From NCBI GenBank assembly GCA_003223455.1, contig QHVE01000020.1, forward strand, positions 14,431 to 78,430: DNA of 64,000 bases. Reading direction: 5' to 3'. Shown here in pieces: positions 1 through 64,000 of the stretch. The translations under genes were made by a program, and so were the position numbers. This stretch comes from Gemmatimonadota bacterium. GTDB lineage: Bacteria; Gemmatimonadota; Gemmatimonadetes; Gemmatimonadales; Gemmatimonadaceae. Within the stretch, counting starts at the first letter, position 1; the number at the start of each line of letters is the position of its first letter. The notes beneath the pieces were generated by a model. It was not told the DNA's origin and searched no databases. It saw only the letters and a program-made list of their open reading frames with translations.

Positions 1-819
1 CGGCTGCGTGGCCACCCCGAGCTGCGGCGCGAGGAACACCATCATGCTCTCCGCCGCGCCGATGCCCGCTGGCGCGGGGTTGAGCAACCCGGCGAGATAC
101 GAGATGGTGTAGAGCGCGATGCAGCCGCCGAGACTTCGTGCGTCGCCCGGGAGCACGGCGCGTGTCATGAGCCAGAACGCGAAGCCGTACGCGAGCCACG
201 CGGCGGCGGTGGTCACCGCCGCGACGAGCACGGCACGCAGGCCGAACCGGGGCATCACGATGTCGCGGCCGGTCATACGGCGCGCGATCGCGCTTACGCG
301 CGGCACCACGACCGGTGCGAGCGCGAGGGCCACGGCACCGAGACCGAGGATCCACCACGTTCTGGCGCCGAGCCGGTCGCGCAGCGCGGTGCTGGCGAAC
401 ACGCCGGCGACGGCAATGCCGGTGAACAAATTGACGATCGTGACGAGAATCGCCGCGCCGGTGGAGATGGTGACGGCGACGCCGCGACGGCGCGCCATCT
501 CGGACATGGCGCCGAGCTGCCAGAAGGCGCCGGGCAGCAATCGCGCGAGATTGGAGACGAACCAGATGCGCGCCGCGTCCGGCAGCGCGAGCGAGCCGCC
601 GAGCGCGGCGAGCACTCGACGCCAGCCTTCGATGAGAAGAGCGTAGGTGAACAGCATGATCGCCGACGCGGCGGCGACGAGCGACCACCGCGGGTGCGTG
701 GTGCGCGCGATGGCGAGAACAGCGGGGAGCTGTCCGCGCAGCGCCCAGATGGCGGCGCCGACGAGGGCGAGCACGAAGGCCCACCGCAGGATCCGCAGGA
801 GGGAGCGCGGGATCGTCAG
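1..819 (-). CDS. Lysylphosphatidylglycerol synthase-like (UPF0104) membrane protein, C-terminus cut by window edge
   Basis: A hydrophobic reading frame runs off the left edge of the window. It begins with the segment AFVLALVGAAIWALRGQLP and carries WFVSNLARLLPGAFWQLG and GLLNPAPAGIGAAES, which match the conserved blocks of the lysylphosphatidylglycerol synthase transmembrane/flippase-like family. No ATG or GTG precedes the first membrane helix. The frame opens after a stop near 910, the first conventional start is GTG at 774, and a CTG at 819 would give a more usual N-terminus (LTIPRSLLRILRW). The true start is therefore uncertain. It follows a polyprenyl-phosphate glycosyltransferase gene, a pairing often seen in envelope lipid or glycan modification. 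The substrate cannot be told from sequence. Confidence 0.75.
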   Translation of the reverse strand, partial: MTIPRSLLRILRWAFVLALVGAAIWALRGQLPAVLAIARTTHPRWSLVAAASAIMLFTYALLIEGWRRVLAALGGSLALPDAARIWFVSNLARLLPGAFWQLGAMSEMARRRGVAVTISTGAAILVTIVNLFTGIAVAGVFASTALRDRLGARTWWILGLGAVALALAPVVVPRVSAIARRMTGRDIVMPRFGLRAVLVAAVTTAAAWLAYGFAFWLMTRAVLPGDARSLGGCIALYTISYLAGLLNPAPAGIGAAESMMVFLAPQLGVATQP

Positions 820-857
820 AACGGATGGTGGTGCGGGTGGAGCGGAAGGTCGAGCAA

Positions 858-1850
858 CTACCGATCGTCGCGCAGCTTCAGCTCGTCGAGCTGGCGGCGC
901 AGCTCACGCACCTCGGCGCGCTGGCCGGCGATCTGCTCGCCGAGCAGGCCCGTGGCGAACAGCACGCTGCCAAGAATGAGGCACGTCTGGATCACCATCC
1001 ACACGGCACGAACGCCGATGTGCGCCGTGGCGAGGACGATCAACGCGCCGAGGCCGGCGACGAATCCGAGTGCGAACAGTGCGGCGCCGGCCATGCCGAA
1101 CAGCAGCAGCGGCTTCTTCCCGAAGCGCAGCTCGAACCATACCGACAGCATGTCCAGCACGCCGACGGGAATGCGCGACAGCCCGAACTTCGAGCGTCCG
1201 GCATGCCGCGGGTACAGCGGCACCGGGATCTCGGTGACGGTGAACCCTTCCGCCGCGGCGATGACGATCATGTAGCGGTGCCAGTCGGGGCGCACCGGCA
1301 ACGCGTCCATCACCTCTCGGCGATAGGCCTTCACTGAGTTGAGGTCCTTCACCGGCACGTGGAACAGCGTCCGGCTCAGGCGATTGTAGATGCCCGAGAC
1401 GAACGCCTTCTCGTACTTCCCTTCCTTGAAGCCGGTGACCATGTCGGCGTTGCCGGCGATGATCGGCGCGACGAGCCGCGGGATGTCCTCCGGCTTGAAC
1501 TGCAGGTCGGCCGGGTAGAACACCAGCACCTTGCCGGCCGAGTTGAGATATCCGGTGCGCAGCGCGTCGGCGATCCCGCGGCGCGAGCGATGTCGCACGC
1601 TGCGCAGGAAGGGGTAGCGCGCGCCGAGCTCCTGGAGCACGCGCCAGCTGTCGTCGACCGATCCGTCGTCGATCACGACGACCTCGTAGCTCACGCCGGC
1701 GTCGGCGGCGAAGGCGTCCGCCGCCATCTCCATGAACAGCGGCAGGTTCTCGCTCTCGTCCTTCGCCGGCACCAGCACCGACACGTCGACCCGGCGCTCC
1801 ACGGCATCCGAGAACCGCCTGGTGGCGAGCGTCGACGCGCCAGCGGTCAT
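858..1850 (-). CDS. Family 2 glycosyltransferase, dolichyl/polyprenyl-phosphate sugar synthase type, with C-terminal membrane helices
   Basis: The 330-residue protein has an N-terminal GT-A domain. Visible motifs are VSVLVPAKDESENLPLF, VVIDDGSVDDSW and the YPADLQFKPEDIPRLV block, where a DxD-like metal site is expected. Two hydrophobic segments follow (about residues 240-305, LLLFGMAGAALFALGF and VWMVIQTCLILGSVLFATG), as in DPM1/GtrB-like enzymes that move a sugar from a nucleotide donor to a polyprenyl phosphate at the inner membrane. The start codon overlaps the rpoN stop by 4 bp, so translation is probably coupled to rpoN. The sugar is unknown. It may feed LPS or another surface glycan, given the Kdo/Lpt genes upstream. 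Confidence 0.88.
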   Translation of the reverse strand: MTAGASTLATRRFSDAVERRVDVSVLVPAKDESENLPLFMEMAADAFAADAGVSYEVVVIDDGSVDDSWRVLQELGARYPFLRSVRHRSRRGIADALRTGYLNSAGKVLVFYPADLQFKPEDIPRLVAPIIAGNADMVTGFKEGKYEKAFVSGIYNRLSRTLFHVPVKDLNSVKAYRREVMDALPVRPDWHRYMIVIAAAEGFTVTEIPVPLYPRHAGRSKFGLSRIPVGVLDMLSVWFELRFGKKPLLLFGMAGAALFALGFVAGLGALIVLATAHIGVRAVWMVIQTCLILGSVLFATGLLGEQIAGQRAEVRELRRQLDELKLRDDR

Positions 1851-3316
1851 ACGCGCTTGCGCATCCGGGCGGAAAGGACGCCGAGCTGGTCGCGATACTT
1901 CGCGACGGTGCGTCGGGCGATCTGCACTCCGCTCTCCTTGAGGATGTTCACGATCGCCTGATCGGTGAGCGGATGCTTGGGATTCTCCTCGGACACCAGC
2001 TTCTCGATCTGCGCCTTGATGCCGCGCGCCGACACGTCCTCGCCCGCCGTCGTCGAGAGCCCCGACGAGAAGAAGAACTTGAGCGGCAGCACGCCGCGCG
2101 GCGTCTGGACGAACTTCTCGTTCGTCACTCGGCTCACCGTGCTCTCGTGCATGTTGATCACCTCGGCCACCTCACGCAGCGTGAGGGGCTTGAGGAACTG
2201 CACGCCCTTCTCGAAGAACTCGCGCTGCCGCTCGACGATGTAGTTCATGACCTTGAGCATCGTCTGCCGCCGCTGCTCGATCGCCTGGATCATCCAGTTG
2301 GCCGAGTTGAGCTTGTTCGAGATGAACTCCTTGTTCTCCCCGTCGAACTTCTTCTTGTCGCGCGCGATCTCCTGATACGCCTTGCTCAGCTTCAGGCGCG
2401 GCAGATTCGCATCATTGAGGAAGACGTGGTACTGCCCGTCGATCTTGTCGACGATGAGGTCGGGGATGATGTAGTTGTCGCTGGCGTCGCTGTAGACGAG
2501 GCCCGGCTTCGGGTCGAGCTTGGCGATCTCGTCGGCGGCCTTCTGCACGTCCACCGGGCTGATGCCGAACCGCTTCGAGATCTCGCTCCAGCGGTGAGCG
2601 ATGAGCTCGTCGAAGCAGTCGCGCACGAGGCGGAAGGGCACCGAATGCTCGAGGCCCGCTTCGCGGAGCTGGAGCATGAGACACTCGCGCAGATCGCGCG
2701 CGCCGACGCCCGGCGGGTCGAGGCTCTGCACGATGCCGAGCATGTCTTCCGCTTCGGCCATCGTGTAGAGCGGGACGTCCCCCAGGTCGCGCTCCGAGTC
2801 CTCGGCAGCCTTCTGGACGCTCTCGTTGACCCCCTCGATGATGCGGTCGAGCCCGCAGGCGAGGTAGCCGTCCTCGTTGATGTTGCCGATGAACTCGTCC
2901 GCGAGGTACATCTGCCGCGGCGTGAGATCGAGGAGGCTCACCTGGTCGCGCAGATGGTCCGAGAGGTCGCGCGAGTCGACGGTGACCGGCTCGTAGTACT
3001 CCCGCTCCTCGTGTTCCTCCCGGCGACCGCCGGCGTCGAAGCCGTCGAGGAGGATCTCCTCCCAATCGATCTCACCCTTCTCGTCCTTCTCCGGCTCCGA
3101 TTCGGGATTGGCGCTTTCCTCCTGGACTTCGCCCTCGTCCTCCTCGTCCTCCTCCGGCTCGACCATGTCGAGGAAGGGGTTGTTGAGGAGCTCCTGCTTG
3201 AGGTGTTGCTGGAGGTCGAGGAGCGGCATGTAGAGCAGATCCATCGCCTGATACAGGCGAGGATTGATCTTGAGCTCTTGCTTGAGCTGGGTGTTCTGGG
3301 AAAGTCCCTGCCTCAT
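1847..3316 (-). CDS. rpoN: RNA polymerase sigma-54 factor
   Basis: The 489-residue protein shows the three RpoN regions. The N-terminus is glutamine/leucine-rich (SQNTQLKQELKINPRLYQAM) for activator response and -12 contact. An acidic region II follows (about residues 50-100, EEDEEDEGE). Next come the core-binding domain and a helix-turn-helix (REVAEVINMHESTVSRVTN). The RpoN box ARRTVAKYR lies at residues 467-475, near the C-terminus. It directs RNA polymerase to -24/-12 promoters and needs an AAA+ activator. It sits directly after lptB with a 4-bp overlap. The lptA-lptB-rpoN order matches that of Proteobacteria, but no hpf or ptsN follows here; a glycosyltransferase does. Confidence 0.98.
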   Translation of the reverse strand: MRQGLSQNTQLKQELKINPRLYQAMDLLYMPLLDLQQHLKQELLNNPFLDMVEPEEDEEDEGEVQEESANPESEPEKDEKGEIDWEEILLDGFDAGGRREEHEEREYYEPVTVDSRDLSDHLRDQVSLLDLTPRQMYLADEFIGNINEDGYLACGLDRIIEGVNESVQKAAEDSERDLGDVPLYTMAEAEDMLGIVQSLDPPGVGARDLRECLMLQLREAGLEHSVPFRLVRDCFDELIAHRWSEISKRFGISPVDVQKAADEIAKLDPKPGLVYSDASDNYIIPDLIVDKIDGQYHVFLNDANLPRLKLSKAYQEIARDKKKFDGENKEFISNKLNSANWMIQAIEQRRQTMLKVMNYIVERQREFFEKGVQFLKPLTLREVAEVINMHESTVSRVTNEKFVQTPRGVLPLKFFFSSGLSTTAGEDVSARGIKAQIEKLVSEENPKHPLTDQAIVNILKESGVQIARRTVAKYRDQLGVLSARMRKRV

Positions 3317-4542
3317 GCCACGTCCCCCGGACTCTCGTCAGCAAAGCGGCTCCGAAGGCGTGCGGAGAGCGTTGGGCCGAGATAGATGTCGGCGACGGTC
3401 TCGTCGAACACCAGCTCGCGCACGGTGCCGGAGACCTTCACCTGGCCATCGAACATGATGTACGCTCGATCGACGATGTCGAGAGTCTGTTCCACGTTGT
3501 GATCGCTGATCAGGACGCCGATGCCGCGATGGCGGAGATCGGCGACGATGGTCTGGATGTCGTGCACGGCGATCGGGTCGACCCCCGCGAACGGCTCGTC
3601 CAGCATCATGAATTTTGGCTGAGTCACCAGCGCGCGCGTGATCTCGAGTCGCCGCCGCTCCCCGCCGGAGAGCTGGAACGCCTTGCTGCGGCGCAGGTGC
3701 TTGATGTTCAACTCGTCCAGCAACTTCTCGAGCCGGCTCGCCCGCTCGGCCGCGCTGAGCGGAAGGGTCTCGAGGATTGCCACGATGTTGTCCTCGACGG
3801 ACAGTTTGCGGAAGATCGAGGGCTCCTGGGAGAGGTAGCCAATCCCTTTCCGCGACCGCTGGTACATGGGCATCTTCGTGATGTCCACGCCATCCAGCAG
3901 GATCTGACCCGCGAGCGGCTGGATCAGGCCCACGATCATGTAGAACGTGGTCGTCTTCCCCGCTCCGTTCGGGCCCAGCAGTCCCACGATCTCACCCTGT
4001 TGCAAGCGCAGGGCCACATCGTTCACGACGGGGCGCCGGCGATATTTCTTCACCAGGCCGCGCGCTTCGAGTGTGCTGCGATGGCCGTCCACGCCGATGG
4101 CGGGAAGCGACGCACGGCTCGGCCGAAGCGCGACGTGCTCGCCGGTGTGCCTGAGCATGTCCGCGATCTCGGCTCGCACGCCGCCGATCTCCCGCCACAC
4201 CGGTTCCGCGACGCGGACGGGCGCATCGGGCGACTGGAGGCCGCCCGGCGGCAGCACGACCACCTGCTCCGATGCCAGGCGAGGGAGCACCGACGCGGCC
4301 AAGTTGGCGCGGACTACGTCCATGCTGAGGCGGCCAGCCTCGCGCTCCGCGTCGGCACCGGCCGCTCGGAGGGCGGCGAGGTGGTCGTTCCGGTACTGCA
4401 CGGCGACGTCGTTGAACGACGCGGTGCCCGTCCGGTCGGCCGCCAGGATGAGGGCGTGCAGAGCGAGCGCGGCCGAGCGATCGCCGCGCGCCAGCCGGTC
4501 GACGAGCGCCTGGAGCTTGTTCGGCGGGGTCGGTGACGTCAC
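3313..4542 (-). CDS. lptB: LPS export ABC transporter ATPase LptB with a 157-residue N-terminal extension
   Basis: Residues 158-409 form a normal LptB ATPase. It has Walker A GPNGAGKTT at 190-198, Q-loop YLSQEPSIFRKLSVEDNI, signature LSGGERRRLEI, Walker B MMLDEPFAGVDP and switch His in ISDHNVEQT. LptB powers LPS extraction from the inner membrane together with LptFG and LptC. The family is usually about 240 residues. This protein has an extra 157 residues before LEARGLVKKY that I do not recognise. They are alanine/arginine-rich and probably helical, and end in a low-complexity linker. The GTG start overlaps the lptA stop as GTGA, and no good internal start with a clear ribosome site was seen, so the extension appears real. 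It may bind another protein; that is inference. Confidence 0.95.
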   Translation of the reverse strand: MTSPTPPNKLQALVDRLARGDRSAALALHALILAADRTGTASFNDVAVQYRNDHLAALRAAGADAEREAGRLSMDVVRANLAASVLPRLASEQVVVLPPGGLQSPDAPVRVAEPVWREIGGVRAEIADMLRHTGEHVALRPSRASLPAIGVDGHRSTLEARGLVKKYRRRPVVNDVALRLQQGEIVGLLGPNGAGKTTTFYMIVGLIQPLAGQILLDGVDITKMPMYQRSRKGIGYLSQEPSIFRKLSVEDNIVAILETLPLSAAERASRLEKLLDELNIKHLRRSKAFQLSGGERRRLEITRALVTQPKFMMLDEPFAGVDPIAVHDIQTIVADLRHRGIGVLISDHNVEQTLDIVDRAYIMFDGQVKVSGTVRELVFDETVADIYLGPTLSARLRSRFADESPGDVA

Positions 4543-6029
4543 GGACGCCTCGCCGGAACGGCGGGGGGCGTGCCCGCCGGCGTTGGCGACGGCACACGTG
4601 TCGGCCCCGGTGCGGGCGCCTGGCGAGCGCCGGCACCGGCGGGGACAGCAGGCGTCGTTCCGGAGGTCCCGGCCGGCGCCGCGTTGGCCGCGCTGGCGGC
4701 TGCCCGGCGCCCCGCGCGCGAGGTGTCCGGCTTCTCGGGCTCCAGATACAGCCCCGTCGAGAGCGAGTCGTCGCGGACGGTGACGCGCTTCACGGCGCCC
4801 GAATCGAAGCTGACGTCGATCGCACGGCCCACCACGTAGACAATCGCCGGAGTTCGCAATGTGGTGTCGCGCGGAGGGAGGTGCTGGAGCGACGTCGCGT
4901 GCCCGCTGGAGACGAGCAGCCGGATCTTCGGCTTGCTCGTGGAGTCCCGCAGGAGAGACGCCGCGGTGTCGAAGTGGGCAACGATCGTGTCACCCGTCAG
5001 GCGGTCGCGCTCGTCGGTGCGGAACCGTGTCGAGTCGGGGGCGCCCTCCGCCACCGCGCCGCCGACCGCGTGCATCTCGCGAAGCCGCTGCCCGGGCATG
5101 ACGACGTCGGTGGAATCGGAGAGGATCGACTGGGTCGCCGATACGGCGTGCGACCGCGACTTGCCCCAGGAGATCGCCCGGTTCAGGGAGTCGCGGACGA
5201 TCCGCAGGTCGATCGTGTCCGACTTGAGGTTCACGTCCTGACTGGTGGCCTCGGCGTTGGCCATCGCCAGGACCCGTTCGAGCTTCCGCTGCTTCGAGAG
5301 CACGTCGATCGTCTTCCCGACGAGCGTGAACGGCCGGCCCTTGTTGCCGAGGACCCGTGGGTTCCTCATCAGCCGGAGGAGCCCGCTCCCGCCGTCGAGA
5401 TAGAGCGAATCACCCGACGCCGTGAGCTCCGGCCGGATGACGACGACCTGGCCCGACGACGCCACCACGCTGTCGCTCACCAGCCAGACGTTGTTGCCGG
5501 TCACGCTGACCGGCGGCTGAGGGCGGCCGGCGCTGTCCTTCTCCACGATCGAGATCGTCGGGCGTCCGATCGCCGTCGCGTGCTGCTGGCGCACGCGCGG
5601 GATCGCGCGCCAGAACTCGAGCTGCGGTCCCTTCAGGTTCGAACCGCTCGGCAGCTGCGCGTCGACGTTCATCGACGCAAGGAGCCGCTCTTCCGGCTGG
5701 AAGTACGTGAGGAAATCAGACTTGAGGTTGAGGCGCGGCTCGGAGTAGTCGACGTGACCGATGAAGAAATACCGATCCTCGTCGCCGTACGCCTCGAGGC
5801 TGTCCGAGCGGAGCACGATGCGCTGGTCGGGGCATCGGGCGACCACGCCGCCGCCGATGAACGAGTTGTACTGACCGCTCGGCAGCTTCACCGTTGAGAG
5901 GTGTGCCGCGGGCACGTTGTCGAATATGAATCGGCACCTGCCGCTCGGCGGGGCGCCGATCTGCGCGCGGAGCGGGCTGGCCACGAGCAGGAACGACGCG
6001 ACACAACCGAGGATTCGCGTGACGTTCAT
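4539..6029 (-). CDS. lptA: LptA/OstA-like periplasmic LPS transport protein, enlarged
   Basis: The 496-residue product starts with a clear signal peptide (MNVTRILGCVASFLLVASPLRAQ). OstA-type beta-jellyroll repeats follow, recognisable as SDSLEAYGDEDRYFFIGHVDY, LKSDFLTYFQPEERLLA and DVNLKSDTIDLRIV (shortened here). Typical LptA is about 170-190 residues with one OstA domain, so this copy is nearly three times longer. Its tail, about 60 residues, is rich in proline and alanine. I placed the start at the ATG overlapping the lptC stop (ATGA). An upstream in-frame extension exists but only reads through lptC in another frame. It is expected to bridge LPS across the periplasm. The extra repeats could lengthen the bridge or supply LptD-like contacts (inference). 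Confidence 0.85.
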   Translation of the reverse strand: MNVTRILGCVASFLLVASPLRAQIGAPPSGRCRFIFDNVPAAHLSTVKLPSGQYNSFIGGGVVARCPDQRIVLRSDSLEAYGDEDRYFFIGHVDYSEPRLNLKSDFLTYFQPEERLLASMNVDAQLPSGSNLKGPQLEFWRAIPRVRQQHATAIGRPTISIVEKDSAGRPQPPVSVTGNNVWLVSDSVVASSGQVVVIRPELTASGDSLYLDGGSGLLRLMRNPRVLGNKGRPFTLVGKTIDVLSKQRKLERVLAMANAEATSQDVNLKSDTIDLRIVRDSLNRAISWGKSRSHAVSATQSILSDSTDVVMPGQRLREMHAVGGAVAEGAPDSTRFRTDERDRLTGDTIVAHFDTAASLLRDSTSKPKIRLLVSSGHATSLQHLPPRDTTLRTPAIVYVVGRAIDVSFDSGAVKRVTVRDDSLSTGLYLEPEKPDTSRAGRRAAASAANAAPAGTSGTTPAVPAGAGARQAPAPGPTRVPSPTPAGTPPAVPARRP

Positions 6030-6577
6030 TTGCCGGGCAGCGTGAAGCTTCCCTGCGCACCGAGGTTGCGCAGGATCTGGATTCGCGTGAGCTGCGGGTC
6101 GGCACGGAATCCGATGCCGCTCACGTTTCTGCCCGGCTCGACGAGCGTGAACGCGGAATCGCTCGAGACCTCGTTGACTGCCTGCATGTACCGCATCTGC
6201 GGCGCGGTGAGCCGCTTTCCCTCCGTCGTGACGATCACGACGTGCCCGAACCCTTCCAGCTTCGCCTCGCGCTGATTGTAGACGCCACGGTCGGAGCTGA
6301 GCACGCCGTCCTTCGTACCCGTGCTGCTGTTGAAGGTGGCCCGCACGTTTCGCAGCTCGAACCGGGTCTGGTCCTCGAACACGTACGCGGTGTCGGCGAA
6401 TAGTTCGCCGCGCTGGACCCCACGGTCGGTGAGCAGCATGCGCACGCCGAGCATCACCTGCTCCGCGCTGTCGGCCATCGTGGCTCCGCGCTTGACGGGC
6501 GGAACGCTCCCCTGCTTCCGGCAGGCGACGAAGACCAACAGCGCCGCCGCGGCGAGCCACACCGGGCGGGAGATCAT
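6026..6577 (-). CDS. lptC: LPS export protein LptC, predicted lipoprotein
   Basis: This 183-residue protein has the N-terminus MISRPVWLAAAALLVFVACRKQ, with a lipobox-like VFVAC, so it may be lipidated at Cys19 instead of holding a permanent membrane helix as in E. coli LptC. The remainder carries the LptC/OstA pattern: DTAYVFEDQTRFELRNVRA, SSDRGVYNQREAKLEGFG and LTAPQMRYMQ. LptC accepts LPS from LptBFG and hands it to LptA. The ATG overlaps the kdsD stop by 4 bp and the TGA overlaps the lptA start, giving an unbroken kdsD-lptC-lptA-lptB series. Confidence 0.9.
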   Translation of the reverse strand: MISRPVWLAAAALLVFVACRKQGSVPPVKRGATMADSAEQVMLGVRMLLTDRGVQRGELFADTAYVFEDQTRFELRNVRATFNSSTGTKDGVLSSDRGVYNQREAKLEGFGHVVIVTTEGKRLTAPQMRYMQAVNEVSSDSAFTLVEPGRNVSGIGFRADPQLTRIQILRNLGAQGSFTLPGK

Positions 6578-7539
6578 GCGACGCGCGCCCGCATGAGATC
6601 GTGCAGGTGAACCACGCCGACGAGTCGCTCATCGTCGCCGAGCACGGGCATGGCCATCACCCCGTTGGTCTCCATGCGATAGACCACGGCGCTGGCGAGC
6701 TCGCCGCAGTGCGCGAGGCGCGGCGTGCGCGTCATGATGCGTTCGACCGGGAAGGATAGTACGTCCGTCTCGTGCTCCATGAGCCTCGTGAGGTCGCCTG
6801 CGGTGAGCACTCCCTGCAGCCACCGATCGCTTCCCGCCACGAGAACGATCCCCCGCTGCTCCGCGAGGACGACGACGGCCTGACGAAGCGACGACCCCGG
6901 GGGCAGAACCGGCAGCGGCTCGGTGACCATCACCTCGTCCACCCGACGCAACAGCCGCCGGCCGATCGCACCGCCGGGATGCAGCCGAGCGAAGTCCTCC
7001 CGCTTGAACCCCTTGTGCTCCAGAAGGGTGACGGCCAGCGCGTCGCCGAGCGCGAGCGCCGCCGTCGTGCTGGTGGTCGGCGCGAGATCGTGCGGGCAGG
7101 CTTCCTCGCGCACCCACGCGTCCAGCGCAACGTCGCAGAGCCTCGACAGCGCGGAGCCCGTCTCGCCCGTGATGGCGATGGTCCGTACCCCGAGCCCCTG
7201 AAGATGTTCGAGCAGCACCAGGAGCTCGTCGGACTCCCCGGACTTCGAGATCAGGATGGCCACGTCGTTCGAACCGACGATTCCGAGGTCGCCGTGCGCG
7301 CTCTCGGCGGGATGCAGAAAGACGGCGGGGGTGCCGGTCGACGTCAGCGTCGCGGCGATCTTGCGACCCACCAGCCCCGACTTTCCGACTCCCGCGACGA
7401 TGACACGTCCCGTGGAGTGCGCGATCATCGAGACCGCGTTCGCGAACGACTCGCCGAGGCGCTCCTCGACGGTCGCGAGCGCTTCGCGCTCGAGCCGGAT
7501 GACGCGCCGGCCGCGGTCGATGATCTCGCCGGGCATCAT
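6574..7539 (-). CDS. kdsD: D-arabinose-5-phosphate isomerase
   Basis: The 321-residue enzyme has an N-terminal SIS sugar isomerase domain (VIVAGVGKSGLVGRKIAATL; FLHPAESAHGDLG; ILISKSGESDELL) and a C-terminal CBS pair (EVMVTEPLPVLPPGSSL and IMTRTPRLAHCGELASA). It converts ribulose 5-phosphate to arabinose 5-phosphate, the first committed step to Kdo. HPAESAHGDLG contains the conserved catalytic-site region of KdsD/KpsF. I chose the ATG at 7539, which overlaps the kdsC stop as ATGA; the longer in-frame stretch upstream is a shadow of kdsC. The CBS pair may sense adenylates or CMP-Kdo, as proposed for the family. Confidence 0.96.
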   Translation of the reverse strand: MMPGEIIDRGRRVIRLEREALATVEERLGESFANAVSMIAHSTGRVIVAGVGKSGLVGRKIAATLTSTGTPAVFLHPAESAHGDLGIVGSNDVAILISKSGESDELLVLLEHLQGLGVRTIAITGETGSALSRLCDVALDAWVREEACPHDLAPTTSTTAALALGDALAVTLLEHKGFKREDFARLHPGGAIGRRLLRRVDEVMVTEPLPVLPPGSSLRQAVVVLAEQRGIVLVAGSDRWLQGVLTAGDLTRLMEHETDVLSFPVERIMTRTPRLAHCGELASAVVYRMETNGVMAMPVLGDDERLVGVVHLHDLMRARVA

Positions 7540-8098
7540 CGCGCCGGCACCGTGGTGGGGAGGGAGCGCTCCTGGACGTATGCCTCGGTCACCTGCTCCC
7601 ACTCCCCGCGCGCCTTGAGCAGCAGCTCGGCGAACTCCCGCACCGCCCCCCGCCCGCCGTGACGGGTGAGCTGAACGGCGCACGCGGCACGGATCTCGGG
7701 GACGGCATTCCCCACCGCGACGGGAAGCCCGACGAGCCGCAGCACGGCGAGGTCGGGGAAATCATCTCCGACGAACGCCGCCTCCGACGGAGCGATGCCG
7801 TGTCGGTCGAGCATGGACAGGAAGGCGGGGAGCTTGCGGGCGCGCGGATCCTGCGCGACGTCGTCGACGTCGAGCTCGATGGCGCGCAGACGGACGCTCT
7901 CGGAGACGCGACCGGTGACGATGACCACGCGGAGGCCGGCGCGCTGCATGAGATGCACGCCGAGCCCATCCTGAATCTCGTACCGCTTGAGCTCGACCGG
8001 GCGTCCGTCCGCGGCGCCGAGATAGATGCCGCCGTCGGTCATGACCCCGTCGACGTCGAGGCCGACGAGTCGGATCGAGCGCGCAAGCGACGAATCGA

Positions 8099-8102
<4 letters not shown>
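7536..8102 (-). CDS. kdsC: 3-deoxy-D-manno-octulosonate 8-phosphate phosphatase
   Basis: This is a 188-residue HAD phosphatase without a cap domain. Motif I is [11 protein letters not shown] with the two catalytic Asp residues at 16 and 18. Motif II lies in VVIVTGRVS and motif IV in [13 protein letters not shown]. Length and motifs fit KdsC, which removes the phosphate from Kdo-8-P to give Kdo and acts as a tetramer. It overlaps both neighbours (kdsA stop and kdsD start) by 4 bp, so the whole Kdo branch KdsA-KdsC-KdsD is encoded contiguously. The similar YrbI-like acylneuraminate phosphatases are an alternative, but context decides for KdsC. Confidence 0.96.
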
Positions 8103-11351
<3,249 letters not shown>

Positions 11352-11423
11352 GTGCGGCTCGCGGGGCCGCGGCGATACGATGCGCGCGAAGAGCGCGCGC
11401 CCGATGCAACTTTCACGCCAATT

Positions 11424-11452
11424 AACATACGCCTTCTCGCGAGAGAAGGCAA
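11424..11452 (-). promoter_or_regulatory. Candidate promoter of the kdsB-pyrG-kdsA-lpt-rpoN operon with an inverted repeat in the spacer
   Basis: Read on the minus strand, TTGCCT (11452-11447) is followed after 17 bp by TATGTT (11429-11424), each 4 of 6 matches to the -35 and -10 consensus. The spacer region carries an 8-bp inverted repeat, GCCTTCTC/GAGAAGGC with a 4-base loop, at 11431-11450. It could be an operator for a repressor. It lies 17 bp after the stop of the upstream barrel-protein gene, so the same repeat could instead be a terminator stem, but no T-run follows it on the minus strand. Confidence 0.45.
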
Positions 11453-11467
11453 TGCGCGACGCGTCAG

Positions 11468-12936
11468 CTACTGATTCAGCGCGACGAACACGCCGTAGCG
11501 CGTCTCGCGATCGCCGGCGGCGTCGAACGTCATCTCGAATCCGACGACACTTATCCCCACGCCGAAGCCGAGCTCCTGCTCGAGCTTCGGCAGCGATCCG
11601 ACGCCCGCGGCGCCCATGATGTGCCGCAGGTTCAACGTCGGCGAGCCAAGCATCGGCAGCGCGATCACGGTCACGGGAATCCGGTAGCGGCTCTCGACGA
11701 AGAGCAGCTGGTCGCCACCCTGCTCGAGCAGGTCGAGCAACGGCAGCGTGCCGACGCGGCCCAGATACGCGTATCGCGCGCGCGGCGTCGAATCACTGGC
11801 CGTGGCGACGGCGTGCGCACCGACGTGTAGACGCTGGGTGTGGAACGTGGGAAACTCGATCGAGCCGTCGAGCGTGAGCTGCGTGAACGACGAGGTTCGG
11901 TCTGGCGTGCGAAAGCTCTGTTCGCCCTCGGCGGTGAGCTTCGCCTGCACCGTCCCGACCTTGTAGTCGAGCTTCGCGCCGAGCAGTCCGGAGCCGATCT
12001 CGCCACGCTCCACCAGCGGATTCGGGCGCGCCATGTGCTCGATCGACTCGCGCGCACTGAACGACCACACATTCGCCACGGCGGTGATCGGACTGACTTT
12101 CTCGAAACGTCCGCCGCCGAACGGCTCGACCACGATCCCGGGACGCTCGGCGTGCAGGAAGACGCGCGCCGTCCCGCCGTCCGAGCGGAAGTAGTTCCGC
12201 GTGTCGTTGCCGAAGGCGAGCGTCGCCGCCGAGTTGAGCAGATCGGTGTAGATCCAGCGCTCGTTCGTGCGGGTGAAGCGTCCCACTTCCGCTTCGGCGC
12301 GGACGCGCCGATCAGGCCCGACGCGGATGGCGACAGCGGGATCGACGACGCCGAGCCGGCTCCGGTAGGTGACGAACGGCTGCAGCTCCAGCGCGCGATC
12401 GCCGATCGTCACGAGTGCGCCAACGGGGAGCGACGCTCCGTTCACGCGGTCGTAGGTCGGCAGCAGCACCCCATAGAAACCCGCCGGCTGGATGATCGGT
12501 ACACGATCCTGGTCGCGGCCCTGGTACGCGAGCTCGTAGCGCGACGGACTCGCCACGATGGAGTAGTCGTCATCCCGATAGCTCTCGATCGAGCCTCCGA
12601 CCGTGCCGAGCAGGGTCCGATACACGCCGCCGCCAATGGCGACTGCTTTCCCGGTCACCTCGGACCCTGTCCGCAGAAAGAGATCGCCCCCGACGACGAC
12701 GACGTCGCCCTGCACTCGGCTCGCGAGGTACGTCGGTTGGCCGAGCACAAGGAGATTCGTCGTCACGACGCTGTCGCGCGGCAGCACGAGCCTACCTCGG
12801 CCGGCCCGCAATGCATGCGGACGGGCTGCAGCGCTCCGCACGATGGATGCGACGCGTTCGGGACCCGGCTCGCGCAGCACCACCTCCTGCGCGCCAAGTA
12901 CCGACGGCGCGAGGAGGGCGGCGAGCAGGCGCCGCC

Positions 12937-12940
<4 letters not shown>
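11468..12940 (-). CDS. Predicted outer-membrane beta-barrel protein with an N-terminal bactofilin-like beta region
   Basis: The 490-residue protein has a signal peptide (VRRRLLAALLAPSVLGAQ). A short repetitive stretch at about residues 65-130 is rich in V/G (TYLASRVQGDVVVVGGDLFL, TGKAVAIGGGVYRTLLG) and resembles the polymer-forming bactofilin/right-handed helix pattern. About 350 residues follow of alternating polar and hydrophobic strands ending in ETRYGVFVALNQ, as in outer-membrane barrels. I do not recognise a named family. The GTG start overlaps the pabA stop (GTGA). Neighbours give no function; Kdo genes follow after a promoter-sized gap. It could be a passenger-barrel surface protein or an assembly factor. 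Confidence 0.7.
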
Positions 12941-13515
<575 letters not shown>

Positions 13516-13543
13516 TGTGGGGCAGACGGGTCGGTTCGGGCGC

Positions 13544-14455
13544 TCAGCCTCGGGGATGATAACTCCGATGGACCTGCCGGAGATACTCCCGATCGACGTG
13601 AGTATAGATCTGGGTCGTGGCGATGTCGACATGACCAAGCATCTCTTGTACCGCGCGGAGATCGGCCCCCCCCTCGAGAAGGTGCGTCGCGAAGGAGTGC
13701 CGCAACGTGTGGGGCGACACGTGCTTGGTGATTGCGGCGCGTTCGACGTAGCCGCGAAGGATCTTCCAGGCGCCCATTCGCGTGAGGGGCCGCCCGCGCG
13801 CGTTGAGGAAGAGCATTCCCTTTCCCTCTCCCTTCTCGAGTCGCGGCCGGAGCTCGCGCAGGTAGACCGCCACGGCGCCGATCGCGGAACGGCCGATGGG
13901 AACGAGCCGCTCCTTGCTGCCCTTGCCGAACACGCGAATGAGACCTTCCTCGAGCAGGAGGTCGCGAACGCCGAGCGTGATCCACTCCGACACCCGGAGA
14001 CCGGCGCCATACGCGAGCTCGAGGAGCGCCCGGTCGCGGAAGACCATGTTGTCGTCGAGCGTCGGCGCGGCGATGAGACGCTGCACCTCGTCGACGGTGA
14101 GCACGTCGGGCAGCTCGCGCCATCGCTTCGGTGTCTCGAGCCGGTCGCTCGGGTCGCGCACGACGACGCCGTCGCCGGTGAGGAAGCGAAAGTAGGTGCG
14201 GATGGCCGAGACGTTTCGGCGAATGCTGGCCGGAGAGAGGCCGAGATCCTTGAGGTGGTAGACGTATTCGCGCAGCGTGCGCGCGGTGATGTCCACTGGC
14301 GCGGCGAGGCCCTTCCCCACCGCGTACTCGGCGAACCGATCGAGGTCGCGGCCGTACGCCTCCTGAGTGCGGAGCGAGAGTCCCTGCTCGAGCGCGATGT
14401 AGTCGGTGAAGCGCTGGAGCAGGAACCGGCGCGCGCGTGCGTCGGCGTCGCTCAT
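13544..14455 (-). CDS. xerD: Site-specific tyrosine recombinase XerD-type
   Basis: The 303-residue protein has an N-terminal SAM-like core-binding domain (residues about 8-95) and a C-terminal catalytic domain. The catalytic set is complete: Arg154 in AGLRVSEW, Lys178 region in FGKGSKERLVP, His249 and Arg252 in SPHTLRHSFATHL, His275 in MLGHVDIATTQIY and nucleophile Tyr284. Length and motifs fit the XerC/XerD pair that resolves chromosome dimers at dif. XerD is preferred for the LGHVDIATTQIYTHV block. No att sites or integrase-style arm domain are visible, so this is a housekeeping recombinase and not an element integrase. The ATG overlaps the dedA stop by one base. Confidence 0.93.
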   Translation of the reverse strand: MSDADARARRFLLQRFTDYIALEQGLSLRTQEAYGRDLDRFAEYAVGKGLAAPVDITARTLREYVYHLKDLGLSPASIRRNVSAIRTYFRFLTGDGVVVRDPSDRLETPKRWRELPDVLTVDEVQRLIAAPTLDDNMVFRDRALLELAYGAGLRVSEWITLGVRDLLLEEGLIRVFGKGSKERLVPIGRSAIGAVAVYLRELRPRLEKGEGKGMLFLNARGRPLTRMGAWKILRGYVERAAITKHVSPHTLRHSFATHLLEGGADLRAVQEMLGHVDIATTQIYTHVDREYLRQVHRSYHPRG

Positions 14456-15011
14456 CAGGCCATCCGCCGGCGACGGATCCACCAGGCGAGCGCACCTGCG
14501 GCGACGATCGCAGCGGCCGCGATGGCGGCGAACCGTCCATAGCGAGTGATCCGCGCCATGAGCGCACCCCAGTCGGCGCCGGCGCGGAACGCGAGATAGC
14601 TCACCAGCCCGTACCACACCGCCGAGGCGAGCGAGAGCGCGAGCATCGTCGTGACCGGCGAGATGCGCAACGCGCCGGCGAAGGGCGGCACCACGGCCCG
14701 CACGCCGGGGATGAATCGGCTCAGCACGAGGGAGACGGCGCCATACCTCCCCGCCGGTGCATCCACGCGGTACCGTGGCGCCGCCCGACGACGTACATCG
14801 CGCCGGCGCCCGCGACGTTACCGACCCACGTCGCGAAGATCGCCCAGAATGCGCTGCCCTGCCCACGCGCAGCGAGCCAGCTCCCCAGCGCCACGACGGT
14901 GTCCGCGGGCACGGGAGGAAAGACGTTTTCCACCGCGGCGAATGCCGCCATGAGGAGATACAGGACGCTCAGCGGAACATGGGACAACCACTCGACCAGG
15001 CCCGCGCTCAC
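14455..15011 (-). pseudogene. dedA: DedA/SNARE-associated family membrane protein, broken by a small out-of-frame deletion
   Basis: Two overlapping reading frames together make a DedA protein. The first (15011-14721, GTG start) gives AFAAVENVFPPVPADTVVALG, TWVGNVAGAG and YVVGRRHGTAWMHR. The second (14766-14455) resumes with RYGAVSLVLSRFIPGVRAVVPPFAG, ALSLASAVWYGLVSYLAFRAG and a final helix. In family members about 15-20 residues separate the GRR.G block from the RYG..V..RF.PG block. Here they are missing and the frame shifts near 14750-14766. DedA proteins are undecaprenyl- or phospholipid-flippase-like, with an essential Glu and Arg, both retained but in different frames. Either the gene is disabled or the assembly lost bases here. 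Confidence 0.85.
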
Positions 15012-15012
15012 G

Positions 15013-15504
15013 CTAGGCGCGATAGAGCGTTGCCGTCGCCAGACACGCGAGTCCCTCGCCTCGGCCGACGAATCCCATCCCTTCGTTCGTCTTGCCCTTG
15101 ATCCCGACATCACCCGGCGCGCAGCGCAGTGCGCCGGCGATCCGCTCGCACATCGCGGTGCGATGCGGCGCGATGCGCGGTGTCTCCGTGATCACGACGA
15201 CGTCCACCTGACCGACGCGCCATCCGACCGCTTCCACGTGACCGACGGCGAGGATGAGCATCTCGATCGAATCGCGTCCCGCATTCACCGGATCCGAGTC
15301 GGGAAACATCGAGCCGATGTCGCCGAGCCCCGCCGCGCCGAGCACCGCGTCGGTGACGGCATGGGCGATCGCGTCGCCGTCGGAGTGTCCGCGCAGATGC
15401 ACGTCGGCGGCGATCTCCACGCCGCCGAGCACCAGCGGGCCGCCCGGGGCGAAGCGGTGGGAGTCGTAGCCGATGCCGGTGCGGAGCGGCAGCCGTTCAG
15501 TCAT
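15013..15504 (-). CDS. ispF: 2-C-methyl-D-erythritol 2,4-cyclodiphosphate synthase
   Basis: The 163-residue protein has the metal-binding Asp14/His16 in GIGYDSHRFAPGG, the second motif GHSDGDAIAHAVTDAVLG and DIGSMFPDSD, and the C-terminal IKGKTNEGMGFVGRGEGLA. It forms a trimer that cyclises CDP-methylerythritol phosphate in the MEP isoprenoid pathway, which would supply the menaquinone side chain and undecaprenol. The preceding pathway enzyme IspD is encoded far away (62539-63243), so the common ispDF fusion or pair is split in this genome. It follows the mqn genes after a 23-bp gap. Confidence 0.97.
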   Translation of the reverse strand: MTERLPLRTGIGYDSHRFAPGGPLVLGGVEIAADVHLRGHSDGDAIAHAVTDAVLGAAGLGDIGSMFPDSDPVNAGRDSIEMLILAVGHVEAVGWRVGQVDVVVITETPRIAPHRTAMCERIAGALRCAPGDVGIKGKTNEGMGFVGRGEGLACLATATLYRA

Positions 15505-15527
15505 GACGCGGCGCCGTCACCGGCGGA

Positions 15528-16559
15528 TCACGCGGCGGCCACCGCCGGCGCGATGATCGAGTAGTCCTGCCGGCGGCGCGCGGGAGTGAAGCCGGCGTCG
15601 CGGATGAGGCGCTCCATCTCTTCGATCGTCGTGCGATGGGTGGTGTTCGCCGCGGACACGACGTTCTCCTCGATCATGAGCGAGCCGAAGTCGTTGCAGC
15701 CGAAGTGCAGTGCCGTCTGTCCGATCTTCATCCCCATCGTCACCCAGCTCGACTGGATGTTGGGGACGTTGTCGAGGACGACGCGCGCGAACGCAACCGT
15801 GCGCAGATAGTCGACGGCGTCCGTCTTCGGCATGTGCGACATGCGCGGCGTGTTCTCCGGTTGCAACGGCCAGCAGATGAACGCCGTGAACCCGTTCGTG
15901 CGCGCCTGCACCTCGCGAACGCGTTCGAGATGCTCGAGCCGCTCCGCAAGCGTCTCGCCGATGCCGTACATCATCGTGACGGAGGTCTTCATCCCCTCCT
16001 GATGCGCGATCTCCATGATCTCGAGCCAGCGGTCGGCTCCCGCCTTCTTTTTCGCCACGTCGTCACGCACGCGCTGCACGAGGATCTCGCCGCCCCCGCC
16101 CGGGATCGAGTCGAGTCCCGCCTTCTGGAGCTCGCGAATGACGTCGCGGGCGTCCATGCGGTACAGCTTCGACCAGAAATCGACCTCGCTCGGGCTGAAC
16201 CCGTGGACGTGAATCGGGTGATTGCGCTTGATGTACCGGAGCAGGTCGAGGTACCACTCGAACGGGATGTACGGGTTGTGCCCGCCCTGCATGAGGATCT
16301 GCACGCCGCCGAGCGCCTTGGTCTCCTCGATCTTGGCGCCGATCTGCTCGTACGAGAGCGTCCATCCCTCTGCGTCCTTCGGCCGACGATAGAAGGCGCA
16401 GAAGCCGCAGTCCGCGACGCAGACGTTCGTGTAGTTGATGTTGCGATCGACGATGTAGGTGACGACGTCTCCCGGATGGAGGCGCTGGCGCACGCGATGC
16501 GCCTCGGCGCCGAGCTCGAGGAGCGGTGCGCGCTGATAGAAGTCGAGCAGATCACGCAT
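15528..16559 (-). CDS. mqnC: Cyclic dehypoxanthinyl futalosine synthase (radical SAM)
   Basis: The 343-residue radical SAM protein has the canonical CX3CX2C cluster motif (CVADCGFC, Cys47/51/54). Other family blocks are GGVQILMQGGHNPYIPFEWY, HGFSPSEVDFWSK, GLDSIPGGGGEILV, MMYGIGET and HFGCNDFGSLMIEENVV. It performs the radical cyclisation of dehypoxanthine futalosine in the alternative menaquinone pathway. I chose the ATG at 16559 over a GTG nine bases upstream because the domain starts MRDLLDFYQ. It is the third gene of a mqnE-mqnA-mqnC run. MqnB and MqnD are not in this window. Confidence 0.96.
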   Translation of the reverse strand: MRDLLDFYQRAPLLELGAEAHRVRQRLHPGDVVTYIVDRNINYTNVCVADCGFCAFYRRPKDAEGWTLSYEQIGAKIEETKALGGVQILMQGGHNPYIPFEWYLDLLRYIKRNHPIHVHGFSPSEVDFWSKLYRMDARDVIRELQKAGLDSIPGGGGEILVQRVRDDVAKKKAGADRWLEIMEIAHQEGMKTSVTMMYGIGETLAERLEHLERVREVQARTNGFTAFICWPLQPENTPRMSHMPKTDAVDYLRTVAFARVVLDNVPNIQSSWVTMGMKIGQTALHFGCNDFGSLMIEENVVSAANTTHRTTIEEMERLIRDAGFTPARRRQDYSIIAPAVAAA

Positions 16560-16602
16560 GACAATCACCGAGAATCGTGCAGCGACCGGCTCCGCGCGCG
16601 CA

Positions 16603-17439
16603 TCACGCGGCGGGCAGGAAGGCGAGCGAGCCGTTGGGCACGCGCCCGCTGGCGGCGAGCTTGCCGAAGAACGTCGTCAGGCCCGCGAGGTGCTCGTAGC
16701 GGAGGCCGTAATCGAGGCCCGAAAGATACTCCCACGCCGCGTCGCGTGACACACCGGTCGCCTGGGCGGCCTGGTCGGCGAGCACGGGGAGATTGGCGAG
16801 GCCCCAGTCGCGCGAGCGGATGAGTTGCGCATGCAGCGCCAACGACTGCTCGACGGGAGCGGTCCGCTGCGCCACCCAGACGGCGAACACGAACGGAAGA
16901 CCGGTCCACGCCTTCCAGACGGCTCCCAGGTCGTAGGCGAAGGGGTACTCCCGCGCGAGGTCGCTCGCGCCGGAGCTCAGGAGCAGCGCGGCGTCACCGA
17001 TGATCAGCCGCGCGTCGTGCTCCGGCTGCTCGGCGCGCGCGAGGTCGGCGATCTCGGCGTCGGCGGGCACGAACGCCGGCCGCGCCTTCCAGACGTGGTC
17101 GAACAGCAGCTCGAGCAGGACGACGCTCGTCATCGAGCTGCGCGTCACGAGCACGCGGCGTCCGCCGAGTCGCTCGGCCGGCGTACGCGAGAAGAGCATC
17201 ACGCTCCGCACCGGTCCGTCGCAGGAGATCGCCAGGTCGGGCAGCAGGAGATACCGCGCCGTGTCGCGCGCATACTCGACGGCGGAGATCACGCTGATGT
17301 CGAGCCCTCCCTGCGCCATGCGTCGATTGAGCGCAGAGGGTATCCCGTCGACGAGCGTCGCATCGAGTGCGACGAGGCCGCGATCGATGCCGCCGTAGAC
17401 CGGGTAGCAGTTGATGTAGGGAATCCTGCCGACGCGCAT
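16603..17439 (-). CDS. mqnA: Chorismate dehydratase of the futalosine menaquinone pathway
   Basis: The 278-residue protein has a periplasmic-binding-protein-like fold. The N-terminus RVGRIPYINCYPVYGG, the block DISVISAVEYARD and LLLPDLAISCDGPVRSVMLFS are MqnA signatures. It removes water from chorismate to make 3-(1-carboxyvinyloxy)benzoate, the substrate of MqnE. The ATG at 17439 lies two bases after the mqnE stop; a GTG at 17445 overlapping that stop is also possible. MqnD shares the fold, but the N-terminal block and the adjacency to mqnE support MqnA. Confidence 0.94.
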   Translation of the reverse strand: MRVGRIPYINCYPVYGGIDRGLVALDATLVDGIPSALNRRMAQGGLDISVISAVEYARDTARYLLLPDLAISCDGPVRSVMLFSRTPAERLGGRRVLVTRSSMTSVVLLELLFDHVWKARPAFVPADAEIADLARAEQPEHDARLIIGDAALLLSSGASDLAREYPFAYDLGAVWKAWTGLPFVFAVWVAQRTAPVEQSLALHAQLIRSRDWGLANLPVLADQAAQATGVSRDAAWEYLSGLDYGLRYEHLAGLTTFFGKLAASGRVPNGSLAFLPAA

Positions 17440-17441
17440 CG

Positions 17442-18605
17442 TCACGCCGCGGCTCGCGTCGGATCGTCGTCGAAGGTGCGAATCACGTTGTAGAAGGAGT
17501 CCCGCTCGGCGGGGATCTTCCCCGCGCCGCGGATGATGCGCAGCAGCTCGTCGAGACTCATCGCCTGCGCGGTGTGCGCACCCGCCTCGTGATAGATCTT
17601 CTCGCGGACGACGGTGCCCTCCAGATCGTTCACGCCGAAGTGCAGCGACAGCTGCGACAGCGCCGGCGTCACCATGATCCAGTGCGACTTGACGTGGTCG
17701 AAGTTGTCGAGGAAGAGGCGGCCGACGGCGAGGTTCTTCAGGTCGTCGACGCCGGTCGTCGCCGTGCCCTGGCGTCCCAGCTCCGCGCCCAGCTCGTTGT
17801 TGTCCGGGTGATACGCCAGCGGGATGTACGCGAGGAAGCCGCCCGTCTCGTTCTGCAGATCGCGCAGCATGCCGAGATGGTGGATGCGGTCCTCGACCGT
17901 CTCGACGTGGCCGTACAGCATCGTGCAGTTGGTCCGGATGCCGAGACCGTGCGCGACGCGGTGGACGTCGATCCACTCACTGCCCGCCAGCTTCCGATCG
18001 GCGATCGTGGCGCGCACGCCGGGGCTGAAGACTTCGGCGCCACCACCGGGCATCGTGTCGAGCCCCGCCTCGCGCAGCGCCACGAGGACATCGCGGACCG
18101 ACATCTTCTCGATGCGCGCGATGTGGGCGATCTCCACGGCGGTCAGCGCCTTGATGTGCACCTGTGGGTGACGCGCCTTGAGGCCGCGGAACATCTCCGT
18201 GTAGTAGGCCAGCCCCGCCTTCATGTCGAGACCGCCCACAATATGGAACTCGCGCGTCATCGCTCCCGCTGCCTGCTCCGCCTCGGCCCACACCTGATCC
18301 ATCGTGTAGCGGTACGCGCCGTCTTCTTTCGGCAGGCGGGCGTAGGAGCAGAAGACGCACGTTGCGCGCAGGATGCAGACGTTCGTCGGATTGATGTGCT
18401 GATTGGCCGCGAAGGTGACCCGGTCGCCGTGCTTCGCGCGGTTCGCCGCGTCGGCGATCGTGCCGAGGCCGAGCAGGTCCGAGGTGCGAAACAGGGCCAC
18501 ACCCTCGGCCGGCGTGAGCCGTTCGCCCGCCATGACCCGGTCGGCGATCGCGTGCAGCGCCGGGTCGGAGATGCGGGAGCGGTCGAGCACGACGGCAGGG
18601 GGCAC
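17442..18605 (-). CDS. mqnE: Aminofutalosine synthase (radical SAM) with an unusual CX5CX2C cluster motif
   Basis: The 387-residue protein matches MqnE throughout: FAANQHINPTNVC, EFHIVGGLDMKAGLAYYTEMF, TAVEIAHIARIEKMSVRDVL, GLDTMPGGGAEVFSPGVR, TNCTMLYGHVET, FLAYIPLAYHPDNNELG and HFGVNDLEGTVVREKIYHEAG. It joins SAM adenosyl to the MqnA product. The cluster-binding cysteines are Cys77, Cys83 and Cys86, spaced CX5CX2C, where MqnE and most radical SAM enzymes have CX3CX2C. The reading frame is continuous through this point, so two extra residues are really encoded between the first two cysteines. It is first in mqnE-mqnA-mqnC and follows fabF by four bases. Confidence 0.95.
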   Translation of the reverse strand: MPPAVVLDRSRISDPALHAIADRVMAGERLTPAEGVALFRTSDLLGLGTIADAANRAKHGDRVTFAANQHINPTNVCILRATCVFCSYARLPKEDGAYRYTMDQVWAEAEQAAGAMTREFHIVGGLDMKAGLAYYTEMFRGLKARHPQVHIKALTAVEIAHIARIEKMSVRDVLVALREAGLDTMPGGGAEVFSPGVRATIADRKLAGSEWIDVHRVAHGLGIRTNCTMLYGHVETVEDRIHHLGMLRDLQNETGGFLAYIPLAYHPDNNELGAELGRQGTATTGVDDLKNLAVGRLFLDNFDHVKSHWIMVTPALSQLSLHFGVNDLEGTVVREKIYHEAGAHTAQAMSLDELLRIIRGAGKIPAERDSFYNVIRTFDDDPTRAAA

Positions 18606-18609
18606 AGTG

Positions 18610-19854
18610 CTACTCCTCGTAACGCCTCACGACGAGCGAGACGTTGTGACCGCCGAATCCCGCGCTGTTGCTGAGCGCGGCCCGTACCTCACGGGGCCTG
18701 GACTGATTCGGCGTGAAATCCAGATCGCCGCACGCGGGATCCGGGTTGCAGTAGTTGATCGTCGGCGGCACCACCTGATCGCGGATCGCGAGCAGCGATG
18801 CGATGAGTTCCACCGCACCGGCAGCGCCGAGCATGTGACCCGTCATCGACTTGGTGGAGGACACGTTGATCCTCGGCGCCGCGTCGCCGAACACCTTGGC
18901 GATGGCGGTTGCTTCGTTCGAGTCGTTGAGCGGCGTCGAGGTGCCGTGCGCGTTCACGTAGTCCACCTCGTCGGGCGTCATCCCGGCGTCCGCGAGCGCG
19001 CCGCGCATGGCGCGTTGCAGACCCTCGTGCTCGGGAAGCTGGCCAGTGAGGTGGTATGCATCGCCGGACGCGCGATACCCCACGACCTCGGCGTAGATGC
19101 GCGCACCCCGCTGCTGTGCGTGCTCGAGCGCCTCGAGGATGAGCACACCCGCGCCCTCCCCCATCACGAACCCATCGCGCGTAGCGTCGAAGGGGCGGGA
19201 CGCGGACTCCGGACTATCGTTCCGCTCGGAGAGCGCGGTCATGTTGGCGAACCCACCGATGGCCATCGGCGTGACCGTCGCTTCCGCTCCGCCCGTGATG
19301 ATGATGTCCGCGTCGCCGTACTGGATGCAGCGGAATGCGTCGCCGATCGCGTGGGCGCTCGTCGCACACGCCGAGACGGTGGCGTAGTTGGGTCCGCGCG
19401 CATTGAAGCGCATCGAGACCACGCCGGCCGCGATGTCGGCGATGAACATGGGAATGAAGAAGGGGCTGATCTTGCTTGCCCCACGCTCCCGATAGACGTC
19501 GTGCTGCTCCTCGAAGCTCTTGAGACCGCCGATGCCGCTGCCGACGATCACTCCCGTCCGGTCGACGTCGTAAGCGCCGGGGAGGAGCGCCGCGTCGGCC
19601 ATCGCCTCGACGGCGGCGGCGACCGCGTACTGCGTGTACAGATCCGCCCGCTTGGCCTCCTTCCGCTCCATGGTCTTGAGCGGATCGAACCCCTTCACCT
19701 CGCAGGCGAATCGCACCGGGAAAGTCGAGGCATCGAACTTCGTGATGCCGGACGCTCCCGAAACACCCGCCTGCAGCGCACGCCAAGTCGTCGCCACGTC
19801 GTTGCCGACGGGCGTGATGGCACCGAGACCGGTGACGACGACCCGACGTCGCAT
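18610..19854 (-). CDS. fabF: Beta-ketoacyl-ACP synthase II
   Basis: The 414-residue thiolase-fold condensing enzyme has the full Cys-His-His set: Cys163 in VSACATSAHAIG, His in VNAHGTSTPLNDSNE and His in KSMTGHMLGAAGAVE, with the C-terminal NSAGFGGHNVSLV. It elongates acyl-ACP with malonyl-ACP in type II fatty acid synthesis. The N-terminus RRVVVTGLGAITPVG is standard. The start overlaps the acpP stop by one base, the classic acpP-fabF order. It closes the yceD-rpmF-plsX-fabHDG-acpP-fabF cluster. Confidence 0.98.
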   Translation of the reverse strand: MRRRVVVTGLGAITPVGNDVATTWRALQAGVSGASGITKFDASTFPVRFACEVKGFDPLKTMERKEAKRADLYTQYAVAAAVEAMADAALLPGAYDVDRTGVIVGSGIGGLKSFEEQHDVYRERGASKISPFFIPMFIADIAAGVVSMRFNARGPNYATVSACATSAHAIGDAFRCIQYGDADIIITGGAEATVTPMAIGGFANMTALSERNDSPESASRPFDATRDGFVMGEGAGVLILEALEHAQQRGARIYAEVVGYRASGDAYHLTGQLPEHEGLQRAMRGALADAGMTPDEVDYVNAHGTSTPLNDSNEATAIAKVFGDAAPRINVSSTKSMTGHMLGAAGAVELIASLLAIRDQVVPPTINYCNPDPACGDLDFTPNQSRPREVRAALSNSAGFGGHNVSLVVRRYEE

Positions 19855-20093
19855 TACGCGCCGACCTTGGTGTTCAGATAGGCGACGGCATCACCGACGG
19901 TCCGCAGCTTCTCGGCGTCCTCATCGGGGATGTCGATGTTGAACTCCTTCTCGAACTCCATAACCAGCTCGACGATGTCGAGGCTGTCCGCACCGAGGTC
20001 CTCGATGAAGCTGGCCTCGTCGGTCATCTTGTCGCGCTCGACGCCGAGCTCCTTCTCGATGATGTCACGGACCTTCTGGGCGTTGTCGGCCAT
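19854..20093 (-). CDS. acpP: Acyl carrier protein
   Basis: The 79-residue acidic protein has the phosphopantetheine site Ser37 in [18 protein letters not shown]. It carries growing acyl chains for the Fab enzymes and donates them to PlsX and to lipid A synthesis. A clear ribosome site AGGAG lies 8 bases before the ATG. An 85-bp gap separates it from fabG. On the minus strand the gap contains the A-run of a GGTT/AACC motif just before the ribosome site; I could not define a promoter there, although separate high expression of acpP is common. Confidence 0.98.
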
Positions 20094-20178
20094 GGGGCAG
20101 GCTCCTGTGGGTTTTTTAACCTGTGAAAGCTAGCGAAAGTTCGTCTGCAATGTCACTTCGGCACACGCAGTTACCACG

Positions 20179-20916
20179 TCACATCACCAGTCCTCCGTCG
20201 ACGACGATCACCTGCCCCGTGATGTACGACGCGAGGTCGGAGGCGAGGAATGCAACCGCTGCGGCGACGTCGTTCGGCGTACCGAGTCGCTCGAGCGGGA
20301 TCTGTCCGGATAGCGTGTCGCGTGCCTCCGGCGTCATTGCGGCCGTCATGTCGGTCTCGATGAAGCCAGGCGCGACGGCGTTGATGAGGATGTTGCGCGA
20401 CGCGAGCTCCTTGGCGACCGACTTCGTCAGGCCGATGAGCCCGGCCTTGCTCGCGGCGTAGTTCGCCTGCCCCTTGTTACCGGTGATGCCGACAATGCTG
20501 GCGATGTTGATGATGCGCCCCCAGCGGCGCTTCATCATGCCTCGCGATGCGGCACGGATGGCGACGAATGCACCGCGGAGATTCGCGTCGAGCACGGCAT
20601 CCCAGTCGTCATCCTTCAGGCGGAACAGGATGTTGTCGCGTGTCAGCCCCGCGTTGTTCACCAGGATGTCGATCTGGCCGAACGACTTCTCGACGCTCTC
20701 GACGAGAGACGTCACCGATGCGATGTCGGCGACGTCGCACGCGAACCCGGCGGCGTCGCGGCCGATGCCGTTGGCCACCTCGCCGGCGCGGCCCGCGTCA
20801 CGCCCGACCACGGCGACGCGCGCACCCGCGCCGGCGAGCGTCTCGGCGATCGCGCGACCGATGCCGCGCGTGCTGCCCGTCACGAGCGCCCTGCGCCCCG
20901 TGAGATCGATGTTCAC
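20179..20916 (-). CDS. fabG: 3-oxoacyl-ACP reductase
   Basis: The 245-residue short-chain dehydrogenase has the NADPH loop [13 protein letters not shown], the NNAG motif ([12 protein letters not shown]), and the catalytic Ser, Tyr and Lys in [22 protein letters not shown]. It ends [12 protein letters not shown], typical of FabG. It reduces 3-oxoacyl-ACP after each condensation. The GTG start at 20916 overlaps the fabD stop as GTGA; the long in-frame extension upstream is a shadow of fabD. Fab-operon position separates it from the many SDR paralogues. Confidence 0.97.
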
Positions 20917-21854
20917 GCGTTCACCTCGGCGAGGAGTGCGTCGACCTCGGCGCCCGTACCGCAGCTGAGGACGGTGGCATCGGGGACGATCTTCTTGACG
21001 AGTCCCTTGAGCACCGTCCCTGGCCCCATCTCGACGAACAGCGCGCGGGGATGCCGCAGTGCGATCGACTCGATGGCGCGCGTCCACTGCACCGGTGAGG
21101 TCAACTGCTCGAGGAGGAGGCGGCGCGCAAGCGCAGCGTCGTTCACTGGTTGCGCGTTCACGTTCGCGTAGATCGGGAACCTCGCATCGGCGAGGTGCGC
21201 CAGGTCCAGCGCGCTCGAGAGGCCGGCGACGGCGAATTCCATCAGGGGCGAGTGAAACGCACCGCTGACGTTGAGCTTCTTGGCCTTGCCGCCGGCGAGC
21301 TTCACCAGCTCCATGGCGCGATCCACGCCCATCGACTCGCCGCTGATGACGATCTGGCCGGGACAGTTGTAGTTGGCCGGTACGACCACGCCGGCATCTT
21401 CCGACGCCTCGTGGCAGATATCTTCGATCGGCCTCGCCAACGTGCCGAGCACAGCCGCCATCGCACCCGGACGCTTCCTTCCCGCCTCGAGCATCAGCTC
21501 GCCACGGCGGCGGACGAGGCGCACCGCCTCGGCGAAGGGCAGCGCGTCCGAGGCGTGGTAGGCCGTGAATTCGCCCAGTGAGTGTCCGGCGGCGGCGACG
21601 ACCATCGCACCGATGGCATCGCGCACGGCGGCCCACGCGGCCGCGCCGTGTGTGAGCAGCGCCGGCTGCGCGTTGTGCGTCAGCGTCAGCTCGTCGGCCG
21701 GTCCCTCGAACGCGAGAAGCGAAAGGGGGACGCCGAGCGCCGCGTTCGCGGCCTCGAACACCTCACGCGCCGCGGGATAGCGCGCAGCGAGGTCTTTCCC
21801 CATCCCCGGTGCTTGAGAGCCCTGACCGGGAAAGAGCAGTACGACGTTCGGCAT
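20913..21854 (-). CDS. fabD: Malonyl-CoA:ACP transacylase
   Basis: The 313-residue acyltransferase starts [19 protein letters not shown]. The nucleophilic Ser92 lies in [14 protein letters not shown], the conserved Gln in GQGSQ, and the His in [11 protein letters not shown]. It loads malonyl groups onto ACP for FabH and FabF. It is separated from fabH by four bases and overlaps fabG by four. Confidence 0.98.
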
Positions 21855-21858
21855 GACG

Positions 21859-22854
21859 CTAGAAGCGGATGACCATCGAGCCCCATGTGAAGCCGGCGCC
21901 GAAGGCGCAGAGCAGCGCCGTGCTCCCCGGCCTGAGACGACCGCGCTCGAATGCTTCGTCGATCGCGATCGGGATGGACGCGGACGACGTATTCCCGAAG
22001 CGGTCGACGTTCACGTAGACCTTGTCCATCGGAATGCCCGCGTGCTTCGCCGTCGCTTCGATGATGCGGTTGTTCGCCTGATGTGGTATCAGCACGTCGA
22101 TGTCGCTCCCGGTCAGCTTGGCCGCATCGAGCGCGCGATCGCACGCCTCGCTCATCTGACGCACGGCGTGCTTGAACACTTCGCGGCCGGCCATCTTCAC
22201 GTACGACGTGCGATCCTGAAGCACCGCGTCGCTGAACGGTACGGCGGCACCGCCGGCCGGCCGCCAGAGCAACTCGGCGAGCGTGCCGTCACTGCGCATG
22301 AAGGTGCTGAGGATCCCGCAGTGGGCGCCGTTCTGCGTACGCTTGAGCACCACGGCGCCCGCGCCGTCGCCGAACAGCACGCACGTCGAGCGGTCCTGCC
22401 AGTCAGTGATCGCGCTCATCTTCTCCGCGCCGACGACGAGCGCCGTCTCGATCGCACCCGAGTGCATCAATCCTTCGGCGACGGTCATCGCGTAGAGCCA
22501 TCCGGTGCACGCGGCCGATAGATCGAACGCGGCGGCGCGGGTGGCGCCGAGCTGCGCTTGCAGGTCGACGGCCGTCGCCGGCAGTAACCGATCGGGAGTG
22601 GCGGTACTCAGCACGATCGCATCGAGCTCTCCTGCGTGGACCCCGGCGCGCGCCATCGCCTGCTTCGCCGCCGTGACGGCCATGCTGCACGTGGTCTCCT
22701 CGGGCGCGGCGATGCGTCGCTCCACGATGCCGGTGCGCTCAAAGATCCATTCGTGCGATGTGTCGAGACCGAGCGCGGCGAAATCGTGATTCGTCATCAC
22801 TTTCGCCGGGATCCCGCGGCCGGTGCCGGCGACGTAGGCGACGGGTCGCTTCAT
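21859..22854 (-). CDS. fabH: Beta-ketoacyl-ACP synthase III
   Basis: The 331-residue condensing enzyme has the catalytic Cys116 in DLSAACTGWLYAM, the His in IPHQANNRII and the Asn in FGNTSSASIPIAI. WIFERTGIVERRI is the usual substrate-pocket block. It starts fatty acid synthesis by joining acetyl- or branched acyl-CoA to malonyl-ACP. The ATG overlaps the plsX stop by 4 bp. Starter-unit preference, and thus whether branched fatty acids are made, cannot be judged from sequence alone. Confidence 0.98.
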   Translation of the reverse strand: MKRPVAYVAGTGRGIPAKVMTNHDFAALGLDTSHEWIFERTGIVERRIAAPEETTCSMAVTAAKQAMARAGVHAGELDAIVLSTATPDRLLPATAVDLQAQLGATRAAAFDLSAACTGWLYAMTVAEGLMHSGAIETALVVGAEKMSAITDWQDRSTCVLFGDGAGAVVLKRTQNGAHCGILSTFMRSDGTLAELLWRPAGGAAVPFSDAVLQDRTSYVKMAGREVFKHAVRQMSEACDRALDAAKLTGSDIDVLIPHQANNRIIEATAKHAGIPMDKVYVNVDRFGNTSSASIPIAIDEAFERGRLRPGSTALLCAFGAGFTWGSMVIRF

Positions 22855-23870
22855 GCGGCGTTCTCGGAGGCGGCGGCGAGCCGCGCGCCGATCTGATCGT
22901 TCATGCCACTCACCACGGCCTGTGCCGCCACTTTCACGGCGTTCTTGATCGCTCGCGGCGACGACTTGCCGTGCGAGATGATGCTGACGCCCTTCACGCC
23001 GAGCAGCGGTGCGCCGCCGTACTCCGAGTAGTCGAGGTGCTTGAGGCCGGCCTGAAGCTGCTCGGCACTCACGCCGGCGCTGCGCAGCGTTCCGATCATG
23101 AGCGGCGCGATTGCCTCGTAGAATTTCAGCACGACGTTGCCGACGAAGCCGTCGCAGATGACGACGTCGACTGCCTCGCGCTCGGTGCCGCCGGTGGGGA
23201 GATCGCGTCCCTCGACGTTGCCGATGAAGTTGAGCCCCGACGACTGGAGCAGATGGTGCGCCTCCTTGGTCACCGCGTTGCCCTTCTCCGGCTCCTCACC
23301 GATGCTCAGGAGGCCGACCGCAGGGTTGGGCCGGCCGAGCACGCATTCGACGTAGGTGGCACCGAGACGAGCGAACTGCACCAGCTCCTCGGCGCTGCAG
23401 TCGACGTTGGCGCCGGAGTCGAGCACGGCGACCGGCTTCCGCGCCGAGGGGAAGAGCGTGACGATGGCGGGCCGCTCGAGACCCGCGTGCATCCGCAGAA
23501 TCACCATCGACGCCACCATCTGCGCGCCGGTGCTGCCCGCGGAGACGAAGGCATCGGAGCGCCCTTCGGCCTGCAACCGCAGTCCGACGGCCATCGAGCT
23601 GTTCGGTTTGCCCCGCACCACGGCGCTCGGTTTGTCCGTCATCTCGATGACGTCCGGCGCTTCGACGATCGTGAGGCGATCGCGCTGCGCGGCGTGCGTC
23701 GTCAGCTCACCCTCGAGGAGGGTGCGCAGCTGCGCTTCCACCACGGAGGTGCTGCCGACGAGCTGAATACAATGCGCGGGATCGAGCTCGGCGAGCGCGA
23801 GAAGGGCGCCGGCTACGGTCGCCTGGGGCGCGAAGTCGCCCCCCATGGCGTCCAACGCGATCCGCGCCAA
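22851..23870 (-). CDS. plsX: Phosphate acyltransferase PlsX
   Basis: The 339-residue protein opens ARIALDAMGGDFAPQATVAG and contains FVSAGSTGAQMVAS, VLDSGANVDCSAEELVQFA and CDGFVGNVVLKFYEA, all PlsX blocks. It makes acyl-phosphate from acyl-ACP for PlsY, the start of phospholipid synthesis. It lies two bases after rpmF and overlaps fabH, as in many bacteria. Confidence 0.97.
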   Translation of the reverse strand: MARIALDAMGGDFAPQATVAGALLALAELDPAHCIQLVGSTSVVEAQLRTLLEGELTTHAAQRDRLTIVEAPDVIEMTDKPSAVVRGKPNSSMAVGLRLQAEGRSDAFVSAGSTGAQMVASMVILRMHAGLERPAIVTLFPSARKPVAVLDSGANVDCSAEELVQFARLGATYVECVLGRPNPAVGLLSIGEEPEKGNAVTKEAHHLLQSSGLNFIGNVEGRDLPTGGTEREAVDVVICDGFVGNVVLKFYEAIAPLMIGTLRSAGVSAEQLQAGLKHLDYSEYGGAPLLGVKGVSIISHGKSSPRAIKNAVKVAAQAVVSGMNDQIGARLAAASENAA

Positions 23871-23872
23871 GG

Positions 23873-24055
23873 TCAGGCTTCCCTGGCGGCTACTCGCTGC
23901 TCACCGGCGTAGTAGCCGCATTCGGCGCACACGTGGTGCGGCCGCTTCATCGCCTGGCAACGCGGGCATTTCTGGATCGCGATGGCGGGCGCAGTCTTGT
24001 GCGTGTTGCGCGCGCGCTTCTTTCTCTTCGAGGTTCTGCGCTTCGGGACGGCCAT
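23873..24055 (-). CDS. rpmF: 50S ribosomal protein L32, zinc-ribbon form
   Basis: The 60-residue basic protein starts MAVPKRRTSKRKKRARNTHK and keeps all four zinc cysteines (Cys30, Cys33, Cys43, Cys46 in CPRC and CAEC). It is therefore the C-plus form and not the zinc-free paralogue made under zinc limitation. I chose the ATG at 24055 from the family N-terminus; the upstream in-frame sequence is not conserved. It sits between yceD and plsX, the usual arrangement. Confidence 0.97.
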   Translation of the reverse strand: MAVPKRRTSKRKKRARNTHKTAPAIAIQKCPRCQAMKRPHHVCAECGYYAGEQRVAAREA

Positions 24056-24095
24056 GGGTCGGAACGAAAACGGAAAAGGATTGGGAGCGGACGAT

Positions 24096-24617
24096 TCAGC
24101 GCCGCTCGTCGCGTAGCTTCCGCAGCCCCTCCCAGCGGGGATCCGCCGAGGTGGGAGTGCAGTCGCAGGGACCGAGGTTGAGCTCGGCCCCACACGTCGG
24201 GCACAGACCCTGACAATCGTCCCGGCACAACGCGTAGCCAGGAACGTTCAACAGCCACTGCTCGCGAAGCGCGGGACGGAGATCGAGCTCCGTCGCGCGA
24301 TCGTCGATCAGGTAGACATCGGGATCGTCCACGACGCCCTCGGTCCCCGCTTCCGCGAAGATCAGATGGGCCTCTTCGGACACGTGGGCCGAGGCGTCGC
24401 CCAGACAGCGGCGGCACTCCATTGCCACGTCTCCCTCGATCGAGCCGTGCCAGTAGAACTGACCCAGCCCGGCCGCAGACAACCGCCCCTTGACGCGGAG
24501 CGGCGACGACGGCTTCGGGTCTCCCTCCGCCCACACCGGATCGTCGGGCGACAGAGTGTCGTCGACGGCCACGGCACGCTCCGCCAGAGAGCGAATGTCA
24601 AAGGACAGCATAGCCAT
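24096..24617 (-). CDS. yceD: YceD family (DUF177) protein
   Basis: The 173-residue protein matches DUF177: ECRRCLGDASAHV in the middle and a cysteine-rich tail (LCRDDCQGLCPTCGAELN, then PRWEGLRKL). In E. coli the family member is tied to 23S rRNA maturation, and the gene precedes rpmF in most bacteria, as here. Two starts are possible: ATG at 24617 (MAMLSF) and ATG at 24611 (MLSF). A promoter-like -10 box ends only two bases before the first ATG, which favours the second start on a leaderless transcript. Confidence 0.9.
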   Translation of the reverse strand: MAMLSFDIRSLAERAVAVDDTLSPDDPVWAEGDPKPSSPLRVKGRLSAAGLGQFYWHGSIEGDVAMECRRCLGDASAHVSEEAHLIFAEAGTEGVVDDPDVYLIDDRATELDLRPALREQWLLNVPGYALCRDDCQGLCPTCGAELNLGPCDCTPTSADPRWEGLRKLRDERR

Positions 24618-24619
24618 GA

Positions 24620-24648
24620 AAACTACTTGTCACCGTTGCACTTATCAA
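24620..24648 (-). promoter_or_regulatory. Candidate promoter of the yceD-rpmF-plsX-fab operon, possibly leaderless
   Basis: On the minus strand TTGATA (24648-24643, 5 of 6 matches to the -35 consensus) is followed after 17 bp by TAGTTT (24625-24620). A start point about seven bases downstream falls at roughly 24613, inside the first possible ATG codon and next to the second ATG at 24611. This suggests transcription beginning at or beside the start codon. The upstream 24649-24698 stretch between ndk and this site shows nothing else I recognise. Confidence 0.45.
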
Positions 24649-24698
24649 GTCACGACGGTGGTGTGTTCGCCGAGCGCCGCAGGGCCCGAATCAGCCGC

Positions 24699-25124
24699 TC
24701 AGCCCCAGAGCAACTCCGTCTCGGCGAAGAAGAAACGGGCCTCGCGCTGAGCGTTCTCGTCCGAGTCCGACGCGTGGATCGCGTTCCGCCCTTTCGACTC
24801 CGCGTACAGCTTGCGCACGGTGCCCGCCGCAGCCTCAGCCGGGTCCGTGGCGCCGATTGCGTCGCGCAGCGCCGACACGGCACTGGCCTTCTCGAGCACC
24901 ATCGGCATGCACGGTCCGGAAGTCATGAACTGCACCAGCTCGGCATAGAAGGGCCGCTCGCGATGAATGGCGTAGAACTCCCCGGCCTGCGCCTTCGTCA
25001 ACTGCATGACGCGCGCGGCCTTGATGGTGAAGCCCTTCTCCTCCAGCAGGGCGACGATCTTTCCCGCCTTGCCGGCGCCGAACGCGTCGGGCTTGATGAT
25101 CGTGAGCGTGGTGTTGCCAGCCAT
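24699..25124 (-). CDS. ndk: Nucleoside diphosphate kinase
   Basis: The 141-residue enzyme has the catalytic His117 in [16 protein letters not shown] and the N-terminal [18 protein letters not shown]. It balances NTP pools by gamma-phosphate exchange. The ATG at 25124 has GAGGAA five bases upstream. A small GC hairpin separates it from the EIIA-CBS gene. The ndk-near-sucCD arrangement is common in bacteria. Confidence 0.97.
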
Positions 25125-25144
25125 GTATTCCTCGTTGGGGTGCG

Positions 25145-25159
25145 CCGGGCGTCGCCCGG
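25145..25159 (-). other. Intercistronic GC hairpin between the EIIA-CBS gene and ndk
   Basis: CCGGGC/GCCCGG with a 3-base loop lies immediately after the stop codon of the EIIA-CBS gene and 20 bases before the ndk start. There is no T-run, so it is more likely an mRNA processing or stability element, or a weak attenuator, than a full terminator. Confidence 0.35.
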
Positions 25160-26047
25160 TCAGTTGCCGATCAACTTGCGAACGATGTCCCCGCGGGTGA
25201 GGAAGCCGACCAGTTGGCCCTCGCGGACCACGGGGACGCGATCGACGTCCTTGTTGCTCATGAGCGATGCGACTTCGGCGATGGGCTGCTCCGGTGCGAC
25301 GCACATCACCTGCCGGGACATGACGTCGCGTACGGTGCGCGGGGCGGACAATGGAGAGAGGGCCGATCGCGCGTCGACGCCGGAGAAGACCTGTGTCGCC
25401 AGCAGGTGACGGATGACCTCCCGCTCGCTGACCATCCCCACGACGCGCTGCTGTTCGTCGATCACCGGCAGGGCGCCGAGACCAGCGCGGACCATGTCGC
25501 GGGCCGCCTCCTTGAGCGGTGTCTCGGCGAGAACCGTCCGCGGATGATCGGTCATGACGTCACGGACGGTGAGTTGCTCCGGCAGGTGGTAGCTGGCAAA
25601 CGCATCCAGCGCGACGAGCTCCTCAGAACTGCGCGCGGCGTGCACGGCCTCCAGCACCTCGCGTTCCCGGAGGAGGCGCGCGAAGCCGGCGACGATCTGC
25701 AGATAGCGGGCGGCCTGCCGGGGCGGCGTGACAACAAGCAGCACGACACGCGCGCACTGCTCATTCTCTCCCGGTAGCTGCTGGCAGATCGGCCTGGGAG
25801 CCACGCCGATGGCGACCAAAAGCTGACCCGCGCCGTCCGAGCGGTAATGCAGCAGGAACGCGCGTCCGCTCATCGCGACGACGTCCTCCGGCCGCCCCTC
25901 GCCCGCGCGACGCCGGAGCTTGTACGCGTCCAGTACCTCGCGCGCGTCGAGGAGTCGCGCGAGAAGCTGGGCGCCCGCCTCGTCGAGCGTGCGCGACTCG
26001 AGCGGGATGATCACCCGCTCGGGGGCAAGGAACTCTCGCAGCTTCAT
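25160..26047 (-). CDS. PTS EIIA (type 2)-like domain fused to a CBS pair
   Basis: The 295-residue protein starts like PtsN/FruA-type EIIA ([24 protein letters not shown]). His67 in [10 protein letters not shown] aligns with the phosphorylatable His of the G.A.PHAR motif in EIIA domains. The block [10 protein letters not shown] and the helix [21 protein letters not shown] also fit. Two CBS motifs follow: [21 protein letters not shown] at about residue 158 and [21 protein letters not shown] at about residue 232. EIIA domains pass phosphate or regulate transport and metabolism; CBS pairs bind adenylates. The fusion suggests a cytoplasmic sensor of energy state. No sugar permease is nearby, and the gene follows sucCD by 19 bases. 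The target is unknown. Confidence 0.8.
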
Positions 26048-26066
26048 GTCGCGGGCGTGCCCAGCT

Positions 26067-26918
26067 TCACATCCGAGCCTTCAGCAGCTCGACGAAGTCG
26101 ATCGGACGCTTCGCCACACCCATTCCGGCCGACTTGAAAGCGTCGATCTTCTCGGCCGCCGTTCCGGACGACCCCGAGATGATCGCACCCGCGTGGCCCA
26201 TGCGCCGTCCCGGCGGCGCTGTCTGTCCGGCGATGAAGCCAACGACCGGCTTCTTCATGTGTCGCCGCTTCCTGCTCGTCGGTGCCGCCGATCTCGCCCA
26301 TCATCGCCACGGCCGTCGTGTTCGGATCGGCCTCGAATGCCGCGAGGCAGTCGATGAAGTTGGTGCCGTTGATCGGATCGCCGCCGATGCCGACGCAGGT
26401 GCTCTGGCCCATGCCGGCGCGCGTCAACTGGTAGACCACCTCGTAGGTGAGCGTGCCGGAGCGGCTGACGACACCGATGTTGCCGGGCGTGCAGATGTTG
26501 CCCGGGATGATTCCCACCTTGCTCTGGCCCGGCGTGATGAGCCCCGGACAGTTCGGACCCAGGAGACGCGCGCCTTTCTCCTTCACGAACGGGTACACGC
26601 GCGTCATGTCGAGCACCGGCACGCCTTCCGTGATGGCGACGATGAACTCGATGCCCGCGTCCGCCGCCTCCATGATCGCGTCGGCGGCGTACATCGGTGG
26701 CACGTAGACGACCGACGTGTTGGCCCCCGTCGCGCTCACCGCCTCATGAACCGTGTTGAACACCGGCACGGTGTTCTCGAACTTCTGGCCACCCTTGCCG
26801 GGCGTCACGCCGCCCACCACGCGCGTGCCGTACTCGATCATCTGCTTCGTGTGGAAGCCGCCGTCGCGTCCGGTGATCCCCTGCACGATCAGCGTCGTCG
26901 AGCGATCGATGAAGATGC

Positions 26919-26922
<4 letters not shown>
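26067..26922 (-). pseudogene. sucD: Succinyl-CoA synthetase alpha subunit, frameshifted by a small deletion
   Basis: The N-terminal part (26922 to about 26270) is normal: [33 protein letters not shown] and [13 protein letters not shown]. After [12 protein letters not shown] the frame is lost. It resumes in another frame with [30 protein letters not shown] (which holds the active phosphohistidine) and ends at 26067. Compared with E. coli (AAAYIKEHVTKP) about five residues are missing at the break, so roughly 14 bases are absent near 26258-26268. The protein would lose its active-site His as read. It is either a real mutation in a central enzyme or, more likely, an assembly error. It overlaps sucC by 4 bp. 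Confidence 0.9.
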
Positions 26923-28060
<1,138 letters not shown>

Positions 28061-28064
<4 letters not shown>

Positions 28065-29023
28065 GCCGTCTCCGCTGTGATGGTCGTTCCTGCCTCGCCT
28101 CGCACCGCGGCCTGGCCGCGATCGAGTATCGTGATGACCGCGCGCCCACCGGTGCGGCGCGCGAAGTCGAGTGCGGCGCGAACCTTCGGCGCCATGCTGC
28201 CCTCGCCGAACGCGCCGGCGCGGTCCATCGCTTCCGCCTCGGCGACCGTGAGCCGACGCAGCGGACGCTGCTGCGGCGTGCCCCAGTCGGCGTAGACCGC
28301 ATCCACGTCGGTGAGAATCAGCAGCAGACGTGCACCGAGATCCCGCGCCAGCACCGCCGCGGCCAGATCCTTATCGATCACCGCGTCGATCCCTTCCCAG
28401 CCCTTCACCGGATCGTCGTAGATCGGCGCCCCACCGCCACCGCAGCAGATGACGAGCGTTCCGCGTTCGACGAGCCGCCTGATCACCTTCAACTCATGGA
28501 TCGCCTGGGGCACCGGACTGCCGACCACGCGCCGCGCATTTCCCCTGCCGTCCAGCTTCACTTCGTGCCCTTCCCGACGCAGCTCCTCGGCGCGCTCCGC
28601 AGAGAGCGGCTGTCCGATGAATTTCGTCGGCTCCTTCAGCGCGGGGTCGTCGGCACGCACCTGCACCTGCGTGATGAGCGTGACGACCTCGCGCGTCGAT
28701 CCCGCACGCCGCAGGGCGTTCTCGATCGACTGCTGGATCATGTAGCCGATCCAGCCCGCCGTCGCCGCGACGAGCACCCCGAGCGGAAGCGGGCTCGCCT
28801 CGGCACGAGCGACCTCGTTGCGCACGAGCTCGTCGCCCACCTGGGGGCCGTTGCCGTGCACGACGCAGACGTTCCAGCCGTGCATGGCGAGATCCACGAT
28901 CGGGCCGAGGCTCTCGCGCGTATGGCGGAACTGGTCGTAGATCGTGCTCCTCTCACCCGCCGGCGCGAGCGCATTCCCACCCAGGGCAATCACGGCGGTC
29001 GGTGCATCGGGGGGCGGCGTCAT
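28061..29023 (-). CDS. arcC: Carbamate kinase
   Basis: The 320-residue amino-acid-kinase-fold enzyme has AVIALGGNALAPAGE, VVHGNGPQVGDEL, the carbamate kinase blocks GWIGYMIQQSIENALR and VVGSPVPQAIHELKVIRRLVE, ICCGGGGAPIYDD and GSMAPKVRAALDFARRTG. It makes ATP from carbamoyl phosphate and ADP. No arginine deiminase, ornithine or oxamate carbamoyltransferase gene is near, so the source of carbamoyl phosphate is unclear. Instead it overlaps sucC by 4 bp, suggesting co-expression of two substrate-level ATP producers. Confidence 0.95.
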
Positions 29024-29069
29024 GGAGTCAGCCGAGGCAAGCTAGACCGGGCTCGTTAGCGAAGCAAGC

Positions 29070-31486
29070 TCACGGCGACGGCGCGCGGAGCGCAGCGCCG
29101 AGGGCTTCGAACGCGCGTCCGAATGCAGCCCAATCTCCACGTCGCAATGCGTCGCGCATCTGGGTGTACAGCGCCGCCGCGCGCGAGTGCGGGTCGGCGG
29201 GCGGCGCGCCGCCGGTGCCCGGAACGGTCGCGGCGAGACCCAGCGCGGCGGCGAGCGTGGGTCCGGTGCGCACGCTGTCTCCGACGAGCGCGACGACACG
29301 CGCGAGCGTCGGCGCCGCGCCGGCCCGCCAGCGGAAGGCGGCCTGCAAGTACGTCGGTCTTCCCGCGACCGGCAGCACGCGAACGGGGGCGCGCACGAGA
29401 GCAGCATCAGCCGCCGTCGTGTCGGCGACGCGGAGGCGCTCCACCGTGCCGTCCCAGCGCAGACTGTCCCGCGCGAGGGGAATCCATACGGTCTCGCGCG
29501 ACGGGCCGCCGACGGCGGCGACGAGACCGCGCACGCGATTCTGTTGATCGAGCAGCGTCCACAGAGCAGCGAGCCCGACTCCCGGAATGAGCGCGCGCAC
29601 CGGCTCACGGATGATCGACGAGTCCGCGGCGTCGAGCGTCGCGAGGTGGCGTAGCTCGAGGCTGTCGCCCCGAAAGCCGGCCTCGGCGAAGGCGATGGCC
29701 TGCGCCTGGGCACCGTCGAGGGCACGAACAAGGCGGGAAACCGCGCTGCCCACGTGGCCGTGATCGGCTCCGGCGCACTGGCGAGCACAAGGCGCACGCG
29801 ACCGCTCGTGGCATGCAGGAGCGCCGTTGCGGCGTGCTGAAAGTAGCCGCGCTGCGCACCAAGGAAATGGAACCGCTGCGCGAGGGGATAATCGTCCGAC
29901 GCGACGTAGAGCTCGAGGGCCCAGTACAACGAGTCGTCGGCAACGACGGGAAGGATCTCCGTGCCCTGCACGAAGAACGGCGCGAGCGCGTCGACCCTTT
30001 CGCGCACGTCGCGGTGCTCGAGGATGGTCGGCCGATCGAGCGGCAGATCGCCGAACAGGAGACGGAAGTTCTGGAGCGACCACGCGTGCGCGAGACGCGA
30101 GCGCGTGCTCACCATCTCCACCCCGGCGAGTTGCTGCAAGGAGTCGGAGCGGAGCGAGTAGGCCGGTGCCGAATCGAACACGGCCGGCTCGGGGATCACC
30201 GTCTCGTCACCGAAACGCCCGGACGGTGGCGTACGGACGGGCTGTCCACGCTCGTCGGCGGCCGACGCGTCGAACCGGCCGAGGTTCCAGAACTCGCGTC
30301 CGTCGCTGACGGCGTCCTCGCCACGCTCGACGAGCAGGGCGCTGAGCCCCGAAGGCGCGGGAGCCCAGCCGGCCCCGGTGCCGACCACGGAGACGTGACG
30401 CTCGCGCTCGGCGAACCGGCGAAGCGTGCTCGCGTCCCAGACAGTGACGCGTCCGTTCACGTCGGTCATCGTCCGGAAACCAACGCCGAGCGATTCGGCG
30501 CGCATCCGCTCGACGACGCCGTAGCCTCGTCGGGTGTAGCTCAGCCGGGTCGCCTGATAGGGGCGCTCCTGCTTCGCGGTCGCATCGGGGTCGGGATCGA
30601 CCGACCGGCGCGCCACCAGCGGCGCGACCGTGCGCGCGACGAGCGACAGCAGCAGCACCGCGCTCACGGAGAAGAAGGCGAGACGCATCTGGCCGTTCCA
30701 TCCCGCCCACAGCACGATCACCGCGGCGCACAGCGTGACGAGCGCGAGCACGAGCGTCGCCGGCACGGTCACGCGCTGATCGACCGACGTGAACGTGCCA
30801 CCGACGCCGCTTCCCTCGACGAGCAGGCGATACATCCCCAGCCGATAGCTCCACGCGAGGCCGAGCAGCAGCATCCCGCCGAGCATCGTGAAATGGCGAC
30901 GCACGTACGCCGAGACGTAGAGCGCGCCGCGCGTCCACCGAAGGCTGGGCGTGAGGGCGTAGAGGAGAATCACGACGCCGATCACGACGAGGAGCAGTAT
31001 CATCGCCCAGTAGTACAGCGCCGTCTCGAACGGCAGCCAGTAGACGAAGAATCCGAGATCCGCGCCGAAGTACGGTTCTGTCTCCTGGAACGGACGTCCG
31101 ATGCGCGCGAGGAGCGCGACGGACCACAGGTCGCCCGGCAACGCGAGCGCGACACCGAGTGCGACGGCGAGCGCCGCCGTGACGAGGAGGAGATAGCGGC
31201 CCGGGACCTCCTCGCCGATCTCGATGTTCGCGATGCGCCGCGGCAATACGAGCGATACGACCGACTGGCGCACGGCGTACAGGTTGACGAAGGCGAACGC
31301 GCTCGCCACGAGGAAGGAGACCGTGCGCAGCGCCATGCCGTTCACGAACCGCGCGCGCCAGACGTCGCTCGCGCCGAGCGCGGCGTACCACAGCGAGTCC
31401 GTGTACTGCTCGCTCGCCCACCGCCCGAGCGAGAGGACGAGCGCCGCGGCGACCAGCGTGCCGATGACGACTCGTCGCTTCGTCAC
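29070..31486 (-). pseudogene. UPF0182 family membrane protein, frameshifted near its C-terminal third
   Basis: The first frame from GTG 31486 gives seven or so membrane helices (for example IGTLVAAALVLSLGRWASEQ, ALAVALGVALALPG, MILLLVVIGVVILLYAL) and a long extracytoplasmic part with the UPF0182 pattern (RLAHAWSLQNFRLLFGDL, RVDALAPFFVQGTEILPVV, DDYPLAQRFHFLGAQRGYF). After EPITATWAARFPALF the frame is lost near 29700-29745. It continues in another frame with RALDGAQAQAIAFAEAGFRG, ending ALRRGDWAAFGRAFEALGAAL at 29070, the usual family ending. A single missing base would join them. The function is unknown; it is a large integral membrane protein. The break may be an assembly error. Confidence 0.85.
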
Positions 31487-31487
31487 G

Positions 31488-32912
31488 TCAGACGGTCACA
31501 CCCTGCTGGCGCAGCCACGACTCCATCTCCCCCTGAATCTCGGCCAGCCGTGCCTCCGAGCGCGCCTCGAAGCGAGTGACGAGAATCGGCTGCGTGTTGG
31601 ACGCGCGGATGAGCCCCCATCCGTCGCCGAACAGCACGCGTACGCCGTCGACGTCGATCACGTCGTAGCGGCTGCGGAAGTAGGCGACGGCACGCTCGAC
31701 GATGCCGAACTTGACGTCGTCGCCGCATTCGACGCGAATCTCCGGCGTGCTCACGAACTCGGGGACATCGGACAGAAGCTCGCGCACCGTGTGGCCGGAG
31801 TCGGCGACGATGCGCAGCAGCCGCGCCGCGCCATAGAGGGCGTCGTCGTAGCCATAGTAGCCGTCGGCGAAGAACATGTGTCCCGACATCTCGCCGGCGA
31901 GCGGTGCCCGGAGCTCCTTCATCTTCTCCTTGATGAGGGAGTGGCCGGTCTTCCACATCACCGGCGTTCCGCCCGCCTTGGTGATGGCGTCGGGAAGCGC
32001 CTGGCTGCACTTCACGTCGAAGATCACCGGGATGCCCTTGCCCTGCCGCGCGAATACGTCGCGCGCGTAGAGAATGAGCAGATGGTCGCCCCAGACGATC
32101 CTGCCGGTTCCGTCGACCATGCCGATGCGGTCCGCGTCGCCATCGAAGGCGATGCCGATCTCGGCGCCTTCACGTCGAACGGCGGCGATGAGGTCCTCGA
32201 GGTTCTCGGGGACGGTCGGGTCGGGGTGGTGATTCGGAAAGGTGCCGTCATCCTCGGTGAACAGACCGGTCGCATCGAGCCCCAACGCCTGAAAGAGCTG
32301 CGGCGCGACACGGGTCGCGGCGCCATTGCCGCAGTCGTAGACCACCTTGAGCGGACGAGAGATCCTGCCGATGCGCGTGGCGACGTCCTGCACGTACGGC
32401 TCGACGACGTTCGCGTGGCGCAGCTTCCCCGCCGTCGCCGAGGCGGGGGCGTCGATGTGAGCGAACAGCGTCTGGATATCGTGGCCGTGGAGCGACTCGG
32501 TGCCGAGGCACAGCTTGAAGCCGTTGTACTCGGCCGGATTGTGCGAGCCGGTGATCTGGATTCCGCCGGCGACGCCGAGGTTGAAGAGACTCCAGTACAG
32601 GAGGGGCGTTGGGACCACCCCGATGTCGACGACGTCGACGCCGCTCTCGGCGAGCCCGGCGATGAGCGCGTCGCGAAGCCTGGCGCCGCTCGGACGGTTG
32701 TCGCGTCCGACGGCGATCTCACCCGACACGCCACGCTCGCGCATCACCGCCGCGTACGCACGGCCGATGGCGTGCGCCGCCTCTACCGTCAGATCGCGAT
32801 CGACGACGCCGCGAATGTCGTTCTGCCGGAAGATGCCGGGGGCGATGGGCACGACGATGGGAGGGACAGGTGGGGCGGGCGGCGGAGCCGATGTGCGGCC
32901 CCGGAGGGTCAC
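31488..32912 (-). CDS. Phosphomannomutase/phosphoglucomutase
   Basis: The 474-residue alpha-phosphohexomutase has the phosphoserine loop GGIQITGSHNPAEYNG (Ser123), the metal loop IAFDGDADRIGMVDG, the sugar loop LAGEMSGHMFFADGYYGYDD and the phosphate loop RASNTQPILVTRFEA. It interconverts sugar 1- and 6-phosphates, supplying GDP-mannose or UDP-glucose precursors for surface glycans. AlgC/ManB-type members act on both sugars, and sequence alone does not settle which. A short proline-rich N-terminus precedes the domain. The GTG start shares one base with the nuoN stop, so it is probably transcribed with nuo. Confidence 0.93.
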   Translation of the reverse strand: MTLRGRTSAPPPAPPVPPIVVPIAPGIFRQNDIRGVVDRDLTVEAAHAIGRAYAAVMRERGVSGEIAVGRDNRPSGARLRDALIAGLAESGVDVVDIGVVPTPLLYWSLFNLGVAGGIQITGSHNPAEYNGFKLCLGTESLHGHDIQTLFAHIDAPASATAGKLRHANVVEPYVQDVATRIGRISRPLKVVYDCGNGAATRVAPQLFQALGLDATGLFTEDDGTFPNHHPDPTVPENLEDLIAAVRREGAEIGIAFDGDADRIGMVDGTGRIVWGDHLLILYARDVFARQGKGIPVIFDVKCSQALPDAITKAGGTPVMWKTGHSLIKEKMKELRAPLAGEMSGHMFFADGYYGYDDALYGAARLLRIVADSGHTVRELLSDVPEFVSTPEIRVECGDDVKFGIVERAVAYFRSRYDVIDVDGVRVLFGDGWGLIRASNTQPILVTRFEARSEARLAEIQGEMESWLRQQGVTV

Positions 32913-34453
32913 TATCGAACGCGCGTCGTCTCGAACGGCGGTGGGGGGCTCGCATCGCCAGGCGGCCGCCGATAGGCCATGCGCGGCAGTCCGACGTTCG
33001 CGAAGCGCACGGAGTACTCGGGCATCACGCCGAGCACGAGGATGGCCGTCGCGCACGAAACCATGACGAACTGCGTCCATGCCGGCGTTTCCATCGGCGT
33101 GCTCGCCGACTCCGACCGCGGTCGCATGAACATCACCATGACGACGTACAGGTAGTAGCCAGCCGAGATGACGGTCGTGAGGACGAGCACGACGGCGAGA
33201 GCGATCTGTGGCTGAGGCGCCTGGATCGCCGCCTTCAGCACGAACCACTTGGCGAGGAAGCCCGCACCACCGAACACCGGGAATCCCATCAGCGCGAGCA
33301 TGAACACCGTCATGGCGATGGCGAGCCATGGGCGGACCGACCAGAGTCCGCTCAGATCGTCGGTGGTGGCGGCGACGTCACCGCGTGAGAGGACGATGAT
33401 CACGGCGAAGGCGCCGAAGGTCGCCAGCGTGTAGGCGAGCAGGTAGAACAGCATCGCGGAGGCGCCCTGCGACGTCCCCGCCGCGATGGCGACCAAGATG
33501 AATCCGGCGTGCGCGATCGATGAGTACGCGAGCAGGCGCTTGAGGTTCCGCTGCTGGAGGCCGATCGCGTTGCCGATCACCATCGTCGCGATCGCGAGGC
33601 CGGCGACGGCCCGATGCCAGCTCCCGAACTCCGCCGGGAACGCCTCGAGCCAGACGCGAAGGAATGCCGCGAAAGCCGCCGTCTTGACCGTGGCGGCCAT
33701 GTACGCGGTGATCGGGTTCGGCGAACCGTCGTAGACGTCGGGCGCCCACATGTGGAACGGCACCGTGGAAACCTTGAATCCGAATCCGACGAGGAGCATC
33801 GCGATCCCGATCAGCAGGATCGGGCTCGACGCGAGGTCATTCGCATCGATGCGGCTCGCGATCTCGGCGAGCCCGGTGGCACCCGTCGCACCGTAGACGA
33901 GCGCGATCCCGTAGAGCAGGAACGCGGTGGAGAACGCGCCGAGCAGGAAGTACTTGAGGGCGCCTTCGGCCGCGCGTACGCTGCGCCGGTTCAACCCGGC
34001 GAGCGCGTAGACCGAGATCGACATGAGCTCGACGCCGAGGAACACGATCATCAGGTCGCGCGCGGCGGCGAGGAGCATCATCCCCGACGAGGCGAGCAGA
34101 ATGAGGACGTGCGTCTCGGCGGTCGTGGTGCCCACACGGTCGTTGTCGTCGATGCCGAGCGCCAGCGCGCCGATCGTCCCGAGCAGAATGATGACGTCCA
34201 TCATCCAGCGGAAGTTGTCGACGGCGATCGGTCCCGGCGGCGCGGTCCCGCGCCGGTACATCGTCACGACCACGGCGACGAGCGTGACGACCGAGAGCGC
34301 GATCGACAACAGGCCGACGAGCCGCTGATGCGCCAACGACTCGCGACGCCAGACCGCGAAGAGCAGCAGCAGCATCGCACCGCCCATCAGGATCAGATCG
34401 GGCAGCAGCGCCGCCATGAGCTGGGACGGGATCGAGAGATTGAACGTCAGCAT
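32912..34453 (-). CDS. nuoN: NADH-quinone oxidoreductase subunit N
   Basis: The 513-residue antiporter-like subunit has about 14 helices. The conserved membrane Glu lies in MIVFLGVELMSISVYALAG, the Lys in ALKYFLLGAFSTAFLLYG, and GFKVSTVPFHMWAPDVYDGSPNP and LAYSSIAHAGFILV follow. It forms one of the three proton channels of the Nuo membrane arm. It is last of the 14 nuo genes, two bases after nuoM, with a proline-rich C-terminal end after the last helix. Confidence 0.97.
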   Translation of the reverse strand: MLTFNLSIPSQLMAALLPDLILMGGAMLLLLFAVWRRESLAHQRLVGLLSIALSVVTLVAVVVTMYRRGTAPPGPIAVDNFRWMMDVIILLGTIGALALGIDDNDRVGTTTAETHVLILLASSGMMLLAAARDLMIVFLGVELMSISVYALAGLNRRSVRAAEGALKYFLLGAFSTAFLLYGIALVYGATGATGLAEIASRIDANDLASSPILLIGIAMLLVGFGFKVSTVPFHMWAPDVYDGSPNPITAYMAATVKTAAFAAFLRVWLEAFPAEFGSWHRAVAGLAIATMVIGNAIGLQQRNLKRLLAYSSIAHAGFILVAIAAGTSQGASAMLFYLLAYTLATFGAFAVIIVLSRGDVAATTDDLSGLWSVRPWLAIAMTVFMLALMGFPVFGGAGFLAKWFVLKAAIQAPQPQIALAVVLVLTTVISAGYYLYVVMVMFMRPRSESASTPMETPAWTQFVMVSCATAILVLGVMPEYSVRFANVGLPRMAYRRPPGDASPPPPFETTRVR

Positions 34454-34455
34454 CG

Positions 34456-36057
34456 TCAGCGCCCTCCGGTCGCCGTGCGGACAGCGCTCTTGCTCTCGAC
34501 TTGGCGGACGAATTTCTCCGATGCGACCTCCATGCGCCGAAGCACTGGCGCCGGATACACGCCGAGCCAGATGATCCCCGCCACGAGCGGCGCCATGAGG
34601 ATCAGCTCTCGGCGGTTGAGATCGGGGACGTGCTCGTTCTCCGGCTTGTCGAGCGCGTTGAAGAGGATGCGCTGGATCGCCCAGAGCAGGTAGGCGGCGG
34701 CGATGATCACGCTGGTGGTGGCGATGAGCGACAGCACCGGCGTCGTCCGGAACGACCCGAGCAGCACGAGGAACTCGCCGACGAAGCCGTTCGTTCCCGG
34801 TACGCCGATGGAGCTGAGCGAGACGAGGGTGAGCATGGCGGCGAACATCGGCACGACGCGCGCGATACCGCCGTACGAATCGATGAGCCGCGTGTGTCGG
34901 CGCTCGTAGATCATACCGATCAGGAAGAAGAGCGCGCCCGTGGAGAGACCGTGGTTGATCATCACCATCAGCGCACCCTGCACGCTCTGCACGGTCAGCG
35001 CGAAGATGCCGAGCATCACGAAGCCGAGATGGCTCACGGAGCTGTAGGCCACGAGCTTCTTGAAGTCCGGCTGCACGAGCGAAACGAGCGCGCCGTAGAC
35101 GATCCCGATCACGGCCAGCACGAGCACCGTGGTGCGGACGGCCGGCTGCATCGCGGCGGTCGGGAAGAGCGGCACCGCGAGACGCAGGAAGCCGAACGTG
35201 CCGAGCTTCAGCATGATCGACGCGAGCACCACCGACCCCGCCGTCGGCGCCTCGACGTGCGCGTCGGGCAGCCACGTGTGCAGCGGGAACATCGGCACCT
35301 TCACCGCGAACGCGAGGAAGAACGCGCCAAACAGCCACAGCGCGCCGCGCTGGGTGAACTGTGCGGTGTTCAGGGCGGCATCGTACGAGAAGTTCGGCAG
35401 GGCCGTCATCACGCCGTTCACCGACGTGACCGGCTGATGGGTGCCGAGGTACACGATGCCGACGAGCATGAGGAGCGAGCCGACCATCGTGTAGATGAAG
35501 AACTTGAGGCTGGCGTAGATGCGCCGTTCCCCGCCCCAGATCCCGACGATGAAGTACATCGGGATCAGCATCGCTTCCCACATCACGTAGAACAGGAACA
35601 GGTCGAGCGACATGAAGACGCCCAGCATTCCCGTCGTGAGGACGAGCAGGAGCGCATAGTACGAACGCGCCTTGCGGCGGATCGACGTGAAGCTCCCGTA
35701 CGATGCGAGCAGCATGATGAAGGTCGTGAGAAGCACCATCATCAACGCGATGCCGTCGAGCCCGAGCGTGAAGCGGATCCCCCACGAGGGGATCCAGCGA
35801 CGGTCGAAGACCTGCTGCCAGCCGTCGTAGACCGGGTCGAACGCCCACCAGAGTCCGAGCGAGAGGACGAACTCGACGGCGAAGACGGCGGTCGCGAGGA
35901 CGCGTGGTCCGCGCGCGGCGCCGGACGCGACCTCATCCGTCCCTTCCGGTTCTCGGCGTCCGGTGAACAGGACGAGCAGTGCGCCGACCAGCGGGATCGC
36001 CAGCAGTGTCGGCAGGATCCAGTAGTCGTAGTGAATGGACAGCAGGAAGTCGCGCAT
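34456..36057 (-). CDS. nuoM: NADH-quinone oxidoreductase subunit M
   Basis: The 533-residue antiporter-like subunit shows FFYVMWEAMLIPMYFIVGIWGG with the conserved Glu (read as FLFYVMWEAMLIP), FAVKVPMFPLHTWLPDAHVEAPTAGSV split across the family block, and KLVAYSSVSHLGFVMLG. It makes a proton channel in the membrane arm. It sits between nuoL (four bases upstream) and nuoN (two bases downstream). Confidence 0.97.
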   Translation of the reverse strand: MRDFLLSIHYDYWILPTLLAIPLVGALLVLFTGRREPEGTDEVASGAARGPRVLATAVFAVEFVLSLGLWWAFDPVYDGWQQVFDRRWIPSWGIRFTLGLDGIALMMVLLTTFIMLLASYGSFTSIRRKARSYYALLLVLTTGMLGVFMSLDLFLFYVMWEAMLIPMYFIVGIWGGERRIYASLKFFIYTMVGSLLMLVGIVYLGTHQPVTSVNGVMTALPNFSYDAALNTAQFTQRGALWLFGAFFLAFAVKVPMFPLHTWLPDAHVEAPTAGSVVLASIMLKLGTFGFLRLAVPLFPTAAMQPAVRTTVLVLAVIGIVYGALVSLVQPDFKKLVAYSSVSHLGFVMLGIFALTVQSVQGALMVMINHGLSTGALFFLIGMIYERRHTRLIDSYGGIARVVPMFAAMLTLVSLSSIGVPGTNGFVGEFLVLLGSFRTTPVLSLIATTSVIIAAAYLLWAIQRILFNALDKPENEHVPDLNRRELILMAPLVAGIIWLGVYPAPVLRRMEVASEKFVRQVESKSAVRTATGGR

Positions 36058-36061
36058 CGCG

Positions 36062-38302
36062 TTAGCGGAAGCTGAAGGCGCCCAGAACGAACAGCACGCC
36101 GACGACGAGCACCCAGGCGTAGGTGCCGACGCGACCCGATTGCAGTTGCGAACCCAGATAGCCGACGGCGCGCGTCAGCCAGCCGCCCATCGGCACGGCG
36201 CCCGGCGAGGCATCGTCATCCTTGCTCTGGACGAGGAGGCGCGTGAGCCGGTCGATCAGTCCCACGTCGAGGCCGCGCCACAACAGACCGCGCGATACGC
36301 CGACGACCGGCTGCACCAGCGCGGCGTCGTACACTTCGTCGACGTAGTACTTGTCGGCGAGCACGCGCCCGAAGCCATGCTCTGCCGGCGCCTGCGCCTT
36401 GGGCACGAGGCGGCCGGGCTTGAGTCGCGCGAAGGCGAGCCCGATGCCGGCGAGGGCGATGAGGATCGCCGCCCCGATGAGCGAATACTCGAGCGAATGC
36501 GTCGCCTCGGGGAGCGTCCCGCCCGCGACGCGTAGCGCGGACTCACCGACCACGGGCTCCAGCCAGCGCTCCAGCGCCCCGATCGGCCCGACGGGAAGCG
36601 CCGCAGGGATGTTGAACCATCCGCCGATCACGCTCAGCACACCGAGGACGACGAGTGGACCGGTCATGATCCACGGTGCCTCGCGCAGGTGCTCACGCTC
36701 CTTCTCACCGGTACGGTTCGGACCGTGGAAGGTGTAGATCATCATCCGCGTCATGTACACGGCGGTCATGAACGCGGCGGCCAACCCCATCACGTAGACG
36801 AAGTAGAGGATCACACTCCCCGGAATCCCGAGCCAGCGGGCGTCGGCGAGCGTCGAGTGCGTCGCTCGCAAAAACACCGATCCGAGGATCTCGTCCTTCG
36901 AGAAGAAGCCGGCGAACGGCGGCACGCCGGCGATGGCGAGCGTGGCCGCCCACATGAGTACCCACGTGACGGGCAGGTACTTCTTGAGGCCGCCCATGTT
37001 CCGCATGTCCTGCGCGTCGTCGTGGCTGTGCGTGGCGTGATACGCCGCGTGCATGGCGTAGATCACCGAGCCGGAGCCGAGGAACAGGAGCGCCTTGAAG
37101 AAGGCGTGCGTCATCAGGTGGAAGACCCCCGCCACGTACGCGCCCGAGCCCACGCCGACGAACATGTAGCCGAGCTGGGAAACGGTGGAGTACGCGAGGA
37201 CCTTCTTGATGTCCCACTGCTTGAGACCGATCGACGCGGCGAACAACGCGGTGAGGCCACCGATCAGCACGACCGTGAGGCCGGCCACCGGCGCCATCGA
37301 GAACAGCACGCTGCTGCGCGCGATGAGGTACACGCCCGCGGTCACCATCGTCGCGGCATGGATCAGCGCCGAGACGGGGGTGGGGCCGGCCATCGCGTCG
37401 GGCAGCCAGACGTAAAGTGGGATCTGTGCGCTCTTGCCGGCGCAGCCGAGGAAGAAGAAGAGGCAGATCGCCGTGATCACCGCCCCGCCGAACGCGAGCT
37501 GGCCGGCGGCGGCGTTGACGCCGACGAAATCGAGCCGCCCGAGGTTCGCGAACAGGAGGAACATCGCGATCAGGAACCCGAAGTCGCCGATGCGATTGAC
37601 GATGAACGCCTTCTTCCCTGCGTCCGAGTTGGCCTTCTCGCTGAACCAGTAGCCGATCAGCAGGTACGAGCAGAGTCCCACGCCTTCCCATCCGATGAAC
37701 AGGATCGGGTAGTTCGCCCCGAGCACCAGCACGAGCATGAAGAACACGAACAGGTTCAGATAGGCGAAGTACCGGGGATAGCCCGGATCGTCCTGCATGT
37801 AGCCGACGCTGAACAGATGGATGAGCGCGCCGACTCCGGTGATGATGAGCACCATCACCATCGAGAGCTGATCGAGCTGGAACGACGCGTCGATCAGGAG
37901 GTCACCAACGGGCATCCAGGTGAAGTAGCGCTGCACGAAGGGGACGTGCATCTCGCCGACGCCTCGCATGGCGAGGAAGATCGCGAGCGCGAGCCCGAAC
38001 GCGGCGATGAGCACGCCCGGGCCGATGAGGCTCACGAGGCCGGCGTAGCGATGCCGCTGGACCGCGTGATGATCGTCCCCGTGGGCGCCGCCGCCGGTGT
38101 CGTCGTGCGCGGCCACGGGGTGTGCATCGGTCCCGTGGTCGGCACCGGGATCGTCAGGCCCGAACCTGAAGGCGGCCGTGAGCGAAAGCAGGCCGTTCAG
38201 CACGAAGCCGAGCAGCGGGAGAAGTGGGAGGAGCCAGACGTAGCTCGCCACCGTTCCCTCGAGCGGGTGCGCGCCCGCCGTCGCGGCATGCTGGAGGAGC
38301 AT
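36062..38302 (-). CDS. nuoL: NADH-quinone oxidoreductase subunit L, with a His-rich loop after the first helix
   Basis: The 746-residue antiporter-like subunit includes the conserved blocks FIGWEGVGLCSYLLIGYWF, GCAGKSAQIPLYVWLPDAMAG and LAYSTVSQLGYMFVGVG. The C-terminus carries the extra lateral-helix region that clamps the membrane arm. Between the first helix and the next (about residues 49-86) lies an insertion rich in His, Asp and Gly, with seven His at 56, 61, 66, 74, 78, 79 and 84. The family is usually about 610-650 residues. The ATG shares one base with the nuoK stop. Confidence 0.96.
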   Translation of the reverse strand: MLLQHAATAGAHPLEGTVASYVWLLPLLPLLGFVLNGLLSLTAAFRFGPDDPGADHGTDAHPVAAHDDTGGGAHGDDHHAVQRHRYAGLVSLIGPGVLIAAFGLALAIFLAMRGVGEMHVPFVQRYFTWMPVGDLLIDASFQLDQLSMVMVLIITGVGALIHLFSVGYMQDDPGYPRYFAYLNLFVFFMLVLVLGANYPILFIGWEGVGLCSYLLIGYWFSEKANSDAGKKAFIVNRIGDFGFLIAMFLLFANLGRLDFVGVNAAAGQLAFGGAVITAICLFFFLGCAGKSAQIPLYVWLPDAMAGPTPVSALIHAATMVTAGVYLIARSSVLFSMAPVAGLTVVLIGGLTALFAASIGLKQWDIKKVLAYSTVSQLGYMFVGVGSGAYVAGVFHLMTHAFFKALLFLGSGSVIYAMHAAYHATHSHDDAQDMRNMGGLKKYLPVTWVLMWAATLAIAGVPPFAGFFSKDEILGSVFLRATHSTLADARWLGIPGSVILYFVYVMGLAAAFMTAVYMTRMMIYTFHGPNRTGEKEREHLREAPWIMTGPLVVLGVLSVIGGWFNIPAALPVGPIGALERWLEPVVGESALRVAGGTLPEATHSLEYSLIGAAILIALAGIGLAFARLKPGRLVPKAQAPAEHGFGRVLADKYYVDEVYDAALVQPVVGVSRGLLWRGLDVGLIDRLTRLLVQSKDDDASPGAVPMGGWLTRAVGYLGSQLQSGRVGTYAWVLVVGVLFVLGAFSFR

Positions 38303-38595
38303 CAGCCTTTCAGGAGATTGATGTTCGACAGATTGACCGTCTGCCGGTGCCGGAAGAGGGCGATGATGATCGCCAGCCCGACGGCGGCCTCCGCCGCGGC
38401 GACCGTCATGACGAAGAACACGAACACCTGCCCCGCGACGCCGTACACGCGCGCGAACGCCACGAACGTCAGGTTCACCGCGTTGAGCATCAGCTCGACG
38501 CACATGAAGACGATGATCGCGTTCCGCCGCGTCAGCACGCCGACGACGCCGATCGTGAACAGGACTGCGCTGAAGAACAGTGACTCAGCGAGCAT
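38302..38595 (-). CDS. nuoK: NADH-quinone oxidoreductase subunit K
   Basis: The 97-residue three-helix protein has the two conserved membrane glutamates in [19 protein letters not shown] and [16 protein letters not shown]. It forms part of the E-channel proton path beside NuoJ and NuoA. The ATG at 38595 overlaps the end of nuoJ by 11 bases. The upstream in-frame extension is a nuoJ shadow. Confidence 0.97.
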
Positions 38596-39142
38596 CGGCA
38601 CTTCCTCTCCGCTTGCCCAGCACGACGGCGCCCACCACGGCGGCGAGCAGCAGCACGCTGGTGACCTCGAACGCGAGCAGGTACTCGTTGAACAACGGAC
38701 CGGCGATCGGCGCGATCGCCCCGCGCGCCGCGACCTGCTCGGCGACGGTGCCGTCGGGCAGCGCGAGTGCCTCGGGGACACGGGCCCGCGTGAGCGCGAA
38801 CACCTGCGCGAGCAGCGCCAGCCCGACGAGGCCGGCCGCGAGCTTCCACCCGATCCCACGGGCATCGGCGATGTCCGACGCATGCCCCAGGTTGAGGAGC
38901 ATGATCACGAACAGGAACACGACCATGATCGCGCCGGCGTAGACGAGCACCTGGATGACGCCGATGAAGTGCGCGTCCAGCAGCACGTAGAGCGCGGCGA
39001 GGCTGAACATCGTGTTCACCAGCCACAACGCCGCCGCCACGGGACTCTTCCGGGTCACGAAGGCGACCGCCGAGGCGATCGCAATGATGCCGAAGAGATA
39101 GAAGTGGAAGACGTAGAACAGCGGAAGCTCGCCGTGCGACAT
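38585..39142 (-). CDS. nuoJ: NADH-quinone oxidoreductase subunit J
   Basis: The 185-residue membrane protein has five predicted helices and the family block [26 protein letters not shown]. It lies in the membrane arm next to NuoK and NuoA. The ATG shares one base with the nuoI stop. About 35 residues between the fourth and fifth helices form a soluble loop. Confidence 0.95.
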
Positions 39143-39639
39143 CACTCCCCCTTGGGGTCGGCCGGATCCCACATCTCGCAGACGGGGTGCGTCTGCGCCA
39201 TCAGGCGCTCGAGATCGTAGACGAAGCCCTCGCGGCTGTACTCGGCGTTCTCGTAGTGCCGCCCGACGTGGATCGCCTCCTCCGGGCACACCTCCTGGCA
39301 GTAGCCGCAGAAGATGCAGCGGAACTCGTCGATCTCGAACACGAGCGGGTAGCGGTTCCCCTGCTCGTCCTCACCGGGCACGAGCTTGATGCAGTTCGCC
39401 GGACACACCGTCGGGCACAGACCGCAGCCGACGCACTTGGCCTTGCCGTCCTCGGTGGTGAGCATGCGATGCGTGCCGCGCCACCGCTTGGAGATCGACT
39501 CCTTCTGCTCGGGATACTGCGTCGTCACCTTCTCGGGATTGAAAAGGTGCTTGAGGGTGTGGGCCATGCCCGTGAGCGTGGCCCGGATGTAGCTCGTCTG
39601 TTCGATCGGCCGCTCGACGACCTTGACGCCGATGGACAT
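39142..39639 (-). CDS. nuoI: NADH-quinone oxidoreductase subunit I
   Basis: The 165-residue ferredoxin-like subunit has two 4Fe-4S motifs, CVGCGLCPTVCPANC and CIFCGYCQEVCPEEA, binding clusters N6a and N6b that pass electrons toward N2 in NuoB. RYPLVFEIDEFRCIFC is the usual link between them. The ATG shares one base with the nuoH stop, and the stop shares one with nuoJ. Confidence 0.98.
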   Translation of the reverse strand: MSIGVKVVERPIEQTSYIRATLTGMAHTLKHLFNPEKVTTQYPEQKESISKRWRGTHRMLTTEDGKAKCVGCGLCPTVCPANCIKLVPGEDEQGNRYPLVFEIDEFRCIFCGYCQEVCPEEAIHVGRHYENAEYSREGFVYDLERLMAQTHPVCEMWDPADPKGE

Positions 39640-40922
39640 CAGTCTCCGGACTCGGGGAGAAGAGGAGCGCGACGCGGCGCGCTGACCGCACGCAGCTTGG
39701 CGACGTCGCGCTGGTTCAGGCGCGAGTAGGCGGGGCTGATGAGCTTCCCGCGGTCGAGGATCACGAAGAGGATCACGACGGCCGCGACGTTGAGGAGGAT
39801 CAGCCCCAGATGGAAGGGCACCGACCCGCGCGCGAAGCCGAGGGCGTCGAGGGTGACGATGGTCGTGGCGACGGCCACGATGTACCCGAGCGCCAGAGGC
39901 AGCAGCAGCTTCCAGCCCAGCGACATCAGCTGGTCGTACCGGAACCGCGGCAGCGTCCAGCGAATCCACATGTAGAGGAAGACGAAGAACAGAACCTTCG
40001 TCACGAAGCAGCCGAGCGTCAGGAACGTCTTCAGGAAGGTGAACGGCGCGACGTTGTCCCACAGCGTGAACGGGATGTCCCAGCCGCCGAAGAACAGCGT
40101 CGACATCAGCGCGCTCGCCGTCACCATGTTCGCGTACTCGGCGATGAAGAAGAGCGAGAACTTCATCGCGCTGTACTCCGAGTGGTATCCGGCGATGAGC
40201 TCGGACTCCGCCTCGGGGAGATCGAACGGCAGTCGGTTCGTTTCGGCGAATGCCGCGACGAGGAAGATGAAGAACGCGATCGTCAGGTTCAGCACGTTCC
40301 ACGTCTCGAACGCCTGCTGATTCACGATTCGGTTCAACGTGACGTTCCCGGAGAGCAGAAGCACGGGAATCGTGCTCATCCCCATCGCGATCTCGTAGGA
40401 GATCATCTGCGCGCTGGAGCGGAGCCCGCCGAGCAGCGCGTACTTGTTGTTGGACGACCAGCCCGCGAGCACGATGCCGTACACGCCCAGCGAGCTGATG
40501 GCGAGGATGAAGAGGAAACCGACCGGCAGCGGCGCGAGCATCATGTCGATGCGCCCCCACGGCGAGTCCCACGGAGCGGCGAAGGGGATCACGGCCCACG
40601 TCACGAGCGCCGGAATGAATGCGAGGGCCGGCGCGAGCACGAACAGCGGGATGTTCGCCGCCGCGGGGTAGGTCTCCTCCTTCACGAAGTTCTTGACGCC
40701 ATCGGCCGCTGGCTGGAGCCAGCCCTTGCCGACGCGGTTCGGGCCGTGCCGATCCTGGATCCACGCCGAGATCTTCCGCTCGGCGAGCGTGAGGAGCGCG
40801 ACGCCGACCATGTACACCGTGAAGACGAGCAGCAGCTTCACGAGCGTGAACACGAAGTACGGGAGGGTGTGCGGCGTGGAGCCGGGTGTGGCCGCCTGAA
40901 GCAGCGCGTGGATCGTCGTCAT
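39639..40922 (-). CDS. nuoH: NADH-quinone oxidoreductase subunit H
   Basis: The 427-residue membrane subunit carries LTLAERKISAWIQDRHGPNRVG, a NuoH hallmark, and the acidic quinone-chamber loop AFAETNRLPFDLPEAESELIAGYHSEYSAMKF (family block, glutamates conserved). It forms the quinone-binding interface with NuoB and NuoD. Its start overlaps the nuoG stop by 4 bp (ATGA). It is about 80 residues longer than E. coli NuoH, from extra sequence in the C-terminal half. Confidence 0.97.
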   Translation of the reverse strand: MTTIHALLQAATPGSTPHTLPYFVFTLVKLLLVFTVYMVGVALLTLAERKISAWIQDRHGPNRVGKGWLQPAADGVKNFVKEETYPAAANIPLFVLAPALAFIPALVTWAVIPFAAPWDSPWGRIDMMLAPLPVGFLFILAISSLGVYGIVLAGWSSNNKYALLGGLRSSAQMISYEIAMGMSTIPVLLLSGNVTLNRIVNQQAFETWNVLNLTIAFFIFLVAAFAETNRLPFDLPEAESELIAGYHSEYSAMKFSLFFIAEYANMVTASALMSTLFFGGWDIPFTLWDNVAPFTFLKTFLTLGCFVTKVLFFVFLYMWIRWTLPRFRYDQLMSLGWKLLLPLALGYIVAVATTIVTLDALGFARGSVPFHLGLILLNVAAVVILFVILDRGKLISPAYSRLNQRDVAKLRAVSAPRRAPLLPESGD

Positions 40923-42492
40923 GCGCCCGCTCCCACCGCGGCGACGGCACCCTGCGTCATCGCCCCGCGCAGTCCGAGACCATCATACGAGAGACCGGCG
41001 AATGCCGGCACCCCCGCGGCGATCGCGTCGAACGTCTGACCGGCCGTCCAGAAGCCCGAGCCTTCGCCCGCCGCGGCCAGCAGATCTCCGAGCACGAAGT
41101 AGCTCGGCCGAGCTACGCCCGGTGCAGCCTTCGCCTGGAGAAACCGCTGCACGCGACCGCGAAGATTGGTGAACGTTCCCTCCTCCTCGGTGCAGTTGGC
41201 GATCGGCAGCACCACGTTGGCAGCGTGCCGCGCCCACGCCGGCAGCGTCGTGCCGATCACGATCACCGCGCCGGCCTTCGCCGCGCCCGACGCGTCGAGC
41301 TGCGCGAGCTCCTCGTCAGCGACGATCAGCACGTCGCCGGCACCGAGGCCCGAGAGCGGCGAGTCGCTGCGTGAGAATCCCATCAGCTCGGCGCCTCGTC
41401 CGTTCGCGGCGCGATCCGTTCGAAGCGCGAGGTCCTCGACGCCCCGAAGCGGCGCTTCTGCTCCCTGCGGTACGCGAAACGCCCCGGCGCCGCCGGTCTT
41501 CTTCGCCAGCCGCCCGAGCAGGAACAGCGCCTCGTTCGACAGGTTCGGCGATGCGAGCGCGAAGGCACGCTTGCCGGCGAGCAGCGACGCTGCCGCGCGC
41601 AGCGCGATCTCCCAGTCTGCCGAGGCGAGCACGCCAGCCTGCCGCACGAGCGGAATGTCCACGCGATCCGCGCGGTTCATCCAGCGGTAGTTCAGGCGAC
41701 CGTGATCGCACATGAAGTACTTGTTCACGGCCTCGTTCGGGCGCGGGCGCAGGCGCACGACCTGATTGTCGCGAGTTTCCACGATCATGTTGCAGCCCTG
41801 CGAGCAGTTCGGGCACACGGACGCGGAGCGGTCGAGCTCCCAAGCGCGCGCCTTGTTGAGCGAATCCTTCGAGAGCAGCGCACCGACCGGACAGAGATCG
41901 ATCACGTTCCCCGCCCAGGCATGTGTCAGGTCCTGTCCCTCGAACTTGCCGATCAGCGCGCGGTCGCCGCGCTCGGCGACGGTCAGTACCGGATCGTGCG
42001 CCATGTCATCCATGAAGCGCACGCATCGCGTGCAGAGGATACAGCGGTTCGCCACGTACACCACGTCGCCGCCGAAGTCCTCCACCGGGTTGAAGCGCTT
42101 CGGGTCGCGATAGCGGCCCTCGCCGCGCCCTTCCTGGTAGGTGTAGTCCTGCAGCTCGCACTCGCCCGCCTGATCGCAGATCGGGCAGTCGAGCGGATGG
42201 TTGATGAGCAGCATCTCGAGCACGCCCTTGCGCGCCTCGAGCGCCTTCTCCGAGTGAACGTGCACCACCTGCCCCTCGGCCACCGACGTCGCGCACGATG
42301 GCGCGAGCTTCGGCGCCTTCTCCACCTCGACGAGGCACATCCGGCACACGCCCGCGACGGGGAGTCCGGGGTGATAGCAGTAGTGCGGGATCAGCACGCC
42401 CGCGGTCTTCGCCGCCTCGAGGATCGACGTGCCGTCCGGTACCGTGACCGGCCGCCCTTCGATCGTGAGGTTCACCATCTTCACGTCCGCCA

Positions 42493-42493
<1 letters not shown>
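40919..42493 (-). CDS. nuoG: NADH-quinone oxidoreductase subunit G, short form with cluster N7 motif
   Basis: The 524-residue subunit binds N1b (Cys39, 50, 53, 67), N5 (His99, Cys103, 106, 112) and N4 (Cys151, 154, 157, 201). It also has a CX2CX3CX27C set (Cys227, 230, 234, 262) matching the off-path cluster N7 of E. coli and Thermus NuoG. The C-terminal molybdopterin-oxidoreductase-like half is much shorter than in those proteins (about 785-910 residues), ending after NCTEEEGTFTNLRGRVQRF and a final alanine-rich stretch. It belongs to the peripheral arm. The ATG shares one base with the nuoF stop. Confidence 0.97.
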
Positions 42494-43809
<1,316 letters not shown>

Positions 43810-43810
43810 G

Positions 43811-44365
43811 TCAGCGCAGAGAGGCGAGGAGTGCGGGCACCGTCTCCGGCGTCACCGACTCGATGAATTGCTCGTTGACCATCACCGGCGTGGCGAAGCC
43901 GCACGCGCCGAGACACTCGACTTCGATGACCGTGTATCTACCGTCGGCAGAGGTGACGCCGAGCTCCTCGCACCCCGTGTGCTTGAGGAGAGCGTTCACG
44001 ACGTCCTCCGCCCCGCACACGTTGCACGGCGATGTCGTGCAGACCTGGATGAAGTGCCGCCCCACCGGGTGCTGATGGTACATCGTGTAGAACGACACCA
44101 CGCCCTTCACGTATGCGGGCGTGAGCTCCAGTACCTGCGCGACCTCGGCCATCGCGTCGCTGCTGACCCATCCGCGCTCCTCCTGCACGATCCAGAGCGC
44201 GGGAAGCAGCGCGGCCATCTTGGTCGGGTATCTCGTGAGCAGCTCGTCGAGCTCCGCGCGGCGTGCGCCGGTGAAGACAGGGACGTGAGGCGTTGCCTCG
44301 TGAAGGCCGTGCTGGAGGTCCGATGGCCCACGTTCGCCGCCCATCTCCGTGCGCGCTGCGCTCAT
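43811..44365 (-). CDS. nuoE: NADH-quinone oxidoreductase subunit E
   Basis: The 184-residue thioredoxin-fold subunit has the N1a 2Fe-2S ligands in VCTTSPCNVCG and VECLGACGFATPVM. The N-terminal half (FYTMYHQHPVGRHFIQ; ELTPAYVKGVVSF) is typical. It pairs with NuoF. Its start at 44365 lies upstream of the nuoD start-stop overlap noted at nuoD. Confidence 0.96.
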   Translation of the reverse strand: MSAARTEMGGERGPSDLQHGLHEATPHVPVFTGARRAELDELLTRYPTKMAALLPALWIVQEERGWVSSDAMAEVAQVLELTPAYVKGVVSFYTMYHQHPVGRHFIQVCTTSPCNVCGAEDVVNALLKHTGCEELGVTSADGRYTVIEVECLGACGFATPVMVNEQFIESVTPETVPALLASLR

Positions 44366-45675
44366 CGGTCGATCTCTCCCATCACGATGTCGATGCTCGC
44401 ATTGATCGCGATCACGTCCGACAGCAGGTGGCCCTCGACCATCTTCGGGATCGCCGAGAGATTCACGAACGAGGGGGGCCGGATCCGCCAGCGCACCGGC
44501 TTCGAGGTGCCGTCCGACACCATGTAGTAGCCCTTCTCCCCCTTCGGGCTCTCGACGGCGACGTACGCCTCGCCGATCGGCGGACGTGGCCCCTCCATCA
44601 CCTGCTTGAAGTGGTGGATCATGCTCTCCATGTCGCTCGTCGCCTTCGACTTCGGCGGCAGGATGACGCGGTGGTCGTCGACGTTCACCGGTCCGTCGGG
44701 CAGGCGCTTGAGCGCCTGATCGAGGATCCGGATCGACTGCCGCATCTCCTCCATGCGCACGAGGAAGCGATCATAGACGTCACCCGTCTGTCCGACGGGG
44801 ACGTCGAAGTCGTAGGTCTCGTAGTCGAGGTAGGGGAAGTCCTTCCGGACATCGTAGGCGACACCGCTCGCGCGCAACATCGGCCCCGACAGCCCGTAGT
44901 TGATCGCTTCATCGGCCGACATCGCGCCGAGGCCGACCGTCCGGCCGACCCAGATCGCGTTCTTCGTCAGCATCGTGTTGCACTCGTCGAGCACCGCCGG
45001 AAACGTCCGGATGAAGTTCGCCAGATCCTCGGTCCAGCCGTCCGGAATGTCGGCGCCCATCCCGCCGACGCGCGTGAGCGTCGTCGTGAGCCGCGCCCCG
45101 ATCCAGCTCTCGAGCATCGTGTAGACGCGCTCGCGCTGCTGGAAGATCCACAGGAACGGGGTGAACGCCCCGATGTCGATGCAGAACGTGCCGAGCCAGA
45201 CGCAGTGCGAGATGAGCCGCGACAGCTCCATCGCGATCACGCGCAGCACCGTGCAGCGCTCGGTGATCTCGATGCCGAACAATCGCTCGGCGCCGAGCGC
45301 GAAGGCGACGTTGTTCCCCGGACTGTTGAGGTAGTCCTCGCGGTCGGTCCAGGGGATGATCTGATTGTACTGGCGGTACTCGCCGATCTTCTCGAACCCG
45401 CAGTGGAGATAGCCGATGTGCGGTACGCACCGCACCACGGTCTCACCGTCGAGCTCCAGGACCAGTCGGAGCACGCCGTGGGTGGCGGGGTGCTGCGGTC
45501 CGATGTTGATCAGCATGTGCTCGCCCTCGAGCTCCGGCTCGAGGGCGGGCGCGGGCGTCATCGGAACGAGGTTCCCCGCCTCGTCCGTCGCGAGCGGAAC
45601 GCGCTGCGGCCGTCCCTGCGCGTCGAGCCCCGTGGTCGAGAGCTCGACCTCGATCGTGCGTGTCGTCGTCGCCAT
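44362..45675 (-). CDS. nuoD: NADH-quinone oxidoreductase subunit D
   Basis: The 437-residue 49-kDa-type subunit contains NIGPQHPATHGVLRLVLELDGE, HIGYLHCGFEKIGE, the quinone-site region GSKPVRWRIRPPSFVNLSA (as TSKPVRWRIRPPSF) and a terminal SIDIVMGEIDR. It forms the quinone cavity with NuoB and NuoH. About 40 variable residues precede the conserved domain. Its end overlaps the nuoE start by 4 bp. Confidence 0.98.
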   Translation of the reverse strand: MATTTRTIEVELSTTGLDAQGRPQRVPLATDEAGNLVPMTPAPALEPELEGEHMLINIGPQHPATHGVLRLVLELDGETVVRCVPHIGYLHCGFEKIGEYRQYNQIIPWTDREDYLNSPGNNVAFALGAERLFGIEITERCTVLRVIAMELSRLISHCVWLGTFCIDIGAFTPFLWIFQQRERVYTMLESWIGARLTTTLTRVGGMGADIPDGWTEDLANFIRTFPAVLDECNTMLTKNAIWVGRTVGLGAMSADEAINYGLSGPMLRASGVAYDVRKDFPYLDYETYDFDVPVGQTGDVYDRFLVRMEEMRQSIRILDQALKRLPDGPVNVDDHRVILPPKSKATSDMESMIHHFKQVMEGPRPPIGEAYVAVESPKGEKGYYMVSDGTSKPVRWRIRPPSFVNLSAIPKMVEGHLLSDVIAINASIDIVMGEIDR

Positions 45676-45678
45676 CGG

Positions 45679-46383
45679 TTACTCCCCTACCTTCTCGCCG
45701 CTGCGCAGGCGATTGCGCTGCTCGAGCGAGAGCTCATCGAACGCTTCCAGCACCGTCAGCTCTTCCATCGAGTACTTCGCCTCGGGATTCTGCGCGAGAA
45801 TCTGCCGAAGCTGCTCGGAGCGGCTGAATCGACCGCGAAGCGGAAAGTCCTTTCGCAGCGGATAGCCTTCCTTGTACTGCTCCCACATCAGCAGCCGGCG
45901 GAGATCGGGATGTCCCTCGAAGCGGATGCCGAACATGTCGTAGCACTCGCGCTCGAGCCAATCGGCGCCCTTGTACACGTCCCACACGCTGGGCACGGCG
46001 AGCGGCTGTCCTTTCGGCAGCAGGGTCTTGAGACGGAGAAAGCGCCGATGCGGCAGCGAGCGGAGATGCCACACCACCTCGATCGGCCGATCGAGGTCGC
46101 GATACTCCACCGCGGTCACGTCGGAGAGGTAGTCGTACTGCTGCGTCGGGTCGTCGTGCAGCCACCGTACGATTTCCAGCACGCGTGCCCGGTCGACGAA
46201 GACGGTGGTCTCGCCCCACACCACGTCCACGCGCTGCACTGCATCGGCGAACTGCGCGCGAAGCGCTTCGGCCGAGGGGTTCGGTGCACCGTTCTGGTAA
46301 GGCACGTTGCGCGGCGTGCTCGGTGGCGCGACTCGACCGTCTTCGGCGTGGCCTGCGACGACGGGCAGGAAGGTGTCGCTCAC
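45679..46383 (-). CDS. nuoC: NADH-quinone oxidoreductase subunit C
   Basis: The 234-residue 30-kDa-type subunit has [22 protein letters not shown] (family block, shortened) and [15 protein letters not shown]. It stabilises the peripheral arm beside NuoD. The GTG start at 46383 overlaps the nuoB stop (GTGA). The first 35 residues or so are variable and proline-rich. It is separate from NuoD, unlike the fused NuoCD of E. coli. Confidence 0.95.
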
Positions 46384-47006
46384 AGGCCCGACCGCGTCTG
46401 ATGCACGGCGTTGCCGAACGGCTCCGAGACCTCGTCGATGAGCGACGGCGGAATGTAGAGCTGACTCTGCGGATCGGGCTCCATCTCGTTCCTGAGCGAC
46501 TTGTCCGCCATGCGCTCCTTCTTGACCTTCTCCTGGAGCATCATGATGCCGTACATGAGCCCCTCGGGGCGCGGCGGGCAGCCCGGCACGTAGACGTCCA
46601 CGGGGATGATCGTGTCGATCCCCTGCACCACGGCGTAGTTGTCGAACATGCCGCCCGACGACGCACACGCGCCCATCGAGATGCACCATTTGGGCTGCGG
46701 CATCTGCTGCCAGATGCGCCGGATCACCGGGGCGAGCTTGAACGGCACGCGACCGGCGCAGATCAGCACGTCCGCCTGTCGCGGCGAGAAGCTCATGCGC
46801 TCCATGCCGAATCGCGCCAGGTCGAACTTGCTCGCCGCCGTCGCCATGAACTCGATGGCGCAGCACGCCGTACCGAAGGGCATCGGCCACAACGAGTTGG
46901 CGCGCCCCCAGTTGACGAGGAAATCGAGACGCGTCGTGACCCAGCTCTCCGAGGAGCTCGGGCTGACGTCGACCCCCGTCTCGACGCGACGGGTATCTAG
47001 TCCCAT
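46380..47006 (-). CDS. nuoB: NADH-quinone oxidoreductase subunit B
   Basis: The 208-residue PSST subunit binds cluster N2, the last before quinone, with the tandem Cys in [11 protein letters not shown] and further Cys in [16 protein letters not shown] and [14 protein letters not shown]. The ATG at 47006 overlaps the end of nuoA by 10 bases. The upstream in-frame part is a nuoA shadow. A 30-residue C-terminal tail follows the domain. Confidence 0.98.
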
Positions 47007-47401
47007 TGGAGCGCTCCCTTCTTCCACACGTAGATGAATCCGACCAGGAGGATCGCAATGAACACGAGCATCTCCCAGAGGCCGAAGAACGACAGCTGGC
47101 CGGATGGACAGGCACCGCCGACGAGGTTCACGCCGCAGGAGAGCTGCCGGAAATGGGCGCCCCACGGGATCATGAACACGGTCTCGATGTCGAAGATGAT
47201 GAACAGCACCGCGACCATGTAGAACTTCACGGAGAAGCGCTCACGCGCGTCGCCGAGCACCGGCATTCCGGACTCGTACGCGGTCTGCTTCTCCGCGGTC
47301 GGCCGCGGGCGGAGGGTCAGGTGCGAGATGAGGAGAATCAGCGCCGCGTTGGCGACGACGAATCCCAGGAGCAACAGGACCGGCAGGTACGTGCGTTCCA
47401 T
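46997..47401 (-). CDS. nuoA: NADH-quinone oxidoreductase subunit A
   Basis: The 134-residue three-helix subunit has [33 protein letters not shown] (family core, conserved Glu and Asp) and the helix [20 protein letters not shown] chose the ATG at 47401, which has GGAGA at ribosome-site distance, over a GTG 12 bases upstream. It is the first gene of a complete nuoABCDEFGHIJKLMN operon. Confidence 0.96.
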
Positions 47402-47412
47402 GAGTCTCCGCA

Positions 47413-47434
47413 CTTCGTGAAATCTTTCACTAAG
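47413..47434. promoter_or_regulatory. Imperfect palindrome in the nuoA leader
   Basis: Two 10-bp arms, one starting CTTCGTGAAA and the other TTTCACTAAG, face each other across two bases, with 9 of 10 positions pairing and a perfect GTGAAA/TTTCAC core. It lies between the candidate nuo -10 box and the start codon, beginning 12 bases upstream of the ATG. It could be an operator for a dimeric repressor or an mRNA hairpin near the ribosome site. Confidence 0.4.
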
Positions 47435-47446
47435 TCGCAGCGCATG

Positions 47447-47476
47447 AAGTTACCCAGCGCGTCGAAGCAGTGTCAA
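47447..47476 (-). promoter_or_regulatory. Candidate promoter of the nuoA-N operon
   Basis: On the minus strand a perfect TTGACA (47476-47471) is followed after 18 bp by TAACTT (47452-47447). The implied start point, near 47440, gives a leader of about 40 bases containing the palindrome at 47413-47434. The same layout appears upstream of the HU gene and secG. Confidence 0.6.
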
Positions 47477-47489
47477 CGGCGCTATTTAC

Positions 47490-47519
47490 GTGGCAAAAGG
47501 CGCGCGCCGCCGATACCTT
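47490..47519 (+). promoter_or_regulatory. Candidate promoter of dcd
   Basis: GTGGCA (47490-47495, 4 of 6 matches to the -35) and TACCTT (47514-47519) are separated by 18 bp on the plus strand, pointing at dcd. The -35 boxes of this promoter and of the nuo promoter lie back to back about 14 bp apart, so the two may compete or share a regulator. Confidence 0.35.
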
Positions 47520-47575
47520 TCGCGCCGCTTCGCGGCAGTCGCCGCCACTTCTCCCCATCAGCGAGCAGAGCGCGC

Positions 47576-48130
47576 ATGACGATCATGTCCGACCGTTGGA
47601 TCACCCGCATGGCTACCGAGCACGGCATGATCGAGCCGTTCGAGGGCCGTCAAGTTCGCCAGGGGGTGATTTCGTACGGGGTCAGCAGCTACGGCTACGA
47701 CATGCGCGTCGCCCGGGAGTTCCGGATCTTCACGAACGTCCTCAACTCCATCGTCGATCCGAAGAACTTCCAGAGCAGCTGCTTCGTCGAGTTCGAGGGC
47801 GACGTCTGCATCGTGCCCCCGAACAGCTTCGCGCTCGCCCGGTCGGTCGAATATTTCCGCATCCCGCGCAACGTGCTCACGGTGACGGTCGGGAAGTCGA
47901 CCTACGCCCGCTGCGGCATCATCACGAACGTGACTCCCTTCGAGCCGGAGTGGGAAGGCTACGTGACGCTCGAGATCTCGAACACGACCCCGCTGCCGGC
48001 GAAGATCTACGCGAACGAAGGAATCGCGCAGGTGCTCTTCTTCGAGGGGCGCGAGGAGCCCGAAATCTCCTACGCCGACAAGAAGGGGAAGTATCAGGCG
48101 CAGCACGGGGTCACGCTGCCGCGCATCTGA
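47576..48130 (+). CDS. dcd: dCTP deaminase
   Basis: The 184-residue trimeric enzyme has [33 protein letters not shown], the active-site block [13 protein letters not shown] with the catalytic-site Ser and Arg, and [19 protein letters not shown] with the catalytic Glu. It converts dCTP to dUTP for thymidylate synthesis. Some members also hydrolyse dUTP (bifunctional dcd/dut), which cannot be ruled out here. It is the only plus-strand gene in the window. Starts at 47576 (MTIMSDRW) and 47585 (MSDRW) are both possible. It converges with the small gene at 48135, four bases apart. Confidence 0.96.
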
Positions 48131-48134
48131 GCGG

Positions 48135-48392
48135 TCAGCGGCCGTATCCGAGCAGATACACGAGCACGGCGGCGATGGCGAGGAAGGCGATGATCGCCCA
48201 TGTCGCGCCCTGCCCCGTGCCGCCGCGGACGCGGGCGGATGGCGTGCCCGGCGGCTGTTGTGCCGATGGGTCCGTGCCTTTCCCCGTGACATAGGTCGTT
48301 TTCTCGACGGCGTCGGCTCCGCCGAGTGCAGCCTCGGGATTCTTGTAGCGGTCCTGCGGGAAGCTGCCGCCGTCGGTGGGGCTGTCCGCCAT
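48135..48392 (-). CDS. Small tail-anchored hypothetical protein
   Basis: I do not recognise a family. The 85-86 residue protein has a polar, proline- and glycine-rich N-terminal two thirds. It ends in one strongly hydrophobic segment, ATWAIIAFLAIAAVLVYLLG, followed by only YGR. That suggests a C-terminally anchored membrane protein with a cytoplasmic N-terminus. It lies about 60 bases downstream of sdhB in the same direction, so it may belong to the sdh transcript. Two ATG codons, at 48395 and 48392, can start it. Codon use (GC-rich third positions) looks genuine. Confidence 0.65.
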   Translation of the reverse strand: MADSPTDGGSFPQDRYKNPEAALGGADAVEKTTYVTGKGTDPSAQQPPGTPSARVRGGTGQGATWAIIAFLAIAAVLVYLLGYGR

Positions 48393-48452
48393 CACGATCT
48401 CCTCACGCCAGAGACGAGCGAGTCGTGCACCAAGCGCGCCAGTGCGGAGTCT

Positions 48453-49229
48453 TCAGCCGTCTCCGCCGCTCGCGGCTCGGTCGGAAGGCGCCGTGACCGC
48501 AGCGCGCAGGAAATCCCGGTTCATCCGCGAGATCACGTCGATGCTGATCTGCTTCGGGCACGCCTCCTGGCACTCGCCGAAGAGGGTGCAGTGACCGAAG
48601 TTCTCCAGATCCATCTGCGTGACCATGTTCAGCGCGCGGCGGAACCGCTCGGGCTGGCCCTGCGGCAGCAGCCCCAGATGCGAGATCTTCGCGCCGGTGA
48701 AGAGCGACGCCGAGCCGTTCGGGCAGGCGGCGACGCAGGCGCCGCAGCCGATGCAGGCGGCAGCGTCCATCGCTGCGTCCGAGTCCTGCTTCGAGACGGG
48801 AATCGCATTGGCGTCCTGCGCGCTTCCCGTCGGCGCGGAGATGAAACCGCCCGCGGCGATGATGCGGTCGAGCGCTCCGCGGTTCACGACGAGGTCGCGG
48901 ATGACCGGGAACGCCCGCGCCCGCCACGGCTCGATGACGATCGTGTCGCCATCGCGAAAGCTCCGCATGTGGAGCTGACAGGTCGCCGTCGCTTTGGACG
49001 GTCCGTGCGCCACGCCGTTGATCATCATGCCGCAGGAGCCGCAGATGCCCTCTCGGCAGTCGTGGTCGAAGGCGATCGGCAGGTCGCCCGCCTCGATCAG
49101 CCGCTCGTTGACGACGTCGAGCATCTCGAGGAACGACATGTCCGGGCTGATGTCGCTCGCCTGGTATTCCTTCAAACCGCCGTCGGCCTCTGGGCCGGGC
49201 TGACGCCACACCTGCAGGGTCAGGTTCAT
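48453..49229 (-). CDS. sdhB: Succinate dehydrogenase/fumarate reductase iron-sulfur subunit
   Basis: The 258-residue protein has the N-terminal plant-type 2Fe-2S motif [19 protein letters not shown] with a distant Cys (TATCQLHM). The C-terminal cysteine clusters [15 protein letters not shown] and [15 protein letters not shown] bind the 4Fe-4S and 3Fe-4S centres. It moves electrons from SdhA flavin to the haem/quinone subunit SdhC. The ATG at 49229 is eight bases after sdhA. Motifs resemble the Bacillus/Wolinella type with one cytochrome b subunit. Confidence 0.97.
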
Positions 49230-49237
49230 CGATCCGC

Positions 49238-51160
<1,923 letters not shown>

Positions 51161-51844
51161 CTAGCGGATCACTCCGAAGAACACGGCGACGGGGATCGCG
51201 GTGAAGCCGAGCCACACGACGACGGCGATGACCGTCGAGACGCGCCGGTGCAGCGGATCGGGCGACGGCTTGCTCAGTCCCAGCGTTCGCACGGAGCTCC
51301 ATGCGCCGTGGAAGAGATGCAGCAGGAGAAACAGCATCGCGACGACGTAGAACAGCACCACCCACGGATTGCGGAACGCGCTCACGACGTTGCCGTAGAC
51401 GTCCGTGTGGCTGAACGCGGGATACTGGGCGTCGGGTCGACTCGCGACCGGAAAGACGGTACCCGTGGTGAAGTGCAGGATGTGAAACACGATGAAGACG
51501 AGCAGCAGCACGCCGCCCCAGCGCATCGTGCGCGAGGCGAGCGTCGAGACCTGCGGCTCGCGCCTGGTGTAGTCGATCGGCCGCGCGGCGCGCTTGATCT
51601 GCGTCAGCTGATACGCCATCAGCACGTGCAGCACGGTGGCGGCGAGGAGCCCGAGCCGCGCGATCCAGAGCAGCTCACCGGTGCTCTTGAGGAACGCCGC
51701 GTAGGCGTTCATTCGGCCCGGTCCGAGGAACTGCTGGAGGTTCCCCGCCATGTGCCCAATGACGAACACCACGAGCACGAGGCCCGTGACCGCCATGATC
51801 ATCTTCTTGCCGATCGTCGATCGGTACAGCGTCAACGCCCACAT
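51161..51844 (-). CDS. sdhC: Succinate dehydrogenase cytochrome b558-type subunit
   Basis: The 227-residue membrane subunit has about five helices. Candidate haem ligands are His31 (FVIGHMAGN), His73 (ATVLHVLMAY), His121/124 (FIVFHILHF) and His176/179 (FLLLHLFHGAWSS), matching the di-haem single-subunit type found with menaquinone-linked enzymes. No sdhD is present, consistent with that class. A strong purine-rich ribosome site (GGAAGGGAG) precedes the ATG. It heads the sdhCAB operon, 167 bp after mdh. Confidence 0.93.
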   Translation of the reverse strand: MWALTLYRSTIGKKMIMAVTGLVLVVFVIGHMAGNLQQFLGPGRMNAYAAFLKSTGELLWIARLGLLAATVLHVLMAYQLTQIKRAARPIDYTRREPQVSTLASRTMRWGGVLLLVFIVFHILHFTTGTVFPVASRPDAQYPAFSHTDVYGNVVSAFRNPWVVLFYVVAMLFLLLHLFHGAWSSVRTLGLSKPSPDPLHRRVSTVIAVVVWLGFTAIPVAVFFGVIR

Positions 51845-51968
51845 CGATCGTCTCACTCCCTTCCGGGCCACGCGTCGGCCGCATGCCTGGCATCGGTCAA
51901 CCCGCGCGATGGCCGCTTCGATTTCTCCGGTCGAGCCGCGCGTGCACCGCCGCGGCCCGTGATGCGGC

Positions 51969-52002
51969 GACGGGCGTCGTGCTCCATGGCACGGCGCCCG
52001 TC
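51969..52002 (-). terminator. Strong hairpin downstream of mdh
   Basis: A stem of 13 paired positions with one internal mismatch (outer arms GACGGGCG/CGCCCGTC, inner arms CGTGC/GCACG) closes a six-base loop, nine bases after the mdh stop. There is no T-run after it on the minus strand, so it is not a classic intrinsic terminator. It could end or protect the mdh mRNA before the sdhCAB operon. No sdh promoter was recognised in the remaining 120 bases. Confidence 0.5.
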
Positions 52003-52011
52003 GACCGAGGT

Positions 52012-52941
52012 CTAGAGCTTGACGGCGCGCATCGGCTCGCGGACCGCTTCGGCGCTCTTCTCCAGCGCCGTCCGCTCGTCCGGCGTGAGCTCGACCTCGA
52101 TCACCTGCTCGAGGCCATTCCGGCCCAGCTTGCAGGGCACGCCGAGATAGAGCCCGCTCATCCCGTACTCGCCCTCCAGCCACGCCGCACACGGCAGGAT
52201 GCGGCGCTGATCGTTCACGATCGCCTCCGCCATCTGCACCGCGCCCGCCGACGGCGCGTAGTACGCCGAGCCGGTCTTCAGGTGCTTCACGATCTCGGCG
52301 CCGCCGTTGCGCGTGCGGTCGACGATCGCATCGAGCGTCGCGCGGTCCATCAGCTGCGTGATGGGGATGCCGCTCACGCTCGTGTAGGAGATGAGCGGGA
52401 CCATCGTGTCGCCGTGGCCGCCGAGCACCATCGCCTGGATGTCGCGAACGCTGACGTCGAGCGCTTCGGCGAGAAACGCGCGGTAGCGTGCCGTGTCGAG
52501 CACGCCGGCCATGCCGATCACCCGTTGCCGCGGGAAGCCGGTCGCTTCCTTGGCCACGTAGCACATCACGTCGAGCGGGTTCGACACGACGATGACGATG
52601 GCGTTCGGAGACGACTTCTTCACCTGCTCCGAGACCGACTTCACGATGCCGGCGTTCGTATTGAGCAAATCGTCGCGTGACATCCCCGGCTTGCGGGCGA
52701 TGCCGGCGGTGATGATGACGATCTCCGAATCCGCCGTCTCGTCGTATCCGTTGGTGCCGATGATCCGCGAGTCGTAAACCTCGATCGGCGCGCTCTGCCA
52801 CTGGTCGAGCCCCTTGCCCTGCGGAATCCCTTCGGCGACGTCCACCATCACGACGGTGCGCGCCAGCTCCTTCTCGGCGACGCGCTGGGCCGTCGTGGCA
52901 CCGACGTTTCCGGCCCCGACGACGGTGATCTTATTGACCAT
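52012..52941 (-). CDS. mdh: Malate dehydrogenase (NAD, LDH-like type)
   Basis: The 309-residue protein has the Rossmann loop [21 protein letters not shown], the substrate-specificity loop [14 protein letters not shown] with Arg residues typical of malate enzymes, [12 protein letters not shown], and the catalytic His in [13 protein letters not shown]. It oxidises malate to oxaloacetate in the TCA cycle. L-lactate dehydrogenases differ in the ARKPGMSR loop. It lies upstream of sdhCAB in the same direction. Confidence 0.96.
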
Positions 52942-53003
52942 GAGTGCGAAAGTCTGAGGGTGAGGTGCTGTTGATCGAAAAGTATCGCGCGCCCGAGTCG
53001 ATG

Positions 53004-53987
53004 CTATCCCCCGACTTGCGACAGCGCGCGCAATCCGCCGACTCGGCGCGCGAGCAACGCGTGCGCCTCGGGCTTCTCGGCGAGCGCGCGGCGCACGAAC
53101 GGCGCGAGCGGAATCCCCGCACGCAACGGCGTGCGCAGATCGACCTCGTGGTCGCCGAACAGGCAGGTACGCAGACGGCCGTCCGCCGTGAGGCGCACCC
53201 GGTTGCAACTGCCGCAGTAGGTGTGCGTCATGGGCGTGATCACGCCGACGGTTCCGACGCCACCAGGCAGGCGATGGTACGCCGCCGGACCGTTGCCGCG
53301 AGCGGGGCCTGCCGTCGGCTCGAGGGGGCCGAACGCCGCACCGATGCGCGCCAGCACTTCCTCGCTCGGAACGACGTGCGCGTCCGACAGCATCGCCATC
53401 TCGCCGACGGGCATCAGCTCGATGAACCGAACGTGCCATGGGCGTTCGAGCGTCAGTCGCGCGAAGTCGAGCACCTCGTCGTCGTTGATGCCCCGCATCA
53501 CGACGACGTTCAGCTTGATCGGTGCGAGACCGGCATCCTGCGCCGCGGAGGCCGCGGCGATTGGATCGAACCGAAGATCGCGGCGTGCGATCGCCGCGAT
53601 GCGGTCGGATTTCAGGCTGTCGGACGACATGTTGATGCGATCGAGCCCCGCCTCGGCCAGCTCGCTCGCGAGCTCGGGAAGGCGCACCCCGTTCGTCGAG
53701 AGCGCGATGTCCTCGACGTCCGGCGTCGCGCGCAACAGGCGCACGAGCGTCGACAGTTGCGGCCGAATCGTCGGCTCGCCGCCGGTGATGCGCACTCGGC
53801 GCAGTCCCATCGGCGCGAGCTGACGTACCACCTCGGCGATCTCCTCGTAGGTGAGGATGTCGGCCTTCGGCAGCCAGGGCAGCCCTTCGAGCGGCATGCA
53901 GTAGCTGCAGCGGAAGTTGCAGCGATCCGTCACCGAGATACGGAGATACTCGATGCGCCGGCCGAACTGGTCGAGCAGCGCGCTCAC
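53004..53987 (-). CDS. moaA: GTP 3',8-cyclase MoaA (radical SAM)
   Basis: The 327-residue protein has the radical SAM cluster Cys23/27/30 (CNFRCSYC), the SAM block [15 protein letters not shown] and the C-terminal cluster in [24 protein letters not shown] (family block). It ends in Gly-Gly, the tail needed for activity in MoaA. It starts molybdenum cofactor synthesis from GTP. The GTG start at 53987 overlaps the moaE stop. MoaC is not encoded in the window. Confidence 0.97.
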
Positions 53988-54430
53988 GAGGGCGCTCCCG
54001 CGCTCGCGCGTCCCGTGGGGTCGACCCACTCGCGCGTCCCGTCCGTGTAGTGCTCGCGCTTCCAGATCGGCACGCGGCGCTTGAGCTCCTCGATCACGAA
54101 GCGAGATACCGCGTACGCCGCGTCGCGGTGGGCGTGCCCAACGGCGATCGCCACGCTCACCTCCTCGACACCGAGCTCGCCAAGCCGGTGCTGCACCGCG
54201 ACGTCGGAGGTGCCGAATCTGCTGGAGGCCTCGCTCACGATCGCCTCGAGCTCGCGCTGGGCCATGCCTTCGTACGCCGCGTAGTCGATCCCCGTCACGT
54301 CGCGGCCGTCGTTCACCTGGCGCACCGCGCCGAGAAAGAGCAGCACGGCGCCATTCCCCGGGTTCGAGACCGCCCGCACGATCTCCATCGGGTCGATCGG
54401 GGCACGGACCAGCGACGGTAGCGGAGTCAT
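53984..54430 (-). CDS. moaE: Molybdopterin synthase catalytic subunit
   Basis: The 148-residue protein has [64 protein letters not shown] (family block) and the terminal Lys block [20 protein letters not shown]. It inserts sulfur from MoaD into precursor Z. Overlaps of 4 bp on both sides couple it to moaD and moaA. Confidence 0.97.
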
Positions 54431-54669
54431 CCGCCCGCAACCGGCGGAATGAGCGCGACCTCGTCGCCCTCGCGGACCACGCTGTCGAGGTTCGCATAGC
54501 GTTCGTTCACCGCGACGAGCGGCGTCGGAGGAAGTCGGTCCGCGCCGGGCCGCGATCGGATCGCGGTGAGCAGATCACCGACCGTGGATTCGCGCGGCAG
54601 CTCCATGTCGAGCGTCGTCGCGCCGAGCGCTTCGGCGTAGGAGGCGAAGAGTAGAAGCGTGACGGTCAT
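54427..54669 (-). CDS. moaD: Molybdopterin synthase sulfur carrier subunit
   Basis: The 80-residue ubiquitin-like protein starts MTVTLLLFASYAEALG, includes VNERYANLDSVVREGDEVALIPPV and ends in the Gly-Gly that becomes a thiocarboxylate. It heads moaD-moaE-moaA. A longer in-frame start at 54759 is rejected because it reads back through the HU terminator. Confidence 0.95.
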   Translation of the reverse strand: MTVTLLLFASYAEALGATTLDMELPRESTVGDLLTAIRSRPGADRLPPTPLVAVNERYANLDSVVREGDEVALIPPVAGG

Positions 54670-54680
54670 GTGCTTGTTGC

Positions 54681-54709
54681 ATCGTACACGAGCACGGATG
54701 CCGACGGAA
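54681..54709 (-). promoter_or_regulatory. Candidate promoter of moaD-moaE-moaA
   Basis: TTCCGT (54709-54704) and TACGAT (54686-54681) are 17 bp apart on the minus strand, just after the HU terminator. The start point near 54674 would leave almost no leader before the moaD ATG at 54669. Confidence 0.35.
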
Positions 54710-54710
54710 G

Positions 54711-54744
54711 CGCCGAAAAGAAAAGCCCCGGCATGACCGGGGCT
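54711..54744 (-). terminator. Intrinsic terminator of the HU gene
   Basis: On the minus strand the perfect 8-bp stem AGCCCCGG/CCGGGGCT (54744-54724) with a 5-base loop is followed by TTTTCTTTTC (54723-54714). It lies 22 bases after the HU stop. It is the clearest intrinsic terminator in the window. Confidence 0.9.
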
Positions 54745-54766
54745 CAAACGATGCGACACGAAGCGG

Positions 54767-55108
54767 TTACGCCTCGGACAGTTCCTCGGCGTCGTCTTCG
54801 AGCTCCTCGATGGAGATGTTCGCCACCATCGCGCGCAACTCCTTCGACGGCTTGAACACCGGAACAGGCCGAGCGGACACCTCGACGGGAGAGCCCGTGC
54901 GAGGATTGCGCGCCATGCGTGTCTTGCGGTGGCGAATCTTGAAGGTGCCGAATCCGCGCACCTCGATGTTCTTCTGTTCCTGGAGCGCCTCCTTGATGGC
55001 GTCGAGGAACGAGTCGACGACTCGGGCGCAGTCCTTCTTGGAGATCATGGGCCCGGCCGTGCGGGATATCTGGGCGGTCACGCGCTCGACCAGATCGGCT
55101 TTCGTCAT
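54767..55108 (-). CDS. HU/IHF-family DNA-binding protein
   Basis: The 113-residue protein carries VRGFGTFKIRHRKTRMARNPRTG (HU arm, signature block) and VPVFKPSKELRAM. HU is normally about 90 residues; here an acidic C-terminal tail of about 15-20 residues (IEELEDDAEELSEA) follows. HU bends and compacts DNA as a dimer. It has its own promoter (55155-55184) and terminator (54711-54744), so it is a single-gene unit. Whether it is HU or IHF-like is not decidable here. Confidence 0.93.
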   Translation of the reverse strand: MTKADLVERVTAQISRTAGPMISKKDCARVVDSFLDAIKEALQEQKNIEVRGFGTFKIRHRKTRMARNPRTGSPVEVSARPVPVFKPSKELRAMVANISIEELEDDAEELSEA

Positions 55109-55154
55109 GGTGGGGCCTCGAAGCGGGCGGCGGAGGGGTGCTGAAAGCTGATCG

Positions 55155-55184
55155 AACTTATCCGCGTTAACTCTTGTGTGTCAA
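55155..55184 (-). promoter_or_regulatory. Promoter of the HU gene, with a palindrome over the -35
   Basis: A perfect TTGACA (55184-55179) is followed after 18 bp by TAAGTT (55160-55155); the overlapping GATAAG at 16 bp is an alternative -10. A 6-bp inverted repeat CTTGAG-type (CTCTTG/CAAGAG, five-base loop, 55171-55187) covers the -35 box and may be a repressor site. The leader is about 45 bases. Confidence 0.65.
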
Positions 55185-55198
55185 GAGCTTGGAGCACT

Positions 55199-56314
55199 TC
55201 AGGCCCGCCGCTTTCGCACCGTTTCCATGAACTGTTCGAACAGCGGCCGCGCGTCGTGAGGCCCCGGAGCGGCCTCAGGATGGTACTGCACGGCGAATAC
55301 GGGGAGCTCCCGGTGCTTCAGCCCCTCGACCGTACCGTCGTTCAGGTTGACGTGCGTGACCTCCAGCGCGGGGGCCCCGGGTATCGCCTGCTCGTTCCCC
55401 TGAACCGCAAAGCCATGGTTCTGGGAGGTGATCAGGATCCGGCCCGTCTCGATCTCCCGAACGGGGTGATTTCCACCCCGATGCCCGTACGGCATCTTGA
55501 CCGTCTGGGCGCCGAAGGTGAGTCCCAAGAGCTGGTGCCCCAGGCAGATACCGAACATCGGCACCTCGCGCTCGGCGATCGCGCGGATGGTGCCAGGGGC
55601 GTACTCGATGGCGTCCGGGTCGCCGGGTCCGTTCGAGAGGAAGACGCCGTCAGGGTTCAGCTCCATCACCGCTTCAGCCGGTGTGGAGGCGGGCACGACC
55701 GTGACATGACATCCCGCATCGTCGAACAGCCGCAGGATGTTGCGCTTGATCCCGAAGTCGTAGGCGACGATGTGATTGGGCGCCTGCGGGTTGCCCCACT
55801 GGTAGCGCTCGCTCGTCGTGACCCGGGACGCCAGGTCGAGGCCTTCCATCGAGGGACAGGCCGCGAGCAGGGCGCGCGCCTCGTCTGTCGGCGCCTCGCC
55901 CGCGCCGACCACACCCCGCATCACACCGACCGTCCGGAGATGGCGGGTGAGGCGCCGCGTATCAACCCCTTCGAGAATGGGGATTTGCGCCGCCTTCAGG
56001 TAGCTCTCGAGGTCACCGTCGGCGCGCCAGTTCGAGTAGCGTCGTGACAGCTCGCGCACGATGACACCGGCGATCTGCGGTGCGCCGGACTCCGGGTCGG
56101 CCGGATTCACGCCGTAGTTGCCGATCATCGGCGCCGTCATCACGACGATCTGGCCGCGGTACGAGGGATCGGTGAAGACCTCCTGGTAGCCGCTCATGTT
56201 CGTCGTGAACACGACCTCGGCGACGGTCGTCGCGTGCGACGCGCGGAGCGCGCCATGAAACAGGGTTCCATCCTCGAGGAGGAGGAACCCTGGACTGACG
56301 TCCCGATCAGCCAC
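55199..56314 (-). CDS. carA: Carbamoyl-phosphate synthase small subunit
   Basis: The 371-residue protein has the N-terminal CPSase domain (FLLLEDGTLFHGALRASHAT; VFTTNMSGYQEVFTDPSYRGQ) and a C-terminal class I glutaminase with the nucleophile in FGICLGHQLLGL and His-Glu in AVQYHPEAAPGPHD. It feeds ammonia to CarB for pyrimidines and arginine. CarB is not in this window. The GTG start lies two bases after secG. It closes the gapA-pgk-tpiA-(promoter)-secG-carA run. Confidence 0.97.
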   Translation of the reverse strand: MADRDVSPGFLLLEDGTLFHGALRASHATTVAEVVFTTNMSGYQEVFTDPSYRGQIVVMTAPMIGNYGVNPADPESGAPQIAGVIVRELSRRYSNWRADGDLESYLKAAQIPILEGVDTRRLTRHLRTVGVMRGVVGAGEAPTDEARALLAACPSMEGLDLASRVTTSERYQWGNPQAPNHIVAYDFGIKRNILRLFDDAGCHVTVVPASTPAEAVMELNPDGVFLSNGPGDPDAIEYAPGTIRAIAEREVPMFGICLGHQLLGLTFGAQTVKMPYGHRGGNHPVREIETGRILITSQNHGFAVQGNEQAIPGAPALEVTHVNLNDGTVEGLKHRELPVFAVQYHPEAAPGPHDARPLFEQFMETVRKRRA

Positions 56315-56316
56315 GC

Positions 56317-56736
56317 TTAGGGCTTCTTCGGAGCAGGGGCGGCCGGCGTCGTGGCGGGCTGTCCGGCCGGCGTCGAGGGAGCGGGCGTCAGCGGAATGCC
56401 CGCTGCCCCGCCCGTCGCACCCGAGGCGGGAGCTGGAGCCGCGGGCGCCGGAGCCGTGGGCTGCGTGAAGGCCTGATCGAGCACCGACTTCGGCGCGCGG
56501 CGCTGCGTCGAGGCGATCGAGAGCACGAGCGACAGGAAGAGAAACAGTCCACCCCCCCACCAGCTCGCCTTCGTCAGCAGGTTGCCGGCCTGTCGCGTGC
56601 CGAGCAGCGAATCCGCCGAACTGCTCACGCCACCGAACGACGCAGCGAGCCCGTTCCCCTTGCCGGCCTGCAGCAGTATGGCGGCGACCAGCACGAGGCT
56701 GTCGATGATCAGGAGGACGAGCAGAAAAGTGTACAT
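56317..56736 (-). CDS. secG: Protein translocase subunit SecG
   Basis: The 139-residue protein has two membrane helices (TFLLVLLIIDSLVLVAAILLQ; WWGGGLFLFLSLVLSIAS) and the SecG block QAGKGNGLAASFGG. It assists SecYE. The C-terminal 60 residues are proline/alanine-rich and hydrophilic, a low-complexity tail more than usually seen. A promoter-like site lies upstream at 56782-56811. Adjacent to tpiA, as is common. Confidence 0.94.
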   Translation of the reverse strand: MYTFLLVLLIIDSLVLVAAILLQAGKGNGLAASFGGVSSSADSLLGTRQAGNLLTKASWWGGGLFLFLSLVLSIASTQRRAPKSVLDQAFTQPTAPAPAAPAPASGATGGAAGIPLTPAPSTPAGQPATTPAAPAPKKP

Positions 56737-56781
56737 GCCGCGCGAGAAGGCTGGAGAGAAGCTGAAGGAGGCTAAACGCCA

Positions 56782-56811
56782 AACTTACCGAGACTTACGG
56801 CCCAGCGTCAA
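56782..56811 (-). promoter_or_regulatory. Candidate promoter of secG-carA
   Basis: TTGACG (56811-56806) and TAAGTT (56787-56782) are separated by 18 bp on the minus strand, in the 95-bp gap between tpiA and secG. Same layout and nearly the same boxes as the HU and nuo promoters. The leader would be about 40 bases. Confidence 0.55.
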
Positions 56812-56831
56812 GTGACGAGAATGCGCTGAGC

Positions 56832-57599
56832 TCAGGCGTTGCAGATCGCTGCCCAGCTCTCCGGATCGAGGCTCGCACCGCCGACGAGCAGCCCATCCAC
56901 GCCGGGCGCTGCGAGCAGCGTGGACGCGTTGAGCGCGGTTACGCTGCCGCCGTACAGAATTGGGATCGAATCTCCAATCGAGCCGGCCGATGCCGACAGC
57001 TCGGCGCGAATCGCCGCGTGCGCCGCCGACGCATCTTCCGGGTGTGCGGTGCGCCCGGTTCCGATCGCCCACACGGGCTCGTACGCGATCACGACGGTGC
57101 CGAGCACGGAGGCGTCATTCTCGAGAAGCCCCTCGAACGCCGCGCGAAGCTGTCGGACGATGACTTCATTCGTCTCGCCGTTCTCACGCTCTTCGAATTT
57201 CTCTCCCACGCACAGCACAGGCGCGAGACCCTGGCTCGCGACGCGGCTCATCTTCTCCGCCGTCAGCGCATCCGTCTCGCCGAAGACGTGACGGCGCTCC
57301 GAGTGTCCGATCAGCACGAAGCGCGCGCCCGCGTCCTGCGCCATCGAGGCGGAGGTCTCGCCGGTGAAAGCGCCCTTCTCGGCCGAGTGCACGTTCTGCA
57401 CGCCGAACTGGATGTCCGGCCGCGCTTCGGCGGCGTGACGCGCCGACGAGAACGCGATCGCCGAGGGGAAGAGGATCACCGTGCGATCGTCGCGCGCGGC
57501 GTAGTGCGACAGGTACGACTCGAGAAATGCCGACGCTGCCGTCGGCCCGAGATTCATCTTCCAGTTGGCGGCGAGGACCGGCCGGCGAAGGGGTGCCAT
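56832..57599 (-). CDS. tpiA: Triosephosphate isomerase
   Basis: The 255-residue TIM barrel has VLAANWKMNLGPTAA with the catalytic Lys, FVLIGHSERRHVFGET with the electrophilic His, AYEPVWAIGTGRTAHPEDA with the catalytic Glu and ILYGGSVTALNA. It interconverts dihydroxyacetone phosphate and glyceraldehyde 3-phosphate. It follows pgk by one base. Confidence 0.98.
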   Translation of the reverse strand: MAPLRRPVLAANWKMNLGPTAASAFLESYLSHYAARDDRTVILFPSAIAFSSARHAAEARPDIQFGVQNVHSAEKGAFTGETSASMAQDAGARFVLIGHSERRHVFGETDALTAEKMSRVASQGLAPVLCVGEKFEERENGETNEVIVRQLRAAFEGLLENDASVLGTVVIAYEPVWAIGTGRTAHPEDASAAHAAIRAELSASAGSIGDSIPILYGGSVTALNASTLLAAPGVDGLLVGGASLDPESWAAICNA

Positions 57600-57600
57600 C

Positions 57601-58800
57601 CTACTTGTCGGTCAGCGCCGCGAGGCCCGGCAGTGTCTTCCCCTCGAGAAACTCGAGCGAGGCACCGCCGCCCGTGGACACGTGGCTCATCTTGTCGGCG
57701 AGCCCCGCCTGCTCCACCGCGGCTGCGGAATCCCCGCCCCCGACGATCGTCGTCGCGCCCTGCCCCGTGGCCGTCGCCATGGATTCGGCGATCGCGCGGG
57801 TGCCCTTGTCGAACGGCGGCGTCTCGAACACGCCCATCGGACCATTCCACAGCACCGTCTTCGCCGAGGCGATCGCCCTGGCGTACGACTCGGCGGTGCG
57901 TGGCCCGATGTCGAGCATCGCCTGATCCGGCGGCAGTGCGTCGCGGCCGACGGCTCGCGCGCTGCTCCCCTGCTCGATCGACGGCGCGACCGTGGCGTCG
58001 TGCGGGAGGATGAGTCGAGTGCCCGCCTTCTCGAGGAGCGACTTCGCAAGCTCGACACGATCGGCCTCGACGAGTGATTTTCCCGTCTCGAGGCCCATCG
58101 CCTTGTAGAACGTGCATGCCATCGCACCGCCGACCAGCAGCGCGTCGACCTTCGGGAGGAGCGCTTCAATGACGTCGATCTTCCCCGAGATCTTCGAGCC
58201 GCCCAGCACGGCGACGAACGGCCGCTTCGGGTTCTCGAGCGCGTCGTGCAGATAGTTGATCTCCTTCTCCATGAGGAGACCGGCGACCGCGGGCGAGAGG
58301 TGCTTGGCGACCCCCTCGGTGCTGGCATGGGCGCGGTGCGCCGCGCCGAACGCGTCGTTCACGTAGAGGTCTCCGAGCTCGGCGAGCGCGCGCGACAGGC
58401 GTTCGTCGTTCGTCTCCTCTCCGCCGAGGAAGCGCGTGTTCTCCAGCAACACGACCTCGCCCGGCTTCAGCTCATTGGTGGCCTTGAGCGCCTCGTCGCT
58501 GTCGGTGCTCTCGACGAACGACACCGTGCGATTCGGCAGCAGCTCGGCGAGCGGCTTGTCCACCGGCTGCAGCGAGTACTTGCTCTCGGGCTTGCCCTTC
58601 GGACGGCCGAGGTGTGAGAGCAGAACGACGCGCGCCCCGCGGTCGAGCAGCAGCTCGAGCGTGGGGATCGCCGCGCGGATGCGCGTATCGTCGGTGATGT
58701 GGCGCCCCGCGTCGAGCGGAACGTTGAAGTCCACGCGCACGAGTGCCCGCTTGCCGCGGAGCTGCTCCGCGGCAAGGTCGCGTACCGTCAGCTTGTTCAT
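57601..58800 (-). CDS. pgk: Phosphoglycerate kinase
   Basis: The 399-residue two-domain kinase has [21 protein letters not shown] (family block), [47 protein letters not shown] and a C-terminal nucleotide site in [17 protein letters not shown] and [13 protein letters not shown]. It makes ATP from 1,3-bisphosphoglycerate. Tight spacing in gapA-pgk-tpiA shows one operon. Confidence 0.98.
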
Positions 58801-58806
58801 GATGTG

Positions 58807-61395
<2,589 letters not shown>

Positions 61396-61399
<4 letters not shown>

Positions 61400-61866
61400 G
61401 AGGCGCCGGGAACGCGCTCCGCCGCGAGTCGATCGAACACGCGACGGACCTCGGTCTCGAGCTCGTCGGCGGTGGTGCGGTAGACGTCGAGCTCTCCACC
61501 CATGGGATCGCTGATGGCGCGGCCGACCGGTCCCGCATCGGGAAACGCCGTGAGCAGGAACGCCTTGCCGCGCGCACCGAGGGCCTCGACACGCTCGAGG
61601 TGGTGCGGCCCCATGGTGAAGATCAGATCACTCTCCGCGACGATCGTGCGCGTGAGCTGACGCGAGCGATGTCCGCTCAGATCGAGGCGTCGCTCCATGC
61701 CGACGAGCAGCGCGCCGTCGGACGCGGGCGCGCCGTCCCAGGCGCTTGTGCCGGCGCTCGCGACCTCGATGTCGAGCAGTCCGCGTTCGATCGCCACCTT
61801 GCGAGCGATCGCTTCGGCGAGTGGACTGCGACAGGTATTGCCGGTACAGACGAATAGCAGCTTCAT
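61396..61866 (-). CDS. Low-molecular-weight phosphatase, YwlE (protein-arginine phosphatase) type
   Basis: The 156-residue protein starts MKLLFVCTGNTCRSPLAEAI. Cys7 and Arg13 are the phosphatase loop residues. Thr11 is the residue that gives YwlE specificity for phosphoarginine, where tyrosine phosphatases have Ile. The general acid Asp lies in ISDPMGGELDVYR. It follows tsaC by four bases, and B. subtilis also has ywlC near ywlE. No McsB arginine kinase is encoded in the window, so tyrosine phosphatase activity stays possible. Confidence 0.85.
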
Positions 61867-61870
61867 GTGC

Positions 61871-62542
61871 TCACGCGTCTCCGATGAGGCGTGGTGCGGT
61901 CTCGCGCAGGACCGCGGCTGTGATCGCGCCGGGCCGTACCACGCGGGGCGAGCGGCCGGTGCAGTCCACCACCGTCGACGGCTCCGACGGTGCGAGCGTG
62001 CCGCCATCGAGCACCCGCAGCGCGCCTCGCGCGATCGCCGCGCTCCACTGCTCTCGAATCTCGCGTGCCGACATCGCCGGCGGAACCCCGGGGCGGTTCG
62101 CGCTCGTGGAGGTAATCGCGTCGCCATGCGCCAGGATGAGGCGCTGCAGTGAGCGATGCGACGTCCAGCGGACGGCGATTCCTCCTTCCGGACCGCGCAG
62201 CGCCGGCGGCACGCGCCGCTCGCCGCCGGGCAGAACGAGCGTGAGCGGCCCGGGCCAGTGGCGCGCCGCGAGATTCGTGGCGTAGCTCGGCAGTCGCAGG
62301 TCGAGCTTCTCGAGCATCTCGCTCCCTGCGATCAGCAGCAGGAATGGCTTCCCCTTGGGGCGACCCTTGAGCCGGATGAGCGCGTCGACCGAGTCGCGGT
62401 CGATCGCACCGCCGAAGCCGTACACCGTCTCCGTGGGATAGGCCAATACGCGTCGCTGCTCGAGGTGCGCGAGCGCGGGGCGGAGCGCGGCCGCCACTTC
62501 CGCATCCGACCAGAAAGGAATCTCGACCGTCGTGCTCGTCAT
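61871..62542 (-). CDS. tsaC: L-threonylcarbamoyladenylate synthase (TsaC/YwlC family, short form)
   Basis: The 223-residue YrdC-fold protein has LAYPTETVYGFGGAIDRDSV, RLKGRPKGKPFLLLI, GPLTLVLPG, SANRPG and a final PSTVVDCTG. It makes threonylcarbamoyl-AMP for the t6A modification of tRNA. It lacks the extra C-terminal domain of Sua5 and so is the short type. The ATG overlaps the ispD stop by 4 bp; the longer in-frame extension is an ispD shadow. Confidence 0.95.
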   Translation of the reverse strand: MTSTTVEIPFWSDAEVAAALRPALAHLEQRRVLAYPTETVYGFGGAIDRDSVDALIRLKGRPKGKPFLLLIAGSEMLEKLDLRLPSYATNLAARHWPGPLTLVLPGGERRVPPALRGPEGGIAVRWTSHRSLQRLILAHGDAITSTSANRPGVPPAMSAREIREQWSAAIARGALRVLDGGTLAPSEPSTVVDCTGRSPRVVRPGAITAAVLRETAPRLIGDA

Positions 62543-63243
62543 TCGTCCACCGCGTACAGCGCCTCGACGCGCGCGAAATCGGCCGCGTCGGTCACCTTGA
62601 GCGCGCGCTCGCTTCCTCGCACGACTCGCACGACCTGCCCGAGCCGCTCGCACAGCGCGGCGTCGTCCGTTGCCGTCACGCGCTCCGCGCGAGCGCGTCG
62701 GTGCGCGTCCACGATCACCGCGCGCGGGAATCCCTGCGGGGTCTGTGCGCGCCACAATGCGCTGCGGTCGACGGTCCGCACGATCGCACCGTCCGCGTCG
62801 GTCTCCTTCAGCGTGTCGACGACCGGCAGCGCAGCGATCGCCGGCGTGCCCTCGCGCACCGCGGCGATGACGCGGTCGATCGTCGCGGTGCCGACGAGCG
62901 GGCGCGCGGCGTCGTGCACGAGAACGATCTGCGACTCGTCGGGCAGGTCATCGAGGCCGTTTGCCACGCTCTCACTCCGTGTGCGTCCGCCGATGGACAC
63001 GAGCAGACGATCCACGTCGCACTGGAACAGCCAGGGCGGCGGGTCGCCGGCGTAGCGCTGCGGAAGCACGCACACCACCATCCCGACGTTCGGATGCGCC
63101 ATGAACGTCTGCACGCTGTGAAGCAGCATCGGCTTTCCCGCCACCCAGCGGAATTGCTTGAGCTCCTCGCCGCCGGCGCGCGTGCTGCTCCCGCCCGCGA
63201 CGATGATGACGCCTACGTCGCGCACGGCCGGGACCTCCGTCAC
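62539..63243 (-). CDS. ispD: 2-C-methyl-D-erythritol 4-phosphate cytidylyltransferase
   Basis: The 234-residue nucleotidyltransferase has GVIIVAGGSSTRAGGEELKQF, GGRTRSESVANGL, LVHDAARPLVG, PVVDTLKETDADG and LWRAQTPQGFPRAVI, all IspD blocks. It uses CTP in the third step of the MEP pathway. A GTG start overlaps the radA stop (GTGA). The downstream partner ispF is about 47 kb away. Confidence 0.96.
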   Translation of the reverse strand: MTEVPAVRDVGVIIVAGGSSTRAGGEELKQFRWVAGKPMLLHSVQTFMAHPNVGMVVCVLPQRYAGDPPPWLFQCDVDRLLVSIGGRTRSESVANGLDDLPDESQIVLVHDAARPLVGTATIDRVIAAVREGTPAIAALPVVDTLKETDADGAIVRTVDRSALWRAQTPQGFPRAVIVDAHRRARAERVTATDDAALCERLGQVVRVVRGSERALKVTDAADFARVEALYAVDE

Positions 63244-64000
63244 TGAAAGATCCGCTCGAAGAGGTCGGCGATGGTGCGCACGCCGATGGGGCGCAGCTCC
63301 TTCGGGATGCGCCTGGGCACGGCACGCTCGGCGAGATACGCCGTGGTCATCCCCATGTTGGCTGCCTCGGCAAGCCGACGCTCGGCCTGCGAGACGGGGC
63401 GTATCTCGCCGCCGAGTCCGACCTCGCCGACGAACACGGCCTCGTGTGGCAGCGCACGGTCGTACACGCTCGACGCGAGCGCCACGGCGACCGCGAGATC
63501 GCCCGCGGGCTCCTGCATCCGCATGCCGCCGACGACGTTGAGGAAGACGTCGAGCTGGGCGAAGGAGAGGCCGGCTCGCTTGTCGAGGACGGCGAGCAGC
63601 AGCGCGAGTCGGCGCGCGTCGTACCCCGTCGCGACGCGCTGCGGCGTGCCGAAGCCTGCCTTGGCCGCGAGCGCCTGGATCTCGATCAGGATGGGACGCG
63701 AGCCTTCGAGGAGCGCCGTCACCGCGCTGCCCGACGCATGCATGGCGCGGTCGCCGAGGAACAACTCGGATGGATTCGCGACGGGCGCGAGACCGTCCTC
63801 CGCCATGCGGAACACGCCGATCTCGTCGACGCTGCCGAAGCGGTTCTTCGTCGCGCGCAGCACGCGGTGGTCGAGCGAGTTCTCCCCCTCGAAGTAGAGC
63901 ACGGTGTCGACGATGTGCTCGAGCGTCTTCGGACCCGCGATGCCGCCGCCCTTCGTGACGTGGCCGACGACGAACACCGCCGTGCCGCTCTCCTTGGCGA
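63240..64000 (-). CDS. radA: DNA repair protein RadA, C-terminal part (N-terminus beyond window)
   Basis: About 253 C-terminal residues are present, starting in the RecA-like core (VFVVGHVTKGGGIAGPKTLEHIVD). The RadA motif KNRFG appears in TKNRFGSVDEIGVF. The Lon-protease-like C-terminal domain follows (DVFLNVVGGMRMQEPAGDLA; VFVGEVGLGGEIRPV). RadA drives branch migration in recombination. The N-terminal zinc finger and Walker A lie outside the window. Confidence 0.95.
   Translation of the reverse strand, partial: AKESGTAVFVVGHVTKGGGIAGPKTLEHIVDTVLYFEGENSLDHRVLRATKNRFGSVDEIGVFRMAEDGLAPVANPSELFLGDRAMHASGSAVTALLEGSRPILIEIQALAAKAGFGTPQRVATGYDARRLALLLAVLDKRAGLSFAQLDVFLNVVGGMRMQEPAGDLAVAVALASSVYDRALPHEAVFVGEVGLGGEIRPVSQAERRLAEAANMGMTTAYLAERAVPRRIPKELRPIGVRTIADLFERIFQ

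Follow-up and report, generated by a model that had tools for sequence, protein, structure and literature searches.

An inherited CX5CX2C variant of the aminofutalosine synthase MqnE in Gemmatimonadota

The window, a 64,000-nucleotide stretch of DNA from a Gemmatimonadota bacterium, carries mqnE, an mqnA-like gene and mqnC consecutively on the same strand, as expected for a futalosine-pathway setting (Table 1). The mqnE open reading frame is intact, running from a GTG start to a TGA stop, and its stop lies two base pairs from the ATG of the mqnA-like gene. An earlier sequence-only reading had drawn attention to the iron-sulfur cluster motif of the encoded protein, whose three cysteines were said to follow a CX5CX2C spacing (hereafter X5) rather than the CX3CX2C spacing (X3) of nearly all radical SAM enzymes. 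The motif was confirmed in its context, HINPTNVC-ILRAT-C-VF-CSYAR, as was the ordinary spacing of the neighboring MqnC, where the cysteines read C50-VAD-C54-GF-C57.

Table 1. Genes and motif features of the mqnE locus (positions in the window)
Feature	Coordinates	Strand	Evidence
mqnE, aminofutalosine synthase, 387 aa	17442..18605	-	TIGR03700 above cut-off; Pfam Radical_SAM and CofH_C; AlphaFold2 model nearest to PDB 6xig/6xi9
mqnA-like gene (VitK2_biosynth, PF02621)	16603..17439	-	Pfam E 6.7e-67; directly downstream of mqnE
mqnC, cyclic dehypoxanthinyl futalosine synthase, internal X3 control	15528..16568	-	TIGR03699 470.4 bits, above cut-off; motif CVADCGFC
CX5CX2C cluster motif, Cys77-ILRAT-Cys83-VF-Cys86	18348..18377	-	Sequence; kept in 108/108 aligned clade relatives and 166/298 phylum genomes
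ILRAT spacer separating ligands 1 and 2; five residues, where other MqnEs have three	18360..18374	-	Alignment, NCBIfam position test, 6xi9 alignment

Membership of the MqnE family was decided by the full-length model, the CX3CX2C spacing being typical of the family and not defining for it. Against TIGR03700, the NCBIfam model for MqnE, the window protein scored 444.1 bits (cut-off 434.55) with model positions 1-351 covered, and the X3 spacing of the model is the feature that it lacks. The Pfam Radical_SAM domain (PF04055), with the three cysteines, scored 42.8 bits against a threshold of 29.5, and a CofH_C domain is also present. The related enzymes MqnC and CofH share with the window protein their radical SAM subfamily (TIGR00423) and the CofH_C domain, but the window protein falls below the cut-offs of both the MqnC model TIGR03699 (351.7 vs 428.1) and the CofH model TIGR03551 (305.9 vs 374.1).

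A paralogue that catalyzes another reaction would be one way to account for a score only slightly above the MqnE cut-off, and slightly below it in some relatives, together with fixed differences at several positions. The gene setting speaks against this reading, which we consider very unlikely. The gene adjoins mqnA and mqnC, and the genome holds no second MqnE candidate, the sole other TIGR03700 match being MqnC itself. Moreover, no MenD scored above cut-off in the genome, and two proteins match PF02621, in keeping with MqnA plus an MqnD candidate located elsewhere. Given the lack of another MqnE candidate, the two PF02621 proteins and the lack of a MenD above cut-off, the pathway most likely depends on the window mqnE. 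Judged by this gene content, the protein most likely performs the aminofutalosine step and would thus have to hold a working cluster.

The normal spacing for MqnE was established in several ways. In a position test, the window protein was cut at Cys77 and at Cys83 and each piece was scanned against the NCBIfam models; the equivalents of the two residues fell at positions 58 and 62 of TIGR03700, giving an X3 consensus for the family. All seven of the NCBIfam MqnE, MqnC and CofH models with measurable cysteine positions likewise place the first two cysteines four positions apart (two for MqnE including NF006276, two for MqnC, and three for CofH including a CofGH fusion). The MqnE of Pedobacter heparinus (PDB 6XI9) reads CVYDCKFC and, when aligned with the window protein, is two residues shorter at this point, and plasmid-borne MqnEs of Paenibacillus, Streptomyces and Sulfurovum are X3 in each case. 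These curated models and sequences bear out the sequence-only reading's premise that CX3CX2C is the rule for MqnE, and they rule out X5 as the usual form, although the reachable sample from outside the phylum was small (P. heparinus, Paenibacillus, Streptomyces and Sulfurovum), the named-genome matches listed being nearly all from Gemmatimonadota. The X5 form may occur in some phylum outside those sampled. A search of viral contigs for MqnE returned one 49-residue fragment at a contig edge, and the X5 pattern was found in none of them. As a separate observation on phage DNA, the 274-kb record of Microcystis phage MaAM05 (L118; MW495066.1, 5001-6110) contains, close to its 5' end, an mqnC-like gene that is intact and could be phage-borne or could represent host DNA in the assembly.

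Within the phylum, the X5 form is widespread. All 80 of the nearest named relatives among the matches listed are X5, and nearly all of these are titled as Gemmatimonadota or one of its lower ranks (the titles of two give no phylum). When the phylum was scanned with a degenerate DNA pattern encoding the X5 motif, matches came from 166 of 298 genomes, one in each, and from 66 of 119 genera, whereas the reversed control pattern gave one match in the same 298 genomes. Besides the window protein, 107 further relatives read CX5CX2C in frame. Six extra bases introduced by sequencing or assembly are therefore refuted as an explanation, and we regard their probability as negligible: the loop is in frame in 166 independent genomes, where it is written with different synonymous codons, and more than 100 independent genomes effectively resequence the site with its six bases in place. 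In families f1-f4, f7 and f9 of the 298-genome sample, every full-length MqnE match carries X5, while X3 MqnEs occur only in f8 (CVLDC), f10 (CVAFC) and f11, the last being a separate lineage outside the class. The neighboring mqnC is X3 in 68 of the 68 loci read, and the spacer change is therefore specific to MqnE; the X3 spacing of these mqnC genes and of the MqnC and CofH models further sets those enzymes apart from the window protein.

Phylogenetic trees, both built with the loop columns removed, indicate a single origin for the longer spacer. The X5 proteins formed one clade with an SH-aLRT of 99 on a tree of 61 rows rooted with MqnC, and on a 34-row tree the same clade had a bootstrap of 100 and an SH-aLRT of 99 and was recovered in 100% of bootstrap trees. 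The X3 MqnEs of f8, f10 and f11 lie outside it; their exact joining point is unsure, as is the branching order among the X3 lineages, owing to long branches. Since the X5 proteins are a single clade, the two-residue insertion arose once, and the sampled tree shows a single gain with neither loss nor regain; on the sequences aligned here, a single two-residue gain accounts for the X5 distribution. The proposal of the sequence-only reading that the loop had been remodelled in this lineage is thereby upheld. Divergent X3 MqnEs outside the clade were also observed in f8 (L121, L123) and f10 (L005), with 43-50% identity to the window protein. Their occurrence in the same class may reflect replacement by transfer or early divergence, and either is possible.

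The residues of the loop are strongly conserved in the clade. All 108 X5 proteins have Cys77, Leu79, Cys83, Phe85 and Cys86, Phe85 being the CxFC aromatic, and Arg80 and Thr82 are each present in 105, the sole alternative (Asn/Val) occurring in three proteins of f7 and f9. Position 81 is free (K/N/T/A/H/Q), and the resulting consensus is C-x-L-R-x-T-C-x-F-C. The codons for Leu79, Arg80 and Thr82 vary synonymously, with six Leu codons in use, for example, and the residues are therefore held by purifying selection and not by recent ancestry. The N-P-T-N and HIVGG segments that flank the loop are also retained in the clade.

Taken together, the explanation that we favor, and hold to be probable, is that of a functional futalosine-pathway MqnE in which one ancestral two-residue insertion between ligands 1 and 2 converted CX3CX2C to CX5CX2C, with cluster ligation and SAM contacts that would remain canonical. 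Cys77, Cys83 and Cys86 would still bind one [4Fe-4S] cluster, while the longer spacer would bulge out between the first two ligands and be held in place through contacts made by the conserved Leu, Arg and Thr. The C-X2-C half of the motif would be unchanged, as would the aromatic residue that contacts SAM. SAM would bind as usual at the open iron and give the adenosyl radical that adds to the substrate. MqnE uses its adenosyl radical by addition and not by hydrogen abstraction. The sequence-only reading had gone further and suggested that SAM binding might be altered, for which we found no support; Phe85, conserved in 108 of 108 proteins, and the retained N-P-T-N and HIVGG flanks point instead to ordinary SAM binding.

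Two versions of the favored explanation are conceivable. In the first, the insertion was a near-neutral accident fixed once in an ancestor, and Leu, Arg and Thr are conserved only for folding of the longer loop. This version, to which we give about an even chance, agrees with the one gain without loss or regain in the sampled tree and with the intact cluster ligands and CxFC aromatic residue, but sequence does not separate it from adaptation, and its structural predictions are all common to the favored explanation. In the second version, the longer loop is adaptive: along with His308, Ala160, Leu154 and other residues, it would alter the potential of the cluster, the geometry of SAM, tolerance to oxygen or reductant docking while the MqnE reaction is kept. 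Leu79, Arg80 and Thr82 are kept clade-wide, as adaptation would have it, and residues 69, 108, 154, 160, 308 and 329 are fixed in the X5 clade and differ in X3 MqnEs. His308, for example, is replaced by Tyr or Phe in 12 of 12 X3 sequences, Ala160 by Asp or Glu in 10 of 12, and Leu154 mostly by Phe or Trp. These co-fixed positions may, however, simply have been inherited together along a single long branch; a trait that arose once is not replicated independently, and the X3 side of the comparison had only 12 sequences. Because their branch is also that of the insertion, His308, Ala160 and Leu154 are only leads. We regard adaptation as unlikely. A functional change in redox behavior, SAM geometry or partner docking is thus possible but unsupported. 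A broader notion is that menaquinone synthesis throughout a bacterial class relies on an MqnE with a loop remade in one event (CxLRxTCxFC) and with active-site changes, the two together altering SAM or cluster behavior; this, too, we regard as unlikely.

An AlphaFold2 model of the window protein (54 sequences, mean pLDDT 84.8) best matched the P. heparinus MqnE structures, with a TM-score of 0.84 and an E-value of 1.3e-35 for 6xi9_B and TM-scores of 0.83-0.84 across 6xig and 6xi9; the entry title of 6xi9 describes a complex with aminofutalosine and methionine. The next-best match other than MqnE was HydE (E 1.8e-14). The two MqnEs are alike in family model, in fold, in their three cluster cysteines and in the CxFC aromatic residue, with ~40% identity, and they differ in that the spacer of the window protein has five residues where that of P. 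heparinus has three, and in other fixed residues such as His308. The description of the window protein as an otherwise standard MqnE needs qualifying, because the X5 clade carries several other fixed differences. Model confidence was low at the cluster loop (mean pLDDT of 56 for block 81-90), compared with a pLDDT of 74 for the X3 loop in a control model of the window MqnC of similar alignment depth. The predicted X5 loop is less certain than an ordinary one, and neither model contains a cluster; loop geometry is not to be taken from them.

Among radical SAM enzymes generally, CX5CX2C is rare, as the sequence-only reading had stated, and the published case is HmdB (HcgA), which serves the [Fe]-hydrogenase cofactor (PMC4389238, PMC10100467). 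HmdB and the X5 MqnE have this spacing in common but differ in family and reaction; the HmdB model TIGR03957 has a cut-off of 320.9 bits, and the window protein scores 30.2, which rules out its membership. The longer spacers of the two enzymes are therefore most likely separate events. QueE, too, combines a lengthened spacer with a canonical cluster site, its CX14CX2C being described as the canonical motif with one extended loop (PMC4389238), although the QueE insertion is much longer and its reaction unrelated. In the open-access literature searched, no paper linked CX5CX2C to menaquinone, and none linked aminofutalosine synthase to Gemmatimonadota. The X5 MqnE represents a genuine, heritable variant of an enzyme already known, and no description of it was found in that literature.

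The CX3CX2C motif serves to recognize radical SAM enzymes, and few exceptions have been published; motif-based annotation could therefore miss or doubt X5 MqnEs. Moreover, a clade-wide exception of single origin, in a family for which a crystal structure with bound product is available, offers a clean natural X5/X3 pair with which to study how far the spacer matters for cluster assembly, redox potential and SAM binding. The Gemmatimonadota are numerous bacteria of soil and fresh water, and MqnE is an enzyme of their vitamin K2 pathway. Finally, in two further genomes (L132 and L133 in G240 and G264, family f5), the CofH-like match falls in very long open frames of 849-885 aa that also contain another, weaker radical SAM match farther upstream, which suggests that CofG-CofH fusions of the FbiC type occur in Gemmatimonadota.
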